From Maritalea mediterranea (GTDB taxonomy: Bacteria; Pseudomonadota; Alphaproteobacteria; Rhizobiales; Devosiaceae), in assembly GCF_021568695.1 (NCBI RefSeq), contig NZ_JAKGTI010000001.1:620001-684000 (forward strand): a stretch of 64,000 nt of DNA. Reading direction: 5' to 3'. Below, one piece after another: positions 1 to 64,000 of the stretch. The notes beneath the pieces were generated by a model. That model was not told the origin of the DNA. It was given only the letters and a program-made list of their open reading frames with translations, and ran no database searches. Every line of letters starts with the position of its first letter. Positions within the stretch are counted from its first letter, which is position 1. The position numbers and the translations under genes are program-made.

Positions 1-1
1 C

Positions 2-1588
2 CTCGGCGGCGTGGAGTTGACCGTTGACTATCTGCACAAGGCCCTGCATGTGCCCGGTTTCTGGCATTCGGTGCATTTGTCAATCTGGATCGGGCTGGCC
101 ACCACGCTGATCTCCTTCGTCATCGTCATCGGTTTTTTCGCTGCCTTTTGGGATGCGCCGCTATTTGGCAAAATCACCCGTTTTGTGTCGCCGCTTATGT
201 CGGTGCCCCACGCGGCCGCCGCCTTCGGCTTCGCCTTTCTGTTCGCGCCTTCCGGGTGGTTGATCCGCTTGCTGTCTCCCTGGGCCACGGGGTTTGATCG
301 TCCGCCAGACTGGTTGATCATCAACGACCCGTTGGGCTATGCCTTGCTGGCCGGGCTGGTGCTGAAAGAGATACCTTTTTTGTTTCTGATGAGCCTTTCT
401 GCGGCCTCTCAGATCAATGTGGATCAACGTTTGAAGCTCGCTCGTTCCCTCGGCTATGGTCGCATTTGGGCATGGATCACCGTGGTGATGCCCGCACTCT
501 ACCGCCAGATTCGATTGCCGATTTTTGCAGTGATCGCCTTCTCCAGTTCGGTGGTGGATGTGGCGCTGATCCTCGGGCCTAACCTGCCGCCCAGCCTCCC
601 GGTGCAAATTCTGCGCTGGATGAATGATCCCGACATCGAAATGCGCTTTGTCGCGGCGGCGGGGGCTGTGTTTCAGCTCGGCGCTACCCTTTTTGCCCTA
701 TTGGTCTGGCGTTTTTTAGAGATTGTTTGCAGCTATTTGATGCGCCAGATGCAGGCCAAAGGCATGCGCCATCAAAATGATGGTGCCGTAAGAGCGCTAT
801 TCAGCCTTGCCATGCTGACCATCGTGCTGATCTCGCTCGCCAGCCTTATTATTCTTGGTATCTGGTCTTTAGCGGGCTATTGGCGTTTCCCCGAAGCGTT
901 GCCGCGCACCTTGGGCCTCAACCGTTGGATGGATAATGCATCCTATCTTTGGGGGCCCACGCTGAACGCGGTGAACATTGGCGTCGCTGCCACTTTGATT
1001 TCGGTGGGGCTTACCTTGATCTGCCTTGAAAATGAATGCCGCCACAATATCCGACTGACACAAAAGGCATTGCGCCTGATCTATCTGCCCCTGATCGTGC
1101 CCCAAATCGCTTTCATTTCCGGAATTTCTATCTTGCTGGTGCGCTATGGGCTAGATGGCAGCTTCTGGCCGGTGACGCTGATGCATGTGGTGTTTGTTTT
1201 TCCCTATACCTATCTGGCGCTTGAGGCGAGTTTTCACGATCTCGACCCGCGCTACATGCAAACCGCAACCGCTTTGGGGAAGTCGCAAAACCGGATTTTC
1301 TTTCACATCAAACTGCCCATGCTGCTGCGCCCGATCCTCACCGCATTGGCGTTGGGCTTTACCATTTCGGTGGCGCAATATATCCCCACATTGCTGATCG
1401 GGGCAGGGCGCGTGCCCACCATCACCACCGAGGCTGTTGCATTGGCTTCCGGCGGCGACCGTCGACTGATCGGCATATATGCATTGGTGCAGACTTTGCT
1501 GCCCGCCATCGGTTTTGTCTTGGCCTTGGCCTTGCCCAAATTGCTTTATCCCAACAAAATATATTTCGCCAAACAGCAGGAGCGCTAA
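2..1588 (+). CDS. ABC transporter permease, two fused permease domains (YnjC-like), probably 5'-partial
   Basis: Inner-membrane permease of an ABC importer. The protein is highly hydrophobic, with roughly twelve predicted membrane segments in two halves. Each half carries an EAA-type cytoplasmic loop that docks the ATPase: 'ARSLGYGRIWAWITVVMPA' in the first and 'ATALGKSQNRIFFHIKLPM' in the second. This duplicated build is seen in YnjC and ThiP. The frame is open from base 2 and a GTG lies at 11, but the codons before it (L-G-G) read as coding, so the true start is probably left of the window. The ATPase gene starts immediately after its stop. The substrate cannot be read from the sequence; YnjBCD itself has no firmly established substrate. 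Confidence 0.85.
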   Translation, partial: LGGVELTVDYLHKALHVPGFWHSVHLSIWIGLATTLISFVIVIGFFAAFWDAPLFGKITRFVSPLMSVPHAAAAFGFAFLFAPSGWLIRLLSPWATGFDRPPDWLIINDPLGYALLAGLVLKEIPFLFLMSLSAASQINVDQRLKLARSLGYGRIWAWITVVMPALYRQIRLPIFAVIAFSSSVVDVALILGPNLPPSLPVQILRWMNDPDIEMRFVAAAGAVFQLGATLFALLVWRFLEIVCSYLMRQMQAKGMRHQNDGAVRALFSLAMLTIVLISLASLIILGIWSLAGYWRFPEALPRTLGLNRWMDNASYLWGPTLNAVNIGVAATLISVGLTLICLENECRHNIRLTQKALRLIYLPLIVPQIAFISGISILLVRYGLDGSFWPVTLMHVVFVFPYTYLALEASFHDLDPRYMQTATALGKSQNRIFFHIKLPMLLRPILTALALGFTISVAQYIPTLLIGAGRVPTITTEAVALASGGDRRLIGIYALVQTLLPAIGFVLALALPKLLYPNKIYFAKQQER

Positions 1589-2233
1589 GTGGCCGACCAC
1601 AGCTTGAACCTAAAAGACCTGACAATCTCTCTGGGCGATCAAGTGTTGTTTCACTTGAATGCCGAGATTAAGGCGGGGGAAGTGCTGACGGTGATGGGGC
1701 CATCTGGTTCGGGCAAATCCACCTTGCTCAACGCGATTTCCGGCTTTCTGTCCCCGCGCTTCACCTGTCAGGGCCAGATTATGCTGGATGGGGAAGACAT
1801 CACCCATAAAGACCCCAGCGCCCGCCATGTGGGGCTGATGTTTCAAGAACCGCTCCTGTTTCCCCATATGAGCGTGGAGGAAAATTTGCTGTTCGCGTTG
1901 CCCCGTGGCGGCAGCAAGCAGGAGCGCTGCGAAAAGGTGCGGGAAAAGTTGCGGGCGGTGCGTTTGGAAGAGCTTGGCGCGCGAGACCCACTCACCCTTT
2001 CAGGTGGCCAGCAATCGCGTATTGCGTTGATGCGCGTTTTGCTGTCGAATCCCAAAGCCTTGTTGCTCGATGAGCCGTTTTCCTCGCTCGATGTTGACCT
2101 GCGGTCGCGGGTTCGCCAGTTTGTTTTTACACAGGCCCGGGAAAACCAGCTGCCTGTCTTGATGGTCACCCATGATCAGGCCGACGCAGAGGCTGCAAAT
2201 GGTCCCATTATTAACCTATTGAATCACAAGTAA
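1589..2233 (+). CDS. ABC transporter ATP-binding protein (YnjD-like)
   Basis: Cytoplasmic ATPase that powers the preceding permease. Of 214 residues, the recognisable parts in order are Walker A 'GPSGSGKST' near residue 38, the Q-loop around 'MFQEPLLFPHM', signature 'LSGGQQSRIA', Walker B 'ALLLDEPFSSLD' and the H-loop 'VTHD'. The length matches E. coli YnjD and is short for an importer ATPase, with no regulatory C-terminal domain. The GTG start follows the permease stop codon directly, so the two are translationally coupled. The solute-binding protein of the system would lie to the left of the window. Confidence 0.88.
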   Translation: MADHSLNLKDLTISLGDQVLFHLNAEIKAGEVLTVMGPSGSGKSTLLNAISGFLSPRFTCQGQIMLDGEDITHKDPSARHVGLMFQEPLLFPHMSVEENLLFALPRGGSKQERCEKVREKLRAVRLEELGARDPLTLSGGQQSRIALMRVLLSNPKALLLDEPFSSLDVDLRSRVRQFVFTQARENQLPVLMVTHDQADAEAANGPIINLLNHK

Positions 2234-2441
2234 AAAATTCGTCCGTCTGGTCAAAAACGCTTTTATTTTTACCATCTGGTTAAAAAAATCTTGAATTTTT
2301 TGTGGGGGATAGGTATCGATTGCATGGGGATTTAGGCGTTTTTACTTGCGGAGGGACCAAGAAAACGCTTGAATTAAAAACACCACATTTGGGCCTTAGG
2401 GTTGGCCCGTTCGTGTGGATAAGTTGACAAGGGAGATATTC
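2234..2441 (+). promoter_or_regulatory. Upstream region of the nucleoside operon with a 12-base direct repeat
   Basis: This AT-rich 208-base gap holds two near-identical 12-mers, TCTGGTCAAAAA at 2246-2257 and TCTGGTTAAAAA at 2275-2286, 29 bases apart. A weak -35-like TTGAAT lies at 2291-2296, with a poor -10 (TATCGA, 2314-2319) 17 bases later. The long operon that follows needs a promoter here, and the repeats are candidate operator half-sites. The regulator is unknown and no regulator gene is adjacent. Confidence 0.35.
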
Positions 2442-3458
2442 ATGTCAGTCCAGAATAAAAAGTTCACCGGCGCAAAAGCCGTGCTTGGTACAGCCGTATT
2501 TGCTGCCTTGATGACAGGCACCGCATTGGCAGAACCTGCATTGATCTATGATGCTGCCGGCAAAAACGATAAGTCATTTAACGAAATGGCTTGGAATGGC
2601 GCCGAAGCATATAAAGAAGAAACCGGTAATTCTTATCGCGATTTTGAAATTCAAACCGACGCGCAGCGTGAGCAAGCTCTGCGTCGTTTCGCCCAACAGG
2701 GGCAAAGCCCAATCGTTGTGCCCGGCTTTACATGGGCAGAGCCACTGAATGTTGTGGCCCAGGAATTCCCGGACACGCATTTCGCCATCATCGACTCTGT
2801 CGTTGATCTGCCAAATGTGCGTTCAGTGTTGTTTAAGGAAGAAGAAGGTTCATACCTTGTGGGCGCCTTGGCGGCGATGAAGTCTGAATCGGGCACTATC
2901 GGCTACATCACTGCTTTTGACTTCCCATTGCTTCAAGCCTTCGGCTGCGGCTATGTGCAAGGTGCAAAAGCTGTTGATCCGGATATTGAAGTGCTGCAAA
3001 ACTTCATCGGTACAGACTTTGCGGCCTTTAACGACATCAATACTGCAGGCGAAGTTGGCCGCTCACAGCTTGAGCGTGGCGCGGACGTGATTTACGCCGC
3101 AGCAGGTGCTGCAGGTGAAGGTGCGTTGCAAGCTGCAGCGGATGCCGGCAAATACGGCATTGGTGTGGACAGCAACCAGAACTATCTGTTCCCCGGCAAT
3201 ATGCTGACTTCAATGGTGAAGCGTGTTGACGTGGCGGTTCAGGATGCCTTTATGGACGAGCTGAATGGTGAGTGGACTTCTGGCATTGTGTCCCTCGGTT
3301 TGGCAGAAGGCGGTGTTGGTGCTGCGATCGATGAGCACAACCAAGATCTGATTACAGACGAGATGCAAGCCAAGCTCGACGAGTTGACCGCTAAAATCAA
3401 TTCAGGCGAGATTGAAGTGCATGATTACCGGTCAGACAATTCCTGCCCAGTATCATAA
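2442..3458 (+). CDS. BMP-family ABC transporter substrate-binding protein (nucleoside binding)
   Basis: Periplasmic binding protein of the Bmp/Med family, which in characterised members binds purine or other nucleosides. An N-terminal signal peptide (positive 'NKK', hydrophobic stretch, then 'GTALAEP') is followed by the family opening 'DAAGKNDKSFNEMAWNG'. The ATG at 2442 was chosen because GGGAGA precedes it at 2431; a GTG at 2415 is in frame but would put a hydrophilic tail before the signal. The signal ends A-L-A without a lipobox cysteine, so it looks soluble rather than a lipoprotein. It is the first gene of a run ending in a full nucleoside breakdown pathway, which supports a nucleoside substrate. 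Confidence 0.9.
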   Translation: MSVQNKKFTGAKAVLGTAVFAALMTGTALAEPALIYDAAGKNDKSFNEMAWNGAEAYKEETGNSYRDFEIQTDAQREQALRRFAQQGQSPIVVPGFTWAEPLNVVAQEFPDTHFAIIDSVVDLPNVRSVLFKEEEGSYLVGALAAMKSESGTIGYITAFDFPLLQAFGCGYVQGAKAVDPDIEVLQNFIGTDFAAFNDINTAGEVGRSQLERGADVIYAAAGAAGEGALQAAADAGKYGIGVDSNQNYLFPGNMLTSMVKRVDVAVQDAFMDELNGEWTSGIVSLGLAEGGVGAAIDEHNQDLITDEMQAKLDELTAKINSGEIEVHDYRSDNSCPVS

Positions 3459-3489
3459 GCTAACCTGAAGATTGGATTGGTAACTCGAC

Positions 3490-5067
3490 ATGGTTGAGCA
3501 CCAGACAACTAACGCCCAGCAGCCTTCACAAGCTGCTGGGTCTGAATTTGCCATTGATTTGAAAAGAGTGTCCAAAGCTTTTGGGCCCGTGCAAGCCAAT
3601 AAGGACATTGATCTGGCGGTGAAGCGCAATTCCATCCACGGCATTGTGGGGGAAAATGGCGCAGGCAAGTCCACCCTGATGTCCATTCTTTACGGCTTCT
3701 ACACGGCGGATAGCGGTGAAATCTGGGTCAATGGGCAATTGGTGAAAATCAAAGATTCCAGCCATGCGCTGGAGTTGGGCATTGGCATGGTGCACCAGCA
3801 CTTTATGCTGGTGGAAAATTTCACTGTTTTGGAAAACATTATTCTGGGTGCTGAAGGCGAATATCTTCTGGCCTCCAGCATGGCAAAGGCGCGCGAAGAA
3901 CTGACGCGACTGGCCACCGATTACGGGTTGAATGTGGACCCGGATGCGCTGATTGAAGACCTCTCTGTGGGGCAAGAGCAGCGCGTTGAGATTTTGAAAG
4001 CCCTTTATCGTGGTGCTGATGTGCTGATTTTGGACGAGCCGACCGGGGTGTTGACCCCGACAGAGGCTGACCAATTGTTCCGCATTCTCGAGCAATTGCG
4101 CGATGAGGGCAAAACCATCATTTTGATCACCCATAAATTGCGCGAAATCATGGCCGTGACCGACACGGTTTCGGTGATGCGCCAGGGTGAAATGGTGGGC
4201 ACCTTGGCGACGAAGGATACATCGCCGGAACAGTTGGCGGAACTGATGGTTGGCCGCCGTGTACTGTTGCGCGTGGATAAAACCCCGGCAGAGCCAAAGG
4301 ATGTGGTTTTGGACGTAAAAGGCTTGTCGGTAACCGATGACATTGGTGTGCCGCGGGTGAAAGATGTCAGCTTCAATGTGCGCGCTGGCGAGATTGTCGG
4401 CATCGCAGGCGTTGCGGGCAATGGGCAATCGGATCTTTTGCGGGCCATATCCGGTATGGAAGCTCCCCTTTTAGGCGAAATTCGTGTGAATGGCGAATTG
4501 GTCCGTTTTCACGGGGATGACAGCGCGTCAGATGCCCGCAAAATGGGCGTGGCCCATGTGCCGGAAGACCGGTTGAAAATGGGCCTGGTGACGGCGTTTG
4601 AAGAATGGGAGAACTCCATTCTTGGCTATCACGAGTCCGAAAAATATGGCACAGGCATGTTTCTATCGCCCAAGATGGCGATTGCGGAAGCTGAAAAGCG
4701 GATCGAAATGTTCGATATACGCCCACGCAATCCGCGCCTGAAAACAGCGAACTTCTCTGGCGGCAACCAGCAAAAAATCGTGCTGGCCCGAGAGATGGAT
4801 CGCGATCTTGATGTGCTGATCGTGGGCCAACCCACACGCGGTGTAGACATTGGTGCGATTGAGTTTATCCATAAACACATCATTGAGCTGCGAGACAAGG
4901 GGATCGCGGTTCTGCTGGTGTCCGTGGAGCTTGATGAAATTCGCGCGCTGTCTGATCGGGTGCTGGTGATGTTCGATGGTGAAATCGTGACCGAACTAAG
5001 TCCGGATGCCAGCGAACGCGAATTTGGCCTGTCCATGGCCGGGGTTGATCCCAAAGAGGGGGCATAG
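3490..5067 (+). CDS. Nucleoside ABC transporter ATP-binding protein with two ABC domains
   Basis: Double ATPase of the RbsA/XylG/YufO type (525 residues). The first domain has Walker A 'GENGAGKST', signature 'LSVGQEQR' and Walker B 'VLILDEPTGVLTPTE'. The second is degenerate as usual in this class: its P-loop region reads 'GVAGNGQSD', its signature 'FSGGNQQK' and its Walker B 'VLIVGQPTRGVD', where the usual acidic residue is replaced by Gln. The first domain therefore probably provides the main hydrolysis site. The gene lies between the binding protein and the two permeases, the standard BMP-transporter order. The ribosome site before the ATG is weak. Confidence 0.92.
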   Translation: MVEHQTTNAQQPSQAAGSEFAIDLKRVSKAFGPVQANKDIDLAVKRNSIHGIVGENGAGKSTLMSILYGFYTADSGEIWVNGQLVKIKDSSHALELGIGMVHQHFMLVENFTVLENIILGAEGEYLLASSMAKAREELTRLATDYGLNVDPDALIEDLSVGQEQRVEILKALYRGADVLILDEPTGVLTPTEADQLFRILEQLRDEGKTIILITHKLREIMAVTDTVSVMRQGEMVGTLATKDTSPEQLAELMVGRRVLLRVDKTPAEPKDVVLDVKGLSVTDDIGVPRVKDVSFNVRAGEIVGIAGVAGNGQSDLLRAISGMEAPLLGEIRVNGELVRFHGDDSASDARKMGVAHVPEDRLKMGLVTAFEEWENSILGYHESEKYGTGMFLSPKMAIAEAEKRIEMFDIRPRNPRLKTANFSGGNQQKIVLAREMDRDLDVLIVGQPTRGVDIGAIEFIHKHIIELRDKGIAVLLVSVELDEIRALSDRVLVMFDGEIVTELSPDASEREFGLSMAGVDPKEGA

Positions 5068-5090
5068 CAAATGTACGGGGTGTGTAAAAA

Positions 5091-6209
5091 ATGAGTGCGC
5101 GTCAGCCTTTGCCCAATTGGGTAACAATTGTTTTGATGCCGGCGCTCAATGTGTTGCTGGCATTTATTATCGGCGGTTTGGCCGTGGCCATCATTGGTGA
5201 AAACCCGCTGACCGCCATGTGGGCCCTGTTCTATGGCGCCTTCGGCACCGGTATGGGCTGGGGCTTCACCCTGCATTATGCCACAAACTTCATCTTCACC
5301 GGTTTGGCCGTGGCCATCGTCTTTAAGGCGGGCATGTTTAATATTGGTGGTGAGGGGCAAGCCTATGTGGCGGGCCTTGGCGCCATTATGGTGGCGCTCT
5401 GGCTTGACCAGACCCACTGGGTTTTCGTGCTGTTCGGCTCTACAATTGCTGCGATGATGATGGGCTCTTTGTGGGCGATTATTCCAGCGTGGCTACAAGC
5501 CAAACGCGGCAGCCACATCGTGATCACCACCATCATGTTCAACTTTATCGCCTCGGCCTTTATGAGCTATATGCTGGCACAGGTGATCACTGCGCCCGGG
5601 GCCAACGCCGAGACACGCACCATTGCCGAGCAGGGCCGTTTGCCCCTGCTGTCCGACTGGTTTGATGCGTTCCAATATTCTCCGTTGAACATAACCTTCT
5701 TCTTCGGCATTGCCGCGCTGATCTTCACCTATGTACTGATCTGGCGCACCAAGCTCGGCTATAAAATCCGCACGCTGGGGGCCAACCCCGAAGCGGCGCG
5801 CTACGCTGGCATTTCCGCTGTCTATGTGATCATCATCTCCATGGCGATTGCCGGGGCGATGGCTGGTTTGATGGCGGTCAACGAAGCCGTGGGCGTGCAA
5901 AAACGCTTGGTGGTCGGCTATGTGCATGGCTTCGGCTTTGTGGGCATCGCCGTGGCCTTTATGGGTCGCTCCCACCCGGTGGGCATTGCCTTGGCGGCCC
6001 TGCTGTTTGGCGCACTTTATCAGGGCGGGCAGGAACTGGCCTTTGAATTGCCGGCTGTGCCGTCTGACCTTGTGGTGGTGATCCAAGCGCTCGTCATTCT
6101 GTTTACAGGCGCCATGGGTGAAATGTTCCGGCCGCTGCTGGAACGCATTTTTGCCCGTAGGGTCAATCCCGCACCAGAAGCACCCACCACAGCGGAGACG
6201 GAGGCATAA
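5091..6209 (+). CDS. Nucleoside ABC transporter permease 1
   Basis: Inner-membrane permease of the BPD_transp_2 family (YufP-like), 372 residues. It has about nine to ten hydrophobic segments, and 'AGMFNIGGEGQAYVAGLGA' matches the conserved glycine-rich segment of the family. The region 'YKIRTLGANPEAARYAGIS' is the cytoplasmic loop that contacts the ATPase. The C-terminus is a short hydrophilic tail rich in Ala, Pro and Glu. The next permease starts only two bases after the stop, so the two subunits are coupled and should form a heterodimeric channel. Confidence 0.9.
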   Translation: MSARQPLPNWVTIVLMPALNVLLAFIIGGLAVAIIGENPLTAMWALFYGAFGTGMGWGFTLHYATNFIFTGLAVAIVFKAGMFNIGGEGQAYVAGLGAIMVALWLDQTHWVFVLFGSTIAAMMMGSLWAIIPAWLQAKRGSHIVITTIMFNFIASAFMSYMLAQVITAPGANAETRTIAEQGRLPLLSDWFDAFQYSPLNITFFFGIAALIFTYVLIWRTKLGYKIRTLGANPEAARYAGISAVYVIIISMAIAGAMAGLMAVNEAVGVQKRLVVGYVHGFGFVGIAVAFMGRSHPVGIALAALLFGALYQGGQELAFELPAVPSDLVVVIQALVILFTGAMGEMFRPLLERIFARRVNPAPEAPTTAETEA

Positions 6210-6211
6210 TC

Positions 6212-7180
6212 ATGAGCCCAACTGATATCATCCTCTTGCTCGATTCCAGTGTCCGCTTTGCGGTGCCGCTGATGTTGGCCGCGTTGGCGGGGCTTTATTC
6301 TGAGCGTTCCGGCATCGTAGATATTGGCCTTGAAGGCAAAATGCTGGGCGGGGCGTTTGCCGCCGCCGCCACGGCAGCTGTCACAGGGTCCGTCTGGCTG
6401 GGGCTGGCTGCCGCGATGGGCGTGTCCGTCGTCATGTCTATGATCCACGCGCTAGCCTCCATCAACTTCCGCGGCAACCAGATTATTTCTGGTGTGGCGC
6501 TCAACTTCCTCGCTGCCGGGTTCACGGTATTTCTGGGGCATGCCTGGTTCCGCCGCGGCGGCACCACTCCAAACTTGCGACCAGATGAGCGCTTTTCAAA
6601 TATCGAATTGCCGTTTGCGGCGGAGATCGGCCAGGTGCCGATCGTTGGCGAGATCTATCAGCAATTGCTTTCGGGCCATTCGATCATCGTTTATTTTGCC
6701 TTCTTGATGGTACCGGTCACTGCCTTTGTGCTCTACCGCACCCGATTTGGCTTGCGCCTCCGGGCCGTGGGGGAAAACCCCAAAGCGCTGGATACAGCAG
6801 GCATTTCCGTTGCCTTGTTGCGCTATCGGGCGTTGGTGGTCACCGGGTTGTTGTGCGGCGTTGCCGGGGCCTTTTTGTCTACGGCGCAGGGGGCAAACTT
6901 TTCGGAAAACATGACGTCAGGTCGGGGCTTTATCGCGTTGGCCGCATTGATTTTCGCCAAATGGCGCCCTTGGCAAGCCATGTGGACCTGTTTGCTGTTC
7001 GGCGTGCTCAGTGCCTCGCAAATCCGGTTGCAGGGGGTCGAGTTCCCCATGATCGGCGAAGTGCCAGTGCAGGCCATTCAGGCACTGCCATATATTCTCA
7101 CCGTGGTGCTGTTGGCTGGCTTTATTGGCCGCGCCAATCCGCCAAAGGCCATCGGCCAGCCTTACATTAAGGAGCGCTAA
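6212..7180 (+). CDS. Nucleoside ABC transporter permease 2
   Basis: Second permease of the importer (YufQ-like), 322 residues, with eight or nine membrane segments. It shares the family marks with its partner: 'IVDIGLEGKMLGGAFAA' near the N-terminus and the ATPase-contact loop 'LRLRAVGENPKALDTAGIS'. It is the last transporter gene, and the cytidine deaminase start follows the stop by one base, which places uptake and first catabolic step in one transcript. Confidence 0.9.
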   Translation: MSPTDIILLLDSSVRFAVPLMLAALAGLYSERSGIVDIGLEGKMLGGAFAAAATAAVTGSVWLGLAAAMGVSVVMSMIHALASINFRGNQIISGVALNFLAAGFTVFLGHAWFRRGGTTPNLRPDERFSNIELPFAAEIGQVPIVGEIYQQLLSGHSIIVYFAFLMVPVTAFVLYRTRFGLRLRAVGENPKALDTAGISVALLRYRALVVTGLLCGVAGAFLSTAQGANFSENMTSGRGFIALAALIFAKWRPWQAMWTCLLFGVLSASQIRLQGVEFPMIGEVPVQAIQALPYILTVVLLAGFIGRANPPKAIGQPYIKER

Positions 7181-7181
7181 G

Positions 7182-7583
7182 ATGGATGCGGTGACACAGG
7201 CGCTTTATGATGCAGCTCAGGCCGTGCGTAAACATGCGCACGTGCCTTATTCAAACTTCCCCGTTGGCGCGGCCATACTGGCCGACGATGGAGAGATCTA
7301 CGCCGGCTGCAACATAGAAAATGCAGCTTATCCGCAAGGCAATTGTGCCGAAACCGCCGCTATTTCGGCCATGATTGGCGGCGGGGCGAAAAAGATTCAT
7401 CGCATCTTTGTGATTGGAAAGGGCGTTGATCCGGTTACGCCTTGCGGCGGTTGCCGCCAGCGCATTCGCGAATTTGCCACGCCAGACACGCAGATTATTT
7501 GCACCGGCGAAGATGGCGACGCCAAAAGCTATACCATGGAAGAAATTCTGCCAGATTCCTTTGGTCCTGAATTTCTGGAGTAA
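7182..7583 (+). CDS. cdd: Cytidine deaminase
   Basis: Converts cytidine or deoxycytidine to uridine or deoxyuridine with release of ammonia. Its 133 residues match the small homotetrameric form. The zinc site is visible as 'NCAETAA' (Cys ligand and catalytic Glu) and 'PCGGCRQ' (two Cys ligands). 'NIENAAYPQGNCAE' is typical of the family. The ATG at 7182 follows AAGGAGCGCTAAG; an upstream in-frame start at 7125 would lie inside the permease gene and was rejected. Its uridine-type products feed the thymidine phosphorylase and upp enzymes downstream. Confidence 0.95.
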   Translation: MDAVTQALYDAAQAVRKHAHVPYSNFPVGAAILADDGEIYAGCNIENAAYPQGNCAETAAISAMIGGGAKKIHRIFVIGKGVDPVTPCGGCRQRIREFATPDTQIICTGEDGDAKSYTMEEILPDSFGPEFLE

Positions 7584-7589
7584 AGCGAC

Positions 7590-8390
7590 ATGACCGCAAA
7601 ATTCAATATGCGCGTGATTCAGGAACGCGCAGGCAACGAGCCGATTGCTGCCGCACTGGTGCTGGGGTCGGGCTTTGCCGCGCTGGGCGATATGTTAAAC
7701 GATCCGATCACCATCAATTATGATGATCTGCAGGGCTTTCCCGGCGGCGGCGTGACCGGCCATGGTAAAAACCTGCTGATCGGCGAGCTGGAAGGCAAGC
7801 GCGTGGCGTTGCTGACCGGTCGGGCCCACTATTATGAACACGGCCATGCCGGCGCGATGAAAATGGCGATTCAAAGCCTTGCCGGGCTGGGCATTGATAC
7901 ACTGATGCTCACCAATGCTGCGGGTTCGATCACAAATGATATTCAACCCGGCGATCTGATGTTGATTGAAGATCACATCAATTTCTCCGGACTTAACCCG
8001 TTGATCGGGTTGGAAGGCGATAAGCGGTTTGTCGATATGGTGAACGCTTATGATCCGGTCCTGCGCCAAAAGGCCCTTGATATCGCGGCCCGCGATTCTT
8101 TGGACCTTAAACAAGGCATCTATACATGGTATTCTGGTCCCTCATTTGAAACGCCTGCTGAGATCAGAATGATCCAAGGCTTCGGGGCTCGGGCGGTGGG
8201 CATGTCCACCGTGCCGGAATGTATTTTGGGCCGATATTACGACATGCGTGTCTGGGGATGTTCATTCATCACCAATATGGGCGCGGGCATGTCGGACGAA
8301 CATCTCTCTCACGACCATACGCAAACCATGGTCGCATCTGGCGGAGAGCGCATGCAAAGTTTGCTGACAAAAATGATTGCAGAACTATGA
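7590..8390 (+). CDS. punA: Purine nucleoside phosphorylase (trimeric class)
   Basis: Phosphorolyses purine (deoxy)nucleosides to the free base and (deoxy)ribose 1-phosphate. The 266-residue protein has the marks of the trimeric PNP/MTAP class: 'LGSGFAALGDM' at the N-terminal phosphate loop, 'GRAHYYEHG', 'LTNAAGSI', 'YTWYSGPSFETPAEIRM' and 'AVGMSTVPE'. It is not the hexameric DeoD class. Its stop overlaps the start of the next gene as ATGA at 8387-8390, implying coupled translation. Inosine-guanosine specificity is likely from class but cannot be fixed by eye. Confidence 0.93.
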   Translation: MTAKFNMRVIQERAGNEPIAAALVLGSGFAALGDMLNDPITINYDDLQGFPGGGVTGHGKNLLIGELEGKRVALLTGRAHYYEHGHAGAMKMAIQSLAGLGIDTLMLTNAAGSITNDIQPGDLMLIEDHINFSGLNPLIGLEGDKRFVDMVNAYDPVLRQKALDIAARDSLDLKQGIYTWYSGPSFETPAEIRMIQGFGARAVGMSTVPECILGRYYDMRVWGCSFITNMGAGMSDEHLSHDHTQTMVASGGERMQSLLTKMIAEL

Positions 8391-9376
8391 GTTTAAAAGC
8401 AGTTGAAATGCCGCACGCGGCAGAAGAGCATAAACGCAATCCCGGTTTCGATTTGGATTTGGGCTGGTTGCGCCATGTGCGGATGAACCGCTCAGCGTTG
8501 GAACGTCGGGCCGCCACCATCGGCACCCGCCGCTCTGTGAAAAAGCAATGGCAAGCCGCTTGGCTGCTCCACGCCATCACCAATATCGATTTGACCACGT
8601 TGAATGGCGACGACAGCAAGGGCCGCGTTGAGCGCCTGTGTGCCAAAGCCCGCCAACCCGTGCGCACCGATATTTTAACGGCGCTGGGCGTTGAAGATTT
8701 GGGCATCACCCCAGGCGCAGTGTGTGTCTATCACAATTTTGTTGCCGACGCGGTGGCCGCGCTTGAAGGCACCAACATTCCTGTGGCCGCCGTTTCAACC
8801 GGGTTCCCTGCAGGCCTCACGCCTTTGGCAACCCGCATTGCTGAAATCGAGGCCTCTGTAAAAGCGGGTGCCAAGGAAATCGATATCGTGATCGAACGGC
8901 ATCAAGTGCTGACGCAAGATTGGCAGGGCCTTTATGACCAGGTCAAAGCCTTCCGCGCGGCATGTGGTGAAGCACATTTGAAAACCATTTTGGGCACGGG
9001 CGAATTGGCCACCCAAACCAATGTCGCCAAGGCCTCTTTGGTCTGCATGATGGCCGGGGCCGACTTCATCAAAACCTCAACCGGCAAGGAAAAGGTCAAC
9101 GCCGATTTGGTGACCTCCCTGTCCATGATCCGCATGATCCGCTGGTTCCATGAGGAAACGGGCATTGAGATTGGCTATAAGCCCGCGGGCGGCATTTCCA
9201 AAGCCAAAGATGCAATCACATATCTAGCGATGATGAAGGATGAACTGGGTAATCAATGGCTTTCCCCGCATCTGTTCCGCTTCGGCGCATCGAGCCTTTT
9301 GAACGACATCGAGCGACAGCTTGAACATAATGTCACCGGGCGCTATGCGGCCGATTATCGTCAGCCTCTGGTTTAG
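8387..9376 (+). CDS. deoC: Deoxyribose-phosphate aldolase
   Basis: Splits 2-deoxyribose 5-phosphate into glyceraldehyde 3-phosphate and acetaldehyde through a lysine Schiff base. The active lysine is in 'ADFIKTSTGKEKV'; 'KTILGTGEL' and 'GYKPAGGISKAKDA' are the other conserved strands. At 329 residues it is about 70 longer than E. coli DeoC because of an N-terminal extension, as in the eukaryote-like DERA forms. The ATG at 8387 overlaps the punA stop; the frame stays open upstream inside punA but that is overlap only. The ALDH gene follows directly, next to this acetaldehyde source. Confidence 0.93.
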   Translation: MSLKAVEMPHAAEEHKRNPGFDLDLGWLRHVRMNRSALERRAATIGTRRSVKKQWQAAWLLHAITNIDLTTLNGDDSKGRVERLCAKARQPVRTDILTALGVEDLGITPGAVCVYHNFVADAVAALEGTNIPVAAVSTGFPAGLTPLATRIAEIEASVKAGAKEIDIVIERHQVLTQDWQGLYDQVKAFRAACGEAHLKTILGTGELATQTNVAKASLVCMMAGADFIKTSTGKEKVNADLVTSLSMIRMIRWFHEETGIEIGYKPAGGISKAKDAITYLAMMKDELGNQWLSPHLFRFGASSLLNDIERQLEHNVTGRYAADYRQPLV

Positions 9377-9385
9377 GTGGGCAAC

Positions 9386-11755
9386 ATGAACGTTAAAGAG
9401 ATTTTTGAAACCATGGAATATGGTCCTGCGCCGGAAGGCAGCGCCGAAGCACATGAATGGCTTGATGGCTATGGCCGCAAATTTGGTCACTTCATCAATG
9501 GTGAGTTCACCAAGCCGGGCAAAACATTTGCCTCCACGAATCCTGCCAACGGCGAAGAATTGGCGCAAATCAGCCAAGCCAAAAAGGGTGATATTGATCT
9601 AGCCGTTTCTGCGGCACGCAAAGCCCAATCAGATTGGGAAGCTTTGTCTGGCTATGAGCGGGCCAAATACCTTTATGCCATCGCGCGGCAAGTGCAAAAG
9701 CACTCTCGTTTGTTTGCGGTGCTCGAAACCCTCGACAATGGCAAGCCAATCCGCGAAAGCCGTGATTTGGATATCCCTTTGGTTGCGCGTCATTTCTATC
9801 ACCATGCCGGGTGGGCGCAGCAGCGTGATCGCTTGTTCCCTGATCAATCAGCCTATGGCGTTTGCGGGCAAATTATCCCGTGGAACTTCCCACTTTTGAT
9901 GTTGTCTTGGAAAATCGCACCAGCGCTCGCAGCGGGCAATACGGTCGTGCTGAAGCCAGCAGAATTTACGTCACTGACCGCGCTATTGTTTGCAGAAATC
10001 TGTCAGGAGATCGGCTTGCCAAAAGGCGTGGTGAATATTGTAACCGGTGATGGCGACGCAGGCGAAGCGATCGTCAACCATCCCGGTATAGACAAGATTG
10101 CATTTACCGGGTCGACAGGTGTGGGCAAAGCCATCCGCAAAGCCACTGCGGGAAAGGGCAAAGGCCTGTCTCTGGAACTGGGCGGCAAATCACCCTTCAT
10201 CGTGTTTGAAGATGCGGATTTGGACAGCGCTGTTGAAGGCGTCGTCGATGCCATTTGGTTCAATCAGGGGCAAGTGTGTTGTGCCGGGTCGCGCTTGTTG
10301 GTTCAAGAAGCGGTGGAAGAGCGGTTCATTAAGAAGCTGAAAGCCCGCATGGAGACATTGCGCGTGGGCGACCCGCTCGACAAAGCCATCGATATTGGTG
10401 CCTTGGTGGCGCCCGTGCAGGTGAAACGGGTGCAGGATTTGATGAAAAAGGGCGAAGAGCAGGGGGCCGTGCGCCACCAACCCGATGGGGCGGTTCCCTC
10501 CAATGGTTGCTTCGTCAAGCCAACGCTTTACACCAATGTGCAGCCTGCCAACATCATCGCGGAAGAAGAAATCTTTGGGCCCGTTTTGGTCGCCATGAGC
10601 TTCCGCACGCCTGATGAAGCGGTGACCTTGGCCAACAATTCGAAATATGGCCTTTCTGCCAGCATCTGGACCGAGAACATCAACCTCGCTTTGGACATTG
10701 CACCACGGGTGAAGTCCGGTGTTGTCTGGATCAATTCCACCAATAATTTCGACGCTGCCGTCGGTTTCGGTGGGTATAAAGAAAGCGGTTTTGGCCGTGA
10801 GGGTGGCAAAGAAGGCATGCGCGCCTATCTGCGCCCCAACTGGGAACTGAAGCTGAAATCGTTGGGTAAATCCACAGTGCCAGCGAAACCCAAATTGTTC
10901 GCAACAGATGGCATTGACCGCACCGCCAAACTTTATGTGGGCGGCAAGCAGGCTCGGCCAGATGGTGGTTACGCTCGTTCAGTGGTGAACGCTGATGGCA
11001 AACTGGTTGGCGAAGTCGGTGAAGGCAATCGCAAAGACATTCGCAACGCAGTGGAAGCCGCGCGCGGAGCCTTGAGCTGGGGCAGCAAGCCCGCCCATAC
11101 ACGGTCACAAATTCTCTATTATATGGGCGAAAATCTCGACTATCGCCGCAGTGAATTTGCGGATCGGTTACGCGAGATGACCGGCGTTTCGGCTGGAGCT
11201 GCGAAAAAAGAAGTTGAGCTTTCTATCGAGCGCCTGTTCGCCTTCGCGGGCTGGGCCGACAAATATGACGGCGCCGTGCATAACCCGCCTGTGCGCCAAA
11301 TGGCAGTCGCCATGGTGGAACCGATCGGCGTGATCGGCATTGCTGCGCCAGATGAAAGCCCACTATTGGGTGCTGTCTCCTTGCTCGCCCCATCCATGGC
11401 CATGGGCAACACCAGCGTGTTGATCCCGTCTGAAAGCGCACCATTGGCCATGACTGATTTCTATCAGATCTTGGAAACCAGCGATGTGCCCGGCGGCGTC
11501 GTCAACATCGTCACTGGGGCTAAAGATGAGCTGACCAAAACATTGGCCGAGCATGATGGCGTTGACGCCATGTTCTATTGCGGCGATGCTGAGGGTGGCA
11601 AAAAAGTTGAGCAATATTCGGTACACAATCTCAAACAGACTTGGACCAATAAGGGCAAAGCCATGGATTGGACCGATCGCGAGATTTGTGAAGGCGAATA
11701 TTTCTTGGAGCGGAGCACTCAGGTCAAAAATGTTTGGGTGCCCTACGGCGCATAG
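9386..11755 (+). CDS. ALDH16-type aldehyde dehydrogenase with two tandem ALDH domains
   Basis: NAD(P)-dependent aldehyde oxidation; here probably acetaldehyde from DeoC. The first domain (about residues 35-485) is complete: 'PWNFP' (Asn167), 'LELGGKSP' (Glu264) and 'GQVCCAG' (catalytic Cys, about 298). The second part (about 500-789) repeats an ALDH fold with '[13 protein letters not shown]' but is shorter and I see no Gln-x-Cys active-site motif, so it looks non-catalytic. This duplicated build matches the ALDH16 family, in which bacterial members keep the first-domain cysteine. The ATG at 9386 was chosen because AGGTGGG lies just upstream; GTG 9377 is the alternative. Confidence 0.88.
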
Positions 11756-11766
11756 GAACCTGAACC

Positions 11767-12060
11767 ATGAGTGACAAGGTTGAAGTTGAAAACGTAAACA
11801 CACCGGGCAAAATCACCCGCGTTGACGCGGCGAAATATAACGCCATGTACAAAGCGATGATGCAGGTTTTGCCCCATGAGGCACCGGGCATGGTCGTCAA
11901 AGATGTGATTGCCGAAGCCAAAAAACATCTGCCGGAGGGGCTGTTCCCCGGGGGCAGCACCGCAGGCTGGTGGGTGAAATGCGTGCAACTTGATCTTGAA
12001 GCGAAAAAGAAAATCGCGCGGGCGGAAAAGCCGCCTGTGCGACTTTATCGACTAGACTAA
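11767..12060 (+). CDS. Small uncharacterised protein inside the deo operon
   Basis: I do not know a function for this 97-residue protein. From memory it resembles a small family labelled DUF6958, but this is unverified. It is soluble and lysine-rich, with no signal or membrane segment. Visible marks are 'NTPGKITRVDAAKYNAM', a central 'HLPEGLFPGGSTAGWWVKC' and 'VQLDLEAKKKIAR' near the end, spacing that suggests a small folded domain of helices around a Gly/Trp-rich turn. It has a good ribosome site (AGGAAC) and sits 11 bases after the ALDH and 21 before deoA, so it is co-expressed with nucleoside catabolism. It may be a regulator or accessory of that pathway. Confidence 0.75.
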   Translation: MSDKVEVENVNTPGKITRVDAAKYNAMYKAMMQVLPHEAPGMVVKDVIAEAKKHLPEGLFPGGSTAGWWVKCVQLDLEAKKKIARAEKPPVRLYRLD

Positions 12061-12081
12061 AGCCATCGAGGAAAGTCGAAC

Positions 12082-13398
12082 ATGTTTTTGCCGGCCGAAA
12101 TCATCGCCAAAAAACGCGATGGTGAAACCCTTACCCCTGCTGAAATTAGCGCCTTTATCGAGGGCGTGGTCAGCGGTGCGGTCAAGCCGGAGCAGGCCGC
12201 CGCTTTTGTTATGGCGGTCTATTTCCAGAATATGGATATGGATGAGCGCGTGGCGCTCACCTTGGCCATGCGCGACAGTGGCGAGGTACTCAACTGGGAC
12301 GAGTTAGACGGTCCCATTATCGACAAGCATTCCACTGGTGGCGTGGGCGATAATGTCTCCTTGATGCTGGCGCCCATCTGGGCAGCATGTGGTGCCTATG
12401 TGCCCATGATTTCTGGCCGTGGCCTCGGCCATACGGGCGGCACGCTTGATAAGTTTGATGCCATCCCGGGCTATCAAACCAGCGTAGACAGTGCTTTGTT
12501 CCGCAGGGTCGTGGCTGAAGCAGGATGCGCCATTGTGGGGCAAACCAACAATCTCGCGCCCGCTGATAAAATCCTTTATGCCATCCGCGATGTCACCGCG
12601 ACGGTAGATAATATTTCGCTGATCACCGGCTCCATACTGTCCAAAAAACTGGCTGCCGGGTTGGATGCATTGGTGCTCGATGTGAAGGTCGGCTCAGGTG
12701 CTTTTATGAAATCAGCGGACGAGGCAAATGCCTTAGCACAAAGCCTCGTGCAGGTGGCCAATGGCGCAGGCGTGCGCACCAGCGCCTTGATCAGCGACAT
12801 GAACCAGCCCCTCGCCAGCGCTGCGGGCAATGCGCTTGAATTGCAGAACGCCGTGCAGTTTCTCACAGGCGAACACCGCGATGCCAACCTCGAGCAAGTA
12901 GTGCTGGAGCTCGCGGCCCATGGCTTGATGCATGGCGACTTGGCGAGCGACCTGGATGCGGCGCGGCAAAAGGCACAAGACGTGTTGGAAAATGGCAGGG
13001 CGGCAGAACAGTTTGGCAAAATGATCAGCGGCCTCGGCGGTCCCACCGACTTTATGGCGCAGGTAGAGCATTATTTGCCCAAAGCCAAAATTATTCGTGA
13101 CGTCACACTCGGCCAGTCGGGCTATATCACCGAAATCAATGCCAAGCAGGTGGGCATGGGCGTGGTCATTTTGGGCGGTGGCCGCAAAGCACCGGCCGAT
13201 CCGCTGGATTATGCGGTTGGCTTCGATCAGCTGGCCCTGCTTGGTCAAAAGATTGAACAGGATACCCCAATAGCGCGTTTGCATGCCAATGATGAGGCCC
13301 TGGCCGATGAAGCAGAAGAGCGGCTGAAAGCGGCCTATAAAATTGGCGATGCGCCGCAAACCCCGCCATTATTCTATGGCGTGATTGAGCAAAATTAG
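12082..13398 (+). CDS. deoA: Thymidine phosphorylase
   Basis: Cleaves thymidine and deoxyuridine with phosphate to give thymine or uracil and deoxyribose 1-phosphate. The 438 residues match the family length. The signature '[14 protein letters not shown]' is present, along with the phosphate-contact stretch '[14 protein letters not shown]' and '[21 protein letters not shown]'. The ATG at 12082 has a GAGGAAAG ribosome site. Phosphopentomutase follows eight bases later, converting its sugar product for DeoC. The protein is intact and unremarkable. Confidence 0.96.
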
Positions 13399-13406
13399 GA
13401 GGCCCT

Positions 13407-14624
13407 ATGCCCCGAGCAATATTATGTGTTTTGGACAGTTTTGGCATTGGCGGCGCGCCTGATGCCGCAGACTTTGGCGACGAGGGCGCCAACACCCTCG
13501 GCCATATCGCCGAAAAATGCGCTGCAGGTGAAGCCGACAAGGAAGGCTTGCGCCAAGGTCCGCTCTTCTTGCCTAATATGGATATGCTGGGGCTTGGCCT
13601 TGCTGCAAAAGCGGCGGCGGGCAGCGTGCCGCCTGACCTGAGCGAAGAGCATAAAGCAGGCGTCTGGGCGCACGCGAAAGAGGTTTCAAAGGGCAAAGAT
13701 ACCCCGTCTGGCCATTGGGAAATCGCTGGCGTGCCCGTTTCCTTCGATTGGGGCTATTTCCCCGAGACAGAACCTTGCTTTCCGCCAGACCTGATCGAAA
13801 AATTTATCGTAGAGGCCAAGCTGCCTGGCATATTGGGCAACAAACATGCCTCAGGCACCACCATCATCGCCGACTTGGGCGAGGAGCATATCAAAACCGG
13901 CAAGCCGATCTGCTACACAAGCGCCGATAGCGTGTTCCAAATCGCGGCCCATGAGCAGCATTTTGGTTTGGACCGACTTTACGAGATTTGCGAGATCGCC
14001 CGCAAATTGCTTGATCCCCTCAATATTGGCCGCGTGATCGCACGGCCGTTTATTGGCGAAACGCCAGGGGATTTTCAGCGCACCGGCAACCGTCGAGACT
14101 TTTCCGTATTGCCGCCAGAACCAACCCTTTTGGATCGCGCCAAGGAAGCGGGCCGCAAGGTGCTGGCCGTGGGCAAGATTTCAGATATTTACGCTGCCCA
14201 GGGTGTAACCCACAAAATCAAAGCCAGCGGCAATATGGCGCTTTTTGATGCGACTTTGGACGCGATGGATATGGCCGAAGATGGCGATTTGATCTTCACC
14301 AATTTTGTCGATTTTGACATGGAATATGGTCATCGCCGCGACGTGCCGGGCTATGCTGCAGCGCTGGAAAAATTTGATCGCCGTTTGCCAGAACTGGTCG
14401 CCAAAATGCGTCAGGACGATGTGCTGATCCTGACTGCCGATCATGGCTGCGACCCCACCTGGAAAGGGTCAGACCACACGCGTGAGCAAGTGCCGGTCTT
14501 GTGTTTTTCCCCAATTGTGCAAAAAGCCAGTGCGGGCGGGCGAGAAACATTTGCGGATATTGGTGAAAGCGTGGCAAGTTGGCTAAAGTTGCCAGCCGGG
14601 CCACATGGTAAGAGCTTTTTGTAA
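13407..14624 (+). CDS. deoB: Phosphopentomutase
   Basis: Interconverts (deoxy)ribose 1-phosphate and 5-phosphate, linking PNP and DeoA to DeoC. The 405-residue protein shows the alkaline-phosphatase-fold metal motifs: '[13 protein letters not shown]' at the start with '[11 protein letters not shown]', the central 'SGHWEIAG', and near the end '[11 protein letters not shown]' and '[11 protein letters not shown]'. A perfect AGGAGG precedes the ATG. The manganese ligands are the expected Asp and His residues of these motifs. Upp follows after ten bases. Confidence 0.96.
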
Positions 14625-14634
14625 GAGGTAGAAT

Positions 14635-15264
14635 ATGGAAAACGTCACCGTTGTCGACCACCCGTTGGTGCAGCACAAATTGACCATCATGCGGACGAAA
14701 GAGACGTCAACGGCGAGTTTCCGTCGGCTGTTGCAGGAGATCGCCCATCTGCTTTGTTATGAGGTGACCCGCGATCTGGAAACCGAGCTGATCGATATCG
14801 AAACCCCAATCCAGAAAATGCAAAGCCCGGCGCTCAAGGGTAAAAAGCTGGTATTTGCGTCGATTTTGCGGGCAGGCAACGGCCTGCTAGAGGGCATGCT
14901 GGATCTCGTGCCCAGCGCGCGCGTGTCGCATATCGGGCTTTATCGCGATCCTGAAACGCTTGAAGCGATTGAATATTACTTCAAGGCCCCATCCGACATC
15001 GCAGACCGTCTGGTCGTTGTTGTTGACCCTATGTTGGCTACGGCCAATTCAGCTGTCACCGCGGTAGATCGCATTAAGCGCCGTGGCGCCAACAATCTCC
15101 GATTTCTGTGCCTGTTGGCCGCGCCTGAGGGCATCAAGCGCTTTCAAGAAGCGCATCCGGATGTGCCGATCTACACCGCGGCGATTGACGAAAAGCTCAA
15201 TGAAAAAGGCTATATTGTGCCGGGCTTGGGCGATGCGGGCGACCGCATGTATGGCACCCGCTAA
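14635..15264 (+). CDS. upp: Uracil phosphoribosyltransferase
   Basis: Salvages uracil with PRPP to UMP, the last gene of the nucleoside operon and the sink for uracil released by DeoA. The 209 residues include '[12 protein letters not shown]' at the N-terminus, '[14 protein letters not shown]', the PRPP loop and the C-terminal '[18 protein letters not shown]', all family hallmarks. The PRPP loop reads '[11 protein letters not shown]'; the family usually has a glycine where this protein has the second alanine (ATG-x-S), a conservative change that may be worth noting. A hairpin follows at 15281. Confidence 0.95.
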
Positions 15265-15280
15265 ACGCAGAGCAAAATGA

Positions 15281-15300
15281 AGGGGCGTTACGGCGCCCCT
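15281..15300 (+). terminator. Hairpin ending the nucleoside operon
   Basis: A perfect 7-base stem (AGGGGCG / CGCCCCT) with a 6-base loop lies just after upp. The downstream T-run is short on both strands, so it could be a weak bidirectional terminator shared with the convergent HAD gene. Confidence 0.5.
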
Positions 15301-15921
15301 CTATTCGCTTTTAAGCGGCAAGCCCAGTCCGATCAAATCTTCACGCAATTGTGCTGGATTCTCAAAATGAATGGCCTTCATGCCGATATGCTCAGCGGCC
15401 ACCACATTGGGATAACTGTCATCAATGAACACACAGCTTGAGGCATCGAGGCTATAACGATCCAAAAAGCGGTGATAGATCCGGTAATCCGGCTTCACCA
15501 ACTTCTCCTGACCGGAGACCAAAATCCCGTCAAACCGTTTCAAAAAGTCATATTTCTCCAGCGTCAGCTGAAATTTCTCTTTTGAGTAATTGGTGATGGC
15601 AAAGGTGGGGAGATCCGCAGCGATAAGCTCTTCATGAATCGCCACGGTACCCTCGAAAAGGCCAGCGATGGTTTCCAGCCAACGTTTATCATATGCCACA
15701 ATTTGATCGGTATAAGCCGGGAAGCGGGCGCAGAGCTCCGCGATGCCGTCGGCATAAAGCTTGCCCGCATCAAACTCCAGATTCCAAAGTCCGGAATAGA
15801 TATTTTCAACAAACCACACGGCTTCTTCTTCAGTGTCAAAGACATTGCGATAGAGGTTGAGCGGGTTCCAATCAATAAAAACGCCACCCAGATCAAATAC
15901 GGGGATCAGGTAATCAGACAT
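15301..15921 (-). CDS. HAD-superfamily hydrolase (YihX-like)
   Basis: Predicted cytoplasmic phosphatase of HAD subfamily IA, 206 residues. Motif I reads 'VFDLGGVFIDW', with the nucleophile Asp at about residue 9 but Gly instead of the usual second Asp, as in YihX and dehalogenase-like members. Motif II is 'FAITNYSKE', the lysine motif is in 'QEKLVKPDYRIY' and motif IV is 'CVFIDDSYPNV'. The substrate cannot be deduced; sugar phosphates are common for relatives. It converges on upp, so it is not part of the nucleoside operon. Confidence 0.85.
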   Translation of the reverse strand: MSDYLIPVFDLGGVFIDWNPLNLYRNVFDTEEEAVWFVENIYSGLWNLEFDAGKLYADGIAELCARFPAYTDQIVAYDKRWLETIAGLFEGTVAIHEELIAADLPTFAITNYSKEKFQLTLEKYDFLKRFDGILVSGQEKLVKPDYRIYHRFLDRYSLDASSCVFIDDSYPNVVAAEHIGMKAIHFENPAQLREDLIGLGLPLKSE

Positions 15922-15956
15922 AATTTTCCTAAGAGTTCAGAGCGGGAGCAGCGATG

Positions 15957-16511
15957 TTAGTTCAGCTCGATGATTCCATCAAACCGCGATCTAAAGAAAT
16001 AGCGTTTTTCAAAGTTGAGGGTAGAGTTAAACACATAGCCAATAACCGGGTTGGCAGAGTTCCAAGCTTCGCCCATGATCAGAAAATCGTTTCTGTTTGC
16101 TTTTGCCACTTCTGGCGGGATATCGACATATTCACTGTCTTCCACCAGGGCGCTTCCCCCGTTGTAGGTAAGTGACCATACAACCCAGGCGCGAGCATCG
16201 TCATCAATGCGCAGGCTGGTCACCCGTTGGCGCAAATTGGCGTCCTCATAGGGTTGAAGGGTAAACTCGGCGGCCTCAAAATAGTCGTCAATCGTTGAGG
16301 TTTTAATTTCATCCTCCGCACGCGCGACCAAGTCGGCAACCGACCCCGCCACCACCGCCACCTTGCGATCAATAATAATGAAAGTGCTGACATCAATGGT
16401 ACCCAAATAAAGGGTCAGCATAACGGGAAGGATCAAAGCAAATTCTACGGCCGAAATGCCTTGGTCATTTCGCCAAGCGGATCGTAAAAATTTGCGTATT
16501 GGCCTGAACAT
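15957..16511 (-). CDS. TadE/TadG-like pilus assembly protein 1
   Basis: Pseudopilin-like protein of the Tad system, 184 residues. After a short basic leader ('FRPIRKFLRSAWRND') comes the conserved 'QGISAVEFALILPVML', the TadE hydrophobic helix with the +5-type Glu seen in Flp-like prepilins. The rest is a soluble, probably periplasmic domain. It is 10 bases downstream of a second TadE-like gene on the same strand, so they are an operon. In known Tad systems TadE and TadF are minor pseudopilins processed by the TadV/CpaA peptidase; which of the two this is cannot be told by eye. Confidence 0.82.
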   Translation of the reverse strand: MFRPIRKFLRSAWRNDQGISAVEFALILPVMLTLYLGTIDVSTFIIIDRKVAVVAGSVADLVARAEDEIKTSTIDDYFEAAEFTLQPYEDANLRQRVTSLRIDDDARAWVVWSLTYNGGSALVEDSEYVDIPPEVAKANRNDFLIMGEAWNSANPVIGYVFNSTLNFEKRYFFRSRFDGIIELN

Positions 16512-16521
16512 GATCAGCTTC

Positions 16522-17070
16522 CTAAAACGGTTCGTTCATGAACACGCGTGAAGAACTCATGAGCATGGCGCTGTTGCCATTGAGCGACCCCAGCCGAAAG
16601 CCCATAATATTCAGAATGGTGGGCCACTTGTAATGAGTTTCCACCAGTACAACTTCGTTTCGGTCTCCGGGTTCAAATCGGCTTGCCCACACCCAATCGC
16701 CATCTTCATCGACCGGACTATTTGTCTGCGCGCTTGAAAAGCTTTCGATCACCTGCACCCGTATGCGGAGTTGATTGCAATCGAACAGGCCGAAAGTCTT
16801 GTCGCAAATCTTTGCGCGGAATTCCGGTATTTCATACCCCTTCGACTGTGCTTCTCCAGTTCGCACGACACGGGTGGCATCGTGCACAGCGCTATCCAAA
16901 ACCTGTGAAGCCAACAACACGACGCCCGTTTCCAGGATTGCTCCGATAACTGCAAAAAAAGGAAGGGCAAGTAGGGCAAATTCGACAACGGTCACCCCGC
17001 TCTCATTCTCATGAAAGCGCCTGTGCCGTAATTGCTTATATGCGCGACGACATTTACGTGCGAACGACAT
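16522..17070 (-). CDS. TadE/TadG-like pilus assembly protein 2
   Basis: Second minor pseudopilin-like protein, 182 residues from the chosen start. The ATG at 17070 follows AAGGG seven bases away and begins a basic leader; an in-frame ATG at 17130 would add 20 residues with a poor ribosome site. 'ESGVTVVEFALLALPFF' is the prepilin-like segment, followed by one long hydrophobic helix and a soluble domain. The latter has two cysteines spaced 'KICDKTFGLFDC', which could form a disulfide outside the membrane. It is transcribed with TadE-like protein 1, and a secretin-N-like gene lies upstream. Confidence 0.82.
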   Translation of the reverse strand: MSFARKCRRAYKQLRHRRFHENESGVTVVEFALLALPFFAVIGAILETGVVLLASQVLDSAVHDATRVVRTGEAQSKGYEIPEFRAKICDKTFGLFDCNQLRIRVQVIESFSSAQTNSPVDEDGDWVWASRFEPGDRNEVVLVETHYKWPTILNIMGFRLGSLNGNSAMLMSSSRVFMNEPF

Positions 17071-17158
17071 CACTTGACCCTTGCTTTTAATATCAAAGCA
17101 TAGCCTTTTGAGCTTACCGAATTCTTTCAATCAACTTCATTATTGCATGCAAATGCAA

Positions 17159-17641
17159 TTATTCTGCTGCATTCTCTACGATGGATTTCGAGCCAGCGAC
17201 TTGCCCGAGATAGTCCACATCGTCTCCCATCATCAAGGCGGGACCACACTCAGGTGTGCAAGACACGCTGTTCCGTTGCAAGCCATTGTAGATCAGCACC
17301 AAATTGTCCTGCTGCGCCACAACCTCAACTTTTAGGTCCGCAATAGGATTGCCAACCGCATCCAGTGCGATCAGATTGGTGTGGCCAAAGGTTTTACCTG
17401 TCAAAACAATGGTTTCAGGATCCTGAATGGTCGCGTCAGCAATGGCAGGGTTGCCGATCACCACAGTAGACGCAGCGGATGGTAGACGCAGAATGCGGGC
17501 CATGTTGACTTGTACATCCACTTCGCCTTTTGGGTCTGCCGCCAGACTTGCACTTACATTGGAAAAAGCCAACAGGCCAGCGGCCATTGCACCGGCAACC
17601 AGCCAGGAACTAAGCGCTTTCATCTTATATCGGCCAAGCAT
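17159..17641 (-). CDS. Secreted protein with a stand-alone pilus/secretin N-terminal domain
   Basis: Exported protein of 160 residues. A signal peptide ('LVAGAMAAGLLAF' core, ending 'ASLAADP') is followed by a domain that parallels the start of CpaC: 'RILRLPSAASTVVIGNPAIADATI' here against 'LIVDLPVSAKEVIVSEPTIANAII' in the CpaC at 19945. This is the N-domain found at the head of Tad and type II/III secretins. No secretin barrel follows; instead there is a short C-terminal part with a Cys pair ('SCTPECGP'). The start at 17641 has an AAAGGG site. It may assist the secretin or a minor pilin; the role is inferred from position only. Confidence 0.75.
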   Translation of the reverse strand: MLGRYKMKALSSWLVAGAMAAGLLAFSNVSASLAADPKGEVDVQVNMARILRLPSAASTVVIGNPAIADATIQDPETIVLTGKTFGHTNLIALDAVGNPIADLKVEVVAQQDNLVLIYNGLQRNSVSCTPECGPALMMGDDVDYLGQVAGSKSIVENAAE

Positions 17642-18037
17642 GACATTAACCCTTTGTTTAGCAAAACTCTTTCTGCATCATCGGATAGAATGGTGAACAA
17701 AGTGCAAATACAAATGACGGTTTTGCTTTGAGCCGCTTTGGCCGAGCTTAATTATATAGCTCAATGAAACAATCGGGCTGACTTATCGCTGCATTGTCAT
17801 TTCTGGTTAGGTCAATGAAATCAAGGGTTGTTTTCACCAACACATAGAAATTCATAAATATATTTCCTTTTAACCACTTGATAATCATAAATATATCAAG
17901 TCGGGTTATTGCTGATTGCAAGGTTTCAATTAACACAATTTCAAGACTCGAAGCCTAACGTTGGCCTGGAGTTCGATGGTGAGGATCGGACAATTTCTAG
18001 TCACGTTGTGTCGTGACGACGAGCAAGGAGCAAACAA
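17642..18037. promoter_or_regulatory. Divergent control region of the Flp/Tad pilus locus
   Basis: A 396-base gap without a supportable gene separates the leftward pilus genes from flp. Its middle is strikingly AT-rich. The 12-mer TCATAAATATAT occurs twice, at 17852-17863 and 17885-17896, 33 bases apart (about three helix turns). The second copy overlaps an inverted repeat, ACTTGATA at 17876-17883 with TATCAAGT at 17894-17901. Closer to flp, GTCACG at 18000-18005 pairs with CGTGAC at 18012-18017 just before the AAGGAG ribosome site. These are candidate operator or leader elements; no promoter could be fixed with confidence. Confidence 0.5.
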
Positions 18038-18217
18038 ATGAATCTGGTAAAACGTTTTTTGAACGATGAGTCCGGCGCGACAGCAATTGAATATGGCCTG
18101 ATCGCCGCACTTATCGCCGTGGTTATCATTGGCGCCGCAACAACTCTCGGTGACAATCTCAGCGCAACATTCGCCGAAATTTCAGGCCAATTGGTTGCTG
18201 CTGGTGGCGATAGCTAA
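18038..18217 (+). CDS. Flp-family type IVb pilin
   Basis: Major pilin subunit of the Tad pilus, 59 residues. It begins with a short basic leader (M-N-L-V-K-R-F-L-N-D-E-S-G), then 'ATAIEYGLIAALIAVVII', the Flp motif: the prepilin peptidase CpaA would cut after the Gly at residue 13, leaving a mature N-terminal Ala and Glu at position 5. The remaining 25 residues are a short soluble tail. AAGGAG lies seven bases before the ATG. A strong terminator follows the stop, so flp can be transcribed at high level independently of the assembly genes, as expected for the structural subunit. Confidence 0.93.
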   Translation: MNLVKRFLNDESGATAIEYGLIAALIAVVIIGAATTLGDNLSATFAEISGQLVAAGGDS

Positions 18218-18240
18218 GTTTTCGTCGCAAAGCAATTTAG

Positions 18241-18270
18241 AAAAGGGAGGCCCGCCGGCCTCCCTTTTTT
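18241..18270 (+). terminator. Intrinsic terminator after flp
   Basis: A perfect 12-base stem (18241-18252 with 18257-18268) with a CGCC loop runs into a T-tract. It separates flp from cpaA and probably sets the ratio of pilin to assembly proteins. Confidence 0.9.
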
Positions 18271-18338
18271 GTGTCTATTTACATTTGGCTAATCTTAAAG
18301 CCGCACATTAGCCGGAATTGAAATTTGATGAACTGGCA

Positions 18339-18845
18339 ATGATGAACACACTTATACTTGCGATTTTCCCGCTCATGATGGCCTTTTGCGCAGCGTACGA
18401 CCTTTTGACCATGCGCATCCCGAATTGGATTTCTCTCGTCCTGATTGTCGCTTTCGTGGTGGCCGCGCTTGCAGGTGGCCTAGCCTGGGCAGCCATTGGT
18501 ACCCATTTTATCGCTTTTGGCATTGCGCTCGTTGTTGGCATCTTACTATTTGTTCCCGGGTGGATTGGCGGAGGCGACGCGAAATTTGCCGCGAGCACGG
18601 CGCTGTGGATGGGCACGAGCAGCGCTGTGCCATTTTTACTTTACGCAGCAATTGCAGGTGGGGTCCTTACGATCCTTATACTCGCATTTCGTCATGTGAT
18701 TAATCCTGCTCAATTGCCCAAATGGCCGTGGTTGCTCAAATTGCATGATAAAAAGGTTGGCATTCCCTATGGCGTTGCCTTGGCAATCGCCGGCTTGATC
18801 GTCTTTCCCCACACGGTGATTTTTACCGTACTGGCAACGATCTAA
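18339..18845 (+). CDS. cpaA: Type IV prepilin peptidase CpaA/TadV
   Basis: Inner-membrane aspartyl protease that removes the leader from Flp and the TadE-like pseudopilins. The 168-residue protein consists almost wholly of membrane segments. The two catalytic aspartates of the A24 family are visible: one in 'AAYDLLTMRIPN' and one in 'GWIGGGDAKF' (GxGD motif). It lacks the N-methyltransferase domain of PilD-type enzymes. The ATG at 18339 was preferred to the TTG at 18318 because the hydrophobic first segment begins there; the ribosome site is weak either way. Confidence 0.92.
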   Translation: MMNTLILAIFPLMMAFCAAYDLLTMRIPNWISLVLIVAFVVAALAGGLAWAAIGTHFIAFGIALVVGILLFVPGWIGGGDAKFAASTALWMGTSSAVPFLLYAAIAGGVLTILILAFRHVINPAQLPKWPWLLKLHDKKVGIPYGVALAIAGLIVFPHTVIFTVLATI

Positions 18846-18985
18846 ATCCTTAAAATCATGAAACTTTTCGTTAACTCTAATTGACAAGGCTCCATTAACC
18901 AAACCTTGACCCTTTAGTTCGATACTACCCGAGAATATTTGCGCCCATTGCGCGCAAAACAGTGAGTTTAACCGGGGAAATCGAA

Positions 18986-19939
18986 ATGAAGCCGGCGCGT
19001 TTGATTCTAGTATTGGTCGCACTTGTAGCGGGGGGCTTAGCCGCATTTTTTGCTTTGAACACAGGCAATAGACCAGAGCCTGCTCCGCAGATTGCGGAAG
19101 AGGAGCCTGTCCAACAAGTCAGAGTTTTGATTGCCAGCCGCTCAATCGGTGTCGGCGAGTATCTGACCCCCTCCGCAGTGTCTTGGCAAGTCTGGCCCGA
19201 GGACGCCATTCAACCCGAATTCATTACTGATGATCGTCTACCTGATGCACCACAGCAAATGGAAGGCACAATATCTCGATTTGAGATTTTCGCGGGCGAC
19301 CCGATCCGTGAGGCAAAGCTTGTGCGCTCGGCGCAAGGCTATCTGTCTGCTGTCATCGGCAAAGGGATGCGCGGCGTGTCGATCGAGGTCTCTGCCGAAA
19401 GCGGCGCTGGCGGCTTCATCGTGCCTAACGACCGTGTTGACGTGGTGCTCACCCAAATAAGCAATTTAGGCGATACATCACAAACCATTTTGGAAAACGC
19501 GCGTGTTTTGGCAATCGGCAAAAAGCTGGGGGAAATTGGCGAAAATTCAGGTGCAGGTAACGGTGAGCAGGCCCGTCCTGAAGCATTTGAAGATAAGACG
19601 ATTGCCACTCTGGAACTTACGCCCCGTCAGGCAGAAGCTTTGATAAATGCCTCTAAATTCGGCGAACTTTCGCTGGTGCTGCGGTCAATCGTGGACTTTG
19701 TCGATGGGCCGGCAATCGGCGGCAAGACGGACCAAGCGAGTGTACGCCTTATTCGGGCAGGCAAGCAAAGTAACGCTGTTGCCAATTTGGAGAACAACGA
19801 AGCTGATGCAGCAGCAGAGGCTTCGACGCAACCAAGCGCTGACATGCCAGTGTTCTCGACTACATCAGAGTATTCGAATGTGCCGGGGGCACCATCATCG
19901 GGACCGGACGATAGCGGCCCCGTGCTGGTGAAGGAGTAG
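18986..19939 (+). CDS. cpaB: Flp pilus assembly protein CpaB/RcpC
   Basis: Periplasmic Tad assembly protein anchored by one N-terminal helix ('LILVLVALVAGGLAAFFAL'). It then has the SAF-type domain of the family: 'IASRSIGVGEYLTPSAVSWQVWPED' region and 'GMRGVSIEVSAESGAGGFIVPNDRVDVVLT' region. The C-terminal 60 residues are low-complexity and acidic, rich in Ala, Glu, Ser and Pro. The ATG at 18986 follows GGGGAAA; the in-frame GTG at 18962 was rejected. CpaB is thought to work with the secretin CpaC, whose gene starts five bases downstream. Confidence 0.9.
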   Translation: MKPARLILVLVALVAGGLAAFFALNTGNRPEPAPQIAEEEPVQQVRVLIASRSIGVGEYLTPSAVSWQVWPEDAIQPEFITDDRLPDAPQQMEGTISRFEIFAGDPIREAKLVRSAQGYLSAVIGKGMRGVSIEVSAESGAGGFIVPNDRVDVVLTQISNLGDTSQTILENARVLAIGKKLGEIGENSGAGNGEQARPEAFEDKTIATLELTPRQAEALINASKFGELSLVLRSIVDFVDGPAIGGKTDQASVRLIRAGKQSNAVANLENNEADAAAEASTQPSADMPVFSTTSEYSNVPGAPSSGPDDSGPVLVKE

Positions 19940-19944
19940 TAGAG

Positions 19945-21378
19945 ATGTCGAGTATTGCGCAAGCCGTACTAAAACCCGTTCAAGCAGCGACGCTGGGGAA
20001 AGTGATGAAGAAAAACATAGTTTTGCTGGCTTTATTGGCAATCGTCAGTCTGTGCAGCGCGCAAGCTGCCTTGGCAAATGCAACGATGCGCATCTCCGCA
20101 AACCAAATTGGTCAGACTTATGCGGTCGAGATTGGCCAGAACAAATCCTTGATTGTTGATCTCCCCGTCTCCGCTAAAGAGGTAATTGTTTCTGAACCCA
20201 CCATCGCCAATGCCATTATACGCACCAAGCGGCGTGCCATCATCCAGGGCCGGAACAGCGGTGATACAAACGTCATTTTCCTCGATGTAAAAGGCAACCC
20301 CATTGCGATACTTGACGTAACTGTCGGCCAGTCTGGCGGCGGTTTGGAGCAAACACTCGCACGTTTGCTGCCAGGGTCTTCCATTCAGGCCACGATGGCC
20401 GAAGATCGTGTTGTCTTGTCGGGGTCAGCGCAAAGCGATGATGATGTTCAAAAAGCCATCGCCATTGCCCAACAAGTCAGCAACAATGAGGTCGTTTCGA
20501 TCATCAATATTGCGGGCTCTCAGCAAGTTATGCTGAAGGTCATCGTCGCAGAAGTTCAGCGTGAAACTGTAAAACAGTTGGGCATCGATCTGAATGCCAG
20601 CCTGAATGTCGGGGGCGTAGCGACGTCTCTCCTCACCAGCCCGGGACTTGGCGGTGTGTCCAACGTTGTGGCTTCGAATTCTGGAAATTTGGGCTTCTCG
20701 TTCGGCAATTTATCCGTTGACGCCACCATCAGGGCTTTGGAGCGTCGCGGCGCATTGCGCACGTTGGCCGAGCCTACGCTCACTGCGATTTCAGGCAAAA
20801 GCGCTGAGTTTCTCGCGGGTGGCGAATTCCCCGTGCCTGTTGGCTATGATGACGGTGAGATTACCTATGAGTTCAAAGAATTTGGGGTAGAGCTCAACTT
20901 TACACCTACCGTGCATTCCAACAATGCCATTTCTCTGGATGTGGAGACCAAAGTCTCTGAGCTGAACGCGGAGGGCGGTTATACCGCTGGCCCGGTTAGC
21001 ATTCCCGCAACCAAGGAACGCCGCGCCAAGACTTCAGTCAAACTGCCGTCTGGCGCCACATTGGCGCTCGCGGGTCTGATTGAAGAAAAATCGCGGCAGC
21101 GCTTCAACGAAGTCCCTGGCCTCGGGAAAATACCGGTTCTGGGCGCATTGTTCCGGTCCAGAGACTTTGTGCGGGCAGAAACAGAATTGCTGATTCTGGT
21201 CACCCCTTATCTTACGGCTCCCGGACACCTGAACGATTACACCTTGCCGACCGACAAAATGGAATTTGCGGGTGATGCGGAAGCCGTGTTCTTGGGGCAA
21301 ATGGAAAAGCTATATGGCGTTGGCGATGGTCCGAAAGGGTTGGACCTCAAAGGCGGCGTTGGCTTTGTTTTGGATTGA
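19945..21378 (+). CDS. cpaC: Tad secretin CpaC/RcpA
   Basis: Outer-membrane secretin through which the Flp pilus exits. The 477 residues comprise a signal peptide (hydrophobic core 'IVLLALLAIVSLCSAQAALA'), the pilus N-domain, a BON-like segment ('VVLSGSAQSDDDVQKAIAIA') and the secretin domain from 'QQVMLKVIVAEVQRE' onward, including 'LRTLAEPTLTAISGKSAEFLAGGEFP' as the typical secretin core region and 'GLIEEKSRQRFNEVPGLGKIPVLGALF'. The ATG at 19945 has AAGGAG; an internal ATG at 20005 would give a more typical short signal peptide. The gene is followed by cpaE, with no cpaD between. Confidence 0.93.
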   Translation: MSSIAQAVLKPVQAATLGKVMKKNIVLLALLAIVSLCSAQAALANATMRISANQIGQTYAVEIGQNKSLIVDLPVSAKEVIVSEPTIANAIIRTKRRAIIQGRNSGDTNVIFLDVKGNPIAILDVTVGQSGGGLEQTLARLLPGSSIQATMAEDRVVLSGSAQSDDDVQKAIAIAQQVSNNEVVSIINIAGSQQVMLKVIVAEVQRETVKQLGIDLNASLNVGGVATSLLTSPGLGGVSNVVASNSGNLGFSFGNLSVDATIRALERRGALRTLAEPTLTAISGKSAEFLAGGEFPVPVGYDDGEITYEFKEFGVELNFTPTVHSNNAISLDVETKVSELNAEGGYTAGPVSIPATKERRAKTSVKLPSGATLALAGLIEEKSRQRFNEVPGLGKIPVLGALFRSRDFVRAETELLILVTPYLTAPGHLNDYTLPTDKMEFAGDAEAVFLGQMEKLYGVGDGPKGLDLKGGVGFVLD

Positions 21379-21410
21379 TCGTGGCACGAAACGAGTTGGA
21401 AATTTAGATT

Positions 21411-22670
21411 ATGTCAGATGATATTCGTCAAAATATTAAGGGCACGTCGGATATTCCCTCGGGTGCGCGTTTGGTGCCACATATCACCATTCAAGCGTTT
21501 TGTGAAAATGCGATGACCGCCCAGTCTGTCGAGTGTGCGGTCAATGATAGACGTATGCACAAAGTGGCGCTGACCACCCACAATGGGGGGATAGAGGCAG
21601 CGGTGGAGACCTACAAAGTCAATCCTACGCCAAACCTGATCATCATAGAGTCAAACCTTTCTGGTAACGATTTGGTGGCAGCGCTGGATCGGTTGGCAGA
21701 GGTTTGTGACGCCTCCACCCGTGTGATTGTAGTGGGCAACGTCAATGATGTGGAACTGTATCGGCGACTGATCCGGTATGGCGTGTCAGAATATATGGTC
21801 ACGCCTGTAGAGACACCCGCCCTCGTGGAAACCATTGCGGACCTGTTCGCCTCGGACGGGGCAGAGCCGATCGGGCGAACCATTGCCTTTGTGTCGGCCA
21901 AAGGGGGTGCCGGATCATCCACGATTGCGCACAACACGGCTTGGGCATTGAGCCAGCAGGTGCGGCGTGATGTTTTGATCATGGATATGGATTTGCCTTT
22001 CGGCACAGCTGGGTTGAATTTCAATCAGGAACCGCCGCACGGCATTGCCGATGCTGTTTTCTCCAATGACGATGTGGATGATGTTGTTATCGAACGGCTT
22101 ATGTCCAAATGTGCCAACCATATCAATCTTCTCACGGCGCCGGCCAACCTGAACCGCGATTATGACTTCCACGAGGAAGCATTCGAATCCATCATTGAGA
22201 TTTGCCAGAAAAATATGCCGTTGGTGGTGCTGGATTTGCCCCATACCTGGAACGGATGGGTGCGCCACACCCTTTCCACCGTCGATGAAGTTGTGCTTGT
22301 GGCCGAACCCGATTTGGCCAATCTACGCAATGTGAAATTTATGATGGACACGCTCAAATCCTTGCGCATGTCTGAAGCTGAACCCGTTTTGATGATGAAT
22401 AAAGTTGGCGTGCCTAAGCGGCCCGAATTGAGCACATCTGAGTTTGCCAACACCATTGAAGTGGATATTTTTGCAGAAATTGCTTTTGAGGCAGCCCTTT
22501 TTGGCACGGCAGCCAACAATGGGCAAATGATCGCAGAAGTGAACAGCTCACACAAAATCAATGATGCTTTTAACGCTTTGGCCCGGCGGGTAAGTGGTCG
22601 TGATGGTGTCGCCACCCAGGATGCTGCAGGGCTGTTGCCGGGCATCTTGAAGAAATTAAAGCTGGGATAA
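21411..22670 (+). CDS. cpaE: Pilus assembly ATPase-like protein CpaE/TadZ
   Basis: MinD/ParA-type protein that places the Tad machine in the cell. Of 419 residues, the first 140 form a receiver-like domain without an obvious phosphorylation site. A MinD-like ATPase follows, with deviant Walker A 'SAKGGAGSSTIAHNTA' near residue 163 and 'ILIMDMDLPFGTAGLN'-type switch region ('VLIMDMDLPFG'). 'LLTAPANLNRD' and 'VVLDLPHTW' are further conserved stretches. Known TadZ proteins localise to the pole or cell body through this fold. It lies between the secretin and the CpaF motor. Confidence 0.92.
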   Translation: MSDDIRQNIKGTSDIPSGARLVPHITIQAFCENAMTAQSVECAVNDRRMHKVALTTHNGGIEAAVETYKVNPTPNLIIIESNLSGNDLVAALDRLAEVCDASTRVIVVGNVNDVELYRRLIRYGVSEYMVTPVETPALVETIADLFASDGAEPIGRTIAFVSAKGGAGSSTIAHNTAWALSQQVRRDVLIMDMDLPFGTAGLNFNQEPPHGIADAVFSNDDVDDVVIERLMSKCANHINLLTAPANLNRDYDFHEEAFESIIEICQKNMPLVVLDLPHTWNGWVRHTLSTVDEVVLVAEPDLANLRNVKFMMDTLKSLRMSEAEPVLMMNKVGVPKRPELSTSEFANTIEVDIFAEIAFEAALFGTAANNGQMIAEVNSSHKINDAFNALARRVSGRDGVATQDAAGLLPGILKKLKLG

Positions 22671-22699
22671 TCCACGATTAGCGTGAAGTAAGGTCAGTT

Positions 22700-24217
22700 A
22701 TGTTTGGGAAACGCACAAGTTTTGGCGGAAATACAAATCAGCAGCAGGCAAAGCCCAAGCCGCAGCCTAATCCTGCGCCGAAACCGGCGCAAAAGCCTTC
22801 ATCTGAAAAGACTGCCCAACGTCCGCAGGCCGGTCAAACCCCGAACCTGAAAATCAATAAGCCAAAGATCGGTCAGGAAGAAGTCGTCGACGTCGATAAA
22901 ACGGCCAAAGACAGAGGGGTAGATTCCGAATATTACAAAACCAAATCCTCGGTCTTCAATGCCCTGATAGACTCGATTGATCTGAGCCAATTGGCGACTA
23001 TGGAGCAGGATTCTGCCCGCGAAGAAATTCGCGACATTGTGTCTGAAATCATCACCCTGAAATCCATCGTGATGTCCATTTCAGAACAGGAGGATCTGCT
23101 CGAGGATATTTGTAACGATGTATTGGGTTATGGCCCCCTCGAGCCGCTGCTGGCCCGTGATGACATTGCCGATATTATGGTCAATGGCGCCGGCCGGACC
23201 TACATTGAGGTGGACGGCAAGGTGCGCCTGACCAATGTGCGCTTCCGCGACAACTCGCATTTGATGAATGTGTGTCAGCGGATTGTGAGCCAGGTCGGCC
23301 GTCGTGTGGATGAATCGAGTCCCATTTGTGACGCCCGTTTGCCCGACGGTTCGCGTGTGAACGTCATCGCCCCGCCACTGGCCATTGATGGCGCCTCGCT
23401 CACCATTCGTAAGTTTAAAAAAGACAAGCTTACCCTGGATCAGTTGGTGAAGTTCGGTTCGATCTCGCCTGAAGGTGCAAAAGTTTTGCAGGTGCTGGGC
23501 CGGGTCCGTGCCAACATTTTGATTTCAGGCGGTACCGGGTCAGGTAAAACCACTTTGCTGAACTGTATGACCGGCTTTATCGAGTCTGACGAGCGGATCA
23601 TCACCTGCGAAGACAGTGCAGAATTGCAGCTACAGCAGCCCCACGTTGTGCGGTTGGAAACACGCCCGCCCAACCTTGAGGGGGAAGGTGAAATCACCAT
23701 GCGTGACTTGGTGAAGAACTGCTTGCGGATGCGTCCGGAGCGGATCATCGTGGGTGAGGTGCGTGGCCCCGAAGCATTTGACTTGCTGCAGGCCATGAAC
23801 ACAGGTCACGATGGGTCCATGGGCACTCTGCACGCCAACTCACCCCGTGAAGCCTTGAGCCGTTTGGAATCCATGATCACAATGGGCGGCTATTCACTGC
23901 CCTCCCGCACCATTCGCGAGATGATCGTTTCATCTGTTGATGTGGTCGTACAGGCCGCGCGCTTGCGCGATGGCTCACGGCGGATCACGCATATATCTGA
24001 AGTGCTAGGCATGGAAGGCGATGTCATCGTCACTCAGGATGTGTTCCTTTACGACATCATAGGCGAAGACGCGAACAGCAATCTGATCGGGCGCCACCGC
24101 TCCACCGGCATCACCAAACCGAAATTTGCCGAGCGCGCGCGTTATTACAATGAAGAACTGAATCTTGTTGAGGCCCTGGAAGCAGCGGCTGTCAGCGATG
24201 AAGAAGCAAGAGGTTAG
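22700..24217 (+). CDS. cpaF: Tad secretion ATPase CpaF/TadA
   Basis: Hexameric cytoplasmic motor that drives pilus assembly. The first 55 residues are Lys-, Gln- and Pro-rich and probably flexible. Then come the N-terminal all-alpha region, 'DIADIMVNGAGRTYIEVDG', Walker A 'GGTGSGKTT' near residue 277, the Asp box 'ITCEDSAELQL', Walker B 'RPERIIVGEVRGPEAFDLL', and the His box 'GSMGTLHANSPREAL'. Length (505) is typical. The tadB gene begins two bases after the stop, so motor and platform proteins are translationally coupled. Confidence 0.95.
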   Translation: MFGKRTSFGGNTNQQQAKPKPQPNPAPKPAQKPSSEKTAQRPQAGQTPNLKINKPKIGQEEVVDVDKTAKDRGVDSEYYKTKSSVFNALIDSIDLSQLATMEQDSAREEIRDIVSEIITLKSIVMSISEQEDLLEDICNDVLGYGPLEPLLARDDIADIMVNGAGRTYIEVDGKVRLTNVRFRDNSHLMNVCQRIVSQVGRRVDESSPICDARLPDGSRVNVIAPPLAIDGASLTIRKFKKDKLTLDQLVKFGSISPEGAKVLQVLGRVRANILISGGTGSGKTTLLNCMTGFIESDERIITCEDSAELQLQQPHVVRLETRPPNLEGEGEITMRDLVKNCLRMRPERIIVGEVRGPEAFDLLQAMNTGHDGSMGTLHANSPREALSRLESMITMGGYSLPSRTIREMIVSSVDVVVQAARLRDGSRRITHISEVLGMEGDVIVTQDVFLYDIIGEDANSNLIGRHRSTGITKPKFAERARYYNEELNLVEALEAAAVSDEEARG

Positions 24218-24219
24218 TG

Positions 24220-25215
24220 ATGTCACCTTTAATCCTCTTCTTTCTAACAGCCATTGCAATCGGTGCGATAGGCTTGGCATTGGTTCCCGGTGTGGCAGGC
24301 AGTGGCCGCGCCGGCAAACGCATGAAAGCGCTGCGACAATCTGATGGGCGTAGCGTGCGCGGTCGGCAGCGGGGTCGGGCCGAGGCCGATGGGCAAAAGA
24401 GTCGCAACAAGCGGCGTAAGTCGTTGCAAGAGGTTCTTGACGAGCAAAATGAAACCAACAAGAAGCGCAAGAAAAAAACACTCAAAAAGCGTCTGATTCA
24501 AGCAGGCATGAAAGGAAATGTAGCCGCGTTCTACCGCTACTCGGCTATTTTGGGTGTGATCGTGTTTCTGTTCACTTGGTTGACCGGCGTGCCACTTCAT
24601 TTTGCAGTGGTATTCGGGGCTTTCGGGTTTTACGCTCTACCGAGGTGGTATTTGGCGAACAGAACCAAGAGCTTCCGCGCAAAATTTTTAGATGAGTTTC
24701 CCAACGCCATCGAAGCCATTGTGCGTGGCGTGAAAGCGGGTATGCCGGTCAACGAGTCCATGAAGGTGGTGGCGTCAGAAGCCAAGGAACCGGTCAAGAC
24801 AGAGTTTATTCGCGTTGTCGAGCAACAATCAGTCGGCAAAAATATGGGGGAGGCCATTACCATTATGTTTGATCGTCTTCCCATCCCCGAAGTGAACTTC
24901 TTTGTGGTTGTGATCACGGTGCAGCAACAATCGGGCGGTAACCTATCGGAGGCACTTGGAAACCTCGCGACAGTTTTGCGAAACCGGAAAAAGATGAAGG
25001 CTAAGGTGAAAGCCATGAGCTCTGAAGCCAAGGCTTCCGCAGGCATTATCGGGGCACTGCCGTTTGTGGTCGCAACCTTGGTTTCCTTTGTGAGCCCAAG
25101 TTATCTGTTGCCTTTATTTCAAACCCAAATTGGCAATGTTTGGCTCGGGGCAGCAGGTTTGTTGATGGCGATGGGGGTGTTTGTGATGTACCGCATGGTC
25201 CAGTTTGAATATTAG
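24220..25215 (+). CDS. tadB: Tad inner-membrane platform protein TadB
   Basis: Polytopic T2SS-F-domain protein that forms the base platform with TadC. It has 331 residues with one N-terminal segment, a strongly basic cytoplasmic stretch (residues 25-90, many Lys/Arg), a hydrophobic pair, the F-domain ('FPNAIEAIVRGVKAGMPVNESMK', split by a helical hairpin) and two C-terminal segments. The ATG at 24220 is preferred; the in-frame GTG at 24217 overlaps the cpaF stop and would add one residue. Confidence 0.92.
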   Translation: MSPLILFFLTAIAIGAIGLALVPGVAGSGRAGKRMKALRQSDGRSVRGRQRGRAEADGQKSRNKRRKSLQEVLDEQNETNKKRKKKTLKKRLIQAGMKGNVAAFYRYSAILGVIVFLFTWLTGVPLHFAVVFGAFGFYALPRWYLANRTKSFRAKFLDEFPNAIEAIVRGVKAGMPVNESMKVVASEAKEPVKTEFIRVVEQQSVGKNMGEAITIMFDRLPIPEVNFFVVVITVQQQSGGNLSEALGNLATVLRNRKKMKAKVKAMSSEAKASAGIIGALPFVVATLVSFVSPSYLLPLFQTQIGNVWLGAAGLLMAMGVFVMYRMVQFEY

Positions 25216-25235
25216 CAGCAGCTGAAAGTAACCAT

Positions 25236-26204
25236 ATGGAAACGCTCATTGATACACTCACAGATCGGCAATTTTTGGTCGCGCTCTTAGCAGCTGTTTC
25301 TGCAGCGGCGATTGTGTTCACCTTTGGGGCTCAGTTTGCTGACAGCAAAGATATGAAAAGCCGTATTCGCAGTGTTGCGAGCGAGCGGGAGCGGCTCAGA
25401 ACCGATGAACTGGCACGGCTGCGCGGCGAGGACAAGAAAAGTCAGGCCAGCGCACGCCGGAAAGATCTGATCCAAAATATTGTGGAGCGGTTCTCGCTGA
25501 AAAAGGCGTTTGCGGACGAACAGACCACGCTTAAACTGGCCCAAGCCGGGTATCGCGGACCCAACGCGGTCATGACCTATGTGTTTTTGCGCTTCACCAT
25601 TCCGCTTGCTGTATTTGCGATCGCATTTTTCTATTTGAAGTTCATCATTCTTCCCGATGCACTTTTGTTTTTACAGATCACCTATGCCCTGGGCGCGGCC
25701 ATTTTATCCTCCTACCTGCCTGTAATTTTGTTGACCAACAAGATCACCAAACGCCAGCAATCAATCCGGCGTGCCTGGTCAGATTGTTTGGACTTGATGT
25801 TGTTGTGCGTTGAAAGCGGCATGTCCATTGAGGCCGCGTTTCAAAAGGTTTCGCACGAAATCGTCAGCCAAAGCCCCGAATTGGGGGAAGAGATGTCCCT
25901 GACCACCGCTGAATTGAATTTTCTAGAAAGCCGCGCCAAGGCCTATGAGAACATGGCCAAACGCATCAATCTGGATGAGATCAAGGCGGTCATGACCGCG
26001 TTGATTCAATCAGAGCGCTACGGCACTTCAGTCGGCAGTTCACTGCGGGTGATGGCGGAAGAAGGTCGCGACATGCGCATGATGGAAGCTGAAAAGAAAG
26101 CTGCAGCCTTGCCACCGAAACTGACCGTGCCGTTGATTTTGTTCTTCTTGCCGGTATTGTTTATTGTAATTATGTCACCAGCCATGATTTCAGTGATGGG
26201 CTAG
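25236..26204 (+). CDS. tadC: Tad inner-membrane platform protein TadC
   Basis: Partner of TadB, 322 residues. An N-terminal segment is followed by a charged cytoplasmic region, two membrane segments around residues 110-165, the F-domain ('SDCLDLMLLCVESGMSIEAAF', then 'AELNFLESRAKAYENMAKR') and a final pair ending 'ILFFLPVLFIVIMSPAMI'. The region 'LKLAQAGYRGPNAVMTYV' is typical of TadC. It is the last gene of the plus-strand pilus operon and is closed by a terminator. Confidence 0.92.
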   Translation: METLIDTLTDRQFLVALLAAVSAAAIVFTFGAQFADSKDMKSRIRSVASERERLRTDELARLRGEDKKSQASARRKDLIQNIVERFSLKKAFADEQTTLKLAQAGYRGPNAVMTYVFLRFTIPLAVFAIAFFYLKFIILPDALLFLQITYALGAAILSSYLPVILLTNKITKRQQSIRRAWSDCLDLMLLCVESGMSIEAAFQKVSHEIVSQSPELGEEMSLTTAELNFLESRAKAYENMAKRINLDEIKAVMTALIQSERYGTSVGSSLRVMAEEGRDMRMMEAEKKAAALPPKLTVPLILFFLPVLFIVIMSPAMISVMG

Positions 26205-26253
26205 GTCACTGTTGCTCTGACGACGTGGCTGATCTCAGACTATGAAATAAAAT

Positions 26254-26278
26254 AGGGGCCTTTCAAAGGCCCCTTTTT
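26254..26278 (+). terminator. Terminator between tadC and tadD
   Basis: A 7-base stem AGGGGCC / GGCCCCT with a TTTCAAA loop (which can extend the stem to ten pairs) is followed by TTTTT on the plus strand. On the minus strand it is followed by an AT-rich stretch, so it may also end the convergent tadD transcript. Confidence 0.85.
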
Positions 26279-26306
26279 ATCGCATAGTGAAGAGAACTGA
26301 GCTGTT

Positions 26307-27089
26307 TTACGAACTGCCCTTGATCCGATCCCACTTGTTCTGTTGGGTCAATAGCGCGCGGATATAGGCCATATTGGCCTCGACATCTTCCGCAGGCAGC
26401 TCTCTGGCATAAAGGCTGCGGGCCTCGTCAAACCGCCCCTGCAACCCCACCACCAGGGCAAGGTTCAGCCGGACTTTGCGTGTTGATTGCGGCATGGAAA
26501 CGGCGCGCCGCAGCGCTGCCTCTGCCTGATCCAACTGATTTGACATGGCATAGGACAAGCCCAAATTTGCATAGAGCGAAGGCTGGTTTGGCGCGATCAC
26601 AAGTGCCTGATTATAAAGTTCACGCGCCCGTGCATTCTGTCCCATCTGGTCGTAAATTGCGCCTTTTACGCTCAGGGCATTCCAGTTGGGTCGCTCGGGA
26701 CGGATGGTAGCCTCTAATATATTCAAGGCGCGGTTAAATTTGCCATCAGCAGCCAATGCCTTGGCATAAGCCAACGCGATTTCTTCGTCATTCTTGTGCT
26801 GCAACCGGGCCTGTTCCAGTACGGAAACGGCCTGACCGGTTTGGCCGATGGCCCGCAAAGCGGCCGCAAAGTAAATGGCCGTCTGTTTGTTGGGCTTTTG
26901 TTGATATTTGGCGCCAAGATCCTGCACTGCCGCATGTTTGGCCTCGTTGGACATGCTGGAGAAATCCGGTGTGGCTGTGCCGCCGCCAGCACCGCGTGGG
27001 GAGGCGCAGGCATTCAATGCAACCGCTGCCACACCAGCCAAGGCCAGCAGCTTTAACCTCTGCAACATGCTTTTTTGCTGAATAACCAT
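26307..27089 (-). CDS. tadD: Tad pilus lipoprotein with TPR repeats (TadD-like)
   Basis: Outer-membrane lipoprotein thought to help secretin assembly, like pilotins. The signal peptide ends in the lipobox 'LNAC', after which come about six TPR-like helical pairs, for example 'WNALSVKGAIYDQMGQNARARELYNQALV' (split) and 'PSLYANLGLSYAMSNQLDQAEAALRRAV'-type repeats. The start at 27089 was chosen because AGAGG lies five bases upstream; the frame is open to 27131. It converges on tadC and is transcribed from its own promoter near 27100-27200, opposite to pepA. Confidence 0.85.
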   Translation of the reverse strand: MVIQQKSMLQRLKLLALAGVAAVALNACASPRGAGGGTATPDFSSMSNEAKHAAVQDLGAKYQQKPNKQTAIYFAAALRAIGQTGQAVSVLEQARLQHKNDEEIALAYAKALAADGKFNRALNILEATIRPERPNWNALSVKGAIYDQMGQNARARELYNQALVIAPNQPSLYANLGLSYAMSNQLDQAEAALRRAVSMPQSTRKVRLNLALVVGLQGRFDEARSLYARELPAEDVEANMAYIRALLTQQNKWDRIKGSS

Positions 27090-27149
27090 GCAAACCTCTG
27101 CACAAATAGGGTGGTGCGCGATCAACGCCATCCTCTATGCAATAAATCA

Positions 27150-27170
27150 TTAACCCTAATAGTCGGTTAA
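27150..27170. promoter_or_regulatory. Inverted repeat between tadD and the aminopeptidase
   Basis: TTAACC at 27150-27155 and GGTTAA at 27165-27170 form a 6-base inverted repeat with a 9-base gap, centred in the divergent promoter region. TTAA-type half-sites recall the CtrA motif (TTAA-N7-TTAA) but the spacing and orientation do not match, so the call is only a candidate operator. Confidence 0.3.
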
Positions 27171-27262
27171 CTCGCCATGCAGAATGCAGCGCCGTGAGGG
27201 TTTGCAAAGCCATTCGCTTCGCGTTAAATCTTGCGCGAACCAATTCAAATGAAAGCGGTCAT

Positions 27263-28615
27263 ATGTCTGATTCCCATCCCATTTCGGTTTATTGTCTGTG
27301 GCAGAATGAAACTCTGCCCAACATGTTGAATGCGCAGCAAAAAGCCTGGGCAAAGGCCCACAAATTTGAGGGTAAAAAGGGCGAGTTGGTCGCCCTGCCC
27401 GATGAGCAGGGTGAACGGGTGGCCTATCTATTCGGCATGGGGGAGAAAAAGGGGGCAGACCCTTTTGTAACCGGGCTCGCCGCTACAGCTTTGCCTGAGG
27501 GGCAGTATGAACTGCACGGCAATTTTGAGAACGCCACACTGGCGGCTGTCGGGTTTAGATTGGGGGCATATGATTTTGATCAATTCCGCAAATCACCAAA
27601 AAAAGTTGAGCTGAGCGGGTTGGCTGGCGCCGATGCAGACGAGGCCGATTTGCTGGTGGAGGCGGCAACACTCGCCCGCGACTTGACCAACCGGCCTGCC
27701 AACGACCTGACACCCGAAACCTATGAGAAGGAAATTCGTGACTTTGCAAAAAGCCATGGTGCCAAAGTATCTTCGATCGTCGGCGATGATTTGCTCAAAC
27801 AGAACTTCCCCATGATTCATGCTGTCGGGCGCGCCGCCGCCGAGGCACCGCGCCTACTGGATTTCACATGGGGCGATGAAAGTGATCCCAAAATCACCTT
27901 GGTCGGCAAGGGCGTGGTGTTCGACACGGGCGGGCTGGATATCAAACCCGCCCCGGCGATGCTGCTGATGCGCAAGGATATGGGCGGCTCTGCAAACATT
28001 TTGGGCCTCGCCCACGCTGTGATGAAAGCCAATCTGAAAGTTCGCCTGCGCGTGTTGATCCCCGTGGTTGAAAACTCGATTTCTGGCAATGCCTTCCGCC
28101 CCGGCGATGTGCTTAACTCGCGCAATGGCATGACGGTTGAAATCGGCAATACCGATGCCGAAGGCCGTCTCGTGCTCGCTGATGCCTTAAGCCTGGCTGA
28201 TGAAGAGAACCCGGAAATGATTATCGATATGGCCACACTGACCGGCGCGGCCCGCGTCGCGGTCGGGCCAGATATTGGCGCCCTTTATTCAACAGACGAT
28301 GGGTTGGCGCAAGAGTTGGTGGCCAAAGGCAAAGCCAACTCCGACGCGCTGTGGCAACTGCCTTTATGGGACGAGTATGATGCGCTGCTGAAATCCAATA
28401 TCGCTGATGTGAACCACATTTCGAACGGGCCGTTTGCCGGCTCGATCACGGCGGCATTGTTTCTGCGCCGCTTCGTGAAAAACGCCAAAAGTTGGACACA
28501 TATGGATATTATGGCTTGGTCGCCGGTGGCTCGTCCCGGGCGCCCGATGGGGGCCACCGAGCAGGGCCAGCGCGCCGCCTATTTTATGCTGAAAGAACGC
28601 TTCGGCAAAAAATAG
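27263..28615 (+). CDS. pepA: Leucyl aminopeptidase (M17 family)
   Basis: Cytosolic metallo-aminopeptidase that removes N-terminal residues from peptides. The 450-residue protein carries the M17 signature 'NTDAEGRLVLADAL' and the metal and active-site region 'VGKGVVFDTGGLDIKPA', where Lys and Asp are expected ligands, plus 'LLMRKDMGGSANILG'. The N-terminal domain is somewhat short against E. coli PepA (503). ATG 27263 gives the natural N-terminus 'MSDSHPIS'; a 23-residue upstream extension to 27194 was rejected because it covers the promoter area. Convergent with the next gene. Confidence 0.93.
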   Translation: MSDSHPISVYCLWQNETLPNMLNAQQKAWAKAHKFEGKKGELVALPDEQGERVAYLFGMGEKKGADPFVTGLAATALPEGQYELHGNFENATLAAVGFRLGAYDFDQFRKSPKKVELSGLAGADADEADLLVEAATLARDLTNRPANDLTPETYEKEIRDFAKSHGAKVSSIVGDDLLKQNFPMIHAVGRAAAEAPRLLDFTWGDESDPKITLVGKGVVFDTGGLDIKPAPAMLLMRKDMGGSANILGLAHAVMKANLKVRLRVLIPVVENSISGNAFRPGDVLNSRNGMTVEIGNTDAEGRLVLADALSLADEENPEMIIDMATLTGAARVAVGPDIGALYSTDDGLAQELVAKGKANSDALWQLPLWDEYDALLKSNIADVNHISNGPFAGSITAALFLRRFVKNAKSWTHMDIMAWSPVARPGRPMGATEQGQRAAYFMLKERFGKK

Positions 28616-28625
28616 CCGCGCCCGC

Positions 28626-29570
28626 CTAATAGCCTTGAGCGGGGTCGACGATATATTTCAACGCGTCGCCTCGCTCAAACAGCTCCAATTGCTCTGCCAC
28701 CAGATTGACCCCGCCTTCAAATGAGGAAATAGCGGCAATATGGGGCGTGATATAGCAATTGTCCAAGTCCCAAAGCGGACTATCCTTAGGCAGTGGCTCT
28801 GTTTTAAACACATCAAGACTTGCAGCGCCTAAAGTGCCATCCCGCAAACATTCCACCACATCATTTTCGTCCTGATGTCCGCCGCGGGCAGCGTTGATCA
28901 TCACTGGGCCATGCGGCAGCACATCGCGGCGCAGTTTTTCAAAGGTCTGACGGCAAAGAATATCTCGCGTGTCGTCAGTCAATGGCAGCAAGTTGACTAA
29001 GATGTCCGTGTCCGCCAAAAAGCGGTCAAACTGTTCCAGGCCCGCATAAGATTGTACACCGTCTATCTGTTTCTCACTGCGGCTCCAGCCATTCACTTGA
29101 TAGCCGAGCATAACCAGCTTTTCCGCGGCGTCAGCACCCAATTGGCCAAGTCCCATAATGCCCACGGCAATATCTGTCGCCGGGGCAGGGTAATATTGTG
29201 TCCAATAGTGAGCGCGTTGTTCCTGCCGATAGTGCGTCAACTCGCGGTGATGCATGGTGACATTGGCGATCACATAGTCGCTCATACATTGGGTCAGCGT
29301 ATCATCTACAAAACGGGTTATCGGCACATTTTTCGGCAAGTGCGGATGCTTTAAAATGGGATCAACACCGGCGCCCAACGAAAGAATGACCTTTAGATTC
29401 TCCAACCCGTCAAACACATCATCGCGCGGCTTCCATACATAAAGATAGGTAATCTCTTTCGGGTCGAACTCATCTGATGAGGTGACAATCTTACGGTTTG
29501 GCATTTTGGCGCGAAACGCATCGGCCCATTCCTGTTCATCAATGCCGCCCAAATGCACCAAAAGCGTCAT
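28626..29570 (-). CDS. D-2-hydroxyacid dehydrogenase (glyoxylate/hydroxypyruvate reductase type)
   Basis: NAD(P)H-dependent reductase of 2-keto acids, 314 residues, of the GhrA-like branch. The nucleotide-binding motif is 'GIMGLGQLGADAAEKLVMLGY'-like (Gly-x-Gly-x2-Gly at about residue 140). The substrate Arg is in 'INAARGGHQDENDVV', the Glu in 'DVFKTEPLPKDSPLW', and the catalytic His in 'YITPHIAAIS'. ATG 29570 has GGAG eight bases upstream; an in-frame extension to 29672 would run through the terminator at 29600-29630 and was rejected. Glyoxylate or hydroxypyruvate is the likely substrate by family. Confidence 0.88.
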   Translation of the reverse strand: MTLLVHLGGIDEQEWADAFRAKMPNRKIVTSSDEFDPKEITYLYVWKPRDDVFDGLENLKVILSLGAGVDPILKHPHLPKNVPITRFVDDTLTQCMSDYVIANVTMHHRELTHYRQEQRAHYWTQYYPAPATDIAVGIMGLGQLGADAAEKLVMLGYQVNGWSRSEKQIDGVQSYAGLEQFDRFLADTDILVNLLPLTDDTRDILCRQTFEKLRRDVLPHGPVMINAARGGHQDENDVVECLRDGTLGAASLDVFKTEPLPKDSPLWDLDNCYITPHIAAISSFEGGVNLVAEQLELFERGDALKYIVDPAQGY

Positions 29571-29599
29571 GCCAAATCTCCAATCTTGGGGTGAAACAA

Positions 29600-29630
29600 A
29601 AAAGACCGTGCCTTTATGACACGGTCTTTT
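29600..29630 (-). terminator. Terminator after the cytochrome c gene
   Basis: A perfect 11-base stem (29600-29610 with 29620-29630) and 9-base loop is followed by a run of T on the minus strand. It lies 29 bases past the cytochrome stop codon. Confidence 0.88.
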
Positions 29631-29658
29631 CAATGCTTTCAAGCGTTTGGATCCAAGC

Positions 29659-30378
29659 TTAGTTGCTTGCATCGCCTTCGCTGGATTCTTCTTCCGCCGC
29701 TGCTGCTGGCGCTGAGTCTTCTTCGTCAGCGCTCATTTCTTGTGCAGCATCTTCCGCATTATCTTCCATCACTTCTTCAGTGGATGTTGCGTCAGCGTTC
29801 ACATCTTCTTCTTCAATCACCGCTGCATCTTCAACAGCAGGGAAGGGCACAGGATTTGAATCCAGCGTTTGCATATAGGCCAACAGATCGGCGCGATCTT
29901 CTTCTTTTCTCAGGCCGTTATAGCTCATTTTGGTGCCTGGTGCGTATCCTTTTGGATCCTCAAGGAAGGCATTCAGTGCTTCATATGTCCACACTTTGCC
30001 CTCGGCGCCCATTTGGTTCAAAACATCGGAATAGGAAAAGTCGCTCACGCCACCAATTGTGCGCCCCACAATGCCATAAAGCGCTGGGCCAACTTTGTTG
30101 GCGCCACCTTCTTCAAAGCTGTGACAAGAGGTACATTTCTTCGTGACGTCAAGGCCGTCTTCTGCGGATGCTGCAACCAGCAATTCCGCCAATGGCACGG
30201 TTTCTTCTTCAACCTCGGCCACTTCAGCGCCGCCAGCTTCTGGCTCAGGCAAGGTATATCCACCTCCTGGGCCAGCTTCTGTGTGGTAGATCGCCTCTGA
30301 CAAGAAGCCAATGCTAAATACAAACACAAGGGTGCCCAATGCAGCCCCGATAAATTTTTCCAGATCAATCCGATTCAT
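29659..30378 (-). CDS. Membrane-anchored class I cytochrome c (CycM-like) with an acidic C-terminal tail
   Basis: Periplasmic electron carrier held by an uncleaved N-terminal helix ('FIGAALGTLVFVFSIGFL'). The linker (residues 35-70) is Pro/Glu-rich. The haem domain has 'KCTSCHSF' (Cys82, Cys85, His86) and the Met axial ligand in 'GTKMSYNGL' (Met151). It resembles cytochrome c552/CycM, which links the bc1 complex to a terminal oxidase. After the haem domain ends near residue 180, there is an extra 59-residue tail made almost only of Glu, Asp, Ala and Ser, which relatives usually lack. The gene is monocistronic with its own terminator. Confidence 0.9.
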   Translation of the reverse strand: MNRIDLEKFIGAALGTLVFVFSIGFLSEAIYHTEAGPGGGYTLPEPEAGGAEVAEVEEETVPLAELLVAASAEDGLDVTKKCTSCHSFEEGGANKVGPALYGIVGRTIGGVSDFSYSDVLNQMGAEGKVWTYEALNAFLEDPKGYAPGTKMSYNGLRKEEDRADLLAYMQTLDSNPVPFPAVEDAAVIEEEDVNADATSTEEVMEDNAEDAAQEMSADEEDSAPAAAAEEESSEGDASN

Positions 30379-30661
30379 TGTTCAGCTTTCTCCGCGTCGC
30401 TTCCCCGCCAGCGACAAATTCCGCCTGAGTCCGTCTTTGCGGTGACAAAGAGGACCAATTGATTCTTTCACACATCATAAGAGGTGCTTTTGCGCGCGGA
30501 CCTTATCCATAAGCCGCTTTTTGCGCAACTCCCTTATCGCCATCTGCGACATTTCGCATGAAATTTTCCCAATTTTCCAGCAATAAACCCGCTTCAATTG
30601 ACTTCATGAAGAAAAAAAATGAATAGTGCGCGGCGAAAAATCAAAAATTGAGGAAAATTCG
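30379..30661. promoter_or_regulatory. Divergent promoter region of cytochrome c and prephenate dehydratase
   Basis: A 283-base gap without a gene. A TTGACT hexamer at 30598-30603 could be a -35 for pheA, but no good -10 stands at the right distance. A TTATCCATA at about 30505 resembles a DnaA box but is single. GAGGAAAA precedes the pheA start. Confidence 0.3.
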
Positions 30662-31492
30662 ATGCTTAAAGTGGCGTTTCAGGGTGAATTGGGGGCTTTC
30701 GGACATGCGGCGGTGCGCGCTACATTTCCAAATGAACAGGAATTGCCTTGCACCACTTTTGAGCAAACCGTGGCCGCGGTGCAAAATGGCGAAGCCGATT
30801 TTGCCATGGTGCCGGTGGAAAACTCGCTTTATGGCCGTATCACCGATATCCACCATTTGCTGCCCGAAAGCGGACTGAAAATCATTGGCGAATATTTTCA
30901 CCGTGTGAATATGAATCTGCTGGGGGTGAAAGGCGCTAAGCTTGAAGATATCAAGGAAGTGCAAAGCCTTTCGGTGGCACTTGGCCAATGCCGCAATTTT
31001 ATCAAAAAACACAATTTGGTCGCCATCAATGCCGTGGATACGGCCGGATCAGCCCGCGAAGTGGCCGAGCGCGGCGATAAATCCCGCGCTGCCATCGCCT
31101 CGCGCTTGGCCGGTGAAATTTATGGCCTGGACGTTTTGGCGAGCGATATCGAAGATGAAGACCACAACACCACGCGTTTTTTGATCATGTCCCGCAAGAT
31201 GATTGAGGTCGATCCGGCAAAGCACAAGGTGAAAACCACCTTTGTCTTCCGGGTACGCAACGTGGCTGCTGCGCTTTATAAAGCGATGGGCGGTTTTGCC
31301 ACCAACGGCATCAACATGACCAAGCTGGAAAGCTATATGGTGGATGGCAGCTTCACGGCCACCCAGTTTTATGCCGATATTGAAGGCCATCCGGACGATC
31401 CCGGCGTGCAGGACGCGTTCGAGGAATTGGCCTTTTTTACCCACCATATCGATATTCTGGGCGTTTATCCGGCAGCGGAAAAGCAGGAATAG
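30662..31492 (+). CDS. pheA: Prephenate dehydratase
   Basis: Converts prephenate to phenylpyruvate in phenylalanine synthesis. The 276-residue monofunctional enzyme has the catalytic domain ('FQGELGAFGHAAV', 'PVENSLYGRI', and the 'NTTRF' threonine motif in 'DHNTTRFLIMSRK') and a C-terminal ACT domain ('TTFVFRVRN', 'TKLESYMVDGSF'), which in relatives binds phenylalanine for feedback control. No chorismate mutase domain is fused. The ATG at 30662 follows GAGGAAAA; the in-frame start at 30626 has no such site. Confidence 0.94.
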   Translation: MLKVAFQGELGAFGHAAVRATFPNEQELPCTTFEQTVAAVQNGEADFAMVPVENSLYGRITDIHHLLPESGLKIIGEYFHRVNMNLLGVKGAKLEDIKEVQSLSVALGQCRNFIKKHNLVAINAVDTAGSAREVAERGDKSRAAIASRLAGEIYGLDVLASDIEDEDHNTTRFLIMSRKMIEVDPAKHKVKTTFVFRVRNVAAALYKAMGGFATNGINMTKLESYMVDGSFTATQFYADIEGHPDDPGVQDAFEELAFFTHHIDILGVYPAAEKQE

Positions 31493-31571
31493 GGCTCGTA
31501 TAGTGCCAGGGTGCGGAAATCTTTTGTTCCGCCCCCCTTGCACTTTTAAGCAAAGTGCATGATATAGGGCG

Positions 31572-31668
31572 TCGGGAGATTGGCGCGGACGAACCGCTCG
31601 CCAATCGGGTCAGGTCCGGAAGGAAGCAGCCCTAACGAGTTAGGAACGGGTCGTTGCCAGTCTCCTTT
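31572..31668 (+). ncRNA. ffs: Signal recognition particle RNA, small bacterial type (4.5S)
   Basis: RNA scaffold of the SRP, which binds Ffh and the FtsY receptor for co-translational membrane targeting. The apex carries the universally conserved core: GGTCAGGTCCGGAAGGAAGC at 31608-31627, followed by AGCCCTAACG. The ends pair as GGGAGATTGGC near 31574 with GCCAGTCTCC at 31655-31664, leaving one long hairpin of about 97 bases, then T5. The ends are approximate. Its place immediately before dnaX is common in alphaproteobacteria. Confidence 0.95.
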
Positions 31669-31759
31669 TTATCTTTGCCCAAATATTTTGCGCCCCACCT
31701 CAGAATCGGTGTCAAATAGGCGTTAAATATCAAACGCACATCCTTTTAGGCAGGCAGAG

Positions 31760-33526
31760 TTGGCAGATCAAAAATCCTCATATGTTGTGCTCGCGCGCAA
31801 ATATCGCCCGGAGAGCTTTGACACCTTTATTGGCCAAGAGGCCATGGTGCAAACGCTCAAAAATGCGTTTGAGGCCAACCGCATCGCCCATGCCTTTATG
31901 CTCACGGGTGTGCGCGGGGTGGGTAAAACGACCACCGCCCGTATTCTCGCACGCGCGCTCAATTTCGAAGATGATAATGGCCAGCGTCCCAATCTCGATC
32001 TAACCGAGGAGGGCAAGCACTGCCGCGCCATCATTGAAAGCCGCCATGTGGATGTGGTGGAAATGGACGCGGCGTCTCACACCGGCATTGATGATATTCG
32101 CGAAATTATCGATAGTGTGCGCTATGGCCCGGTGTCTGCGCCTTATAAAGTCTTCATCATCGACGAAGTGCACATGCTCTCCAAAGCCGCGTTCAACGGC
32201 CTGCTGAAAACGCTGGAAGAGCCGCCCCCTTACGTAAAGTTTATCTTCGCCACCACCGAAATCCGCAAGGTGCCGGTCACCATCCTTTCGCGCTGTCAGC
32301 GCTTTGATTTGCGGCGGGTGGATAGTGGCACGCTCTATGATTATCTCTCCGATATTCTGGAGAAAGAGCAGATCAGTTTCCAGCCCGATGCGCTCCAAAT
32401 GATCATTCGCGCCGGCGAAGGGTCTGTGCGCGACAGCCTCTCATTGCTCGATCAAGCAATTGCCCATGCGGGTGGAGAGATCGGCACGGAAACCGTCAAA
32501 CAGATGCTGGGCCTGGCCGACCGCGCCTTGATCCTCGATCTATTTGAAACGTTGATGCGCGGTGATATGGGCGCGGCGCTCGAACAAATGCGCCACCAAT
32601 ATGATGCCGGTGCTGATCCACAAACCATCATTTCTGATCTGGCGACCGTGACCCATTTGGTCACCCGCCTGAAAGTGGTGCCCAGCGCCACCGACGATCC
32701 GGCGCTGACCCCGGATGAAAAACAGCGCGGGCGCGACTTGGCGCAGAAGCTGGGCGTCAAAACCCTGTCTCGCGCCTGGCAAATTCTCAATAAGGGCATT
32801 GGCGAAATCAACAATAGCCATGACGCGCTGCAAGCGGCGGAAATGGTGTTGATCCGGTTGGGCTATGCGTCAGACCTCCCCTCGCCAGATGAACTGATCA
32901 AAAAGATACAATCCAACCCGCAAGCCGCATCTGCTCCGCAGCATGGTGGCGGCGGTGGCGGCGACGCACCGCGGGCAATGGCCAATGGCGGTGGCGTCAA
33001 TGCGCTGGGGCAACGGGCGCCCACCGCCTCGCGCGAACAAAGCCCGTTGCGGGCCATGGCCACCAACCCGGATCCGACACCCGCTGCCGTGCAGGAGCCC
33101 ACGCGCCACATCAAAACCTATGAGGAGTTGATCGAACTGGCGGCTGAAAACCGAGAGCTTGTGTTGAAACATGCGCTTGAGGCCCATGCCAGCCCGGTTT
33201 CCTTTGCCGATGGCCGCATCGAACTGGCGCTGACCGAAGAGGCGGACCACACATTCGTGCCGCTATTATCTGCTAAATTGCGGGAATGGACCAACCAGAC
33301 TTGGATGATTTCGGTTGCCCGCGAAAAGCCGACCGACACGATTGCGGCACAAAGGCAGCGTGCGCGCGACGAACGGCAGAAAAAAGCTGAACAGATTCCT
33401 GAAGTGAAAGCAGTTTTGGATGCGTTTCCCGGTGCCAAGCTGGTGAATATCCGTTCTTTAACCGATGATGACGGGCCGGAAGACTGGCTTGAACAAGATC
33501 TTGAAAATGATGAAGGTGACCTATGA
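31760..33526 (+). CDS. dnaX: DNA polymerase III subunits gamma/tau
   Basis: Clamp-loader ATPase, 588 residues. The conserved opening 'YVVLARKYRPESFDTFIGQ' begins eight residues after a TTG codon at 31760, and no other start lies close, so TTG is taken. Walker A is 'GVRGVGKTT' near residue 51, Walker B 'VFIIDEVHML', the SRC motif 'ILSRCQRF', and sensor 2 'GSVRDSLSLLDQ'. The usual four-cysteine zinc knuckle has only one Cys left ('KHCRAI'). The middle (about 390-440) is a Gly/Pro/Ala-rich linker, and the tau C-terminus follows. No slippery frameshift site was identified. Confidence 0.95.
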   Translation: MADQKSSYVVLARKYRPESFDTFIGQEAMVQTLKNAFEANRIAHAFMLTGVRGVGKTTTARILARALNFEDDNGQRPNLDLTEEGKHCRAIIESRHVDVVEMDAASHTGIDDIREIIDSVRYGPVSAPYKVFIIDEVHMLSKAAFNGLLKTLEEPPPYVKFIFATTEIRKVPVTILSRCQRFDLRRVDSGTLYDYLSDILEKEQISFQPDALQMIIRAGEGSVRDSLSLLDQAIAHAGGEIGTETVKQMLGLADRALILDLFETLMRGDMGAALEQMRHQYDAGADPQTIISDLATVTHLVTRLKVVPSATDDPALTPDEKQRGRDLAQKLGVKTLSRAWQILNKGIGEINNSHDALQAAEMVLIRLGYASDLPSPDELIKKIQSNPQAASAPQHGGGGGGDAPRAMANGGGVNALGQRAPTASREQSPLRAMATNPDPTPAAVQEPTRHIKTYEELIELAAENRELVLKHALEAHASPVSFADGRIELALTEEADHTFVPLLSAKLREWTNQTWMISVAREKPTDTIAAQRQRARDERQKKAEQIPEVKAVLDAFPGAKLVNIRSLTDDDGPEDWLEQDLENDEGDL

Positions 33527-33846
33527 AAGACATGATGGGCATGATGAAAAAGGCGCAGGAAATGCAGGCGCGCATGGGCGAAATGCAAGCTGAGCTGGAA
33601 GCGCTGGAAGTTGTGGGCACCGCTGGCGGCGATGCCGTGCAAGTGACATTGACCGGTAAGGGCGAAATGCGCGGGGTGAAAATTGACCCCGACTTGCTTA
33701 AGCCTGATGAAGCGGAGATCGTGGAAGATCTCATCATCGCCGCCCACGCCGATGCCAAACAGAAATCAGAAGAAATGGCCCAGGAGAAAATGAAGGAAAT
33801 CACCGCTGGTTTACCGATCCCTCCTGGTATGAAAATGCCATTTTAA
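33523..33846 (+). CDS. YbaB/EbfC-family nucleoid-associated protein
   Basis: Small DNA-binding protein, 107 residues, dimeric in known members. It opens with '[25 protein letters not shown]', a Met-rich amphipathic helix (shown in part), followed by '[19 protein letters not shown]' and the C-terminal '[11 protein letters not shown]' motif that marks the family. Its start overlaps the dnaX stop as ATGA, and recR follows after 16 bases, the classical dnaX-ybaB-recR cluster. Confidence 0.93.
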
Positions 33847-33862
33847 GCGAAGGACCATCCCG

Positions 33863-34471
33863 ATGTCCTCACGCTCTGGCGGGCCAGAGATTGATCAGCT
33901 TATCCAATTATTGGCGCGGTTGCCGGGGCTTGGGCCCCGGTCTGCCCGTCGTGCGGTGTTGCACCTGATTAAGAAAAAGGAAACGCTGATGGTGCCGCTA
34001 TCGGCGGCGCTAGACCGGGCTGTAGACAGCGTGATGACCTGCGCCAATTGCGGCAATGTGGACACTATGTCCCCCTGCCATATCTGCACAGACCCGAAGC
34101 GCACCGCCTCCGGCCTGTTGATCATTGTTGAAGATGTTGCCGACCTCTGGGCGCTGGAACGGGCCGGCATCGGCGCCGCGCTTTATCATGTGCTGGGCGG
34201 CACCTTGTCGCCTCTCGACGGCATCGGGCCGGACGATCTCAACATCCAAAGCCTGGTGCAACGCGTGGAAGCTGGCAATATTACTGAAATCGTGCTGGCG
34301 GTGAACGCCACCGTCGATGGCCAAACCACCGCCCACTATATCACCGACCAACTGCAACCCTTCGGTGTTAAAATTTCCCGCCTGGCCCATGGCGTGCCCG
34401 TGGGCGGCGAGCTGGATTATTTGGACGAGGGCACCCTGGCCCAGGCGCTCAAGGCGCGGACCCTCTTTTAG
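33863..34471 (+). CDS. recR: Recombination mediator protein RecR
   Basis: Works with RecF and RecO to load RecA on gapped DNA. Of 202 residues, the order is the helix-hairpin-helix ('[19 protein letters not shown]'), the four-cysteine zinc finger ('CANCGNVD' and 'CHICTD'), and the Toprim domain ('[14 protein letters not shown]', '[18 protein letters not shown]'), ending in '[19 protein letters not shown]'. All elements look intact. It is the last gene of the ffs-dnaX-ybaB-recR group. Confidence 0.95.
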
Positions 34472-34577
34472 TCACGGTTACAAACCCGGCGTCGGGCTGG
34501 AACCCCCTCGACATAATCTAGGCATCAACGCGTCCCACCGCGCAGCCGCAGCGGATTCGCACCGTTGCGACGGTCAC

Positions 34578-34675
34578 CTATCAATCTGTAAAATTTGCCT
34601 TTGCAAAATGCGCAATAATACCCCCAAGATTGATAGATTATTGCCGTTTTTACTGACGCATTCCTTCTGTACAAT
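34578..34675 (+). promoter_or_regulatory. Promoter/operator region of ornithine cyclodeaminase with interleaved inverted repeats
   Basis: Two perfect inverted repeats interleave: CTATCAATCT (34578-34587) with AGATTGATAG (34627-34636), and GCAATAAT (34612-34619) with ATTATTGC (34637-34644). A TTTGCAAA palindrome sits between at 34600-34607. A good -10, TACAAT, is at 34670-34675, which would start the transcript about 34 bases before the gene. On that reading the repeats are upstream regulator sites rather than a leader RNA. Confidence 0.45.
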
Positions 34676-34716
34676 CTAATCTTCTTAATTCCGCTATGAT
34701 TTATGAGGGATATTCA

Positions 34717-35790
34717 ATGGCCAAGTTTCACCGCGATACGCTTAATCTGGTGCCATTTGTCAGCGTCGATAATATGATGAAATTGATCTTGCATATCGGC
34801 GTGGAGGAAACCATGGCCGGCATTGCTAAGGCCATCGAGGAAGATTTTGTGCGCTGGGAACTTTTCGACAAAACCCCACGCGTCGCTTCCCATTCCAATG
34901 AAGGTGTGATTGAGCTGATGCCCACCAGCGATGGTGAGGTTTATGGCTTTAAATATGTAAATGGCCACCCCAAAAACACAAAAGAGGGCATGCAGACCGT
35001 TACGGCGTTCGGCCTGCTGGCCGATGTGGCCAACGGCTATCCGGTGCTCCTGTCTGAAATGACGATCCTCACCGCCTTGCGCACCGCTGCCATGTCCGCC
35101 GTGGCCGCCAAATATCTGGCGCCCAAAAATGCAAAAACCATGGCCATCATCGGCAATGGCGCCCAGTGCGAATTCCAGGCTTTGGCTTTCCGCAAAATTT
35201 GCGGCATCGAAAATATCCGCCTTTATGATACAGACCCGAAAGCCACCGAAAAGGCCATGTTCAACCTGCAAAACAGTGGGCTTAACCTCACTTCTTGCAG
35301 CACCGGCGAAGATTGTGTGGCGGGGGCCGAAATCATCACCACCTGCACGGCGGATAAGCAATATGCCACCATACTTACCGATAATATGGTGGGGTCAGGC
35401 ATTCACATCAACGCCATTGGCGGCGATTGCCCGGGCAAGACCGAGCTGCATAAAGGTATTTTGCACCGCTCGGAAATTTTCACCGAGTTTACCCCGCAAA
35501 CCCGTATTGAGGGCGAAATTCAGCAATTGCCGGACGACTATGAAGTCACCGAGCTGTGGGAAGTGATGTCAGGTCAAAAAGAAGGCCGCAAAGCCGAAGG
35601 GCAAATCACCCTGTTTGACAGTGTCGGCTTCGCCGTCGAAGATTTCTCTGCCCTGCGCTTTATCTATCAGGCCATCCAGGGCACTCAATTCTATGAAGAT
35701 TTGGACATGTTGGCCGACCCAGACGATCCGCGCGATCTCTATGGCATGGTGCAACGCGCCGCCAAGCAAAATATGACTGCCGCAGAATAG
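34717..35790 (+). CDS. Ornithine cyclodeaminase
   Basis: NAD-dependent enzyme that turns ornithine into proline and ammonia, 357 residues. It shows the ornithine cyclodeaminase/mu-crystallin fold: 'DKTPRVASHSNEGVIELMP', the Rossmann motif 'MAIIGNGAQCEFQALAF' with 'LYDTDPKATEKAM', and 'GIHINAIGGDCPGKTEL', which contains the catalytic Asp region of OCD. The long N-terminus and the 'CTADKQ' segment are those of true OCDs rather than lysine or alanine relatives. The ATG at 34717 has GAGGGA six bases before. It stands alone, closed by a strong terminator, and may be controlled by arginine or ornithine. Confidence 0.9.
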   Translation: MAKFHRDTLNLVPFVSVDNMMKLILHIGVEETMAGIAKAIEEDFVRWELFDKTPRVASHSNEGVIELMPTSDGEVYGFKYVNGHPKNTKEGMQTVTAFGLLADVANGYPVLLSEMTILTALRTAAMSAVAAKYLAPKNAKTMAIIGNGAQCEFQALAFRKICGIENIRLYDTDPKATEKAMFNLQNSGLNLTSCSTGEDCVAGAEIITTCTADKQYATILTDNMVGSGIHINAIGGDCPGKTELHKGILHRSEIFTEFTPQTRIEGEIQQLPDDYEVTELWEVMSGQKEGRKAEGQITLFDSVGFAVEDFSALRFIYQAIQGTQFYEDLDMLADPDDPRDLYGMVQRAAKQNMTAAE

Positions 35791-35791
35791 C

Positions 35792-35818
35792 AAAAAGCCC
35801 CGGTTCGCCGGGGCTTTT
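35792..35818 (+). terminator. Intrinsic terminator after ornithine cyclodeaminase
   Basis: An 11- to 12-base stem, AAAAGCCCCGG / CCGGGGCTTTT, closed by the stable TTCG tetraloop, with T-runs on both sides. It can serve both the plus-strand gene and the convergent membrane-protein gene. Confidence 0.92.
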
Positions 35819-35838
35819 CTTTTAAGGTGTCAGCGCAA

Positions 35839-36249
35839 TTAGTCGCTCTTGGTCCGCCAAGGGTCCAGCGCCGCCATGTAGCGCCCAATTGCATAGCGCC
35901 ACGGGATGATAAACACAAATGGCACCACAAAGGCGCAGGCAAACAGGACCTCTATGGTCGCTTCGTCCATGGTGCCCGTTTGCCAGCGGGGCAGGGCCAC
36001 AAACAGCACCCAGATCAGTTTCCAACTGAGTTCAAACCACAGCAGCGGCAGCATAAAGATCGGCGCGAACAGCCCGAGAATGGAAAGCACAGCCAAAGCG
36101 CTCAGCATGGCGGTAACAACGCCATCCATCATCGGCATGGTCACCACAGGGCCAAACAGGTCAGGCACGATCTGTATCGACAGGCCAACCAGCAACAACA
36201 AATAACATCCGCGCAATAAATAAAGGCGCAACAGCGAAACGGGCTTCAA
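35839..36249 (-). CDS. Uncharacterised four-helix membrane protein
   Basis: I do not recognise this 136-residue protein. It has four hydrophobic segments, at about residues 12-32, 42-62, 64-86 and 100-122, with Trp and Leu abundant and a basic Arg-rich end ('WRYAIGRYMAALDPWRTKSD'). There is no signal peptide or cysteine motif. It lies divergently from an AraC-type regulator gene 129 bases away, so the two may share control and the regulator may govern it. Confidence 0.7.
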   Translation of the reverse strand: MKPVSLLRLYLLRGCYLLLLVGLSIQIVPDLFGPVVTMPMMDGVVTAMLSALAVLSILGLFAPIFMLPLLWFELSWKLIWVLFVALPRWQTGTMDEATIEVLFACAFVVPFVFIIPWRYAIGRYMAALDPWRTKSD

Positions 36250-36378
36250 TTTTTTGTCCTTCTTGCAATTTGCAGTCAGAATAGTGATCTAGTGAACATA
36301 GATTTGTAGCCGGATATAAGATTAAGTCCATGATCTTAGGTTGCTTGAAACTTGATCCTTTGTAACAGGAGAAAAATA

Positions 36379-37401
36379 TTGGCCCTCTCCACCGTGTCCG
36401 CCGGTTTAGCCGCAGGCTTGTTGGCCTATGCATTGTCGCGCGGGGCAGATGCGGAGGATTTGCAGGCCAAGTCCAGCCTCGGCGATCATGATCTGACTGA
36501 CCCGGACGCGCGGGTGCCACTGCACACATATCTTGCCCTTTTGCATCAGGCGCAAGAGGGAACGAACGATCCGGCCCTCGCGCTGCATTGGGGCGAAGAT
36601 GTGGACATGGCGGAGCTTTCAATCGTCGGCCTGATCATGAATGCCGCCTCCACGAAGGGCGTTGCGTTTCAGCAATTGCAGCGCTATGGGCGGCTGGCCA
36701 TGGAGATCAATGATCCAGCGGGCAGCCCACATTTTGAACTGACCCAGCAGGACGGGCGCCTCTACATGGTTTATCGGGCGGCTCCCGCACAAAATGTACC
36801 GGAACTGGTGGAAAATGCCTTTGCGCGGCTGACGTGCGGGCCACGCCAATTTCTTGATTCACCCCATATCCTGTCGGTGGACTTCACACATCCGGCCCCG
36901 TCTTACAGGGATGAATATGCCCGCATATTCCAGTGCCCCGTACATTTTGAAGCTAAGTGGAACGCAATGGAGCTGCACCCGGAGGTCGCCGCTTGGCCCG
37001 TTGCGCAAAGCCCAGCCTATATGTCCAAATTGCTGGCCGAACGGGCCGACCAGCTTTTGGCAAAGTTAACGACACAAAAAAGCGTGCGCGGCCAAGTGGA
37101 GCAGGCGCTTCTGCCGCTTTTACATTTGGGCAATCCGGGGGCAGACCAAATCGCCGCCCAGTTGGGCATGAGTCGTCAAACGCTCTTTCGTCGCTTGAAA
37201 GAGGAGAACGCATCCTATCGCGACGTGCTGGAAGAGCTGCGCCACACCATGGCCATGTCGCATTTGAAAAGCCAAAAGCTCAGCGTGGGTGATATCGCCT
37301 ATCTGCTTGGGTTCTCAGATGTAGCGGCCTTCTCCCGTGCCTTCAAGCGCTGGACGGGCCAAAGCCCCCGGGCGTTCCGTCAAAGCTCTGAGATGGTGTA
37401 G
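36379..37401 (+). CDS. AraC-family transcriptional regulator
   Basis: DNA-binding regulator, 340 residues. The first 190 residues form the 'arabinose-binding domain of AraC transcription regulator' type found in OruR/ArgR-like proteins ('VSAGLAAGLLAYALSRGAD', 'PLHTYLALLHQAQEG'). The C-terminal 100 residues hold the two helix-turn-helix units: 'ADQIAAQLGMSRQTLFRRLKEE' (split) and 'SVGDIAYLLGFSDVAAFSRAFKRWTG'-type sequence. A TTG at 36379 is taken as the start because AGGAG lies seven bases upstream; the frame is open to 36352. The target is unknown; the divergent membrane-protein gene is the first candidate. Confidence 0.9.
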   Translation: MALSTVSAGLAAGLLAYALSRGADAEDLQAKSSLGDHDLTDPDARVPLHTYLALLHQAQEGTNDPALALHWGEDVDMAELSIVGLIMNAASTKGVAFQQLQRYGRLAMEINDPAGSPHFELTQQDGRLYMVYRAAPAQNVPELVENAFARLTCGPRQFLDSPHILSVDFTHPAPSYRDEYARIFQCPVHFEAKWNAMELHPEVAAWPVAQSPAYMSKLLAERADQLLAKLTTQKSVRGQVEQALLPLLHLGNPGADQIAAQLGMSRQTLFRRLKEENASYRDVLEELRHTMAMSHLKSQKLSVGDIAYLLGFSDVAAFSRAFKRWTGQSPRAFRQSSEMV

Positions 37402-37417
37402 TCGCGTGCACAAAAAA

Positions 37418-37450
37418 TGTGCCGCCAGATGCAAAAGCACCGGCGGCACA
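37418..37450 (-). terminator. Terminator after the flavin-split-barrel gene
   Basis: A 9-base stem (TGTGCCGCC at 37418-37426 with GGCGGCACA at 37442-37450) is followed by six T on the minus strand, 22 bases past the stop of the leftward gene. Confidence 0.8.
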
Positions 37451-37472
37451 GTTGAATGCTTTTTCGTTAGAC

Positions 37473-37955
37473 TTATGCGGCCTTTTTAAAGTCCAACGTG
37501 GCGCGTTGGCCCACATCCGGCTCATGATGGGTCAAATTGGCCTTGATGGTTTCGAACAGGAAGACAGCACCGCTATCCGTGCTCAACCAGATCTCACCAT
37601 CCTGCGGCTCAAACTTGACCAACACCAGATCAGGATCATATTTGCCGTCCTCAAACCATGCAGACGCCACAACGCTCCAGATTTCTTCCAGCTTTTCCTG
37701 GTTGGGCGATGTGGAAACTTTCCCGTTCACATAGCCGTGCAGACCAGCACTATTGTCGGAAAGCGCAAAGCGAATGGTTTTCCCCGCTTCCGCCGCATCG
37801 GCCGCATCTGTGCCTTTCGAGGTAATAAACCAGATCGCCCCGTCATCATCCGGCGTCAGGTTGGGCGTCATCGGAAACAAACGTCCGTCCACGTCCAACA
37901 GACCAGATTTGACATTAGAGAGACGTTTCCAAAATTCCTTTTTAAAATCAGTCAT
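37473..37955 (-). CDS. Pyridoxamine 5'-phosphate oxidase-like / general stress protein 26 family
   Basis: Small flavin-binding split-barrel protein of 160 residues. Conserved stretches include 'MTPNLTPDDDGAIWFITSKGT', 'GYVNGKVSTSPNQEKLEEIWS' and 'LVLVKFEPQDGEIW', in line with general stress protein 26-like domains. Family members bind FMN or FAD, but the physiological reaction is unknown; it is not the biosynthetic PdxH. The ATG at 37955 has AAGGAG eight bases away; a GTG at 37964 is too close to that site. Monocistronic with its own terminator. Confidence 0.85.
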   Translation of the reverse strand: MTDFKKEFWKRLSNVKSGLLDVDGRLFPMTPNLTPDDDGAIWFITSKGTDAADAAEAGKTIRFALSDNSAGLHGYVNGKVSTSPNQEKLEEIWSVVASAWFEDGKYDPDLVLVKFEPQDGEIWLSTDSGAVFLFETIKANLTHHEPDVGQRATLDFKKAA

Positions 37956-38086
37956 ATCTAGCACTCCTTTCAGTGGGAGGGAAACGTGCGGGAATGGGCG
38001 ATGGTTCCCTAAGCAAATGTCGAAGAAACGCCGTGTTACGTGTTCGTTGCTCTATCTAATGGCAGATGACATAAGGCACGACCAAA

Positions 38087-38124
38087 CTCCCTCCCCTTGA
38101 CGGGGAGGGCTGGGGTGGGGTGAT
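38087..38124. repeat. Palindromic intergenic repeat (CCCTCCCC-TTGAC-GGGGAGGG type)
   Basis: An 8-base perfect stem (38089-38096 with 38102-38109) and TTGAC loop is followed by CTGGGGTGGGG. From memory this pattern occurs as a dispersed intergenic repeat in Hyphomicrobiales genomes; only one copy is in the window. Confidence 0.6.
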
Positions 38125-38219
38125 GCACTGAGGCAAAACGCAAGCGATCGAGACATAAGATGACACGACACTGCCCGAGCGCGCCAATATGGTTTCTCAT
38201 GCCGATCAACACACACCGC

Positions 38220-38250
38220 CGTCACCCCAAGACTTGATCTTGGGGTCCAT
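38220..38250. repeat. Palindromic intergenic repeat (ACCCCAAGA-CTTGA-TCTTGGGGT type)
   Basis: A 9-base perfect stem (38224-38232 with 38238-38246) closes a CTTGA loop. The element recalls dispersed hairpins often seen between genes of alphaproteobacteria. It lies 74 bases from the stop codon of the HNH-like gene and is the only copy in the window. Confidence 0.6.
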
Positions 38251-38323
38251 TTGCGAACGCGAAGAGCAGAAGAATTGGTGTCTCACCCCCCGGAAACTTC
38301 AACAAGCGCGACGGTGAAATGAA

Positions 38324-39388
38324 TTATGGGGCAATAAATTTGCCATCCTCGTCAAATAAAAATGAAACATGACCTGTTTCGATTAGTTCCAGCGCGTCGC
38401 CGCCTGTTTGACCGTCAATGCTTATGGAACTTGCATGATTTCCAATAGAGCCCGCCAAGAAGTGACCGAAAATGGTGGGACTATAGGGGTACGTCGTCAG
38501 TTCTTCAGGGATATTGGCAGAGATAATTGGTTCGGCATTCGTTGGGTCGATTCTAGTAAGGAACTCGGGACGTTCCTTGATATGAGCATTTGCCGCCAAG
38601 TGTCTAGCATATAACTCCCTAAGTTGAAGTTTAGATAAAGGTGAGTTTAACGCAGCCAACTGGTGTTCCAACATTGAGCTTACAGCGCCACAATCATCAA
38701 ATGTATGTATAATTGCGAGATCATTGACTCTAAGCAGAATGCCGCGACCCAAGAGGTTGTCGCAATAGTCAAATGTAGGTTCACCAGAATAATCAATCCG
38801 CACAATCGTTATCGAGCCGAAGATCTTAGTATCAATGCTAATTCCGAAAAGGCCCGCTCTTGCCAACGCGTGAATATGATGGAGTTCCCCTAGTGAATGT
38901 TTATCTCCAATTACCTCGTGATCTTCCCTCAAATCGGGAGAAATTCGATTCTTGAAGTCCCTCAAATGCACTTTTGTGAAAACAAGCGAAAGCCAACAAC
39001 ACAGCTTTTCTTTGCCTTCCGACATTAGATAATCTCTTGTTTTTTCGAAACCTCCAGATAAAATATTGCTGATTGGATTCTCGTAATAGTTTCCGAGGCG
39101 TGAGTTGCACGACCCGCAGCACGATATTTTGTAGGTGCCGTATTTTATGTGGCTCCCTGTTGGAAGAGTTAGGGTCTCTTTTTGCAAACCACAAAGCCGC
39201 TGCAGCCATCGAGGAATTACATGTTCATTGTTGAAGTTTGAATTTGGTGCTTGTCCGCAAACAAAACAATGCCCCTTTTTGCATATCTTGGTCTCAAACT
39301 GATCTAGTGAAAACAAGATCGAGTTCCCTGAATGATCAGAGATGCTCCCATCAGTACCAAAAAGATATGCTGAAGGATTGGTTTTCAA
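38324..39388 (-). CDS. HNH-endonuclease-like protein with a zinc-binding head
   Basis: Uncharacterised 354-residue protein. Residues 40-100 look like a treble-clef/HNH fold: 'CFVCGQ' (Cys41, Cys44), 'NNEHVIPRW' (His56) and 'CGSCNSRLG' (Cys91, Cys94, Asn95). The remaining 250 residues show no motif that I know. The final His of a canonical HNH is not evident, so nuclease activity is uncertain. Codon use is AT-richer than in its neighbours, which suggests acquisition by transfer. It starts only six bases after rmuC on the same strand and may be read through from it. A role in DNA defence or restriction is possible but unproven. Confidence 0.72.
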   Translation of the reverse strand: MKTNPSAYLFGTDGSISDHSGNSILFSLDQFETKICKKGHCFVCGQAPNSNFNNEHVIPRWLQRLCGLQKETLTLPTGSHIKYGTYKISCCGSCNSRLGNYYENPISNILSGGFEKTRDYLMSEGKEKLCCWLSLVFTKVHLRDFKNRISPDLREDHEVIGDKHSLGELHHIHALARAGLFGISIDTKIFGSITIVRIDYSGEPTFDYCDNLLGRGILLRVNDLAIIHTFDDCGAVSSMLEHQLAALNSPLSKLQLRELYARHLAANAHIKERPEFLTRIDPTNAEPIISANIPEELTTYPYSPTIFGHFLAGSIGNHASSISIDGQTGGDALELIETGHVSFLFDEDGKFIAP

Positions 39389-39394
39389 TACGCT

Positions 39395-40546
39395 CTACCC
39401 ATCCCCCTCAATCATTCCCTTCGGTTCCTCAAACTCAAGCTGTTCAATCCGCTCGCCGCGTTTGGTGACTTTGCCGGTGGAAATCAAAATCTGTTCCACA
39501 TCGCGGTTGGCCTGTTGGAAGTGATTTTGCAGCTTGTGCACCCGGTCAGACAATCGGCCCACATCGGCCAGTAGATTGGTGACTTCCTGTTGGATAATAT
39601 GCGCCTGTTCGCGCATTTTCACGTCGCGCAGCAGCGCCTGGATCACCTGGATGGACAGCATCAAAAGCGAGGGCGACACAATCACCACCCGCATCCGCAA
39701 AGCTTTTTGCACCAGATCATCGAATTTCTCGTGAATATCCGCAAAAATGGCCTCTGAGGGCACAAACATAAAGGCGGTGTCCTGTGTTTCCCCGGCAATC
39801 AGATATTTTTCCGAAATATCCTTTATATGTTTGGTCATGTCGGTGCGGAACTGGGTCATTGCGCCTTTCAGTTCCACCGCATCTTGCGCGTCATTAATCC
39901 GCTGCCAGCTTTCCAGCGGAAACTTTGCGTCCACCACCAAATCGGGCGCCTTGTTGGGCATCAGCACCAAACAATCGGGCCGCGAATTGTTGGAAAGGGT
40001 GGCTTGAAACTGGAAGGAGCTGGAGGGCAAGCCATCGGAAATAATCGCTTCCATCCGCCCTTGGCCAAACGCCCCGCGCGATTGCTTGTTGGCCAGAATA
40101 TCGCGCAAGGACACCATCTCGTTCGACAGCTCGGAAATATTGGCTTGCGCCCGATCAATCACTGCCAGCCGTTCATTCAATTTGGAGAGGCTTTCCTCGG
40201 TCTTGGTGCGGGATTCATTCACCGTTTGGCCCATGCGATGGCTGGCGCTGTCAATCCGATCGGTCAAAGCCTTGGCCAAATCCGAAGTGCGGCTACCAAA
40301 AATTTCTGACATGGTGTGCATGCGCCCGGTCATCTCGCTTTGCACCCGCATCAGATCGGCCAGATGCCGTTCCATTTCCTGATTGCGCTCGGCAATGCGC
40401 GCCGCCTCAACCGCGCGTTTCTGGCTGGCGCGCCAGCTGCCCACCAGCGCCGCAACCGCCAACACCAACAATAAGCCAACCCCCGCAAGGATCAGCTCCA
40501 ACGCTGTGAAATCATGCCCAAAGGCATTAAAAAGAACATCATTCAT
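39395..40546 (-). CDS. rmuC: DNA recombination protein RmuC
   Basis: RmuC-family protein of 383 residues, thought to limit inversions and implicated in recombination; the mechanism is unclear. An N-terminal membrane anchor ('ELILAGVGLLLVLAVAALVG') precedes a long coiled coil (about residues 40-135, rich in Glu, Arg and Leu) and the conserved nuclease-like domain: 'PDLVVDAKFPLESWQRI', 'DTAFMFVPSEAIFADIHE' and 'RVVIVSPSLLMLSIQVIQ'. The first of these has the Asp-x-Lys of PD-(D/E)xK nucleases. It is divergent from def. Confidence 0.93.
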   Translation of the reverse strand: MNDVLFNAFGHDFTALELILAGVGLLLVLAVAALVGSWRASQKRAVEAARIAERNQEMERHLADLMRVQSEMTGRMHTMSEIFGSRTSDLAKALTDRIDSASHRMGQTVNESRTKTEESLSKLNERLAVIDRAQANISELSNEMVSLRDILANKQSRGAFGQGRMEAIISDGLPSSSFQFQATLSNNSRPDCLVLMPNKAPDLVVDAKFPLESWQRINDAQDAVELKGAMTQFRTDMTKHIKDISEKYLIAGETQDTAFMFVPSEAIFADIHEKFDDLVQKALRMRVVIVSPSLLMLSIQVIQALLRDVKMREQAHIIQQEVTNLLADVGRLSDRVHKLQNHFQQANRDVEQILISTGKVTKRGERIEQLEFEEPKGMIEGDG

Positions 40547-40722
40547 AAAAAGAACATATCGTGATTCGTGTGCCCTTGCCGCGATAAAGCGCGGATGGCT
40601 TTAAGGCGGGGCTTTGCCTGCTTATATGTGAAAAGAGCAGGGCCGCAATGTGCCGAATTTCTTGACCCGAACAGCTAATCGGCCTATCCAAGCAGCCAAA
40701 CCTGAACCAAGAGAATTAGACC

Positions 40723-41238
40723 ATGACCATCCGCCCCATTTTACATATCCCGAACGATGTTTTGCGCAAGGTCGCCGCGCCGGTCGACACGGTGAATGAC
40801 GAGATCAAAACGCTGATCAAAGATATGTTCGACACCATGTATGACGCGCCGGGCGTGGGCTTGGCCGCGCCACAAATTGGCGAGCTGCATCGGGTGATCG
40901 TGATGGACCCCTCTAAAGAAGAGGAAGAGCCAAATCCCATCGCCATGATCAATCCGGAAATTACCTGGTCTTCCGAAGACACATGGACCTATCAGGAAGG
41001 GTGCCTGTCCATTCCCGAATATTATGAGGATGTGGAACGCCCGGTGAAAGTGCGTGTGAAATATCTGGATGAAGAGGGCAACCCGCAAGAGTTGGAAGCC
41101 GAAGAGCTATTGTCTACCATCGTGCAGCACGAAATCGATCATCTGGATGGCAAATTGTTTATCGATTATCTGTCGCGGCTGAAGCGCGAGCGGGTGACCA
41201 AGAAATTCCAGAAAATCGCGAAACGCAAGGCAGGCTAA
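40723..41238 (+). CDS. def: Peptide deformylase
   Basis: Removes the formyl group from nascent proteins. The 171 residues hold the three family motifs: '[10 protein letters not shown]', 'EGCLSIP' (metal Cys) and 'QHEIDHLDG' (two metal His and the catalytic Glu). All ligands are intact. It starts the def-fmt-truA cluster; fmt begins one base after the stop. Confidence 0.97.
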
Positions 41239-41239
41239 T

Positions 41240-42166
41240 ATGCGGGTCATTTTTATGGGCACGCCGGAGATTGCCGTGCCGACCTTGAGCGAAATTATCG
41301 GGCGCGGCCATGATGTGGTGGCGGTTTATACCCAGCCGCCCCGCCCGGCAGGCCGCGGCAAAAAAGATCGGAAATCGCCGGTGCATGAACTGGCCGAAGG
41401 CTTCGGGATTGAAGTGCGCACGCCGCTTAATTTTAAAGACCCTGCCGATGTGGAAGCCTTTGAAGCGCTGGACGCGGATGTGGCCGTCGTGGTGGCCTAT
41501 GGCTTGCTGCTGCCCAAAGCGATTTTGGATGCGCCTGCTAAGGGTTGCCTCAATCTCCACGCCTCATTGCTGCCCCGCTGGCGTGGCGCTGCGCCCATCC
41601 AGCGAGCGATCATGGCGGGCGACAAGCAAACCGGCATGATGGTGATGCAAATGGATGAGGGCTTGGACACAGGCGATGTCGGCCTGATCGACGAAATCCC
41701 GATCTCCTCCAACATGACCGCAGGCGAACTTCACGATGAAATGATGGTGCGTGGGGCCGATATGATGGGCCGCGCGCTCTCGGCGTTGGAGCGCGATAGC
41801 CTTGATTTCACCCCGCAAGCCAGCGAGGGCGTGACCTACGCCAAAAAGATAGACAAAAAGGAAGCACGGATCGATTGGACCCAGCCTGCCGAAATGGTCC
41901 ACAACCAAATTCGCGGCCTGTCGCCCTTTCCCGGTGCGTGGTTTGAAATCGAGATCAATGACAAGCCCGTGCGCATCAAAATCATCAAATCCAGTCTGAC
42001 CGAAGGCCAGGGCACACCCGGCACGGTGCTGGATGATGATATGCGCATCGCGTGCGGCGAGGGCGCTATTTTGCCACTCACCGTGCAACGTGAAGGCAAG
42101 GGCGCGATGGATGTGAAAACCTTCCTGCGCGGCCCCGGCTCACTTAAAGGCAAGGTGGCGCGCTAG
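41240..42166 (+). CDS. fmt: Methionyl-tRNA formyltransferase
   Basis: Formylates initiator Met-tRNA using 10-formyl-tetrahydrofolate. The 308-residue protein opens with '[12 protein letters not shown]'. The catalytic centre is visible as '[17 protein letters not shown]' with Asn and His, and the Asp in '[10 protein letters not shown]'. The C-terminal OB-like domain binds the tRNA ('[10 protein letters not shown]'). The stop TAG shares a base with the GTG start of truA, so translation is coupled. Confidence 0.97.
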
Positions 42167-42918
42167 TGCCCCGCTATAAGCTCACGGTTGAATATTTCGG
42201 CACGCCCTATCATGGCTGGCAATCCCAGCGCGATGGCAGGGGCGTGCAGGACGCGGTGGAAAATGCGATCGAAAAATTCTCCGGTGAGCGGGTGAAAGTA
42301 CAGGCCGCCGGCCGCACAGATTCTGGCGTCCACGCCACGGGGCAGGTGATCCATCTCGATCTCTCCAAAGAGTGGGACCCCTATCGCATTTCCGAGGCGA
42401 TGAACCATCATCTCAAGCCGCATCCCATTGTCATCACCGCGTATGAAGCGGTGCCAGAGACATTTGAAGCGCGGTTTTCGGCGCTGGCGCGGCATTATGA
42501 ATTTATCATTCTCAACCGCAAAGCCCGACCGGCCATTATGCGCAACCGCGTCTGGCATGTGCCACACCCGCTGGATGCGGAAAAAATGCACGAAGCGGCG
42601 CAGCTTATTTTGGGGCAACACGATTTCACCACCTTCCGCGCCTCAATCTGCCAGGCCAACTCACCCATCCGCACGCTGGACAGGCTGGATGTGGAGCAGC
42701 GCGGTGACATGATCCATATTTTCGCCTCGGCCCGCAGCTTTTTGCACAATCAAGTGCGCTCCATGGTGGGCTCTTTGGTCGAAGTTGGACGTCACCGTTG
42801 GACGCCCGCAGAATTCCGCGCAGCGCTCGATGCGGCAGATCGCTCGGCCTGTGGCCCTGTGTCGCCGCCCGACGGGCTCTATCTGATCGGGGTGGACTAT
42901 CCGCCGCTAGACGCCTGA
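42166..42918 (+). CDS. truA: tRNA pseudouridine synthase A
   Basis: Makes pseudouridine at positions 38-40 of the tRNA anticodon arm. The 250 residues include 'VEYFGTPYHGWQSQ', the catalytic Asp in 'AAGRTDSGVHA', 'ARHYEFIILNR' and 'SFLHNQVRSMVG'. The start is GTG, overlapping the fmt stop by one base. The 3' end overlaps the convergent membrane-protein gene by 12 bases. Confidence 0.97.
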   Translation: MPRYKLTVEYFGTPYHGWQSQRDGRGVQDAVENAIEKFSGERVKVQAAGRTDSGVHATGQVIHLDLSKEWDPYRISEAMNHHLKPHPIVITAYEAVPETFEARFSALARHYEFIILNRKARPAIMRNRVWHVPHPLDAEKMHEAAQLILGQHDFTTFRASICQANSPIRTLDRLDVEQRGDMIHIFASARSFLHNQVRSMVGSLVEVGRHRWTPAEFRAALDAADRSACGPVSPPDGLYLIGVDYPPLDA

Positions 42919-43506
42919 GCCTTGCTGCTGGGCATCGATGAAAGCTGCCGGATCAATACCTGCCGCCGAGAACATAATGTTCACCGTGATCATCGCTGCC
43001 ATCAGGACCGCCATAATCGTTGCGACAAAAAAGATGATGGTTTGCGGCACGCTAAAGCCCAAAATCACCCGTGCCGTGCGCCAGAATATGATGAGGGTCA
43101 GGATAACAATTAAGAAGTAGCCGACAGTGGCCAACAATTGGAACACAAAGATGGCAACAATAATCAGGGTGAAGAAAAAGCTCGCCCAATTGTTGACTAC
43201 CATATAGCCCAATATGCGTTCGCGCTCACCGATAATGCCCAAAAACGCATAGGCCACCAAATAGGGGGTGGCATAAAGGATCGTATAGCTTAGCAGATTG
43301 GCCCAAGCGGGCACCTGCAAGCCTTCAGGGCCGGGGCCAGCGAATAATTCCTGCAAAATCAAGCCGATAAAGACCGCAATAAAGCTACCCACCAGTCCAG
43401 CCTGGCTGAAATTGAAATAGCCCAGTTTGCCCGTTTCACCGCGAATTAGCGAAAAGATACCCCGAGCGGCATCGACCATTTCTTCCAGATAGGGACGGTT
43501 GTTCAT
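42907..43506 (-). CDS. Uncharacterised five-helix membrane protein (possibly Yip1-like)
   Basis: Inner-membrane protein of 199 residues with about five hydrophobic segments, after a short amphipathic N-terminus ('YLEEMVDAARGIFSLIRGE'). The helix pattern and 'ERERILGYMVVNNWASFF' recall the Yip1-like families, but this is a visual impression only. It lies directly downstream of dapE (one-base gap between genes) on the same strand, so it may be the last gene of a dapD-dapE operon. The C-terminal tail 'DAQQQGSGV' is hydrophilic. Function unknown. Confidence 0.75.
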   Translation of the reverse strand: MNNRPYLEEMVDAARGIFSLIRGETGKLGYFNFSQAGLVGSFIAVFIGLILQELFAGPGPEGLQVPAWANLLSYTILYATPYLVAYAFLGIIGERERILGYMVVNNWASFFFTLIIVAIFVFQLLATVGYFLIVILTLIIFWRTARVILGFSVPQTIIFFVATIMAVLMAAMITVNIMFSAAGIDPAAFIDAQQQGSGV

Positions 43507-43507
43507 A

Positions 43508-44668
43508 TCAGCTCTTTTGCTCTAAAAATGCGCGTACATAATCAGTGTACACGCCTTGAAGGCGCTCTACCATGGCCATCGGCACACGTTCGTCGACCTG
43601 GTGCATGCCTTTGCCCACCAGGCCAAATTCGGCCACGGGGCAATAATCGGCAATAAACCGGGCGTCAGATGTGCCGCCGCCAGTTGAGCGGATAGGCGTT
43701 ATATTGGCGTGCTTGGTGACTGTTTCAATAAGCAAATCAACATCTGCCGAGTCATTCGACACAAAAGACCGTGACACGGGGTGGTGTATTTTCAACTCCA
43801 CATCGCATCCATTGGCAGGCACTTTCAAAATTTGCTGCCCCAGCCAATATTCCAGCTTAAAGGCGTCCCACAAATCATTGAACCGTATATTGCCCTGCAA
43901 AGAGCCTCGGGCCGGGATCACATTGCCCGCCTTGTTGCCCACATCAATCGTGGTCAGTTCCAGATTGCTGGCCTGAAAATTCTCATTGCCCTCATCCAAC
44001 GGTTCGTCCGACACTTGAGCGGCGATTTTCGCCAGCACGGGCAGCGGGTTATTCGCCTTATGCGGATAGGCCACATGACCCTGCGCGCCGGTCACGGTGA
44101 TGGTGAAGCTTAGCGACCCACGCCGGCCAATCTTCACCACATCGCCAAATTCCTCGGCGCTGGAGGGTTCGCCCACCAGCCCAAAGTCAAACTGATGGCC
44201 TTGCTCTTTTGCCCATTGCAGCGCCTTGACGGTGCCGTTCACCGCGTCGCTTTCCTCATCGCCGGTGATCAGCAGCGAAATCGTGCCTTTATCCACTTCG
44301 CCGCTTTCGACAAGTTCGGGCAGGGCGGCGCAAAAGGCGGCCACGCCGCTTTTCATATCTACCGCGCCCCGGCCCCACATTTCGCCATCCACCTCTTCGG
44401 CGCTAAAGGGATCGTGGGTCCACGCGGCTTCGTCGCCAACTGGCACCACATCAGTATGCCCGGCAAACAGCAAATGCCGTCCGCCTCGGTTGCGGGTGGC
44501 AAACAGATTTTTCACCGGATAAGAGCCATCGCCCTCAAATGTGAGAATTTGGCACTCAAAACCCAATGGCGTCAGAAACTCTTTTACACGTTCCAACGCA
44601 CCATCATTGGCCGGGGTCACCGATTTGCAGCGGATCAAATCCCGTAAAAGGTCGAGTGCCTGGCTCAC
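43508..44668 (-). CDS. dapE: Succinyl-diaminopimelate desuccinylase
   Basis: Zinc amidohydrolase of the succinylase branch of lysine and diaminopimelate synthesis. Its 386 residues include the metal sites 'FAGHTDVVPVGD', 'MWGRGAVDMKSGVAAF' and 'ITGDEESDAVNGT', the dimerisation lid in the middle, and the catalytic-domain end 'STGGGTSDARFIADY'. The GTG start follows the dapD stop codon directly, so both enzymes of the pathway are made together. Confidence 0.95.
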   Translation of the reverse strand: MSQALDLLRDLIRCKSVTPANDGALERVKEFLTPLGFECQILTFEGDGSYPVKNLFATRNRGGRHLLFAGHTDVVPVGDEAAWTHDPFSAEEVDGEMWGRGAVDMKSGVAAFCAALPELVESGEVDKGTISLLITGDEESDAVNGTVKALQWAKEQGHQFDFGLVGEPSSAEEFGDVVKIGRRGSLSFTITVTGAQGHVAYPHKANNPLPVLAKIAAQVSDEPLDEGNENFQASNLELTTIDVGNKAGNVIPARGSLQGNIRFNDLWDAFKLEYWLGQQILKVPANGCDVELKIHHPVSRSFVSNDSADVDLLIETVTKHANITPIRSTGGGTSDARFIADYCPVAEFGLVGKGMHQVDERVPMAMVERLQGVYTDYVRAFLEQKS

Positions 44669-45517
44669 TTACGCCTCCCGCAACAAATCGTTGACAGAAG
44701 TTTTGGAGCGGGTTTTCTCGTCCACCTGCTTCACAATCACAGCGCAATAAAGGCTTGGGCCTGGCGTGCCGTCGGGGAAAGGTTTGCCTGGCATAGAGCC
44801 GGACACCACCACAGAATAGGGCGGCACTTCGCCCATATGAATTTCGCCGGTTTCACGGTTCACAATTTTGGTGGATTGGCCAATATAGACGCCCATGGAG
44901 ATTACGGAGCCTTTGCCCACGCGCACGCCTTCCACAATCTCAGACCGAGCGCCGATAAAGCATTCATCTTCAATAATCACCGGGCCGGCCTGCAACGGCT
45001 CCAACACGCCGCCAATGCCCACGCCGCCTGAAAGGTGCACACCCTTGCCGATTTGGGCGCAAGAGCCAACAGTGGCCCATGTGTCCACCATGCAGCCATC
45101 ATCAACATAAGCGCCCAGATTGACGAAAGAGGGCATCAAAACCACATTTTTGCCGATATGGGCAGACTTGCGCACAATCGCGCCCGGTACCGCGCGGAAG
45201 CCCGCATCGCGAAACCTGTTGTCGCCCCATCCTGCAAATTTGGAGGGCACTTTGTCCCACCATGTGGCACCACCTGGGCCGCCCTCAATCACTTCCATGT
45301 CGTTCAAGCGGAACGATAGGAGTACAGCTTTTTTAAGCCACTGATTGACCACCCATTCGCCCTGATCATTCTGCTCGGCCACGCGGGCTTCGCCTTGGTC
45401 CATCAGCTCAAGCGCTTCATTCACAGCGTCACGCACAACACCTTGTGTTGCAAAAGTGATCTCGTCGCGTTTATCAAATGCGGTATCAATGGTTTGAGCC
45501 AGTTCGGTGCGATCCAT
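44669..45517 (-). CDS. dapD: 2,3,4,5-tetrahydropyridine-2,6-dicarboxylate N-succinyltransferase
   Basis: Succinylates tetrahydrodipicolinate, the step before the aminotransferase and DapE. The 282-residue enzyme has the left-handed beta-helix of the hexapeptide family, read as repeated [LIV]-G-x-x-x-x turns: '[21 protein letters not shown]', '[21 protein letters not shown]', '[21 protein letters not shown]' in succession, shown in part. The C-terminal '[19 protein letters not shown]' matches the family. The divergent LOG-family gene lies 173 bases away, the gap holding both promoters. Confidence 0.95.
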
Positions 45518-45690
45518 GTGCGGGTCTCCTTGACGGTGGGCAATATCTTTGGCGCGACATTAGCGTGCAAGGGACACCTGTCAACCTCGCTTTTTCGCGC
45601 TATGGTCGCAAAATCGTAATCAAGCCAAAACATCTTTAACGCTTCAGGCGCAAAGATAAAACAGACCGATGCACCTTAAAGGGGAAATTT

Positions 45691-46566
45691 ATGGCTAGAC
45701 GTCGCAGACAGCACCACACGTCGCTTCGCACATCTGAGGAAGATATCAACGTCGCACGCCGGGTGCCGCGCACGCTGCAAACCGAATCTGCTGCCTATAA
45801 GCTGGCCTTCTCAGACGAAGAATTTATGACCGCCGAAGAAACGCGGCCCATACGTTTGCAGCTCGAAATTCTGAAACCGGAATTATGGCTCACCGAGCGG
45901 GGGATCAACTCCACGGTTGTGTTGTTTGGTGGCGCGCGCTTGCCCGCGCCAGGGGCGGAAGCCTGGGCCGCAAAGAATGACATCCAGAAGAAGAATTTGG
46001 AGAAGAACTCAAAATATTATGAGGAAGCCCGCAAATTTGCGCGGCTGGCTTCGCTCACATCCGAAACGTTGGATTATAAAGAATATGTCGTCGTCACCGG
46101 CGGCGGCCCCGGCGTAATGGAAGCGGGCAGCAAAGGCGCCGTGGAAGTGGGCGCGCCCAATATCGGGCTCAACATCGTCTTGCCCCATGAACAGGCGCCC
46201 AACACTTATGTCACGCCAGATCTGTGCTTCAACTTTCACTATTTCGCCACACGCAAAATCCACTTTCTGCTGCGCGCGCGGGTGATCGCTGTGTTCCCCG
46301 GTGGCTTTGGCACGATGGATGAATTTTTTGAAGCGCTCACCTTGATTCAAACTGGCCGCATGGAGCGTGTGCCGGTGCTGCTGTTTGGCAAGGAGTTCTG
46401 GTCCCGCGTCATCAATCTGGAAGCCTTGGCAGAAGAGGGGACCATCTCGCCCGGCGATCTCGATCTGTTTGATACCGTCGACACGGCAGAGGAAGCGTGG
46501 TGCATTGTGCGCGAGTTCTACAATTTGCCGCAGATCACGGATGAAGGCTGCGATCGGGTTGAATAA
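45691..46566 (+). CDS. LOG-family protein (TIGR00730 type, cytokinin riboside 5'-monophosphate phosphoribohydrolase-like)
   Basis: Rossmann-like nucleotide hydrolase, 291 residues. The two family motifs are clear: 'TGGGPGVMEAGSKGA' and 'VFPGGFGTMDEFFEALTLIQTGR'. LOG proteins cleave ribose 5-phosphate from nucleoside 5'-monophosphates; the preferred substrate in bacteria is often AMP-like. The N-terminal 80 residues are longer than in minimal LOGs, starting with an Arg-rich 'RRRRQHHTS'. The gene stands alone, with a hairpin 10 bases past its stop. Confidence 0.9.
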   Translation: MARRRRQHHTSLRTSEEDINVARRVPRTLQTESAAYKLAFSDEEFMTAEETRPIRLQLEILKPELWLTERGINSTVVLFGGARLPAPGAEAWAAKNDIQKKNLEKNSKYYEEARKFARLASLTSETLDYKEYVVVTGGGPGVMEAGSKGAVEVGAPNIGLNIVLPHEQAPNTYVTPDLCFNFHYFATRKIHFLLRARVIAVFPGGFGTMDEFFEALTLIQTGRMERVPVLLFGKEFWSRVINLEALAEEGTISPGDLDLFDTVDTAEEAWCIVREFYNLPQITDEGCDRVE

Positions 46567-46572
46567 AGAAAA

Positions 46573-46596
46573 AAAGCCCGGCCTTAGCCGGGCTTT
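46573..46596 (-). terminator. Terminator between convergent genes
   Basis: A perfect 10-base stem AAAGCCCGGC / GCCGGGCTTT with CTTA loop is followed by seven T on the minus strand. It best serves the leftward gene ending at 46601, but may also stop the LOG transcript. Confidence 0.85.
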
Positions 46597-46600
46597 CCCG

Positions 46601-46897
46601 TTATTCAGCAATCTTGTCGATGTTGAAGTGCTTCATGCTTTCAACACTGTCAATTTCTGCCATCATGCCTTGGAAGGCGGGTAACGTCATGACTTTTTCT
46701 GCTGCAGCTTGTGCATCTTCCAGGCTGGCCCATTCCACCAAATCGGCAAAATGTTTATTGTCTTCCGTGTTCACCAACGCGTGGTAGCGCACAAAGCCCT
46801 TTAGCTTCTTGGCGTGTTCCATTGCCTCGCGCCGCTTAGCGAGCGCATTATCTCCGTTCTTTACAGTGAAGCTGACCAGTTCAAAAACGTGTGACAT
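46601..46897 (-). CDS. Small dimeric alpha-beta barrel-like protein (antibiotic biosynthesis monooxygenase type)
   Basis: A 98-residue protein opening 'MSHVFELVSFTVKNGDNALAK'-type, with later 'YHALVNTEDNKHFADLVEWASLEDAQAAAE' pieces. The alternation of short strands and helices and the W-x-S-x-E-x-A segment match small ferredoxin-like Dabb/ABM barrels, whose members include monooxygenases and non-enzymatic proteins. The ATG at 46897 follows AAAGGA, and the frame stays open upstream to 46981. It diverges from a WYL regulator only 89 bases away, so that regulator is a candidate controller. The reaction, if any, is unknown. Confidence 0.75.
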   Translation of the reverse strand: MSHVFELVSFTVKNGDNALAKRREAMEHAKKLKGFVRYHALVNTEDNKHFADLVEWASLEDAQAAAEKVMTLPAFQGMMAEIDSVESMKHFNIDKIAE

Positions 46898-46986
46898 TTG
46901 TTTTTCCTTTCCAGTTGATGGAAAGCGATTTAGCATCCCCTTGTTGCCACCCTTATGGCCACAATGTTGAGGTGAAACCAAATTTT

Positions 46987-47667
46987 ATGCGCCGCGCCGA
47001 ACGTCTCTTTCGCATCATCCAGATCATGCGCACTGCCAATGGCGCGCTCACCGCACAGCAGGTTGCGGATAAACTTGAGATTTCTAAACGTTCCGTCTAT
47101 CGCGATATGGCGCATTTGATTGGCTCGGGCGCGCCCATCGAGTCAGAGCCTGGCGTTGGCTTTATGCTGAGCGATGAATTTGACCTGCCGCCCCTCAGCT
47201 TCACCTTCGAGCAGTTGGAAGCACTGGCCTTGGGCGCGAAAACCTTAGCCCTGATTGCCGACAAAGACATGTCCGCCGCCGCTAAGGAAGCGCTCGCCAA
47301 AATCCGCGATGCGGTGCCGCAAAGCCATCAAGACAAATTGGATAGCCCACATCTGATGGTCGTGCCGCCGCAAGGCATGAACATGCCGCAAAGGGAACTG
47401 CGGTTGGCCCGCAGGGCAATTGATGAAAAACGTATTCTACAGGTCACGTACAAGGCGCTGGACGACAAGGTGACCGAACGCCAACTCTATCCGCTGGCGC
47501 TTGCCAATTTTGGCCCGATCTGGCTGATGACCGCCTGGTGCACCGCGCGGGAGGACTTCCGCGACTTTCGTATGGACCGATTTGAGCAGATGCATCTGGA
47601 ACGCGAGAAATTCAACCTCGCGCCCCATCAAACACTGCAAACCTATCTCAAAAGATTTAACTGCTAA
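46987..47667 (+). CDS. YafY-type regulator: HTH plus WYL domain
   Basis: Predicted transcription factor of 226 residues. The N-terminal winged helix-turn-helix of the HTH_11 type reads 'TAQQVADKLEISKRSVYRDMAHL'. The C-terminal part is a WYL-like ligand-sensing domain ('LQVTYKALDDKVTERQLYPLAL'-type and 'GPIWLMTAWCTAREDFRDFRMDRF'-type stretches). The ATG at 46987 was preferred; a GTG at 46972 is a possible earlier start. WYL proteins bind nucleic acids or nucleotides in several systems including CRISPR and phage defence, but no such locus is nearby. The divergent small gene is the likely target. Confidence 0.87.
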   Translation: MRRAERLFRIIQIMRTANGALTAQQVADKLEISKRSVYRDMAHLIGSGAPIESEPGVGFMLSDEFDLPPLSFTFEQLEALALGAKTLALIADKDMSAAAKEALAKIRDAVPQSHQDKLDSPHLMVVPPQGMNMPQRELRLARRAIDEKRILQVTYKALDDKVTERQLYPLALANFGPIWLMTAWCTAREDFRDFRMDRFEQMHLEREKFNLAPHQTLQTYLKRFNC

Positions 47668-48353
47668 GCGGTGCGGGCGAAAGGGCTCAAAAAAGCGCCC
47701 AGGTTGTCAGTGACATGATGAATATGCTCTTCATCGTCTTTACGTTCCAATTCGAAGGGCTCCAGTTCGCTGCCATCAAAATCGGCCCCAGGCACCACAT
47801 GAACGGTGCGCATGCCCAAGCTGTGCGGCACCTTCAGATTGACTTCCATATCCTCAAAGAAGGCCGCATTTTGTGGGGCCACCGCATGGGCGTCCATAAA
47901 CCGCGCATAAGAAGGATTATGCGGCTTGGGCTCAAATTCGGCCTGGATAATATCGAAAATATCTTCAAACACATCTTCACCGCCCAAACGCTTCAGCACA
48001 TTTTGAGCGTGGCCACGATCGGCATTGGTGAAGATAATCTTACGGCCGGGCAGGGCGCGAATGGCATCCATCAAACCGGGGTTAGGGGCCACCGGCGTAT
48101 AATCAATATCATGCACCCTTTCCAAATAATGGTGCGGGTCCACATTGCGGGTGGCCATTAGCCCATTCAAGGTGGTGCCATATTCAGCGAAAAACTCTTT
48201 TTGCAGCTTGCGCGCGTCGGCCCATTCATAACCCGTCACGTCCACCACATAGGCGGTAATCAGCTTGTCGACCTGATCAAACAGGCGGCATGTGCGCGGG
48301 TAAAGTGTGTTGTCGAGATCAAAAATCCAGCAGTCGACATGCGAAAGGGGCAT
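47664..48353 (-). CDS. Pyrimidine 5'-nucleotidase (HAD family)
   Basis: HAD phosphatase of 229 residues, of the pyrimidine 5'-nucleotidase branch. Motif I is 'WIFDLDNTLYP' with both aspartates, motif II 'IIFTNADRGH', and motif III/IV around 'EPKPHNPSYARFMD' and 'AAFFEDMEVNLKVPHSLGM'. Relatives dephosphorylate UMP and similar pyrimidines. Its ATG overlaps the argB stop by one base (TAATG), so the two are coupled; this neighbour pairing recurs in Hyphomicrobiales. The end overlaps the convergent regulator gene by four bases. Confidence 0.9.
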   Translation of the reverse strand: MPLSHVDCWIFDLDNTLYPRTCRLFDQVDKLITAYVVDVTGYEWADARKLQKEFFAEYGTTLNGLMATRNVDPHHYLERVHDIDYTPVAPNPGLMDAIRALPGRKIIFTNADRGHAQNVLKRLGGEDVFEDIFDIIQAEFEPKPHNPSYARFMDAHAVAPQNAAFFEDMEVNLKVPHSLGMRTVHVVPGADFDGSELEPFELERKDDEEHIHHVTDNLGAFLSPFARTA

Positions 48354-49270
48354 TAAAGAGCGGCCTCATCTTTGTTCTTGTGAATCAGGCTACCGGCACC
48401 ATGCTCGGTAAACAACTCCAATAGCACCGCATGTTCGGTTTTGCCATTCACAATCACCACCGCTTCCACACCATTCTCCGCAGCAGAAATGGCCGTTTCC
48501 AATTTCGGGATCATCCCGCCCTTGGCCACACCATCCTCGATCAGTTTGCGGGCATCATCCACATCCATATCGGTGATCAGTTCGCCATCAGCGCCCAAAA
48601 CCCCCTCAACATCGGTCAGCAGCAAGAAGCGCTTTGCGTCCATAGCCGAGGCGATAGCGCCGGCAAATGTATCCGCATTGATGTTGAAGGTGTCGCCCTT
48701 TTCACCTGCGGCAATTGGGGCGATCACGGGGATGATCTCTTCGGAGATCAAGCGGTGCAAAATTTCCGGCTTCACCTCGCTGGGCTCACCTACAAAACCC
48801 AGATCAACAATGCGCTCAATATTGCTGTCCGGATCCATTTTGGTCCGGCGCAGTTTTTTGGCGGTGACCATGTTGGCATCCTTGCCACAAAGACCGATGG
48901 CGCGTCCGCCTTCTTGTGTGATGGCCGTCACGATCTGCTTGTTGATGGCACCAGCCAGCACCATTTCCACCACATCCACAGTTGCTTGGTCGGTCACCCG
49001 CAAGCCATCTTTGAATTCAGATTGAATGTTCAGCCGCTCCAGCATCTTGCCGATCTGCGGCCCGCCCCCATGCACCACAATCGGGTGTACACCGGACTGA
49101 CGCAGCAACACAATATCGCGCGCAAAGGCCCGGGCCAGTTGATCATCACCCATGGCATGGCCGCCATATTTTACCACCACCACGCGATCATCATAGCGCA
49201 GCATATAGGGCAGAGCCTGGGCGAGAATGGCAGCTTCTTCTGTTTTGTCAGGTCTAGTTTCGCGCGTCAT
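48353..49270 (-). CDS. argB: Acetylglutamate kinase
   Basis: Phosphorylates N-acetylglutamate in arginine synthesis. The 305 residues include '[14 protein letters not shown]' (phosphate-binding Lys), '[12 protein letters not shown]', '[15 protein letters not shown]' and '[13 protein letters not shown]'. Arginine-sensitive forms have an N-terminal helix before the kinase core, and this protein has about 25 residues there, so feedback inhibition by arginine is plausible. The start ATG at 49270 was chosen by the natural N-terminus; the frame stays open far upstream to 49846, but that extension lies opposite the next gene. Confidence 0.96.
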
Positions 49271-49405
49271 GAATTTTGGCGTTTCCTTGATGATGGGATT
49301 GTCACTATCGTGCAGGTTCGCCCCGCTTTGTCCAGACCTTAAAACCCCTCTTGCCATGCAAAAGTCAATAGTCTTAGATGCGGAGATCACGTCAAGGTAG
49401 CTATT

Positions 49406-50137
49406 ATGAAAATCACCATTTTGCAAACCGGCCTTGTGCCCGAGCCGTTGCGCGAGGCGTTTCCGACCTACGGTGAAATGATGCAGATCATGCTGAAGCA
49501 AGCCGGTGGCGAATTTGATTTCCGGGTGATCAGCGTGGTGGAAAATGAACCACTGCCGCCGCTCGATGATGTGGAGGCGCTGTTGATCACTGGCAGTTCC
49601 CACGGTGTCTATGATCCGTTGCCATGGATCGATCCGCTTAAAACCTTCATCCGCGCCGCGTATGAACAGCATATCCCCATGGTTGGCATTTGCTTTGGCC
49701 ATCAAATAATGGCGGAAGCGTTGGGTGGCCATGCGGGTAAATCTGAAAAAGGCTGGGGTTTGGGGCGCCATGCTTATCGGCTCGAAAACTTGCCTGAGAT
49801 TTTTGGCGTTGAGGCGCAAGACGTGCATATCACGGCTTCCCACCAAGATCAGGTTTTAAGTCCACCTGCCCAAGCCGAAATTATCGCCAGAAGCGATTTT
49901 ACGCCCAATGCAGGCCTTTTCTATCCTGATGGTCCAGCCATCAGCGTGCAGCCGCATCCCGAATTTAGTGATTCTTTCTCGCGCACGCTTTTCACCAAGC
50001 GCAAAGGGGTTGTGTTTGACCCAGATGATGCGGATCAAGCGCTGGCCTCATTGGCCGATCCATCATCCTCAGCTTTGCTGGGGGAGTTGTTTGTCAGGTT
50101 TTTCCGGGAAAATTCGAGCAAATCGATTCAAAAATAA
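49406..50137 (+). CDS. Class I glutamine amidotransferase-like protein 1
   Basis: Gln-amidotransferase-fold protein, 243 residues. The triad is intact: nucleophile Cys96 in '[10 protein letters not shown]' and His184 with Glu186 in 'VQPHPEF'. '[16 protein letters not shown]' is the usual GATase strand. No synthetase domain is attached, and it stands alone divergently from argB. It closely resembles the protein at 62000 in the polyamine operon ('[13 protein letters not shown]' against 'MKIGILQTGRSPE'), so the two are paralogues. The acceptor substrate is not known. Confidence 0.88.
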
Positions 50138-50198
50138 TCAAAATTTAAGCATCCCGTACCTATTCTGATCAGACTTTGATCAAAGGGCAGATTTATTA

Positions 50199-52889
50199 GT
50201 GTTTAAACGGGGGCAAAATAGCGCCTTCTGGCGGCAATCCTTCTGGCATATGACTAATTTGCCAGCCCTGATTTGTGTGGTTTTTTTTATATTTTTCTGG
50301 GTTTTTGTAGAAGATCAACGCAATCGCCTATACGTCCAGGAACAGCGCAATGAAGTTTTGGCAAGCGCTAGCATATTGCGCGCTGAGCTTGAGCAGACCA
50401 TTAATGCCAACCTACAACTGGTAAAAGGGCTGGTGGGTGTCATCGCGTCGGAACCAGATATGGGGCAGGTGCGGTTCTCCTTTCTGGCGCGCGCGCTGTT
50501 TGACGATTCCGAACAATTACATGTGCTTGCCGGGGCACCCGACCTCGTAGTCCAGATGATATATCCTTTTGTCGGCAACGAGGCCGTGATTGGACTGAAC
50601 TATCGTGAACACGAGGCCCAGCGCGATGCTGCCTTACGCGCGCGTGATACTAGTGAACTTGTGCTGGCCGGGCCGGTGGACTTGGTGCAAGGGGGGCGCG
50701 GCTTTATTGGACGCTACCCGGTTTTTTTAAACGATTTCACCGGGGGCAAAAAGTTTTGGGGCATTGTATCCGCAGTTATTGATGAAGAGCGGCTCTATGA
50801 GGCAAGCGGATTGCTTGATGAGGATCTCAAACTGGATGTGGCGTTGCGTGGCCACGATGGGCTGGGCGATGTTGGGAGTATTTTTTTCGGCGACCAAGAC
50901 ATGCCACAAAAAAATCCAGTGTCCGTTCAGGTTACTTTGCCTAATGGCAGTTGGTCCCTACTGGCGATCCCTAAAAATGGGTGGGCGGCAACTGCGCCTA
51001 ATGTATGGCAATTGCGGGCGTTTCTGAGCGTTGCCTTCCTGATTGTCTTGCTTCCCTTGCTATACAGCGCGCATTTGATGCGGTTGCGCGGCAAGCAGAA
51101 TAAGGCCTTGGCTGCTCGGGAAAAGCAGTTGGAATTAGTGCATGAGCGGTTGCGCGTTGCGCTTTCAGCTTCGGCGATTGGTGTATGGGAAACGAATTTG
51201 CGCACTGGTGTAAATCTATGGGATGACCGGACGAATGAGCTGTTTGGGTGTGAAGAAGTGATCTATGCCAGAAGTGCCGCGGATTGGGAGGGGGCATTGC
51301 ACCCCGAAGATCGCGAATTGGCGAAAAGACAATTTCAAACGGCTATTGCCACCAAAGGTAACGTAAATTCTCAATTTCGTATCATCACACCAAAAGGCGA
51401 GGTGCGCTATTTGCAGTCGCGATGCTCTTACTATCACGCTGAAGGGGAAGACCCCAAAATGGTCGGCGTGAATTGGGATGTTACTGAAGAAGTGGAAATG
51501 AAAAATGCGCTTCTTGAAGCCAAGAAGTTGGCAGAAGGACAAAATAAAGAGCTAAAGTCTGCCCATCAGCAAATCGAACATTTGGCCATGCATGATGAGC
51601 TAACTGGGCTTCCCAACCGACGCTTGCTCGACCAGCATCTGCGCATGATGCAAGAAAACGCTGAAGAGGGCATAGGGCTGGCCATCTTGTCCATCGATCT
51701 CGATCGCTTCAAGCAAATCAATGATACACTGGGGCATAGAGCAGGTGATGCTACCCTTTGTCATTTTGCCAACGCTTTGCGTGCGAATGCACCGAGAGAT
51801 GGTTTCATTGGTCGTGTGGGTGGTGATGAGTTTGTGCTTGTCATGCCATGCGATGGCCGACTTGACGTGCTGGAAAAACTGGCCCAACGGATTATCGACG
51901 CCGCGAACCAGCCGCTAAATTTTGAAGGTCAAGTTTGCCGTTTTGGCGCCAGTGTGGGGGTCGCCTGCACGCCGGACAACGCGATTGAGTATTCTCACTT
52001 GCTTGTGCGCTCTGACATTGCGCTCTATCGCGCGAAACAGGATGGACGTAACTGTTGTTCCTTTTTCACCGACGAATTGCATACAAGTATTTTGCGCACG
52101 CGAGAGCTGTCGGAGGAGATTCTACAAGGAATCGAACAATCGCAGTTTGTACCTCACTATCAACCGCAATTTGATGCGCATTCATTGAGCATTATTGGCG
52201 TAGAGGCGCTTGCACGCTGGCAACATCCTGAGCGAGGGGTGCTTTCGCCCGTCGAGTTTATGGATGCTGCTGACGACCTTAATGTGATGGACAAGCTCGA
52301 CGAAATCATATTGCAGCGTGTGTTGGACGACATGGCCGCCTGGGAGGCCGCCGGTATCCATGTGCCCAATGCGTCGGTCAATGTGTCGTCAAGTCGGTTG
52401 GAACACGAAGACTTGATCATGTCTTTGTCCCAGTTTGACATCAAGCCCGGTCAGCTGACGTTTGAGTTGGTTGAGACGATCTTCCTCGACGAATCCAAAA
52501 AGATTGTCGATGAGAATTTGGCACGCATTCAGGATATGGGTATTGATATCGATATCGACGATTTTGGTACCGGTCATGCGTCAATCGTTGGCTTGTTGCG
52601 GCTTCATCCCAAGCGGATCAAAATTGATCGGCAGTTTGTGGCCCCACTCACCGAATCAGCGGAACAACGCCGCTTGATCAAATCCATCATTGATATGGGT
52701 AAATCGCTCAATATCGAAGTATTGGCTGAAGGGATCGAGCAGGAAGACCAAGTGCGCATCCTGCGTCTTCTGGGCTGTGATGCTTTCCAAGGCTTTTTGT
52801 TCGGGCACCCTATGGCAGCTGACGACATGGCTCGATTTGTGAAAGACCATCAAGTCCAAGCGCGGCCATCCAAAATGACGGTTCTTTAG
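50199..52889 (+). CDS. Membrane GGDEF-EAL protein with CHASE-like sensor and PAS domain
   Basis: Cyclic-di-GMP enzyme of 896 residues. An N-terminal helix (about 17-36) and a second helix (about 271-293) flank a periplasmic domain resembling CHASE sensors. A PAS/PAC domain follows (about 314-437, ending 'VGVNWDVTEEVE'), then the GGDEF domain ('HDELTGLPNRRLL', 'GRVGGDEFVLV' near residue 538) and the EAL domain ('VEALARWQHP' near residue 667, 'DIDIDDFGTGHAS', 'AEGIEQEDQ'). Both active-site signatures are intact. No RxxD inhibitory site is seen before GGDEF. The GTG start at 50199 follows AAAGGGCAG. It is not linked to a partner gene. Confidence 0.93.
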   Translation: MFKRGQNSAFWRQSFWHMTNLPALICVVFFIFFWVFVEDQRNRLYVQEQRNEVLASASILRAELEQTINANLQLVKGLVGVIASEPDMGQVRFSFLARALFDDSEQLHVLAGAPDLVVQMIYPFVGNEAVIGLNYREHEAQRDAALRARDTSELVLAGPVDLVQGGRGFIGRYPVFLNDFTGGKKFWGIVSAVIDEERLYEASGLLDEDLKLDVALRGHDGLGDVGSIFFGDQDMPQKNPVSVQVTLPNGSWSLLAIPKNGWAATAPNVWQLRAFLSVAFLIVLLPLLYSAHLMRLRGKQNKALAAREKQLELVHERLRVALSASAIGVWETNLRTGVNLWDDRTNELFGCEEVIYARSAADWEGALHPEDRELAKRQFQTAIATKGNVNSQFRIITPKGEVRYLQSRCSYYHAEGEDPKMVGVNWDVTEEVEMKNALLEAKKLAEGQNKELKSAHQQIEHLAMHDELTGLPNRRLLDQHLRMMQENAEEGIGLAILSIDLDRFKQINDTLGHRAGDATLCHFANALRANAPRDGFIGRVGGDEFVLVMPCDGRLDVLEKLAQRIIDAANQPLNFEGQVCRFGASVGVACTPDNAIEYSHLLVRSDIALYRAKQDGRNCCSFFTDELHTSILRTRELSEEILQGIEQSQFVPHYQPQFDAHSLSIIGVEALARWQHPERGVLSPVEFMDAADDLNVMDKLDEIILQRVLDDMAAWEAAGIHVPNASVNVSSSRLEHEDLIMSLSQFDIKPGQLTFELVETIFLDESKKIVDENLARIQDMGIDIDIDDFGTGHASIVGLLRLHPKRIKIDRQFVAPLTESAEQRRLIKSIIDMGKSLNIEVLAEGIEQEDQVRILRLLGCDAFQGFLFGHPMAADDMARFVKDHQVQARPSKMTVL

Positions 52890-52915
52890 TTGGCGCGAAA
52901 TTGGACGAGGTGTTT

Positions 52916-53554
52916 TTAAGTCGCCAGCAATTGCGCGATCACGGCGCGCAAACCGTCAATGCCGTCCTTCTTTTCTGAGGACGTGATCAGCATTTCTGGG
53001 TGAGCGGCGCCGTGCTTGGCAATGATCTGATCGGTCTTGGCCACAATCTTTTCAAGCTCGCCAGCCTTTGGTTTGTCGGCTTTGGTCAGCACGATTTGAT
53101 AAGAAACGGCCGCGCTGTCCAATTCATTCATCACCGTTTCATCCGCAGGCTTTGGCCCGTGCCGCCCATCAATCAACACAAAAACACGCCGCAAGTTCGG
53201 ACGGCCCTGCAAATAGGCGTGTATAAGTCTGGTCCAAGTCTCCACCGTCTTTTTCGGCGCTTTGGCAAATCCATAGCCAGGCATATCTACAATGCGCAGC
53301 GGCGCATCATTGGCTTCAAAAATATTCAGCTCTTGCGTGCGTCCAGGGGTGTTGGAGGTGCGGGCCAGATTGACCCGTCCCGTCAACGCATTGATCAAAG
53401 AGGATTTGCCGACATTCGATCGGCCAGCAAAGGCGATCTCTGTGCGGTCGGTTGGGGGCAAATCATCGATGCGCACACAGCCTTTCACAAAGTCCCAAGG
53501 CCGTGCAAATAGCAGGCGACCTGCTTCCAATTCTGCTGGAGAGAACTCAGTCAT
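52916..53554 (-). CDS. engB: Ribosome biogenesis GTPase EngB (YihA/YsxC)
   Basis: Essential GTPase for 50S assembly, 212 residues. Motifs are G1 'GRSNVGKSS', G2 '[10 protein letters not shown]', G3 'DMPGYG', and G4 'LTKADK'. The ATG at 53554 is preferred; the ORF reaches a TTG at 53566. It lies 96 bases downstream of yidC on the same strand with a terminator between, so engB probably has its own promoter. The 3' end faces the GGDEF-EAL gene. Confidence 0.94.
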
Positions 53555-53613
53555 ATTGCCCCGCAAATAGTTTGATGTTGCACCCTTGATAAATCAGCAA
53601 GGTACAAAAAAGA

Positions 53614-53639
53614 AGAGGCGGCGTTAATGCGCCGCCTCT
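53614..53639 (-). terminator. Terminator after yidC
   Basis: A perfect 10-base stem AGAGGCGGCG / CGCCGCCTCT with a TTAATG loop, followed by TCTTTTTT on the minus strand. Confidence 0.88.
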
Positions 53640-53650
53640 ATTCATGAAGC

Positions 53651-55483
53651 TTATTTGGCTTCTTCTTCAACTTCGGCCGGTTTTTTGCGTTTGAAGGTGG
53701 CGGCAATATTGCCAAACAAATCCACCTCAACACCATGCCGCCGCATAATCACATATTGCTGCAGGATCGACAGGAAGTTGTTCCATGCCCAGTAGATCAC
53801 CAAACCAGCGGGGAAACCTGCCAGCATGAACGTAAAGATCACAGGCATCCAAGCAAAGATCGCCGCTTGGGTCGGGTCTGCTGGTGGCGGGTTCAGGCGC
53901 ATTTGCACAAACATGGTGATACCCATGATCAACGGCCAGGCGCCCAACGCCAGAAAGCCACCAATAACCGGCAGAACTGTTGGGTCATAAGGCAACAGAC
54001 CAAACAGGTTGAACACGGTGGTGGGGTCTGGTGCCGCCAAATCCTGAATCCAGCCAAAGAAGGGCGCGTGCCGCATTTCAATGGTCACAAACAGCACTTT
54101 ATAGAGCGAGAAGAACACAGGGATCTGAATCAATACCGGCCAACAGCCCGACATCGGGTTGATCTTTTCGCGCTTATAGAGTTCCATCATCGCTTGCTGT
54201 TGCTGCATGCGATCTTCTTTATGCCGTTCCTGGATTTCCTTCATCTCTGGCTGCACTTTTTTCATGGCTGCCATCGAGGCATATGATTTGTTGGCAAACC
54301 AGAAGAAGGCGATTTTGATCAACACGGTTACGGCCAGAATAGCCAAACCGAAATTGCCCAACACTTCGTTCAGGAAGCGGATCAGATAGAACAATGGCTT
54401 GGTGATAAAGTGGAACCAGCCCCAGTCGATCAACAGTTCAAACCGATCAATCCCGAGATTTTTCTCGTAATTGTCGATGTGGTTCTCAACCTTCGCACCG
54501 GCAAACACATAGCTTTCAAAGCTGCCGCTTTGATTGGCGCCGATCACAACAGGGTCCTGAGCCACGAAGCTGGATTTATAGGTTGGCCGCGCATTGCCGT
54601 TGCCATAAGAGAAACGGGCGTTCACAGAAGTATTTGGGGTCGGCACAACCGCGGTGGCCCAATATTTATCGGTAAAGCCAAGCCAGCCGCCATTGGAGGA
54701 GTAATCTTTACGGGACTCTTCTGCCAGATCGCCATAAGAGAGCTCGACAAGGTTATTGTCGCCAAGCACCCCGATCGGTCCTTCATGCAAGATAAAGAAG
54801 CCAGAGGTTGCAGGCGTTTCCTGCCGTGTAACACGCGAATAGGGGAACAGCGCAATATCGCCGCTACCATTGTTCTGCACTGTTTGGGTGACGGTGAAGA
54901 GATAGTTTTCATCCACACTGTAGGTGCGTTTGAACACCTGCCCATTGCCATTATCATATTGCAGGGTCACAGGCGCACTAACCGAAAGCGTGTCGTTGCC
55001 GACAACCTGCCATTGGGTGTTTGCCTTGGGCAAATTGGCTGTTGAACCCGTGGCGCTCACCCAGCCCTGTTCCACAAAATAAGGCTTTGGTGTGCCCTCT
55101 GGGGACAATAGCGTGATGATCGGGCTGCTTTCGTCCACGGTCTCGTGATAGCGCTTCAACCGCAAATCGTCGATCCGGCCGCCGGTCAGATTAATTGAGC
55201 CTGTCAGCGCGTCGGTAGAAATCTTAACGCGTTGGCCCTGGGCGATCACGTCTTCTCGGCTGCCAACAATGCCGGTCGTCGAGACAACAGCCTCATTTGG
55301 TGAGCCATCGGCAGAAGGGGTCGGCAGGTCTGCGATGTCGGATGTGGCTTGCTCTTGTTGTGCAGCCAGTTCAGCTTGACGTTGGGCTTTTTCCAATTGC
55401 GGCCCGGCGACAAAATATTGCCAACCCACCAACACCAAAATCGACAATCCGATTGCCAGGACGTAATTGCGGCCTTCATTCAT
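53651..55483 (-). CDS. yidC: Membrane protein insertase YidC
   Basis: Inner-membrane insertase and chaperone, 610 residues. An N-terminal signal anchor ('NYVLAIGLSILVLVGW') precedes a large periplasmic domain (about 55-365) of beta-sandwich type. The conserved core of five segments starts near residue 370, with the 'MKKVQPEMKEIQERHKEDR' cytoplasmic hairpin and 'PVFFSLYKVL' region. It ends in a Lys- and Glu-rich tail. The start overlaps the rnpA stop by four bases. yidD, often present between rnpA and yidC, is absent here. Confidence 0.95.
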   Translation of the reverse strand: MNEGRNYVLAIGLSILVLVGWQYFVAGPQLEKAQRQAELAAQQEQATSDIADLPTPSADGSPNEAVVSTTGIVGSREDVIAQGQRVKISTDALTGSINLTGGRIDDLRLKRYHETVDESSPIITLLSPEGTPKPYFVEQGWVSATGSTANLPKANTQWQVVGNDTLSVSAPVTLQYDNGNGQVFKRTYSVDENYLFTVTQTVQNNGSGDIALFPYSRVTRQETPATSGFFILHEGPIGVLGDNNLVELSYGDLAEESRKDYSSNGGWLGFTDKYWATAVVPTPNTSVNARFSYGNGNARPTYKSSFVAQDPVVIGANQSGSFESYVFAGAKVENHIDNYEKNLGIDRFELLIDWGWFHFITKPLFYLIRFLNEVLGNFGLAILAVTVLIKIAFFWFANKSYASMAAMKKVQPEMKEIQERHKEDRMQQQQAMMELYKREKINPMSGCWPVLIQIPVFFSLYKVLFVTIEMRHAPFFGWIQDLAAPDPTTVFNLFGLLPYDPTVLPVIGGFLALGAWPLIMGITMFVQMRLNPPPADPTQAAIFAWMPVIFTFMLAGFPAGLVIYWAWNNFLSILQQYVIMRRHGVEVDLFGNIAATFKRKKPAEVEEEAK

Positions 55484-55860
55484 GATTTTGACTTCCGATC
55501 TTTTGCATGCGAAGCAGCGCTTCTATCCACATGTATCTTTTCAAGCGCCCGTATCAGGCTTTTTTTAAGTTCACTAAAGGGTTCATGTAACGCTTCTTGC
55601 CGTCCAATCAACACATAGTTGAAATTTGGGTCGAATTTTTCAGCAAATTCCCGGGCCAGTGCGCGAAGCCGACGTTTAACCCGGTTGCGTTGCGGCGCGT
55701 TGCCTACCCGTTTGGTCACCGTGTAGCCGATGGCAGGACCCAGCTCGCAATCCTCATTGTGCGCAACCGCTTGCAGCACAAAGCCGCGCCGGACAATTTT
55801 GCGTCCCCGCGCGGCTTTCAAAAATTGCGCCCTTTTTTTCAACTGGCGCATCGTCGTCAT
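55480..55860 (-). CDS. rnpA: Ribonuclease P protein component
   Basis: Protein subunit of RNase P that helps process tRNA 5' ends. The 126-residue basic protein shows 'KKRAQFLKAARGRKIVRRGF' in part and the RNR signature as 'RVGNAPQRNRVKRRLRAL'. The C-terminal 30 residues are Lys/Ser-rich. Either of two in-frame ATGs (55860 or 55851) could be the start. It lies 37 bases after rpmH in the classical rpmH-rnpA order. Confidence 0.93.
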   Translation of the reverse strand: MTTMRQLKKRAQFLKAARGRKIVRRGFVLQAVAHNEDCELGPAIGYTVTKRVGNAPQRNRVKRRLRALAREFAEKFDPNFNYVLIGRQEALHEPFSELKKSLIRALEKIHVDRSAASHAKDRKSKS

Positions 55861-55897
55861 CTCGCTATTCGGACCCGTAACGTGTCCAAACCGTCAC

Positions 55898-56032
55898 TTA
55901 AGCTGACAAACGCTTGCGGCCACGTGCGCGACGTGCATTCAAGATTTTGCGGCCGTTTTTAGTGGCCATACGTGCGCGGAAACCGTGACGGCGTGTGCGA
56001 ACAAGATTGCTTGGCTGAAATGTACGCTTCAT
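55898..56032 (-). CDS. rpmH: Ribosomal protein L34
   Basis: A 44-residue basic ribosomal protein: it begins [10 protein letters not shown], has the invariant '[17 protein letters not shown]' and ends 'RGRKRLSA'. It heads the rpmH-rnpA-yidC operon. A minus-strand promoter candidate lies upstream at 56069-56096. Confidence 0.96.
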
Positions 56033-56348
56033 TGCTCTTCAAGACCGCATCTTAAAGGACACGGTTCCTCTATACTGTTTAATTCTTGATTGACCAGCGG
56101 GCGCGTCTCGCTTCTGTTTTTGCCAAAACAAAGCCAACCGCACCATCAAAAATGGTCGAGTTGGGCTGGCTTATAGGCAATCGTGCCTTTGAAGTCAATC
56201 AAAACCGTCCCGCGCATACGCAATTTTTGCAGCTCGTGTTTCACACGTGGTGCTCACCTCTGAGTGATCATGCTGTCATTATATTTTACTTGGGTCCATG
56301 CGCCACAAGTGGTTAGTTTGATCGCATCGGAAACAGATAGGATCATTT
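56033..56348. promoter_or_regulatory. Divergent region upstream of rpmH (316 bases)
   Basis: No supportable gene lies here. On the minus strand TGGTCA (56091-56096) stands 16 bases before TATAGA (56069-56074), a fair promoter for rpmH. The right half holds nothing recognisable except the AGGATC ribosome site of the plus-strand gene at 56349. Confidence 0.35.
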
Positions 56349-57119
56349 ATGGCTTTGCTCAACCAGACCAATCGATCACTGCTCAAGCGCTGGCTGCCGC
56401 CTGCGTTGTTGGTGATGATTGTTGTCGTTTTATATGTCACCGGCAGCTATAAATGGATTTCAGTTGAAGCGTTGGTGCAAAATTATACACGCCTGACCGC
56501 ATTCGTCGGTGACTATCTGTTGGCCGCCGTGCTGATCTATATGGCCTTTTATGCCCTTGCCGTGGCGCTGTCGTTCCCCGCTGCCTGGGTGCTCACTGTC
56601 TCTGGTGGCCTGTTGCTGGGCTGGTGGGTGGCAGGGCTTGCTACCATCTTTGCGGCGACTGTTGGGGCTTCTGTGCTGTTCTTCATCGCCAAGACATCAT
56701 TGGGCGAGCATATGCGGGAAAACGCGCGCGGCTATATCCAAAAAATGCGTGCTGGATTTCAGCAGGATGCCGTGAACTATATGTTGTTCTTGCGCTTAAC
56801 ACCCGTTTTTCCATTCACTTTGGTCAATATTGTGCCCGGTATTTTGGGTGTGCCTTTCCGCATTTTCTTCTGGACCACTTTCGTCGGCATCGCGCCGGGG
56901 AGCTTTGCTTATTCCTACGCCGGCGAGGGGCTTGATTCGATTGTGCGAGCGCAAGCGGACGCTTATGAGGCGTGTGTTGCAGCCGGGAACACGCCGTGTG
57001 GCATTTCTCTAAAGTTGGGCAATATTGTCACCACAGACCTTTTGATTGCGCTGGGTGCCTTGGGCGTGGCAGCGCTGATCCCCACCATCATCAAACGCTT
57101 GCGTAAACCGGCAGCATAA
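56349..57119 (+). CDS. TVP38/TMEM64-family membrane protein
   Basis: VTT/DedA-like inner-membrane protein of 256 residues. After an N-terminal helix it has five or six further segments. The family core is seen in 'AVALSFPAAWVLTVSGGLLLG', 'GASVLFFIAKTSLGEHM' (with 'RENARGYIQKMRAGF'), and 'LRLTPVFPFTLVNIVPG'. DedA-type relatives act in lipid transport and envelope homeostasis. The adjoining flavoprotein gene begins 43 bases later on the same strand, an arrangement that I recall from other bacteria and that suggests a shared job. Confidence 0.88.
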   Translation: MALLNQTNRSLLKRWLPPALLVMIVVVLYVTGSYKWISVEALVQNYTRLTAFVGDYLLAAVLIYMAFYALAVALSFPAAWVLTVSGGLLLGWWVAGLATIFAATVGASVLFFIAKTSLGEHMRENARGYIQKMRAGFQQDAVNYMLFLRLTPVFPFTLVNIVPGILGVPFRIFFWTTFVGIAPGSFAYSYAGEGLDSIVRAQADAYEACVAAGNTPCGISLKLGNIVTTDLLIALGALGVAALIPTIIKRLRKPAA

Positions 57120-57162
57120 TAAATGATGACCCAAACGCACCCTGTGCGAGGACAGATTATTC

Positions 57163-58593
57163 ATGGCTAAAATACTTCAACCAGATCTATGTGTAATGGG
57201 CGGCGGCTCCGGCGGACTTACCGTCGCCGCCGCAGCGCTCTCGCTTGGGGCCAGTGTGGTGCTGGTGGAGCGGGATAAAATGGGTGGCGATTGCCTCAAT
57301 TACGGTTGCGTGCCGTCCAAGTCGCTTATCGCCTCGGCCAAACGCGCACAGCATATGCGCACAGCCACAAAATTCGGCATTGCTGCCGAAGACCCCAAAA
57401 TCAATTTTGGCCGTGTGCATGAACATGTGCATGGGGTGATCGCAGACATAGCACCTCATGATTCGGTGGAGCGGTTTGAAGGCTTGGGCGCAACAGTGCT
57501 GCAGGGTGAGGCGAAGTTTACGGATGCAAAGACCGTAATTGTGGGTGAACAGGCCATCAAGGCACGGCGTTTTGTGATCGCCACCGGGTCGCGACCCATG
57601 TCCCCCCCCATTCCGGGGTTGAGTGATGTGGAATATTACACCAATGAAACCATATTTAACCTCACCCGCAAGCCGCAGCATCTGATCGTTGTGGGCGGCG
57701 GCCCCATCGGTATGGAGTTGGCCCAGGCCCATCGCCGGTTGGGCGCCGAAGTCACCGTTCTGGAGATGCAAAAACCGTTGGCCAAGGACGATCCGGAATT
57801 GACCCAGATTGCACTTAAACAGGTGCGTCGTGAGGGGGTCGAAATATGTCAGGGCGTGAAAGTGACCCAGGTCGCACCTAAGGGCAAAAACATCGTCGTC
57901 ACGATTGAAAAAGAAAGTGGAGAAACTGAGGAAATCTCTGGCTCGCACCTCTTGCTGGCCGCCGGGCGCAAACCCAATATTGAGGCGTTGGCGCTGGAGA
58001 AGGCAAAAATTGAACATGACGCGAAGGGCATCAAGGTCAACTCATCGTTGAAAACCTCAAACAAGCGGGTCTATGCCATCGGCGATGTTGCCGGTGGTCT
58101 GCAATTCACCCATGTGGCGGGTTATCATGGCGGCTTGGTGGTGCGCAACGCGCTCTTCCGTCTGCCGATCAAAAACGATACCACCATCATTCCCTGGGCG
58201 ACTTATACCGACCCTGAGATTGCCAATGTAGGGCTCACCGAAGCCGACGCGCGAGAGAAGTATGGTGACAAATTCAGGGTTTTGCGATGGAGTTTTGCTG
58301 AAAATGATCGCGCCCGCGCCGAACATGTGGAAGAGGGGCTGCTGAAAGTGATCACCACCCCATCCGGTAAGATCTTGGGCGCCGGGGCCGTGGGAAAGAA
58401 TGCCGGGGAACTGATCAATATCTATGCGCTGGCCGTGGCCAACAAAATGAAGATCGGTGCCTTCACCAAAATGGTGTCGCCCTATCCCACGCAATTCGAG
58501 ATTGCAAAGCGCATCGCGGTGGAGTTCTATAAAGACAAGGTTGATCATCCGGTCTTGCGGTTCTTGCTGCAATTCAATCGGATGCTGGGCTGA
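57163..58593 (+). CDS. FAD-dependent pyridine nucleotide-disulfide oxidoreductase (mercuric reductase/dihydrolipoamide dehydrogenase-like)
   Basis: Flavoprotein of 476 residues with the disulfide redox pair in 'GGDCLNYGCVPSKSLI' (Cys-x4-Cys). FAD site 'VMGGGSGGLTVAAAA' and NAD(P) site 'VVGGGPIGMELAQAHRRLGAE' are intact. Lipoamide dehydrogenases have a His-x4-Glu catalytic pair near the end; here the matching place reads 'VSPYPTQFEIAKR', with Pro-Tyr instead of His, so the real substrate is not dihydrolipoamide in the standard way. There is no N-terminal HMA domain as in MerA. It follows the TVP38 gene and may act on a membrane quinone or thiol; this is inference. Confidence 0.85.
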   Translation: MAKILQPDLCVMGGGSGGLTVAAAALSLGASVVLVERDKMGGDCLNYGCVPSKSLIASAKRAQHMRTATKFGIAAEDPKINFGRVHEHVHGVIADIAPHDSVERFEGLGATVLQGEAKFTDAKTVIVGEQAIKARRFVIATGSRPMSPPIPGLSDVEYYTNETIFNLTRKPQHLIVVGGGPIGMELAQAHRRLGAEVTVLEMQKPLAKDDPELTQIALKQVRREGVEICQGVKVTQVAPKGKNIVVTIEKESGETEEISGSHLLLAAGRKPNIEALALEKAKIEHDAKGIKVNSSLKTSNKRVYAIGDVAGGLQFTHVAGYHGGLVVRNALFRLPIKNDTTIIPWATYTDPEIANVGLTEADAREKYGDKFRVLRWSFAENDRARAEHVEEGLLKVITTPSGKILGAGAVGKNAGELINIYALAVANKMKIGAFTKMVSPYPTQFEIAKRIAVEFYKDKVDHPVLRFLLQFNRMLG

Positions 58594-58617
58594 TCGGAAC
58601 GGGCTGCAAAGGCATAT

Positions 58618-60039
58618 ATGGCGAACGACATACCAGACGCACCAAAACGGGTTATTTTTGGCCTGTCGATGAAGCTGATTACCATGATCATCGCCATGAT
58701 TATGGTGGTGGAGGTGCTGATCTACTTGCCGTCAGTGGCCAATTTCCGCATCAATTGGATGGATGATCGCGTGCATATTGCGGGCGTGGCCGCTCAGGTG
58801 ATTGAAACCGTGCCCGACACGATGGATTTGACCCCGACAATGATCGGCAAGCTGTTAAGTTCGGCAGAAGCTGAGGCATTGGTGGTGCGCACTGAAGGAC
58901 AATCGCAGCTTATAGAACGCCCGGATGTGCCCATGCCTGTTGCCGCCTATGCCGCGGATACCCGCGAACGGGCGCCGCTTGATCTGATTGCTGGCGCGCT
59001 GGAAATCCTGTTTTTTGGCTCCAACCGCACCATGCGCGTTATTGGGGTGCCCATGGACAGTCAGGATGTCGTGGTTGAGGTGTTGATCAATGAGGCTCTG
59101 CTGCGTCAGGAGTTGCTGATATATTCCCGCAATATTTTCTGGCTCTCGCTGTTGGTGGCCAGCTTTACGTCTTTTGCCATTTTCTTGTTCCTGAACGGTC
59201 TTCTGGTACGGCCAATTTCGCGCCTCACCTCCAATATGGTGGCCTTCCGCCAAAATCCCGATGATGCCAACAAAATCATTGTGCCCTCAGATCGCCGAGA
59301 CGAGGTGGGTGTAGCTGAGCGCGAGCTGGCCGCCATGGAAACCAATATCTTCACCTTGCTCAAGCAAAAGCAGCATTTGGCGGATTTGGGCTTGGCCGTG
59401 GCCAAGATTAATCATGATCTGCGCAACACACTGGGCGCAGCCCAGTTGCTTTCAGATCAAGTGGCCAATTTGGATGACCCACATGTGCAACGGCTAGCGC
59501 CAAGATTGGTCAACACCCTCGACCGGGCGATCAATTTTTGCCAGTCGGTTTTGGATTATGGGCGCCACAAGGCAGTGCCCCCGAAATTTGAACGTGTAGA
59601 TCTGCGGGCTTTGCTGGACGAATCTGCGACAGAGGCTGCAGTGCGCATGCACCCCGAAATTGATTGGCGCAACCAGGTGCCGGACAATGTCATAATTCGG
59701 GTGGATCCGGATCAGATTGCACGGGTGTTCACCAACCTGTTCAAAAATGCGCGCGAGGCACTGGAAGTGCAGCACCGTCAGGATGGCGAAAGGCCGTGGG
59801 TTGCCGTCGAATTGGAAACCACGCCCGATCAGCTTCGTCTGACAGTGGAGGATAATGGGCCAGGGCTGTCACCTCGTGCCAAGGACAATCTGTTCCGCGC
59901 TTTTGAAGGATCGGGCCGTGCCGGTGGCACCGGGCTGGGCTTGGCGATTGCCAAAGAACTTGCCGAGGCGCATGGGGGCACACTTGCTTATGTGGATGTC
60001 CAAAAAGGCACGAAATTTGAAATTTCTTTGCCCCGGTAA
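58618..60039 (+). CDS. Sensor histidine kinase, membrane-bound, orphan
   Basis: Two-component sensor of 473 residues. Two membrane segments (about 19-41 and 172-195) bracket a periplasmic domain of about 130 residues. A HAMP linker follows, then the H-box 'KINHDLRNTLGAAQLLSDQ' with His266 as the expected phosphoacceptor, the N-box 'LFKNAREALEV', G1 'VEDNGPGLS' and G2 'GTGLGLAIAKELAEAHGG'. All kinase motifs are present. No response regulator gene lies nearby, so it is an orphan. It starts 24 bases after the flavoprotein gene and is probably in its operon. Confidence 0.92.
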   Translation: MANDIPDAPKRVIFGLSMKLITMIIAMIMVVEVLIYLPSVANFRINWMDDRVHIAGVAAQVIETVPDTMDLTPTMIGKLLSSAEAEALVVRTEGQSQLIERPDVPMPVAAYAADTRERAPLDLIAGALEILFFGSNRTMRVIGVPMDSQDVVVEVLINEALLRQELLIYSRNIFWLSLLVASFTSFAIFLFLNGLLVRPISRLTSNMVAFRQNPDDANKIIVPSDRRDEVGVAERELAAMETNIFTLLKQKQHLADLGLAVAKINHDLRNTLGAAQLLSDQVANLDDPHVQRLAPRLVNTLDRAINFCQSVLDYGRHKAVPPKFERVDLRALLDESATEAAVRMHPEIDWRNQVPDNVIIRVDPDQIARVFTNLFKNAREALEVQHRQDGERPWVAVELETTPDQLRLTVEDNGPGLSPRAKDNLFRAFEGSGRAGGTGLGLAIAKELAEAHGGTLAYVDVQKGTKFEISLPR

Positions 60040-60167
60040 TCCGGGCTATTTGCCCACAAAATGACAATCTTGCAAAAAAGTTGTTGCGGGAGGTCTTGCA
60101 TTCATTTCAAAGCCAGTATATGGCTTTGCGCTGTTGATTGATGGAACGATTTGGTCCGTTGATTTAA

Positions 60168-60244
60168 GCACCGGTAGCTCAGCTGGATAGAGCACTAGAC
60201 TACGAATCTAGGGGTCGGGAGTTCGAATCTTCCCCGGTGCGCCA
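60168..60244 (+). tRNA. tRNA-Arg (anticodon ACG)
   Basis: A 77-base cloverleaf with acceptor stem GCACCGG / CCGGTGC, D-arm with AGCTGGATAG, anticodon stem CTAGA / TCTAG with loop CTACGAA (ACG at 60202-60204), T-arm loop TTCGAAT and encoded CCA at 60242-60244. It reads CGU and, through inosine, CGC and CGA. A minus-strand reading through it gives only the common false protein ending 'RGRFELPTP'. Confidence 0.97.
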
Positions 60245-60661
60245 CTTCCCCTTTCTTGAATGTCATTTGATTTGGACCAATGGTCACATTTGGACCAAAA
60301 TAGGGTACCGAGTTGCGCGCTTTACAGTCAGCGCAGTGGACAACAAACCATACATTTGAGATTTGCGCCTTACAGCGAGGGTTGCAAGCGGTCGTTCGCT
60401 TAAATGCGCTCAGCCGTCTGCGCTGCGGACGAAGAAAACGAAAAGGACACTGTTCGGACACGTTCCTTGCAAAGTGACTGACTTTGGCGAGATAGGAATG
60501 CTCAGCTTTGACTATTCAGCGTTGAGAAGATCACATGTCTCACTGGGCAGGACCACTTCCAACGCATTCTCAACAAAAATGATGCCTTAAAAACGGGCCG
60601 CATAAGGCCAAATACAAACCGACCAATCCTCCAAATGTATGGCGGAGAGTTGGGGCTCAGG
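60245..60661. other. Geneless stretch between the tRNA and the polyamine operon
   Basis: A 417-base stretch without a supportable gene. TTTGGACCA occurs twice near its start (about 60271 and 60288), a short direct repeat. The 3' side of tRNA genes is a favoured integration site, so this could be a worn attachment area, but no integrase gene or second tRNA end copy is in the window. Confidence 0.5.
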
Positions 60662-61954
60662 TCACGGGTATTTCTCCAACTTATCTTTAATTTTGTAGTA
60701 CAACATCCCGATTGCAATTAACAGGCTGCCTAACTTGCGATTTAGTGGCAAGTGCCAATGGTTCACATTCTCAAAAATCTCAAATTCTGAGCCATCACCT
60801 GCCATACATTGTGCGGTGATCTCACCAAGAATATGACTGAGTGCTATGCCGTGCCCGCTGTAGCCTTGAACATAAAACACATTGTCGTTTATGCGGCCAA
60901 CTTGCGGAATGCGATTAAGGGTAATGCCGTCCAGTCCGGACCAGCAAAATTCGGCCTTAATTCCTTTAAGGCGCGGAAAGGTGCGTTCAAGGGCCGGTAT
61001 CAATTGTCGAGCAACGTCGGGGGTATCGACACCAGAATAATTCGTGCCGCCGCCAAACATCAGGCGGTAGTCAGCAGTTAAGCGATAATAATCGAGCACA
61101 AATCGGCTATCATATACGGCAAGCCGGTGTGGATTGATGGCATCTGCATCTGATTGCGACAGGGGCTCGGTCGCCATATTGGCCAAGGAAGCCGGGAACA
61201 GTTTGCCGTTCAGTTTTTTGCGCTCAAGCAGGTGATAGGCATTTCCGGCCAGGAGAATTTTTTGCGCACGCACCGAACCGGTTTTTGTGCGTACAAGCGG
61301 GCGCTCTCCATGTTCTATATGTGTAACTTCGCTGTTTTCAAAAATCCGCCCCCCCAATTTGCGCACCACTTGCGCTTGCCCAAAACATAGATCCAGCGCA
61401 TGCACATGCATATTGCGACGGTTTAAGAGCCCACCCTGATAAATATCAGTTTCCAGATAATCACCGATTTTTTCTTTTGGCACCAATTCCAGATCATCGG
61501 CCATGCCTTTGGTGCAGCCTTGCGCATATGTGGCATTGAGTTCGGCCAATTGGGCTTGCGTCAACGCGGTTTGGAGATGGCCAAACACCAGGTCGCAATC
61601 GATATTATATTTTTTGACCCGTTCGCGAATGATGTCATGGCCGCGCCAGCGAATGTTCCAAACATAATCAGCAGCTTTGTCGCCGATCGTGCGGCGAAAT
61701 TCGCGCGCCATGGCCTTTTCGCCCGAAAGGCTGCCGGTAATCTGTCCACCATTTCGACCCGTTGCGCCCCATCCAATTTTATTTGCTTCGCACAAAACGA
61801 CATCAAGCCCGCGTTCGGCCAATTCAACTGCAGTCGCGACACCGGTAAACCCGCCTCCGATAATGACCACATCGGCCTCGATATCCGTTTCAAGACTTGG
61901 GTAATCTACGCGGTTTTTTGCGGTCGCCGCATAGTATGTTGGCGCATGGTCCAT
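60662..61954 (-). CDS. puuB: Gamma-glutamylputrescine oxidoreductase-like FAD enzyme 1
   Basis: Flavin-dependent amine oxidase of the DAO fold, 430 residues, like E. coli PuuB (426). It opens with the PuuB-type leader, then the FAD-binding 'VVIIGGGFTGVATAVELAERG' and 'GWGATGRNGGQITGS'. The C-terminal half has 'RLMFGGGTNYSGVDTPD' and 'VGRINDNVFYVQGYSGHG'. It oxidises gamma-glutamylputrescine to the aldehyde in the glutamylated-putrescine route, here inferred from family. It is the last gene of a minus-strand run with a GATase and an agmatinase-type gene, and a second copy lies at the window end. Confidence 0.88.
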   Translation of the reverse strand: MDHAPTYYAATAKNRVDYPSLETDIEADVVIIGGGFTGVATAVELAERGLDVVLCEANKIGWGATGRNGGQITGSLSGEKAMAREFRRTIGDKAADYVWNIRWRGHDIIRERVKKYNIDCDLVFGHLQTALTQAQLAELNATYAQGCTKGMADDLELVPKEKIGDYLETDIYQGGLLNRRNMHVHALDLCFGQAQVVRKLGGRIFENSEVTHIEHGERPLVRTKTGSVRAQKILLAGNAYHLLERKKLNGKLFPASLANMATEPLSQSDADAINPHRLAVYDSRFVLDYYRLTADYRLMFGGGTNYSGVDTPDVARQLIPALERTFPRLKGIKAEFCWSGLDGITLNRIPQVGRINDNVFYVQGYSGHGIALSHILGEITAQCMAGDGSEFEIFENVNHWHLPLNRKLGSLLIAIGMLYYKIKDKLEKYP

Positions 61955-61999
61955 CTAATTTGGTCCTTTGCAAAGAGTTGGCGGGCTATGTTGCGCCAT

Positions 62000-62677
62000 C
62001 TAACGCGGTTTTTTAAAGAATGCTTCGACCACGTCTGCGAACGTGTCCCGGGTGAGCCGCGCGTCTGTGGCGGCGAGCGCTTGGTTGTAAACATCTCGGG
62101 GTAAGATATCACCTCGTGCTTCAAGCAGGTCTTTGAAGAACTCAGGCGAGAATTCGGGGTGAGCCTGAACGGTGAGGGCCTTATCCCCGTATGCCAGCAG
62201 GGCATTCTCGCAACAAGAAGAAGATGCGATTCTCTTGGCCATTTCGGGGCGTTCAACAACTTGGTCCTGGTGCCACGCGATTAAACTATGTTTGCCCAAC
62301 TCCGAACTTTCATAGACCGTTGTCCCTACTGACCAGCCGCCGGTGAATTTTTCGACCCTACCGCCAAGCGCTTGAGCTAAAATTTGATGTCCGAAACAAA
62401 CGCCGAATATGGGCACACCCGCTTTAAAAGTGTCTTGTAGAAAGGTTTCGAGCGGCTTGATCCAGGCGTGACCCTCATAGACGCCAAATCTTGACCCCGT
62501 AATCAACCAGCCCTGTGCATCCTGAGGGCTTTGAGGCAGTTCGCCCTCAAGCACCTCATAATTTTCAAATGAAAACCTACGGCCACTCAAATAGCGTTCG
62601 AAAAATTCATTATAGTCGCCATGCTTGTCGCGAATTGATTCCGGCGAACGCCCTGTCTGCAATATGCCAATTTTCAT
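62000..62677 (-). CDS. Class I glutamine amidotransferase-like protein 2 (possible gamma-glutamyl hydrolase)
   Basis: GATase-fold protein of 225 residues with the full triad: Cys94 in 'FGVCFGHQIL', His173 and Glu175 in 'VQAHPEF'. 'WLITGSRFGVYEGHAWI' matches its paralogue at 49406. Lying between PuuB and agmatinase, it may release the gamma-glutamyl group from gamma-glutamyl-GABA, the job of PuuD in E. coli, although PuuD belongs to a related, not identical, branch. That role is inferred from place. The agmatinase-type gene stops 8 bases before its start. Confidence 0.86.
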   Translation of the reverse strand: MKIGILQTGRSPESIRDKHGDYNEFFERYLSGRRFSFENYEVLEGELPQSPQDAQGWLITGSRFGVYEGHAWIKPLETFLQDTFKAGVPIFGVCFGHQILAQALGGRVEKFTGGWSVGTTVYESSELGKHSLIAWHQDQVVERPEMAKRIASSSCCENALLAYGDKALTVQAHPEFSPEFFKDLLEARGDILPRDVYNQALAATDARLTRDTFADVVEAFFKKPR

Positions 62678-62685
62678 CGTTTAAC

Positions 62686-63654
62686 CTATATTCGCCCAAC
62701 TGGGCTTTCTTGTGCACCGGCTTGTGCAGCGAGCAGACATAGCCAGTCATGGGCGATATGTGCCGCGGCAAGTGCGGTGATTTCGGCGTGGTCGAATGGC
62801 GGTGAGACCTCCACAACATCCATCCCGATCAAGTTGAGAGTCTTAAGCCCACGTATAAACTCCAGCCCTTGCCATGAATTTAATCCGCCTGGCACCGGCG
62901 TGCCAGTGCCGGGGGCGAATGCAGGGTCTAATCCATCGATATCAAAACTGATGTAAACCGGCGCATCTTTGGCGCGCTGCTTGACAATATCAAGTGCTGC
63001 ATCGATGCCGTTTCGGTGTATCCAAGGGCTTGTTAAAATTTCGAAGCCACAATCAGTATCATTGTAGGTACGCAATCCGACTTGAGTTGATTTCCCAACA
63101 TCGACTATCCCCTGTTTCGCGGCGCGGGCGAACATAGTGCCATGATCTGACCTGACGCCGTCATCCGCCCACGTGTCGCAATGTGCGTCAATTTGGATAA
63201 GAGCCACTGGACCGTATTTTTCAGCATGTGCTTGCAAAATTGGGTAGGAAATTGAATGATCGCCGCCGATGGACAGGAGTTTCGTGTCTGTACTTAGAAT
63301 GTCCGCAACTTGGGTTTTGATGGCATCGCCGATCGTTTCGGGGTGGTGGGGGTCAAGCATCACGTCGCCAAAATCCACCACGTCCAGATGTTCGAATGGA
63401 TCGAATCCCCAAGGAAAAGCCGAAAGCTCTGCCAGTTGAACGGATGCCTGGCGCACCGCACGTGGCCCAAGGCGGCAGCCTGGGCGGAAGCTTACCGCAT
63501 TGTCAAAGGGTACACCCATCACCGCCACGTCCACGCCGTCCAGCACTTGACTATATCTGCGGCGCAAAAAGCTAAGCGCGCCACCATAGGTCATTTCTGG
63601 CCAGCGGCCTCTATTATCTGCCTTGCGGAAAGCCTGATCGCCGGAATTGGACAT
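62686..63654 (-). CDS. speB: Agmatinase / ureohydrolase family protein
   Basis: Binuclear-manganese ureohydrolase of 322 residues. The metal ligands are in 'GGDHSISYPI' (His), 'QIDAHCDTWADD' (Asp-His-Asp) and 'SFDIDGLDPAFAPGTGTPVPGG' (two Asp). Members split agmatine to putrescine and urea, or act on guanidinobutyrate or guanidinopropionate; the sequence alone cannot tell them apart. With the PuuB genes, agmatine to putrescine is the most coherent reading, so the operon could convert agmatine to GABA. It follows the second puuB by 8 bases. Confidence 0.88.
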   Translation of the reverse strand: MSNSGDQAFRKADNRGRWPEMTYGGALSFLRRRYSQVLDGVDVAVMGVPFDNAVSFRPGCRLGPRAVRQASVQLAELSAFPWGFDPFEHLDVVDFGDVMLDPHHPETIGDAIKTQVADILSTDTKLLSIGGDHSISYPILQAHAEKYGPVALIQIDAHCDTWADDGVRSDHGTMFARAAKQGIVDVGKSTQVGLRTYNDTDCGFEILTSPWIHRNGIDAALDIVKQRAKDAPVYISFDIDGLDPAFAPGTGTPVPGGLNSWQGLEFIRGLKTLNLIGMDVVEVSPPFDHAEITALAAAHIAHDWLCLLAAQAGAQESPVGRI

Positions 63655-63662
63655 AACAACGC

Positions 63663-64000
63663 TTACAACCCCAGCTTATCTTTAATGCTGTAATACCATG
63701 AGCCGACCACAGAATAGGGCACGCGAAACATCTGTCCGCCGGGGAATGGGATATAGGGCACTTTTTCAAACACATCAAAGCGTTCATTGTCGCCCGAAAT
63801 CGCTTCGGCCAAAATCCGTCCGAATGTATGCGATCCGGTGACGCCGTGGCCTGAATAGCCGTGGGCAAAATAGGTGTTATTGTTCAATCGACCCAATTGC
63901 GGCACCCGGCTGAAGGAAAGGGCAAAATTGCCGCTCCAGGCATATTCGATTTTAGTTGTTTTTAGTTCGGGGAAAACCCGATCCATGTTTTTGCGCAGCT
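63663..64000 (-). CDS. puuB: Gamma-glutamylputrescine oxidoreductase-like enzyme 2 (5'-partial, cut by the window end)
   Basis: Only the C-terminal 112 residues or so are in the window. 'SFSRVPQLGRLNNNTYFAHGYSGHGV' (shown in part) and 'GSWYYSIKDKLGL' correspond to the end of the PuuB at 60662 ('YKIKDKLEKYP'), so this is a related but distinct copy. The reading frame runs on through 64000 (L-R-K-N before the first Met at 63986). It is the most upstream of the four visible genes of the minus-strand operon. Confidence 0.85.
   Translation of the reverse strand, partial: LRKNMDRVFPELKTTKIEYAWSGNFALSFSRVPQLGRLNNNTYFAHGYSGHGVTGSHTFGRILAEAISGDNERFDVFEKVPYIPFPGGQMFRVPYSVVGSWYYSIKDKLGL

Follow-up and report, generated by a model that had tools for sequence, protein, structure and literature searches.

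The region between recR and ocd, the gene for ornithine cyclodeaminase, probably holds an Lrp/AsnC-family operator belonging to the ocd promoter. The predicted operator spans positions 34578-34655 of the window, the whole 64,000-nucleotide stretch of DNA that was analysed. Operators of the Lrp/AsnC type are a known kind of element; less usual at this locus is the apparent loss of the regulator gene next to it. The features discussed here are as follows, with paired motif scores referring to models trained on 75 and 65 upstream regions, respectively.

33863-34471, + strand: presumably recR, named from its sequence and neighbours; directly upstream of ocd
34578-34592: predicted Lrp-type operator site 1, CTATCAATCTGTAAA, including arm A of an inverted repeat; scores 8.95 and 8.98
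34600-34614: predicted Lrp-type operator site 2, TTTGCAAAATGCGCA, including the palindrome TTTGCAAA; scores 11.35 and 10.9
34612-34619: arm B of a second inverted repeat, GCAATAAT, complement of 34637-34644
34627-34636: arm A', AGATTGATAG, with a TTGATA word; the 15-mer 34622-34636 has a motif score of 0.36
34641-34655: conserved block T[TC]GCC[AG]TTTT and predicted weak third site, TTGCCGTTTTTACTG, overlapping arm B' and the -35 position; scores 1.54 and 0.8
34670-34675, + strand: predicted -10 of the ocd promoter, TACAAT, with TATGAT/TACAAT at the same place in Maritalea myrionectae and M. mobilis
34705-34709, + strand: ribosome-binding sequence GAGGG, 7 nt before ATG 34717
34717-35790, + strand: ocd, ornithine cyclodeaminase, 357 aa from ATG 34717 (NF005762, 565.5 bits against a cut-off of 350; PF02423)

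The nearest species are M. myrionectae (97%) and M. mobilis (96%), which places the window in Maritalea. The ocd reading frame is also open from ATG 34696, and ATG 34717 is the most likely start because the GAGGG block seven bases before it is invariant in the three-species alignment. The TACAAT box of the original prediction is present at 34670-34675, and transcription would start from it at approximately 34682. Given a 17-bp spacer, the -35 is TTTTTA at 34647-34652, a poor hexamer that is overlapped by the predicted third site. The combination of a plausible -10 and a poor -35 fits an activated promoter. The poor -35 also explains why the box at 34670 was missed by a scan for consensus promoters, whose sole match was at 34565-34594 (9/12; shuffle mean 0.5), a result that counts against the operator reading. 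No terminator-like site was detected by a scan of 34440-34760.

The operator motif was learned independently of the window. A palindromic model with one site per sequence and a first-order background was trained on 75 ocd upstream regions, from which the window was excluded; these remained after dropping the duplicates L002 and L003 (of L031 and L032), upstream regions of <200 nt, and Lrp matches weaker than 1e-20. This model replaced a first motif search, which had led to AT-richness. The resulting consensus is T.atCAAaTTGat.A, and the likelihood gains of the model were 107-150, compared with 22-35 for a shuffled control at the same widths. For retraining, 10 regions of Maritalea and Cohaesibacter were removed, leaving 65 sequences; L100, in which ocd also adjoins an Lrp gene, was kept in this set and is not among the 10 relatives.

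With the 75-sequence motif, sites 1 and 2 are the two best matches between recR and ocd, and the score of site 2 (11.35) can be compared with a median best match of 10.15 in the training regions. The best single site of the region had a block-shuffle P of 0.006 (2000 shuffles). The two sites are 22 bp apart. Across the 75 regions, relative to 40 shuffled sets, second sites show a strong preference for distances of 21, 22, and 30 bp (z of 9.6, 5.5, and 8.6); the other offsets were the overlapping 9 and 13 (z of 4.7 and 5.1) and, more weakly, 44 (3.1) and 41 (2.1). None of 5000 block shuffles matched the pair and no other such pair occurs in the 64 kb, with the 75-set and the 65-set motifs alike. 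Semi-palindromic sites of 13-15 bp are expected of an Lrp/AsnC operator, as are several sites in helical phase; 34578-34592 and 34600-34614 are of the former kind, and their 22-bp step provides the latter. The step of 41 bp to the third site is only weakly preferred (z of 2.1) and that site is weak in the window, both of which count against the operator.

Sites at corresponding places in relatives, a further expectation for an operator of this family, were also found. The T[TC]GCC[AG]TTTT block is present in all 10 Maritalea and Cohaesibacter upstream regions examined, reading TCGCC in two of them. When the regions were anchored on this block, their mean motif profile peaked at 0, -62, and -40, and the window has its sites at 0 (weak), -63, and -41 relative to 34641. 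The score reached at least 5 at -62 in 7 of the 10 relatives and at -40 in 4 of the 10. Against the operator, the sites of the window lie one base off the commonest offsets of the relatives. The two nearest sisters have their strongest sites at -54 and -32, and score 4.9 and 2.0 at -63 and 1.5 and 4.5 at -41, compared with 9.0 and 10.9 in the window. The sites may have moved by turnover rather than being kept base for base. The left part shows modest homology to the sisters: 63 and 35 of 1000 shuffles equalled the alignment of 34560-34624, and 14 and 9 of 2000 did as well for 34545-34623, a start that was picked after the first result. A 96% match of 34612-34634 in another Maritalea genome was taken as chance; by eye, its surroundings look protein-coding.

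The survey of ocd loci covered the best 80 of 264. A related Lrp/AsnC gene lies upstream of ocd in 66 of the 80, in all 66 on the opposite strand and in nine adjacent to ocd; in the other 57, the DNA between Lrp and ocd begins with what looks like arginase. A linked Lrp was not found in nine loci whose available upstream DNA reaches 2.2 kb or more, nor in five with less, so the window is not alone in missing its linked regulator. In M. myrionectae, recR is followed by a weakly SnoaL_2-like ORF (22.5 bits, below the cut-off of 27), then by an Lrp/AsnC gene on the opposite strand, and then by ocd. In M. mobilis, a transporter-like ORF (presumably LysE) encoded on the opposite strand comes after recR, with an Lrp/AsnC gene and ocd next. 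The window has ocd directly after recR and no regulator gene at the locus; an adjacent cognate regulator, which is usual for an Lrp/AsnC operator and not required, is therefore absent here. The sister ocd-linked Lrp has the DNA-binding and ligand domains of Lrp/AsnC above the Pfam cut-offs, and passed no NCBIfam cut-off.

When the ocd-linked Lrp of M. myrionectae was used as query against six Maritalea genomes, its matches were 100% in its own genome, 97% in M. mobilis, and 65-67% in three others, and the best match in the genome of the window was a paralog of 43% linked to arginase. The ocd-linked regulator adjoins ocd in four of the five other Maritalea genomes and also at six Cohaesibacter loci. 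In the fifth (83% complete) the regulator stops 168 bases short of the edge of a contig, and a close ocd was not detected. The regulator is thus present in all five other Maritalea genomes, and loss in the lineage of the window, rather than ancestral absence, would be the simplest account by parsimony. In a tree of 79 Lrp proteins the ocd-linked proteins of Maritalea do not group together in a single clade, so it is identity and gene neighbourhood that speak for their common descent. The contig of the window is 1.87 Mb long and spans the recR-ocd place, and the genome is 98.75% complete, which leaves a small chance that the regulator gene has been displaced to another place. A search of 34472-34625 for remnants of the lost genes gave none that was clear (scores of 20-23; shuffles had a mean of 21.4 and a maximum of 32). 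On present sequence data, the ocd operator appears to be orphaned, with its neighbouring regulator gone.

Several further differences in gene content were observed around ocd. The recR-ocd interval (34472-34577 in the window) is a place of gene turnover: the SnoaL-like ORF, the transporter-like ORF, and lrp are absent from the window, and no match to the SnoaL-like ORF of M. myrionectae was found in M. mobilis or in two further Maritalea genomes. Downstream, M. mobilis has a 421-aa transporter-like gene, which we take to be SulP, between ocd and the gene of a small membrane protein. The counterpart of the latter in the window (35839-36249, matched by eye) directly follows ocd, so the window is also shorter downstream of ocd than M. 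mobilis. In another Maritalea genome, the gene after ocd encodes the citrulline utilization hydrolase CtlX (NF046062, above the cut-off). An AraC-type regulator with an Arabinose_bd domain is encoded at 36352-37401, its nearest NCBIfam model being QhpR (191 bits, below the cut-off of 250).

We propose that dimers of a regulator of the multimeric Lrp type would bind 34578-34592 and 34600-34614, two 15-bp semi-palindromic sites two helical turns (22 bp) apart, cooperatively on one face of the DNA. A weak third binding would follow 41 bp further on, at 34641-34655, over the -35. Binding would activate ocd, with its poor -35, at times of arginine or ornithine catabolism. The divergent ocd regulator would have been lost with its operator left behind, and the surviving arginase-linked sister Lrp would now be the likeliest binder.

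This paralog is divergent to arginase in the genome of the window, and its counterparts (41-43%) lie beside arginase in four other Maritalea genomes. The five arginase-linked Lrps form one supported branch in the tree of 79 Lrp proteins. All five of the Maritalea arginase-Lrp intergenic regions scanned carry two sites of the ocd motif 22 bp apart, matched by none of 1000 shuffles of each; the scan covered five of the six genomes, the arginase match of the sixth being cut at a contig end. The arginase-linked paralog thus seems the likeliest present-day user of the ocd operator. The paralog and the lost regulator are unlike in the recognition-helix region, so their specificity may differ too, which counts against a simple swap. 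By eye, site 2 of ocd is closer to the arginase site of its own genome than the sisters' ocd sites are (11 compared with approximately 9 of 15), a likeness too weak to claim. Arginase in the genome of the window is flanked on both sides by two different Lrp/AsnC genes.

A more specific scenario, which we regard as plausible though a little short of probable, is a regulon merger: the ocd-specific Lrp would have been deleted, and the operator retained and sharpened at -63/-41 through capture by the arginase-linked Lrp. If this is true, one regulator would stand over both steps from arginine via ornithine to proline, and the locus would be a snapshot of the take-over of an orphaned operator by a paralog.

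Alternatively, the sites may simply have outlasted their regulator, so that nothing binds and ocd is constitutive or otherwise controlled, for example by the AraC-type regulator of 36352-37401. We consider this rather unlikely; like the main explanation it takes the sites to be an Lrp-type operator, so the likelihoods attached to the two overlap. Consistent with it are that the genome encodes nothing closely matching the cognate regulator, that the third site is weak, and that the DNA of 34625-34760, which includes the ocd start, is just 73-76% identical to that of the sisters. Against it, decay would not predict that sites 1 and 2 outscore the same positions in the two sisters, and the genome does have a sister Lrp whose own control region carries the motif.

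It is clearly more doubtful that accidental repeats and motif matches in AT-rich intergenic DNA account for the whole arrangement. The region was chosen post hoc, and the motif is degenerate as well as AT-rich. Single matches are common: with the 75-set motif, scores of at least 9 occur at 38 of 63986 window positions and five exceed site 2, which counts against the operator as far as single sites go. The case therefore rests on the pair, its spacing, and the anchor. A pair with the spacing of the family was seen neither in the 5000 shuffles nor elsewhere in the 64 kb, using a motif trained independently, and it lies no more than one base from the offsets of the relatives to the conserved block. 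These results argue against chance and for the predicted Lrp/AsnC operator. The DNA-operator side of the original prediction, which was favoured there because of TACAAT, is thereby supported to the extent that the independently learned Lrp/AsnC-type motif falls on arm A and on TTTGCAAA, in a layout near that of the relatives.

The inverted repeats that first drew attention to the region are real. The arms of A (34578-34587 and 34627-34636) are complementary at 10 of 10 positions and those of B (34612-34619 and 34637-34644) at 8 of 8. On rechecking the coordinates, the order A-B-A'-B', the contact of A' and B' at 34636/34637, and the palindrome between the arms, at 34600-34607, were all as originally described. 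A/A' and B/B' are the only perfect inverted repeats of at least 7 bp with loops of 3-80 in 34472-34716. A repeat of at least 10 bp with a loop of at most 60 occurred in 4 of 500 dinucleotide shuffles of this interval and the interleaved 10+8 layout in 0 of 500; the test was framed post hoc on one of many intergenic regions scanned in the window, so the layout by itself is no more than moderately surprising. Relatives do not share the interleaved layout; the binding sites within it do have counterparts there. A and A' each bear a TATCAA/TTGATA word, which resembles half of the Lrp-type motif. The complementarity of B is probably due to chance; B by itself is an ordinary 8-bp repeat. The arms named in the original prediction therefore exist, but they are probably not the functional units, and B lacks independent support.

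That A/A' and B/B' form an H-type pseudoknot in a leader RNA sensing arginine or ornithine, as had also been suggested, is hardly credible: the pairing is not kept in nine relatives, 34400-34900 has no Rfam match up to an E of 5, and the -10-like block common to two sisters begins 25 nt past B', which puts it downstream of the entire element. In favour of a leader, the interleaved arms do exist and are complementary, and read-through from recR would be possible given the lack of a terminator-like site in 34440-34760. The promoter-like site at 34565-34594 (9/12) could also serve such a leader, though its start would fall past arm A, so that the A/A' pair would not be transcribed from there. The pairing check covered nine of the 10 relatives, positioned by the conserved block (L035 was omitted as close to L034). 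The arms were fully complementary in none, A forming 2-8 of 10 pairs and B 1-5 of 8 with G-U counted. Perfect repeats whose 3' arm falls at the same place reached 8 bp at most, at two Cohaesibacter loci, which speaks for the leader. The fold of 34570-34720 is unremarkable (z of -1.30), with 22 of 200 shuffles folding equally well or better. A classical H-type pseudoknot has one or more nucleotides between the arms that correspond to A' and B', and here there are none. Of the covarying pairs and conserved half-sites that were to be compared in relatives, the pairs are thus not kept and the motif sites have counterparts. Nothing suggests that RNA structure matters at this locus.

Read as a predicted Lrp/AsnC operator, an odd repeat becomes a testable regulatory element, and a motif and geometry can be predicted for the arginase- and ocd-linked Lrp regulators of Alphaproteobacteria. 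The genus also offers a natural experiment on the fate of a promoter after the loss of its regulator while a paralog remains, with five Maritalea genomes that have the ocd-linked regulator and one that does not.

A search of titles and the beginnings of abstracts, with few subscription journals covered, yielded no operator for an ocd-linked Lrp in Alphaproteobacteria. The closest systems are the divergent Lrp/AsnC control regions at the arginase/ocd loci of Alphaproteobacteria (66 of 80), with which we group the ArgR-argI1 system of S. meliloti, reportedly described by Ide et al. in 2020. The window resembles these Alphaproteobacteria loci in the motif, the 21-22 bp spacing, and the location upstream of a gene of ornithine/arginine catabolism; it differs in having no adjacent regulator gene and in the position of ocd directly after recR.

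Sites of Lrp are semi-palindromic, clustered, and two or three helical turns apart, according to one review (PMC2995911). Clustered imperfect palindromes are likewise present in the window, where they are known from sequence and the third site is weak. The periodicities quoted for the Lrp family in the available part of another source are 7-8, 18, and 30-31 bp, not 22 (PMC8707732), which counts against the spacing in the window. The AsnC-family regulator AstR of Acinetobacter baumannii binds upstream of and activates the ornithine catabolic operon astNOP, and in one assay given in the part of the article available, the addition of arginine or ornithine made no dramatic change (PMC12478604); arginine and ornithine are accordingly no more than candidate effectors of the ocd regulator. 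As far as the same excerpt goes, the two systems share an AsnC-family regulator, which is predicted in our case, and an ornithine catabolic gene downstream, and astNOP represents another pathway in another lineage, with the regulator gene adjacent.
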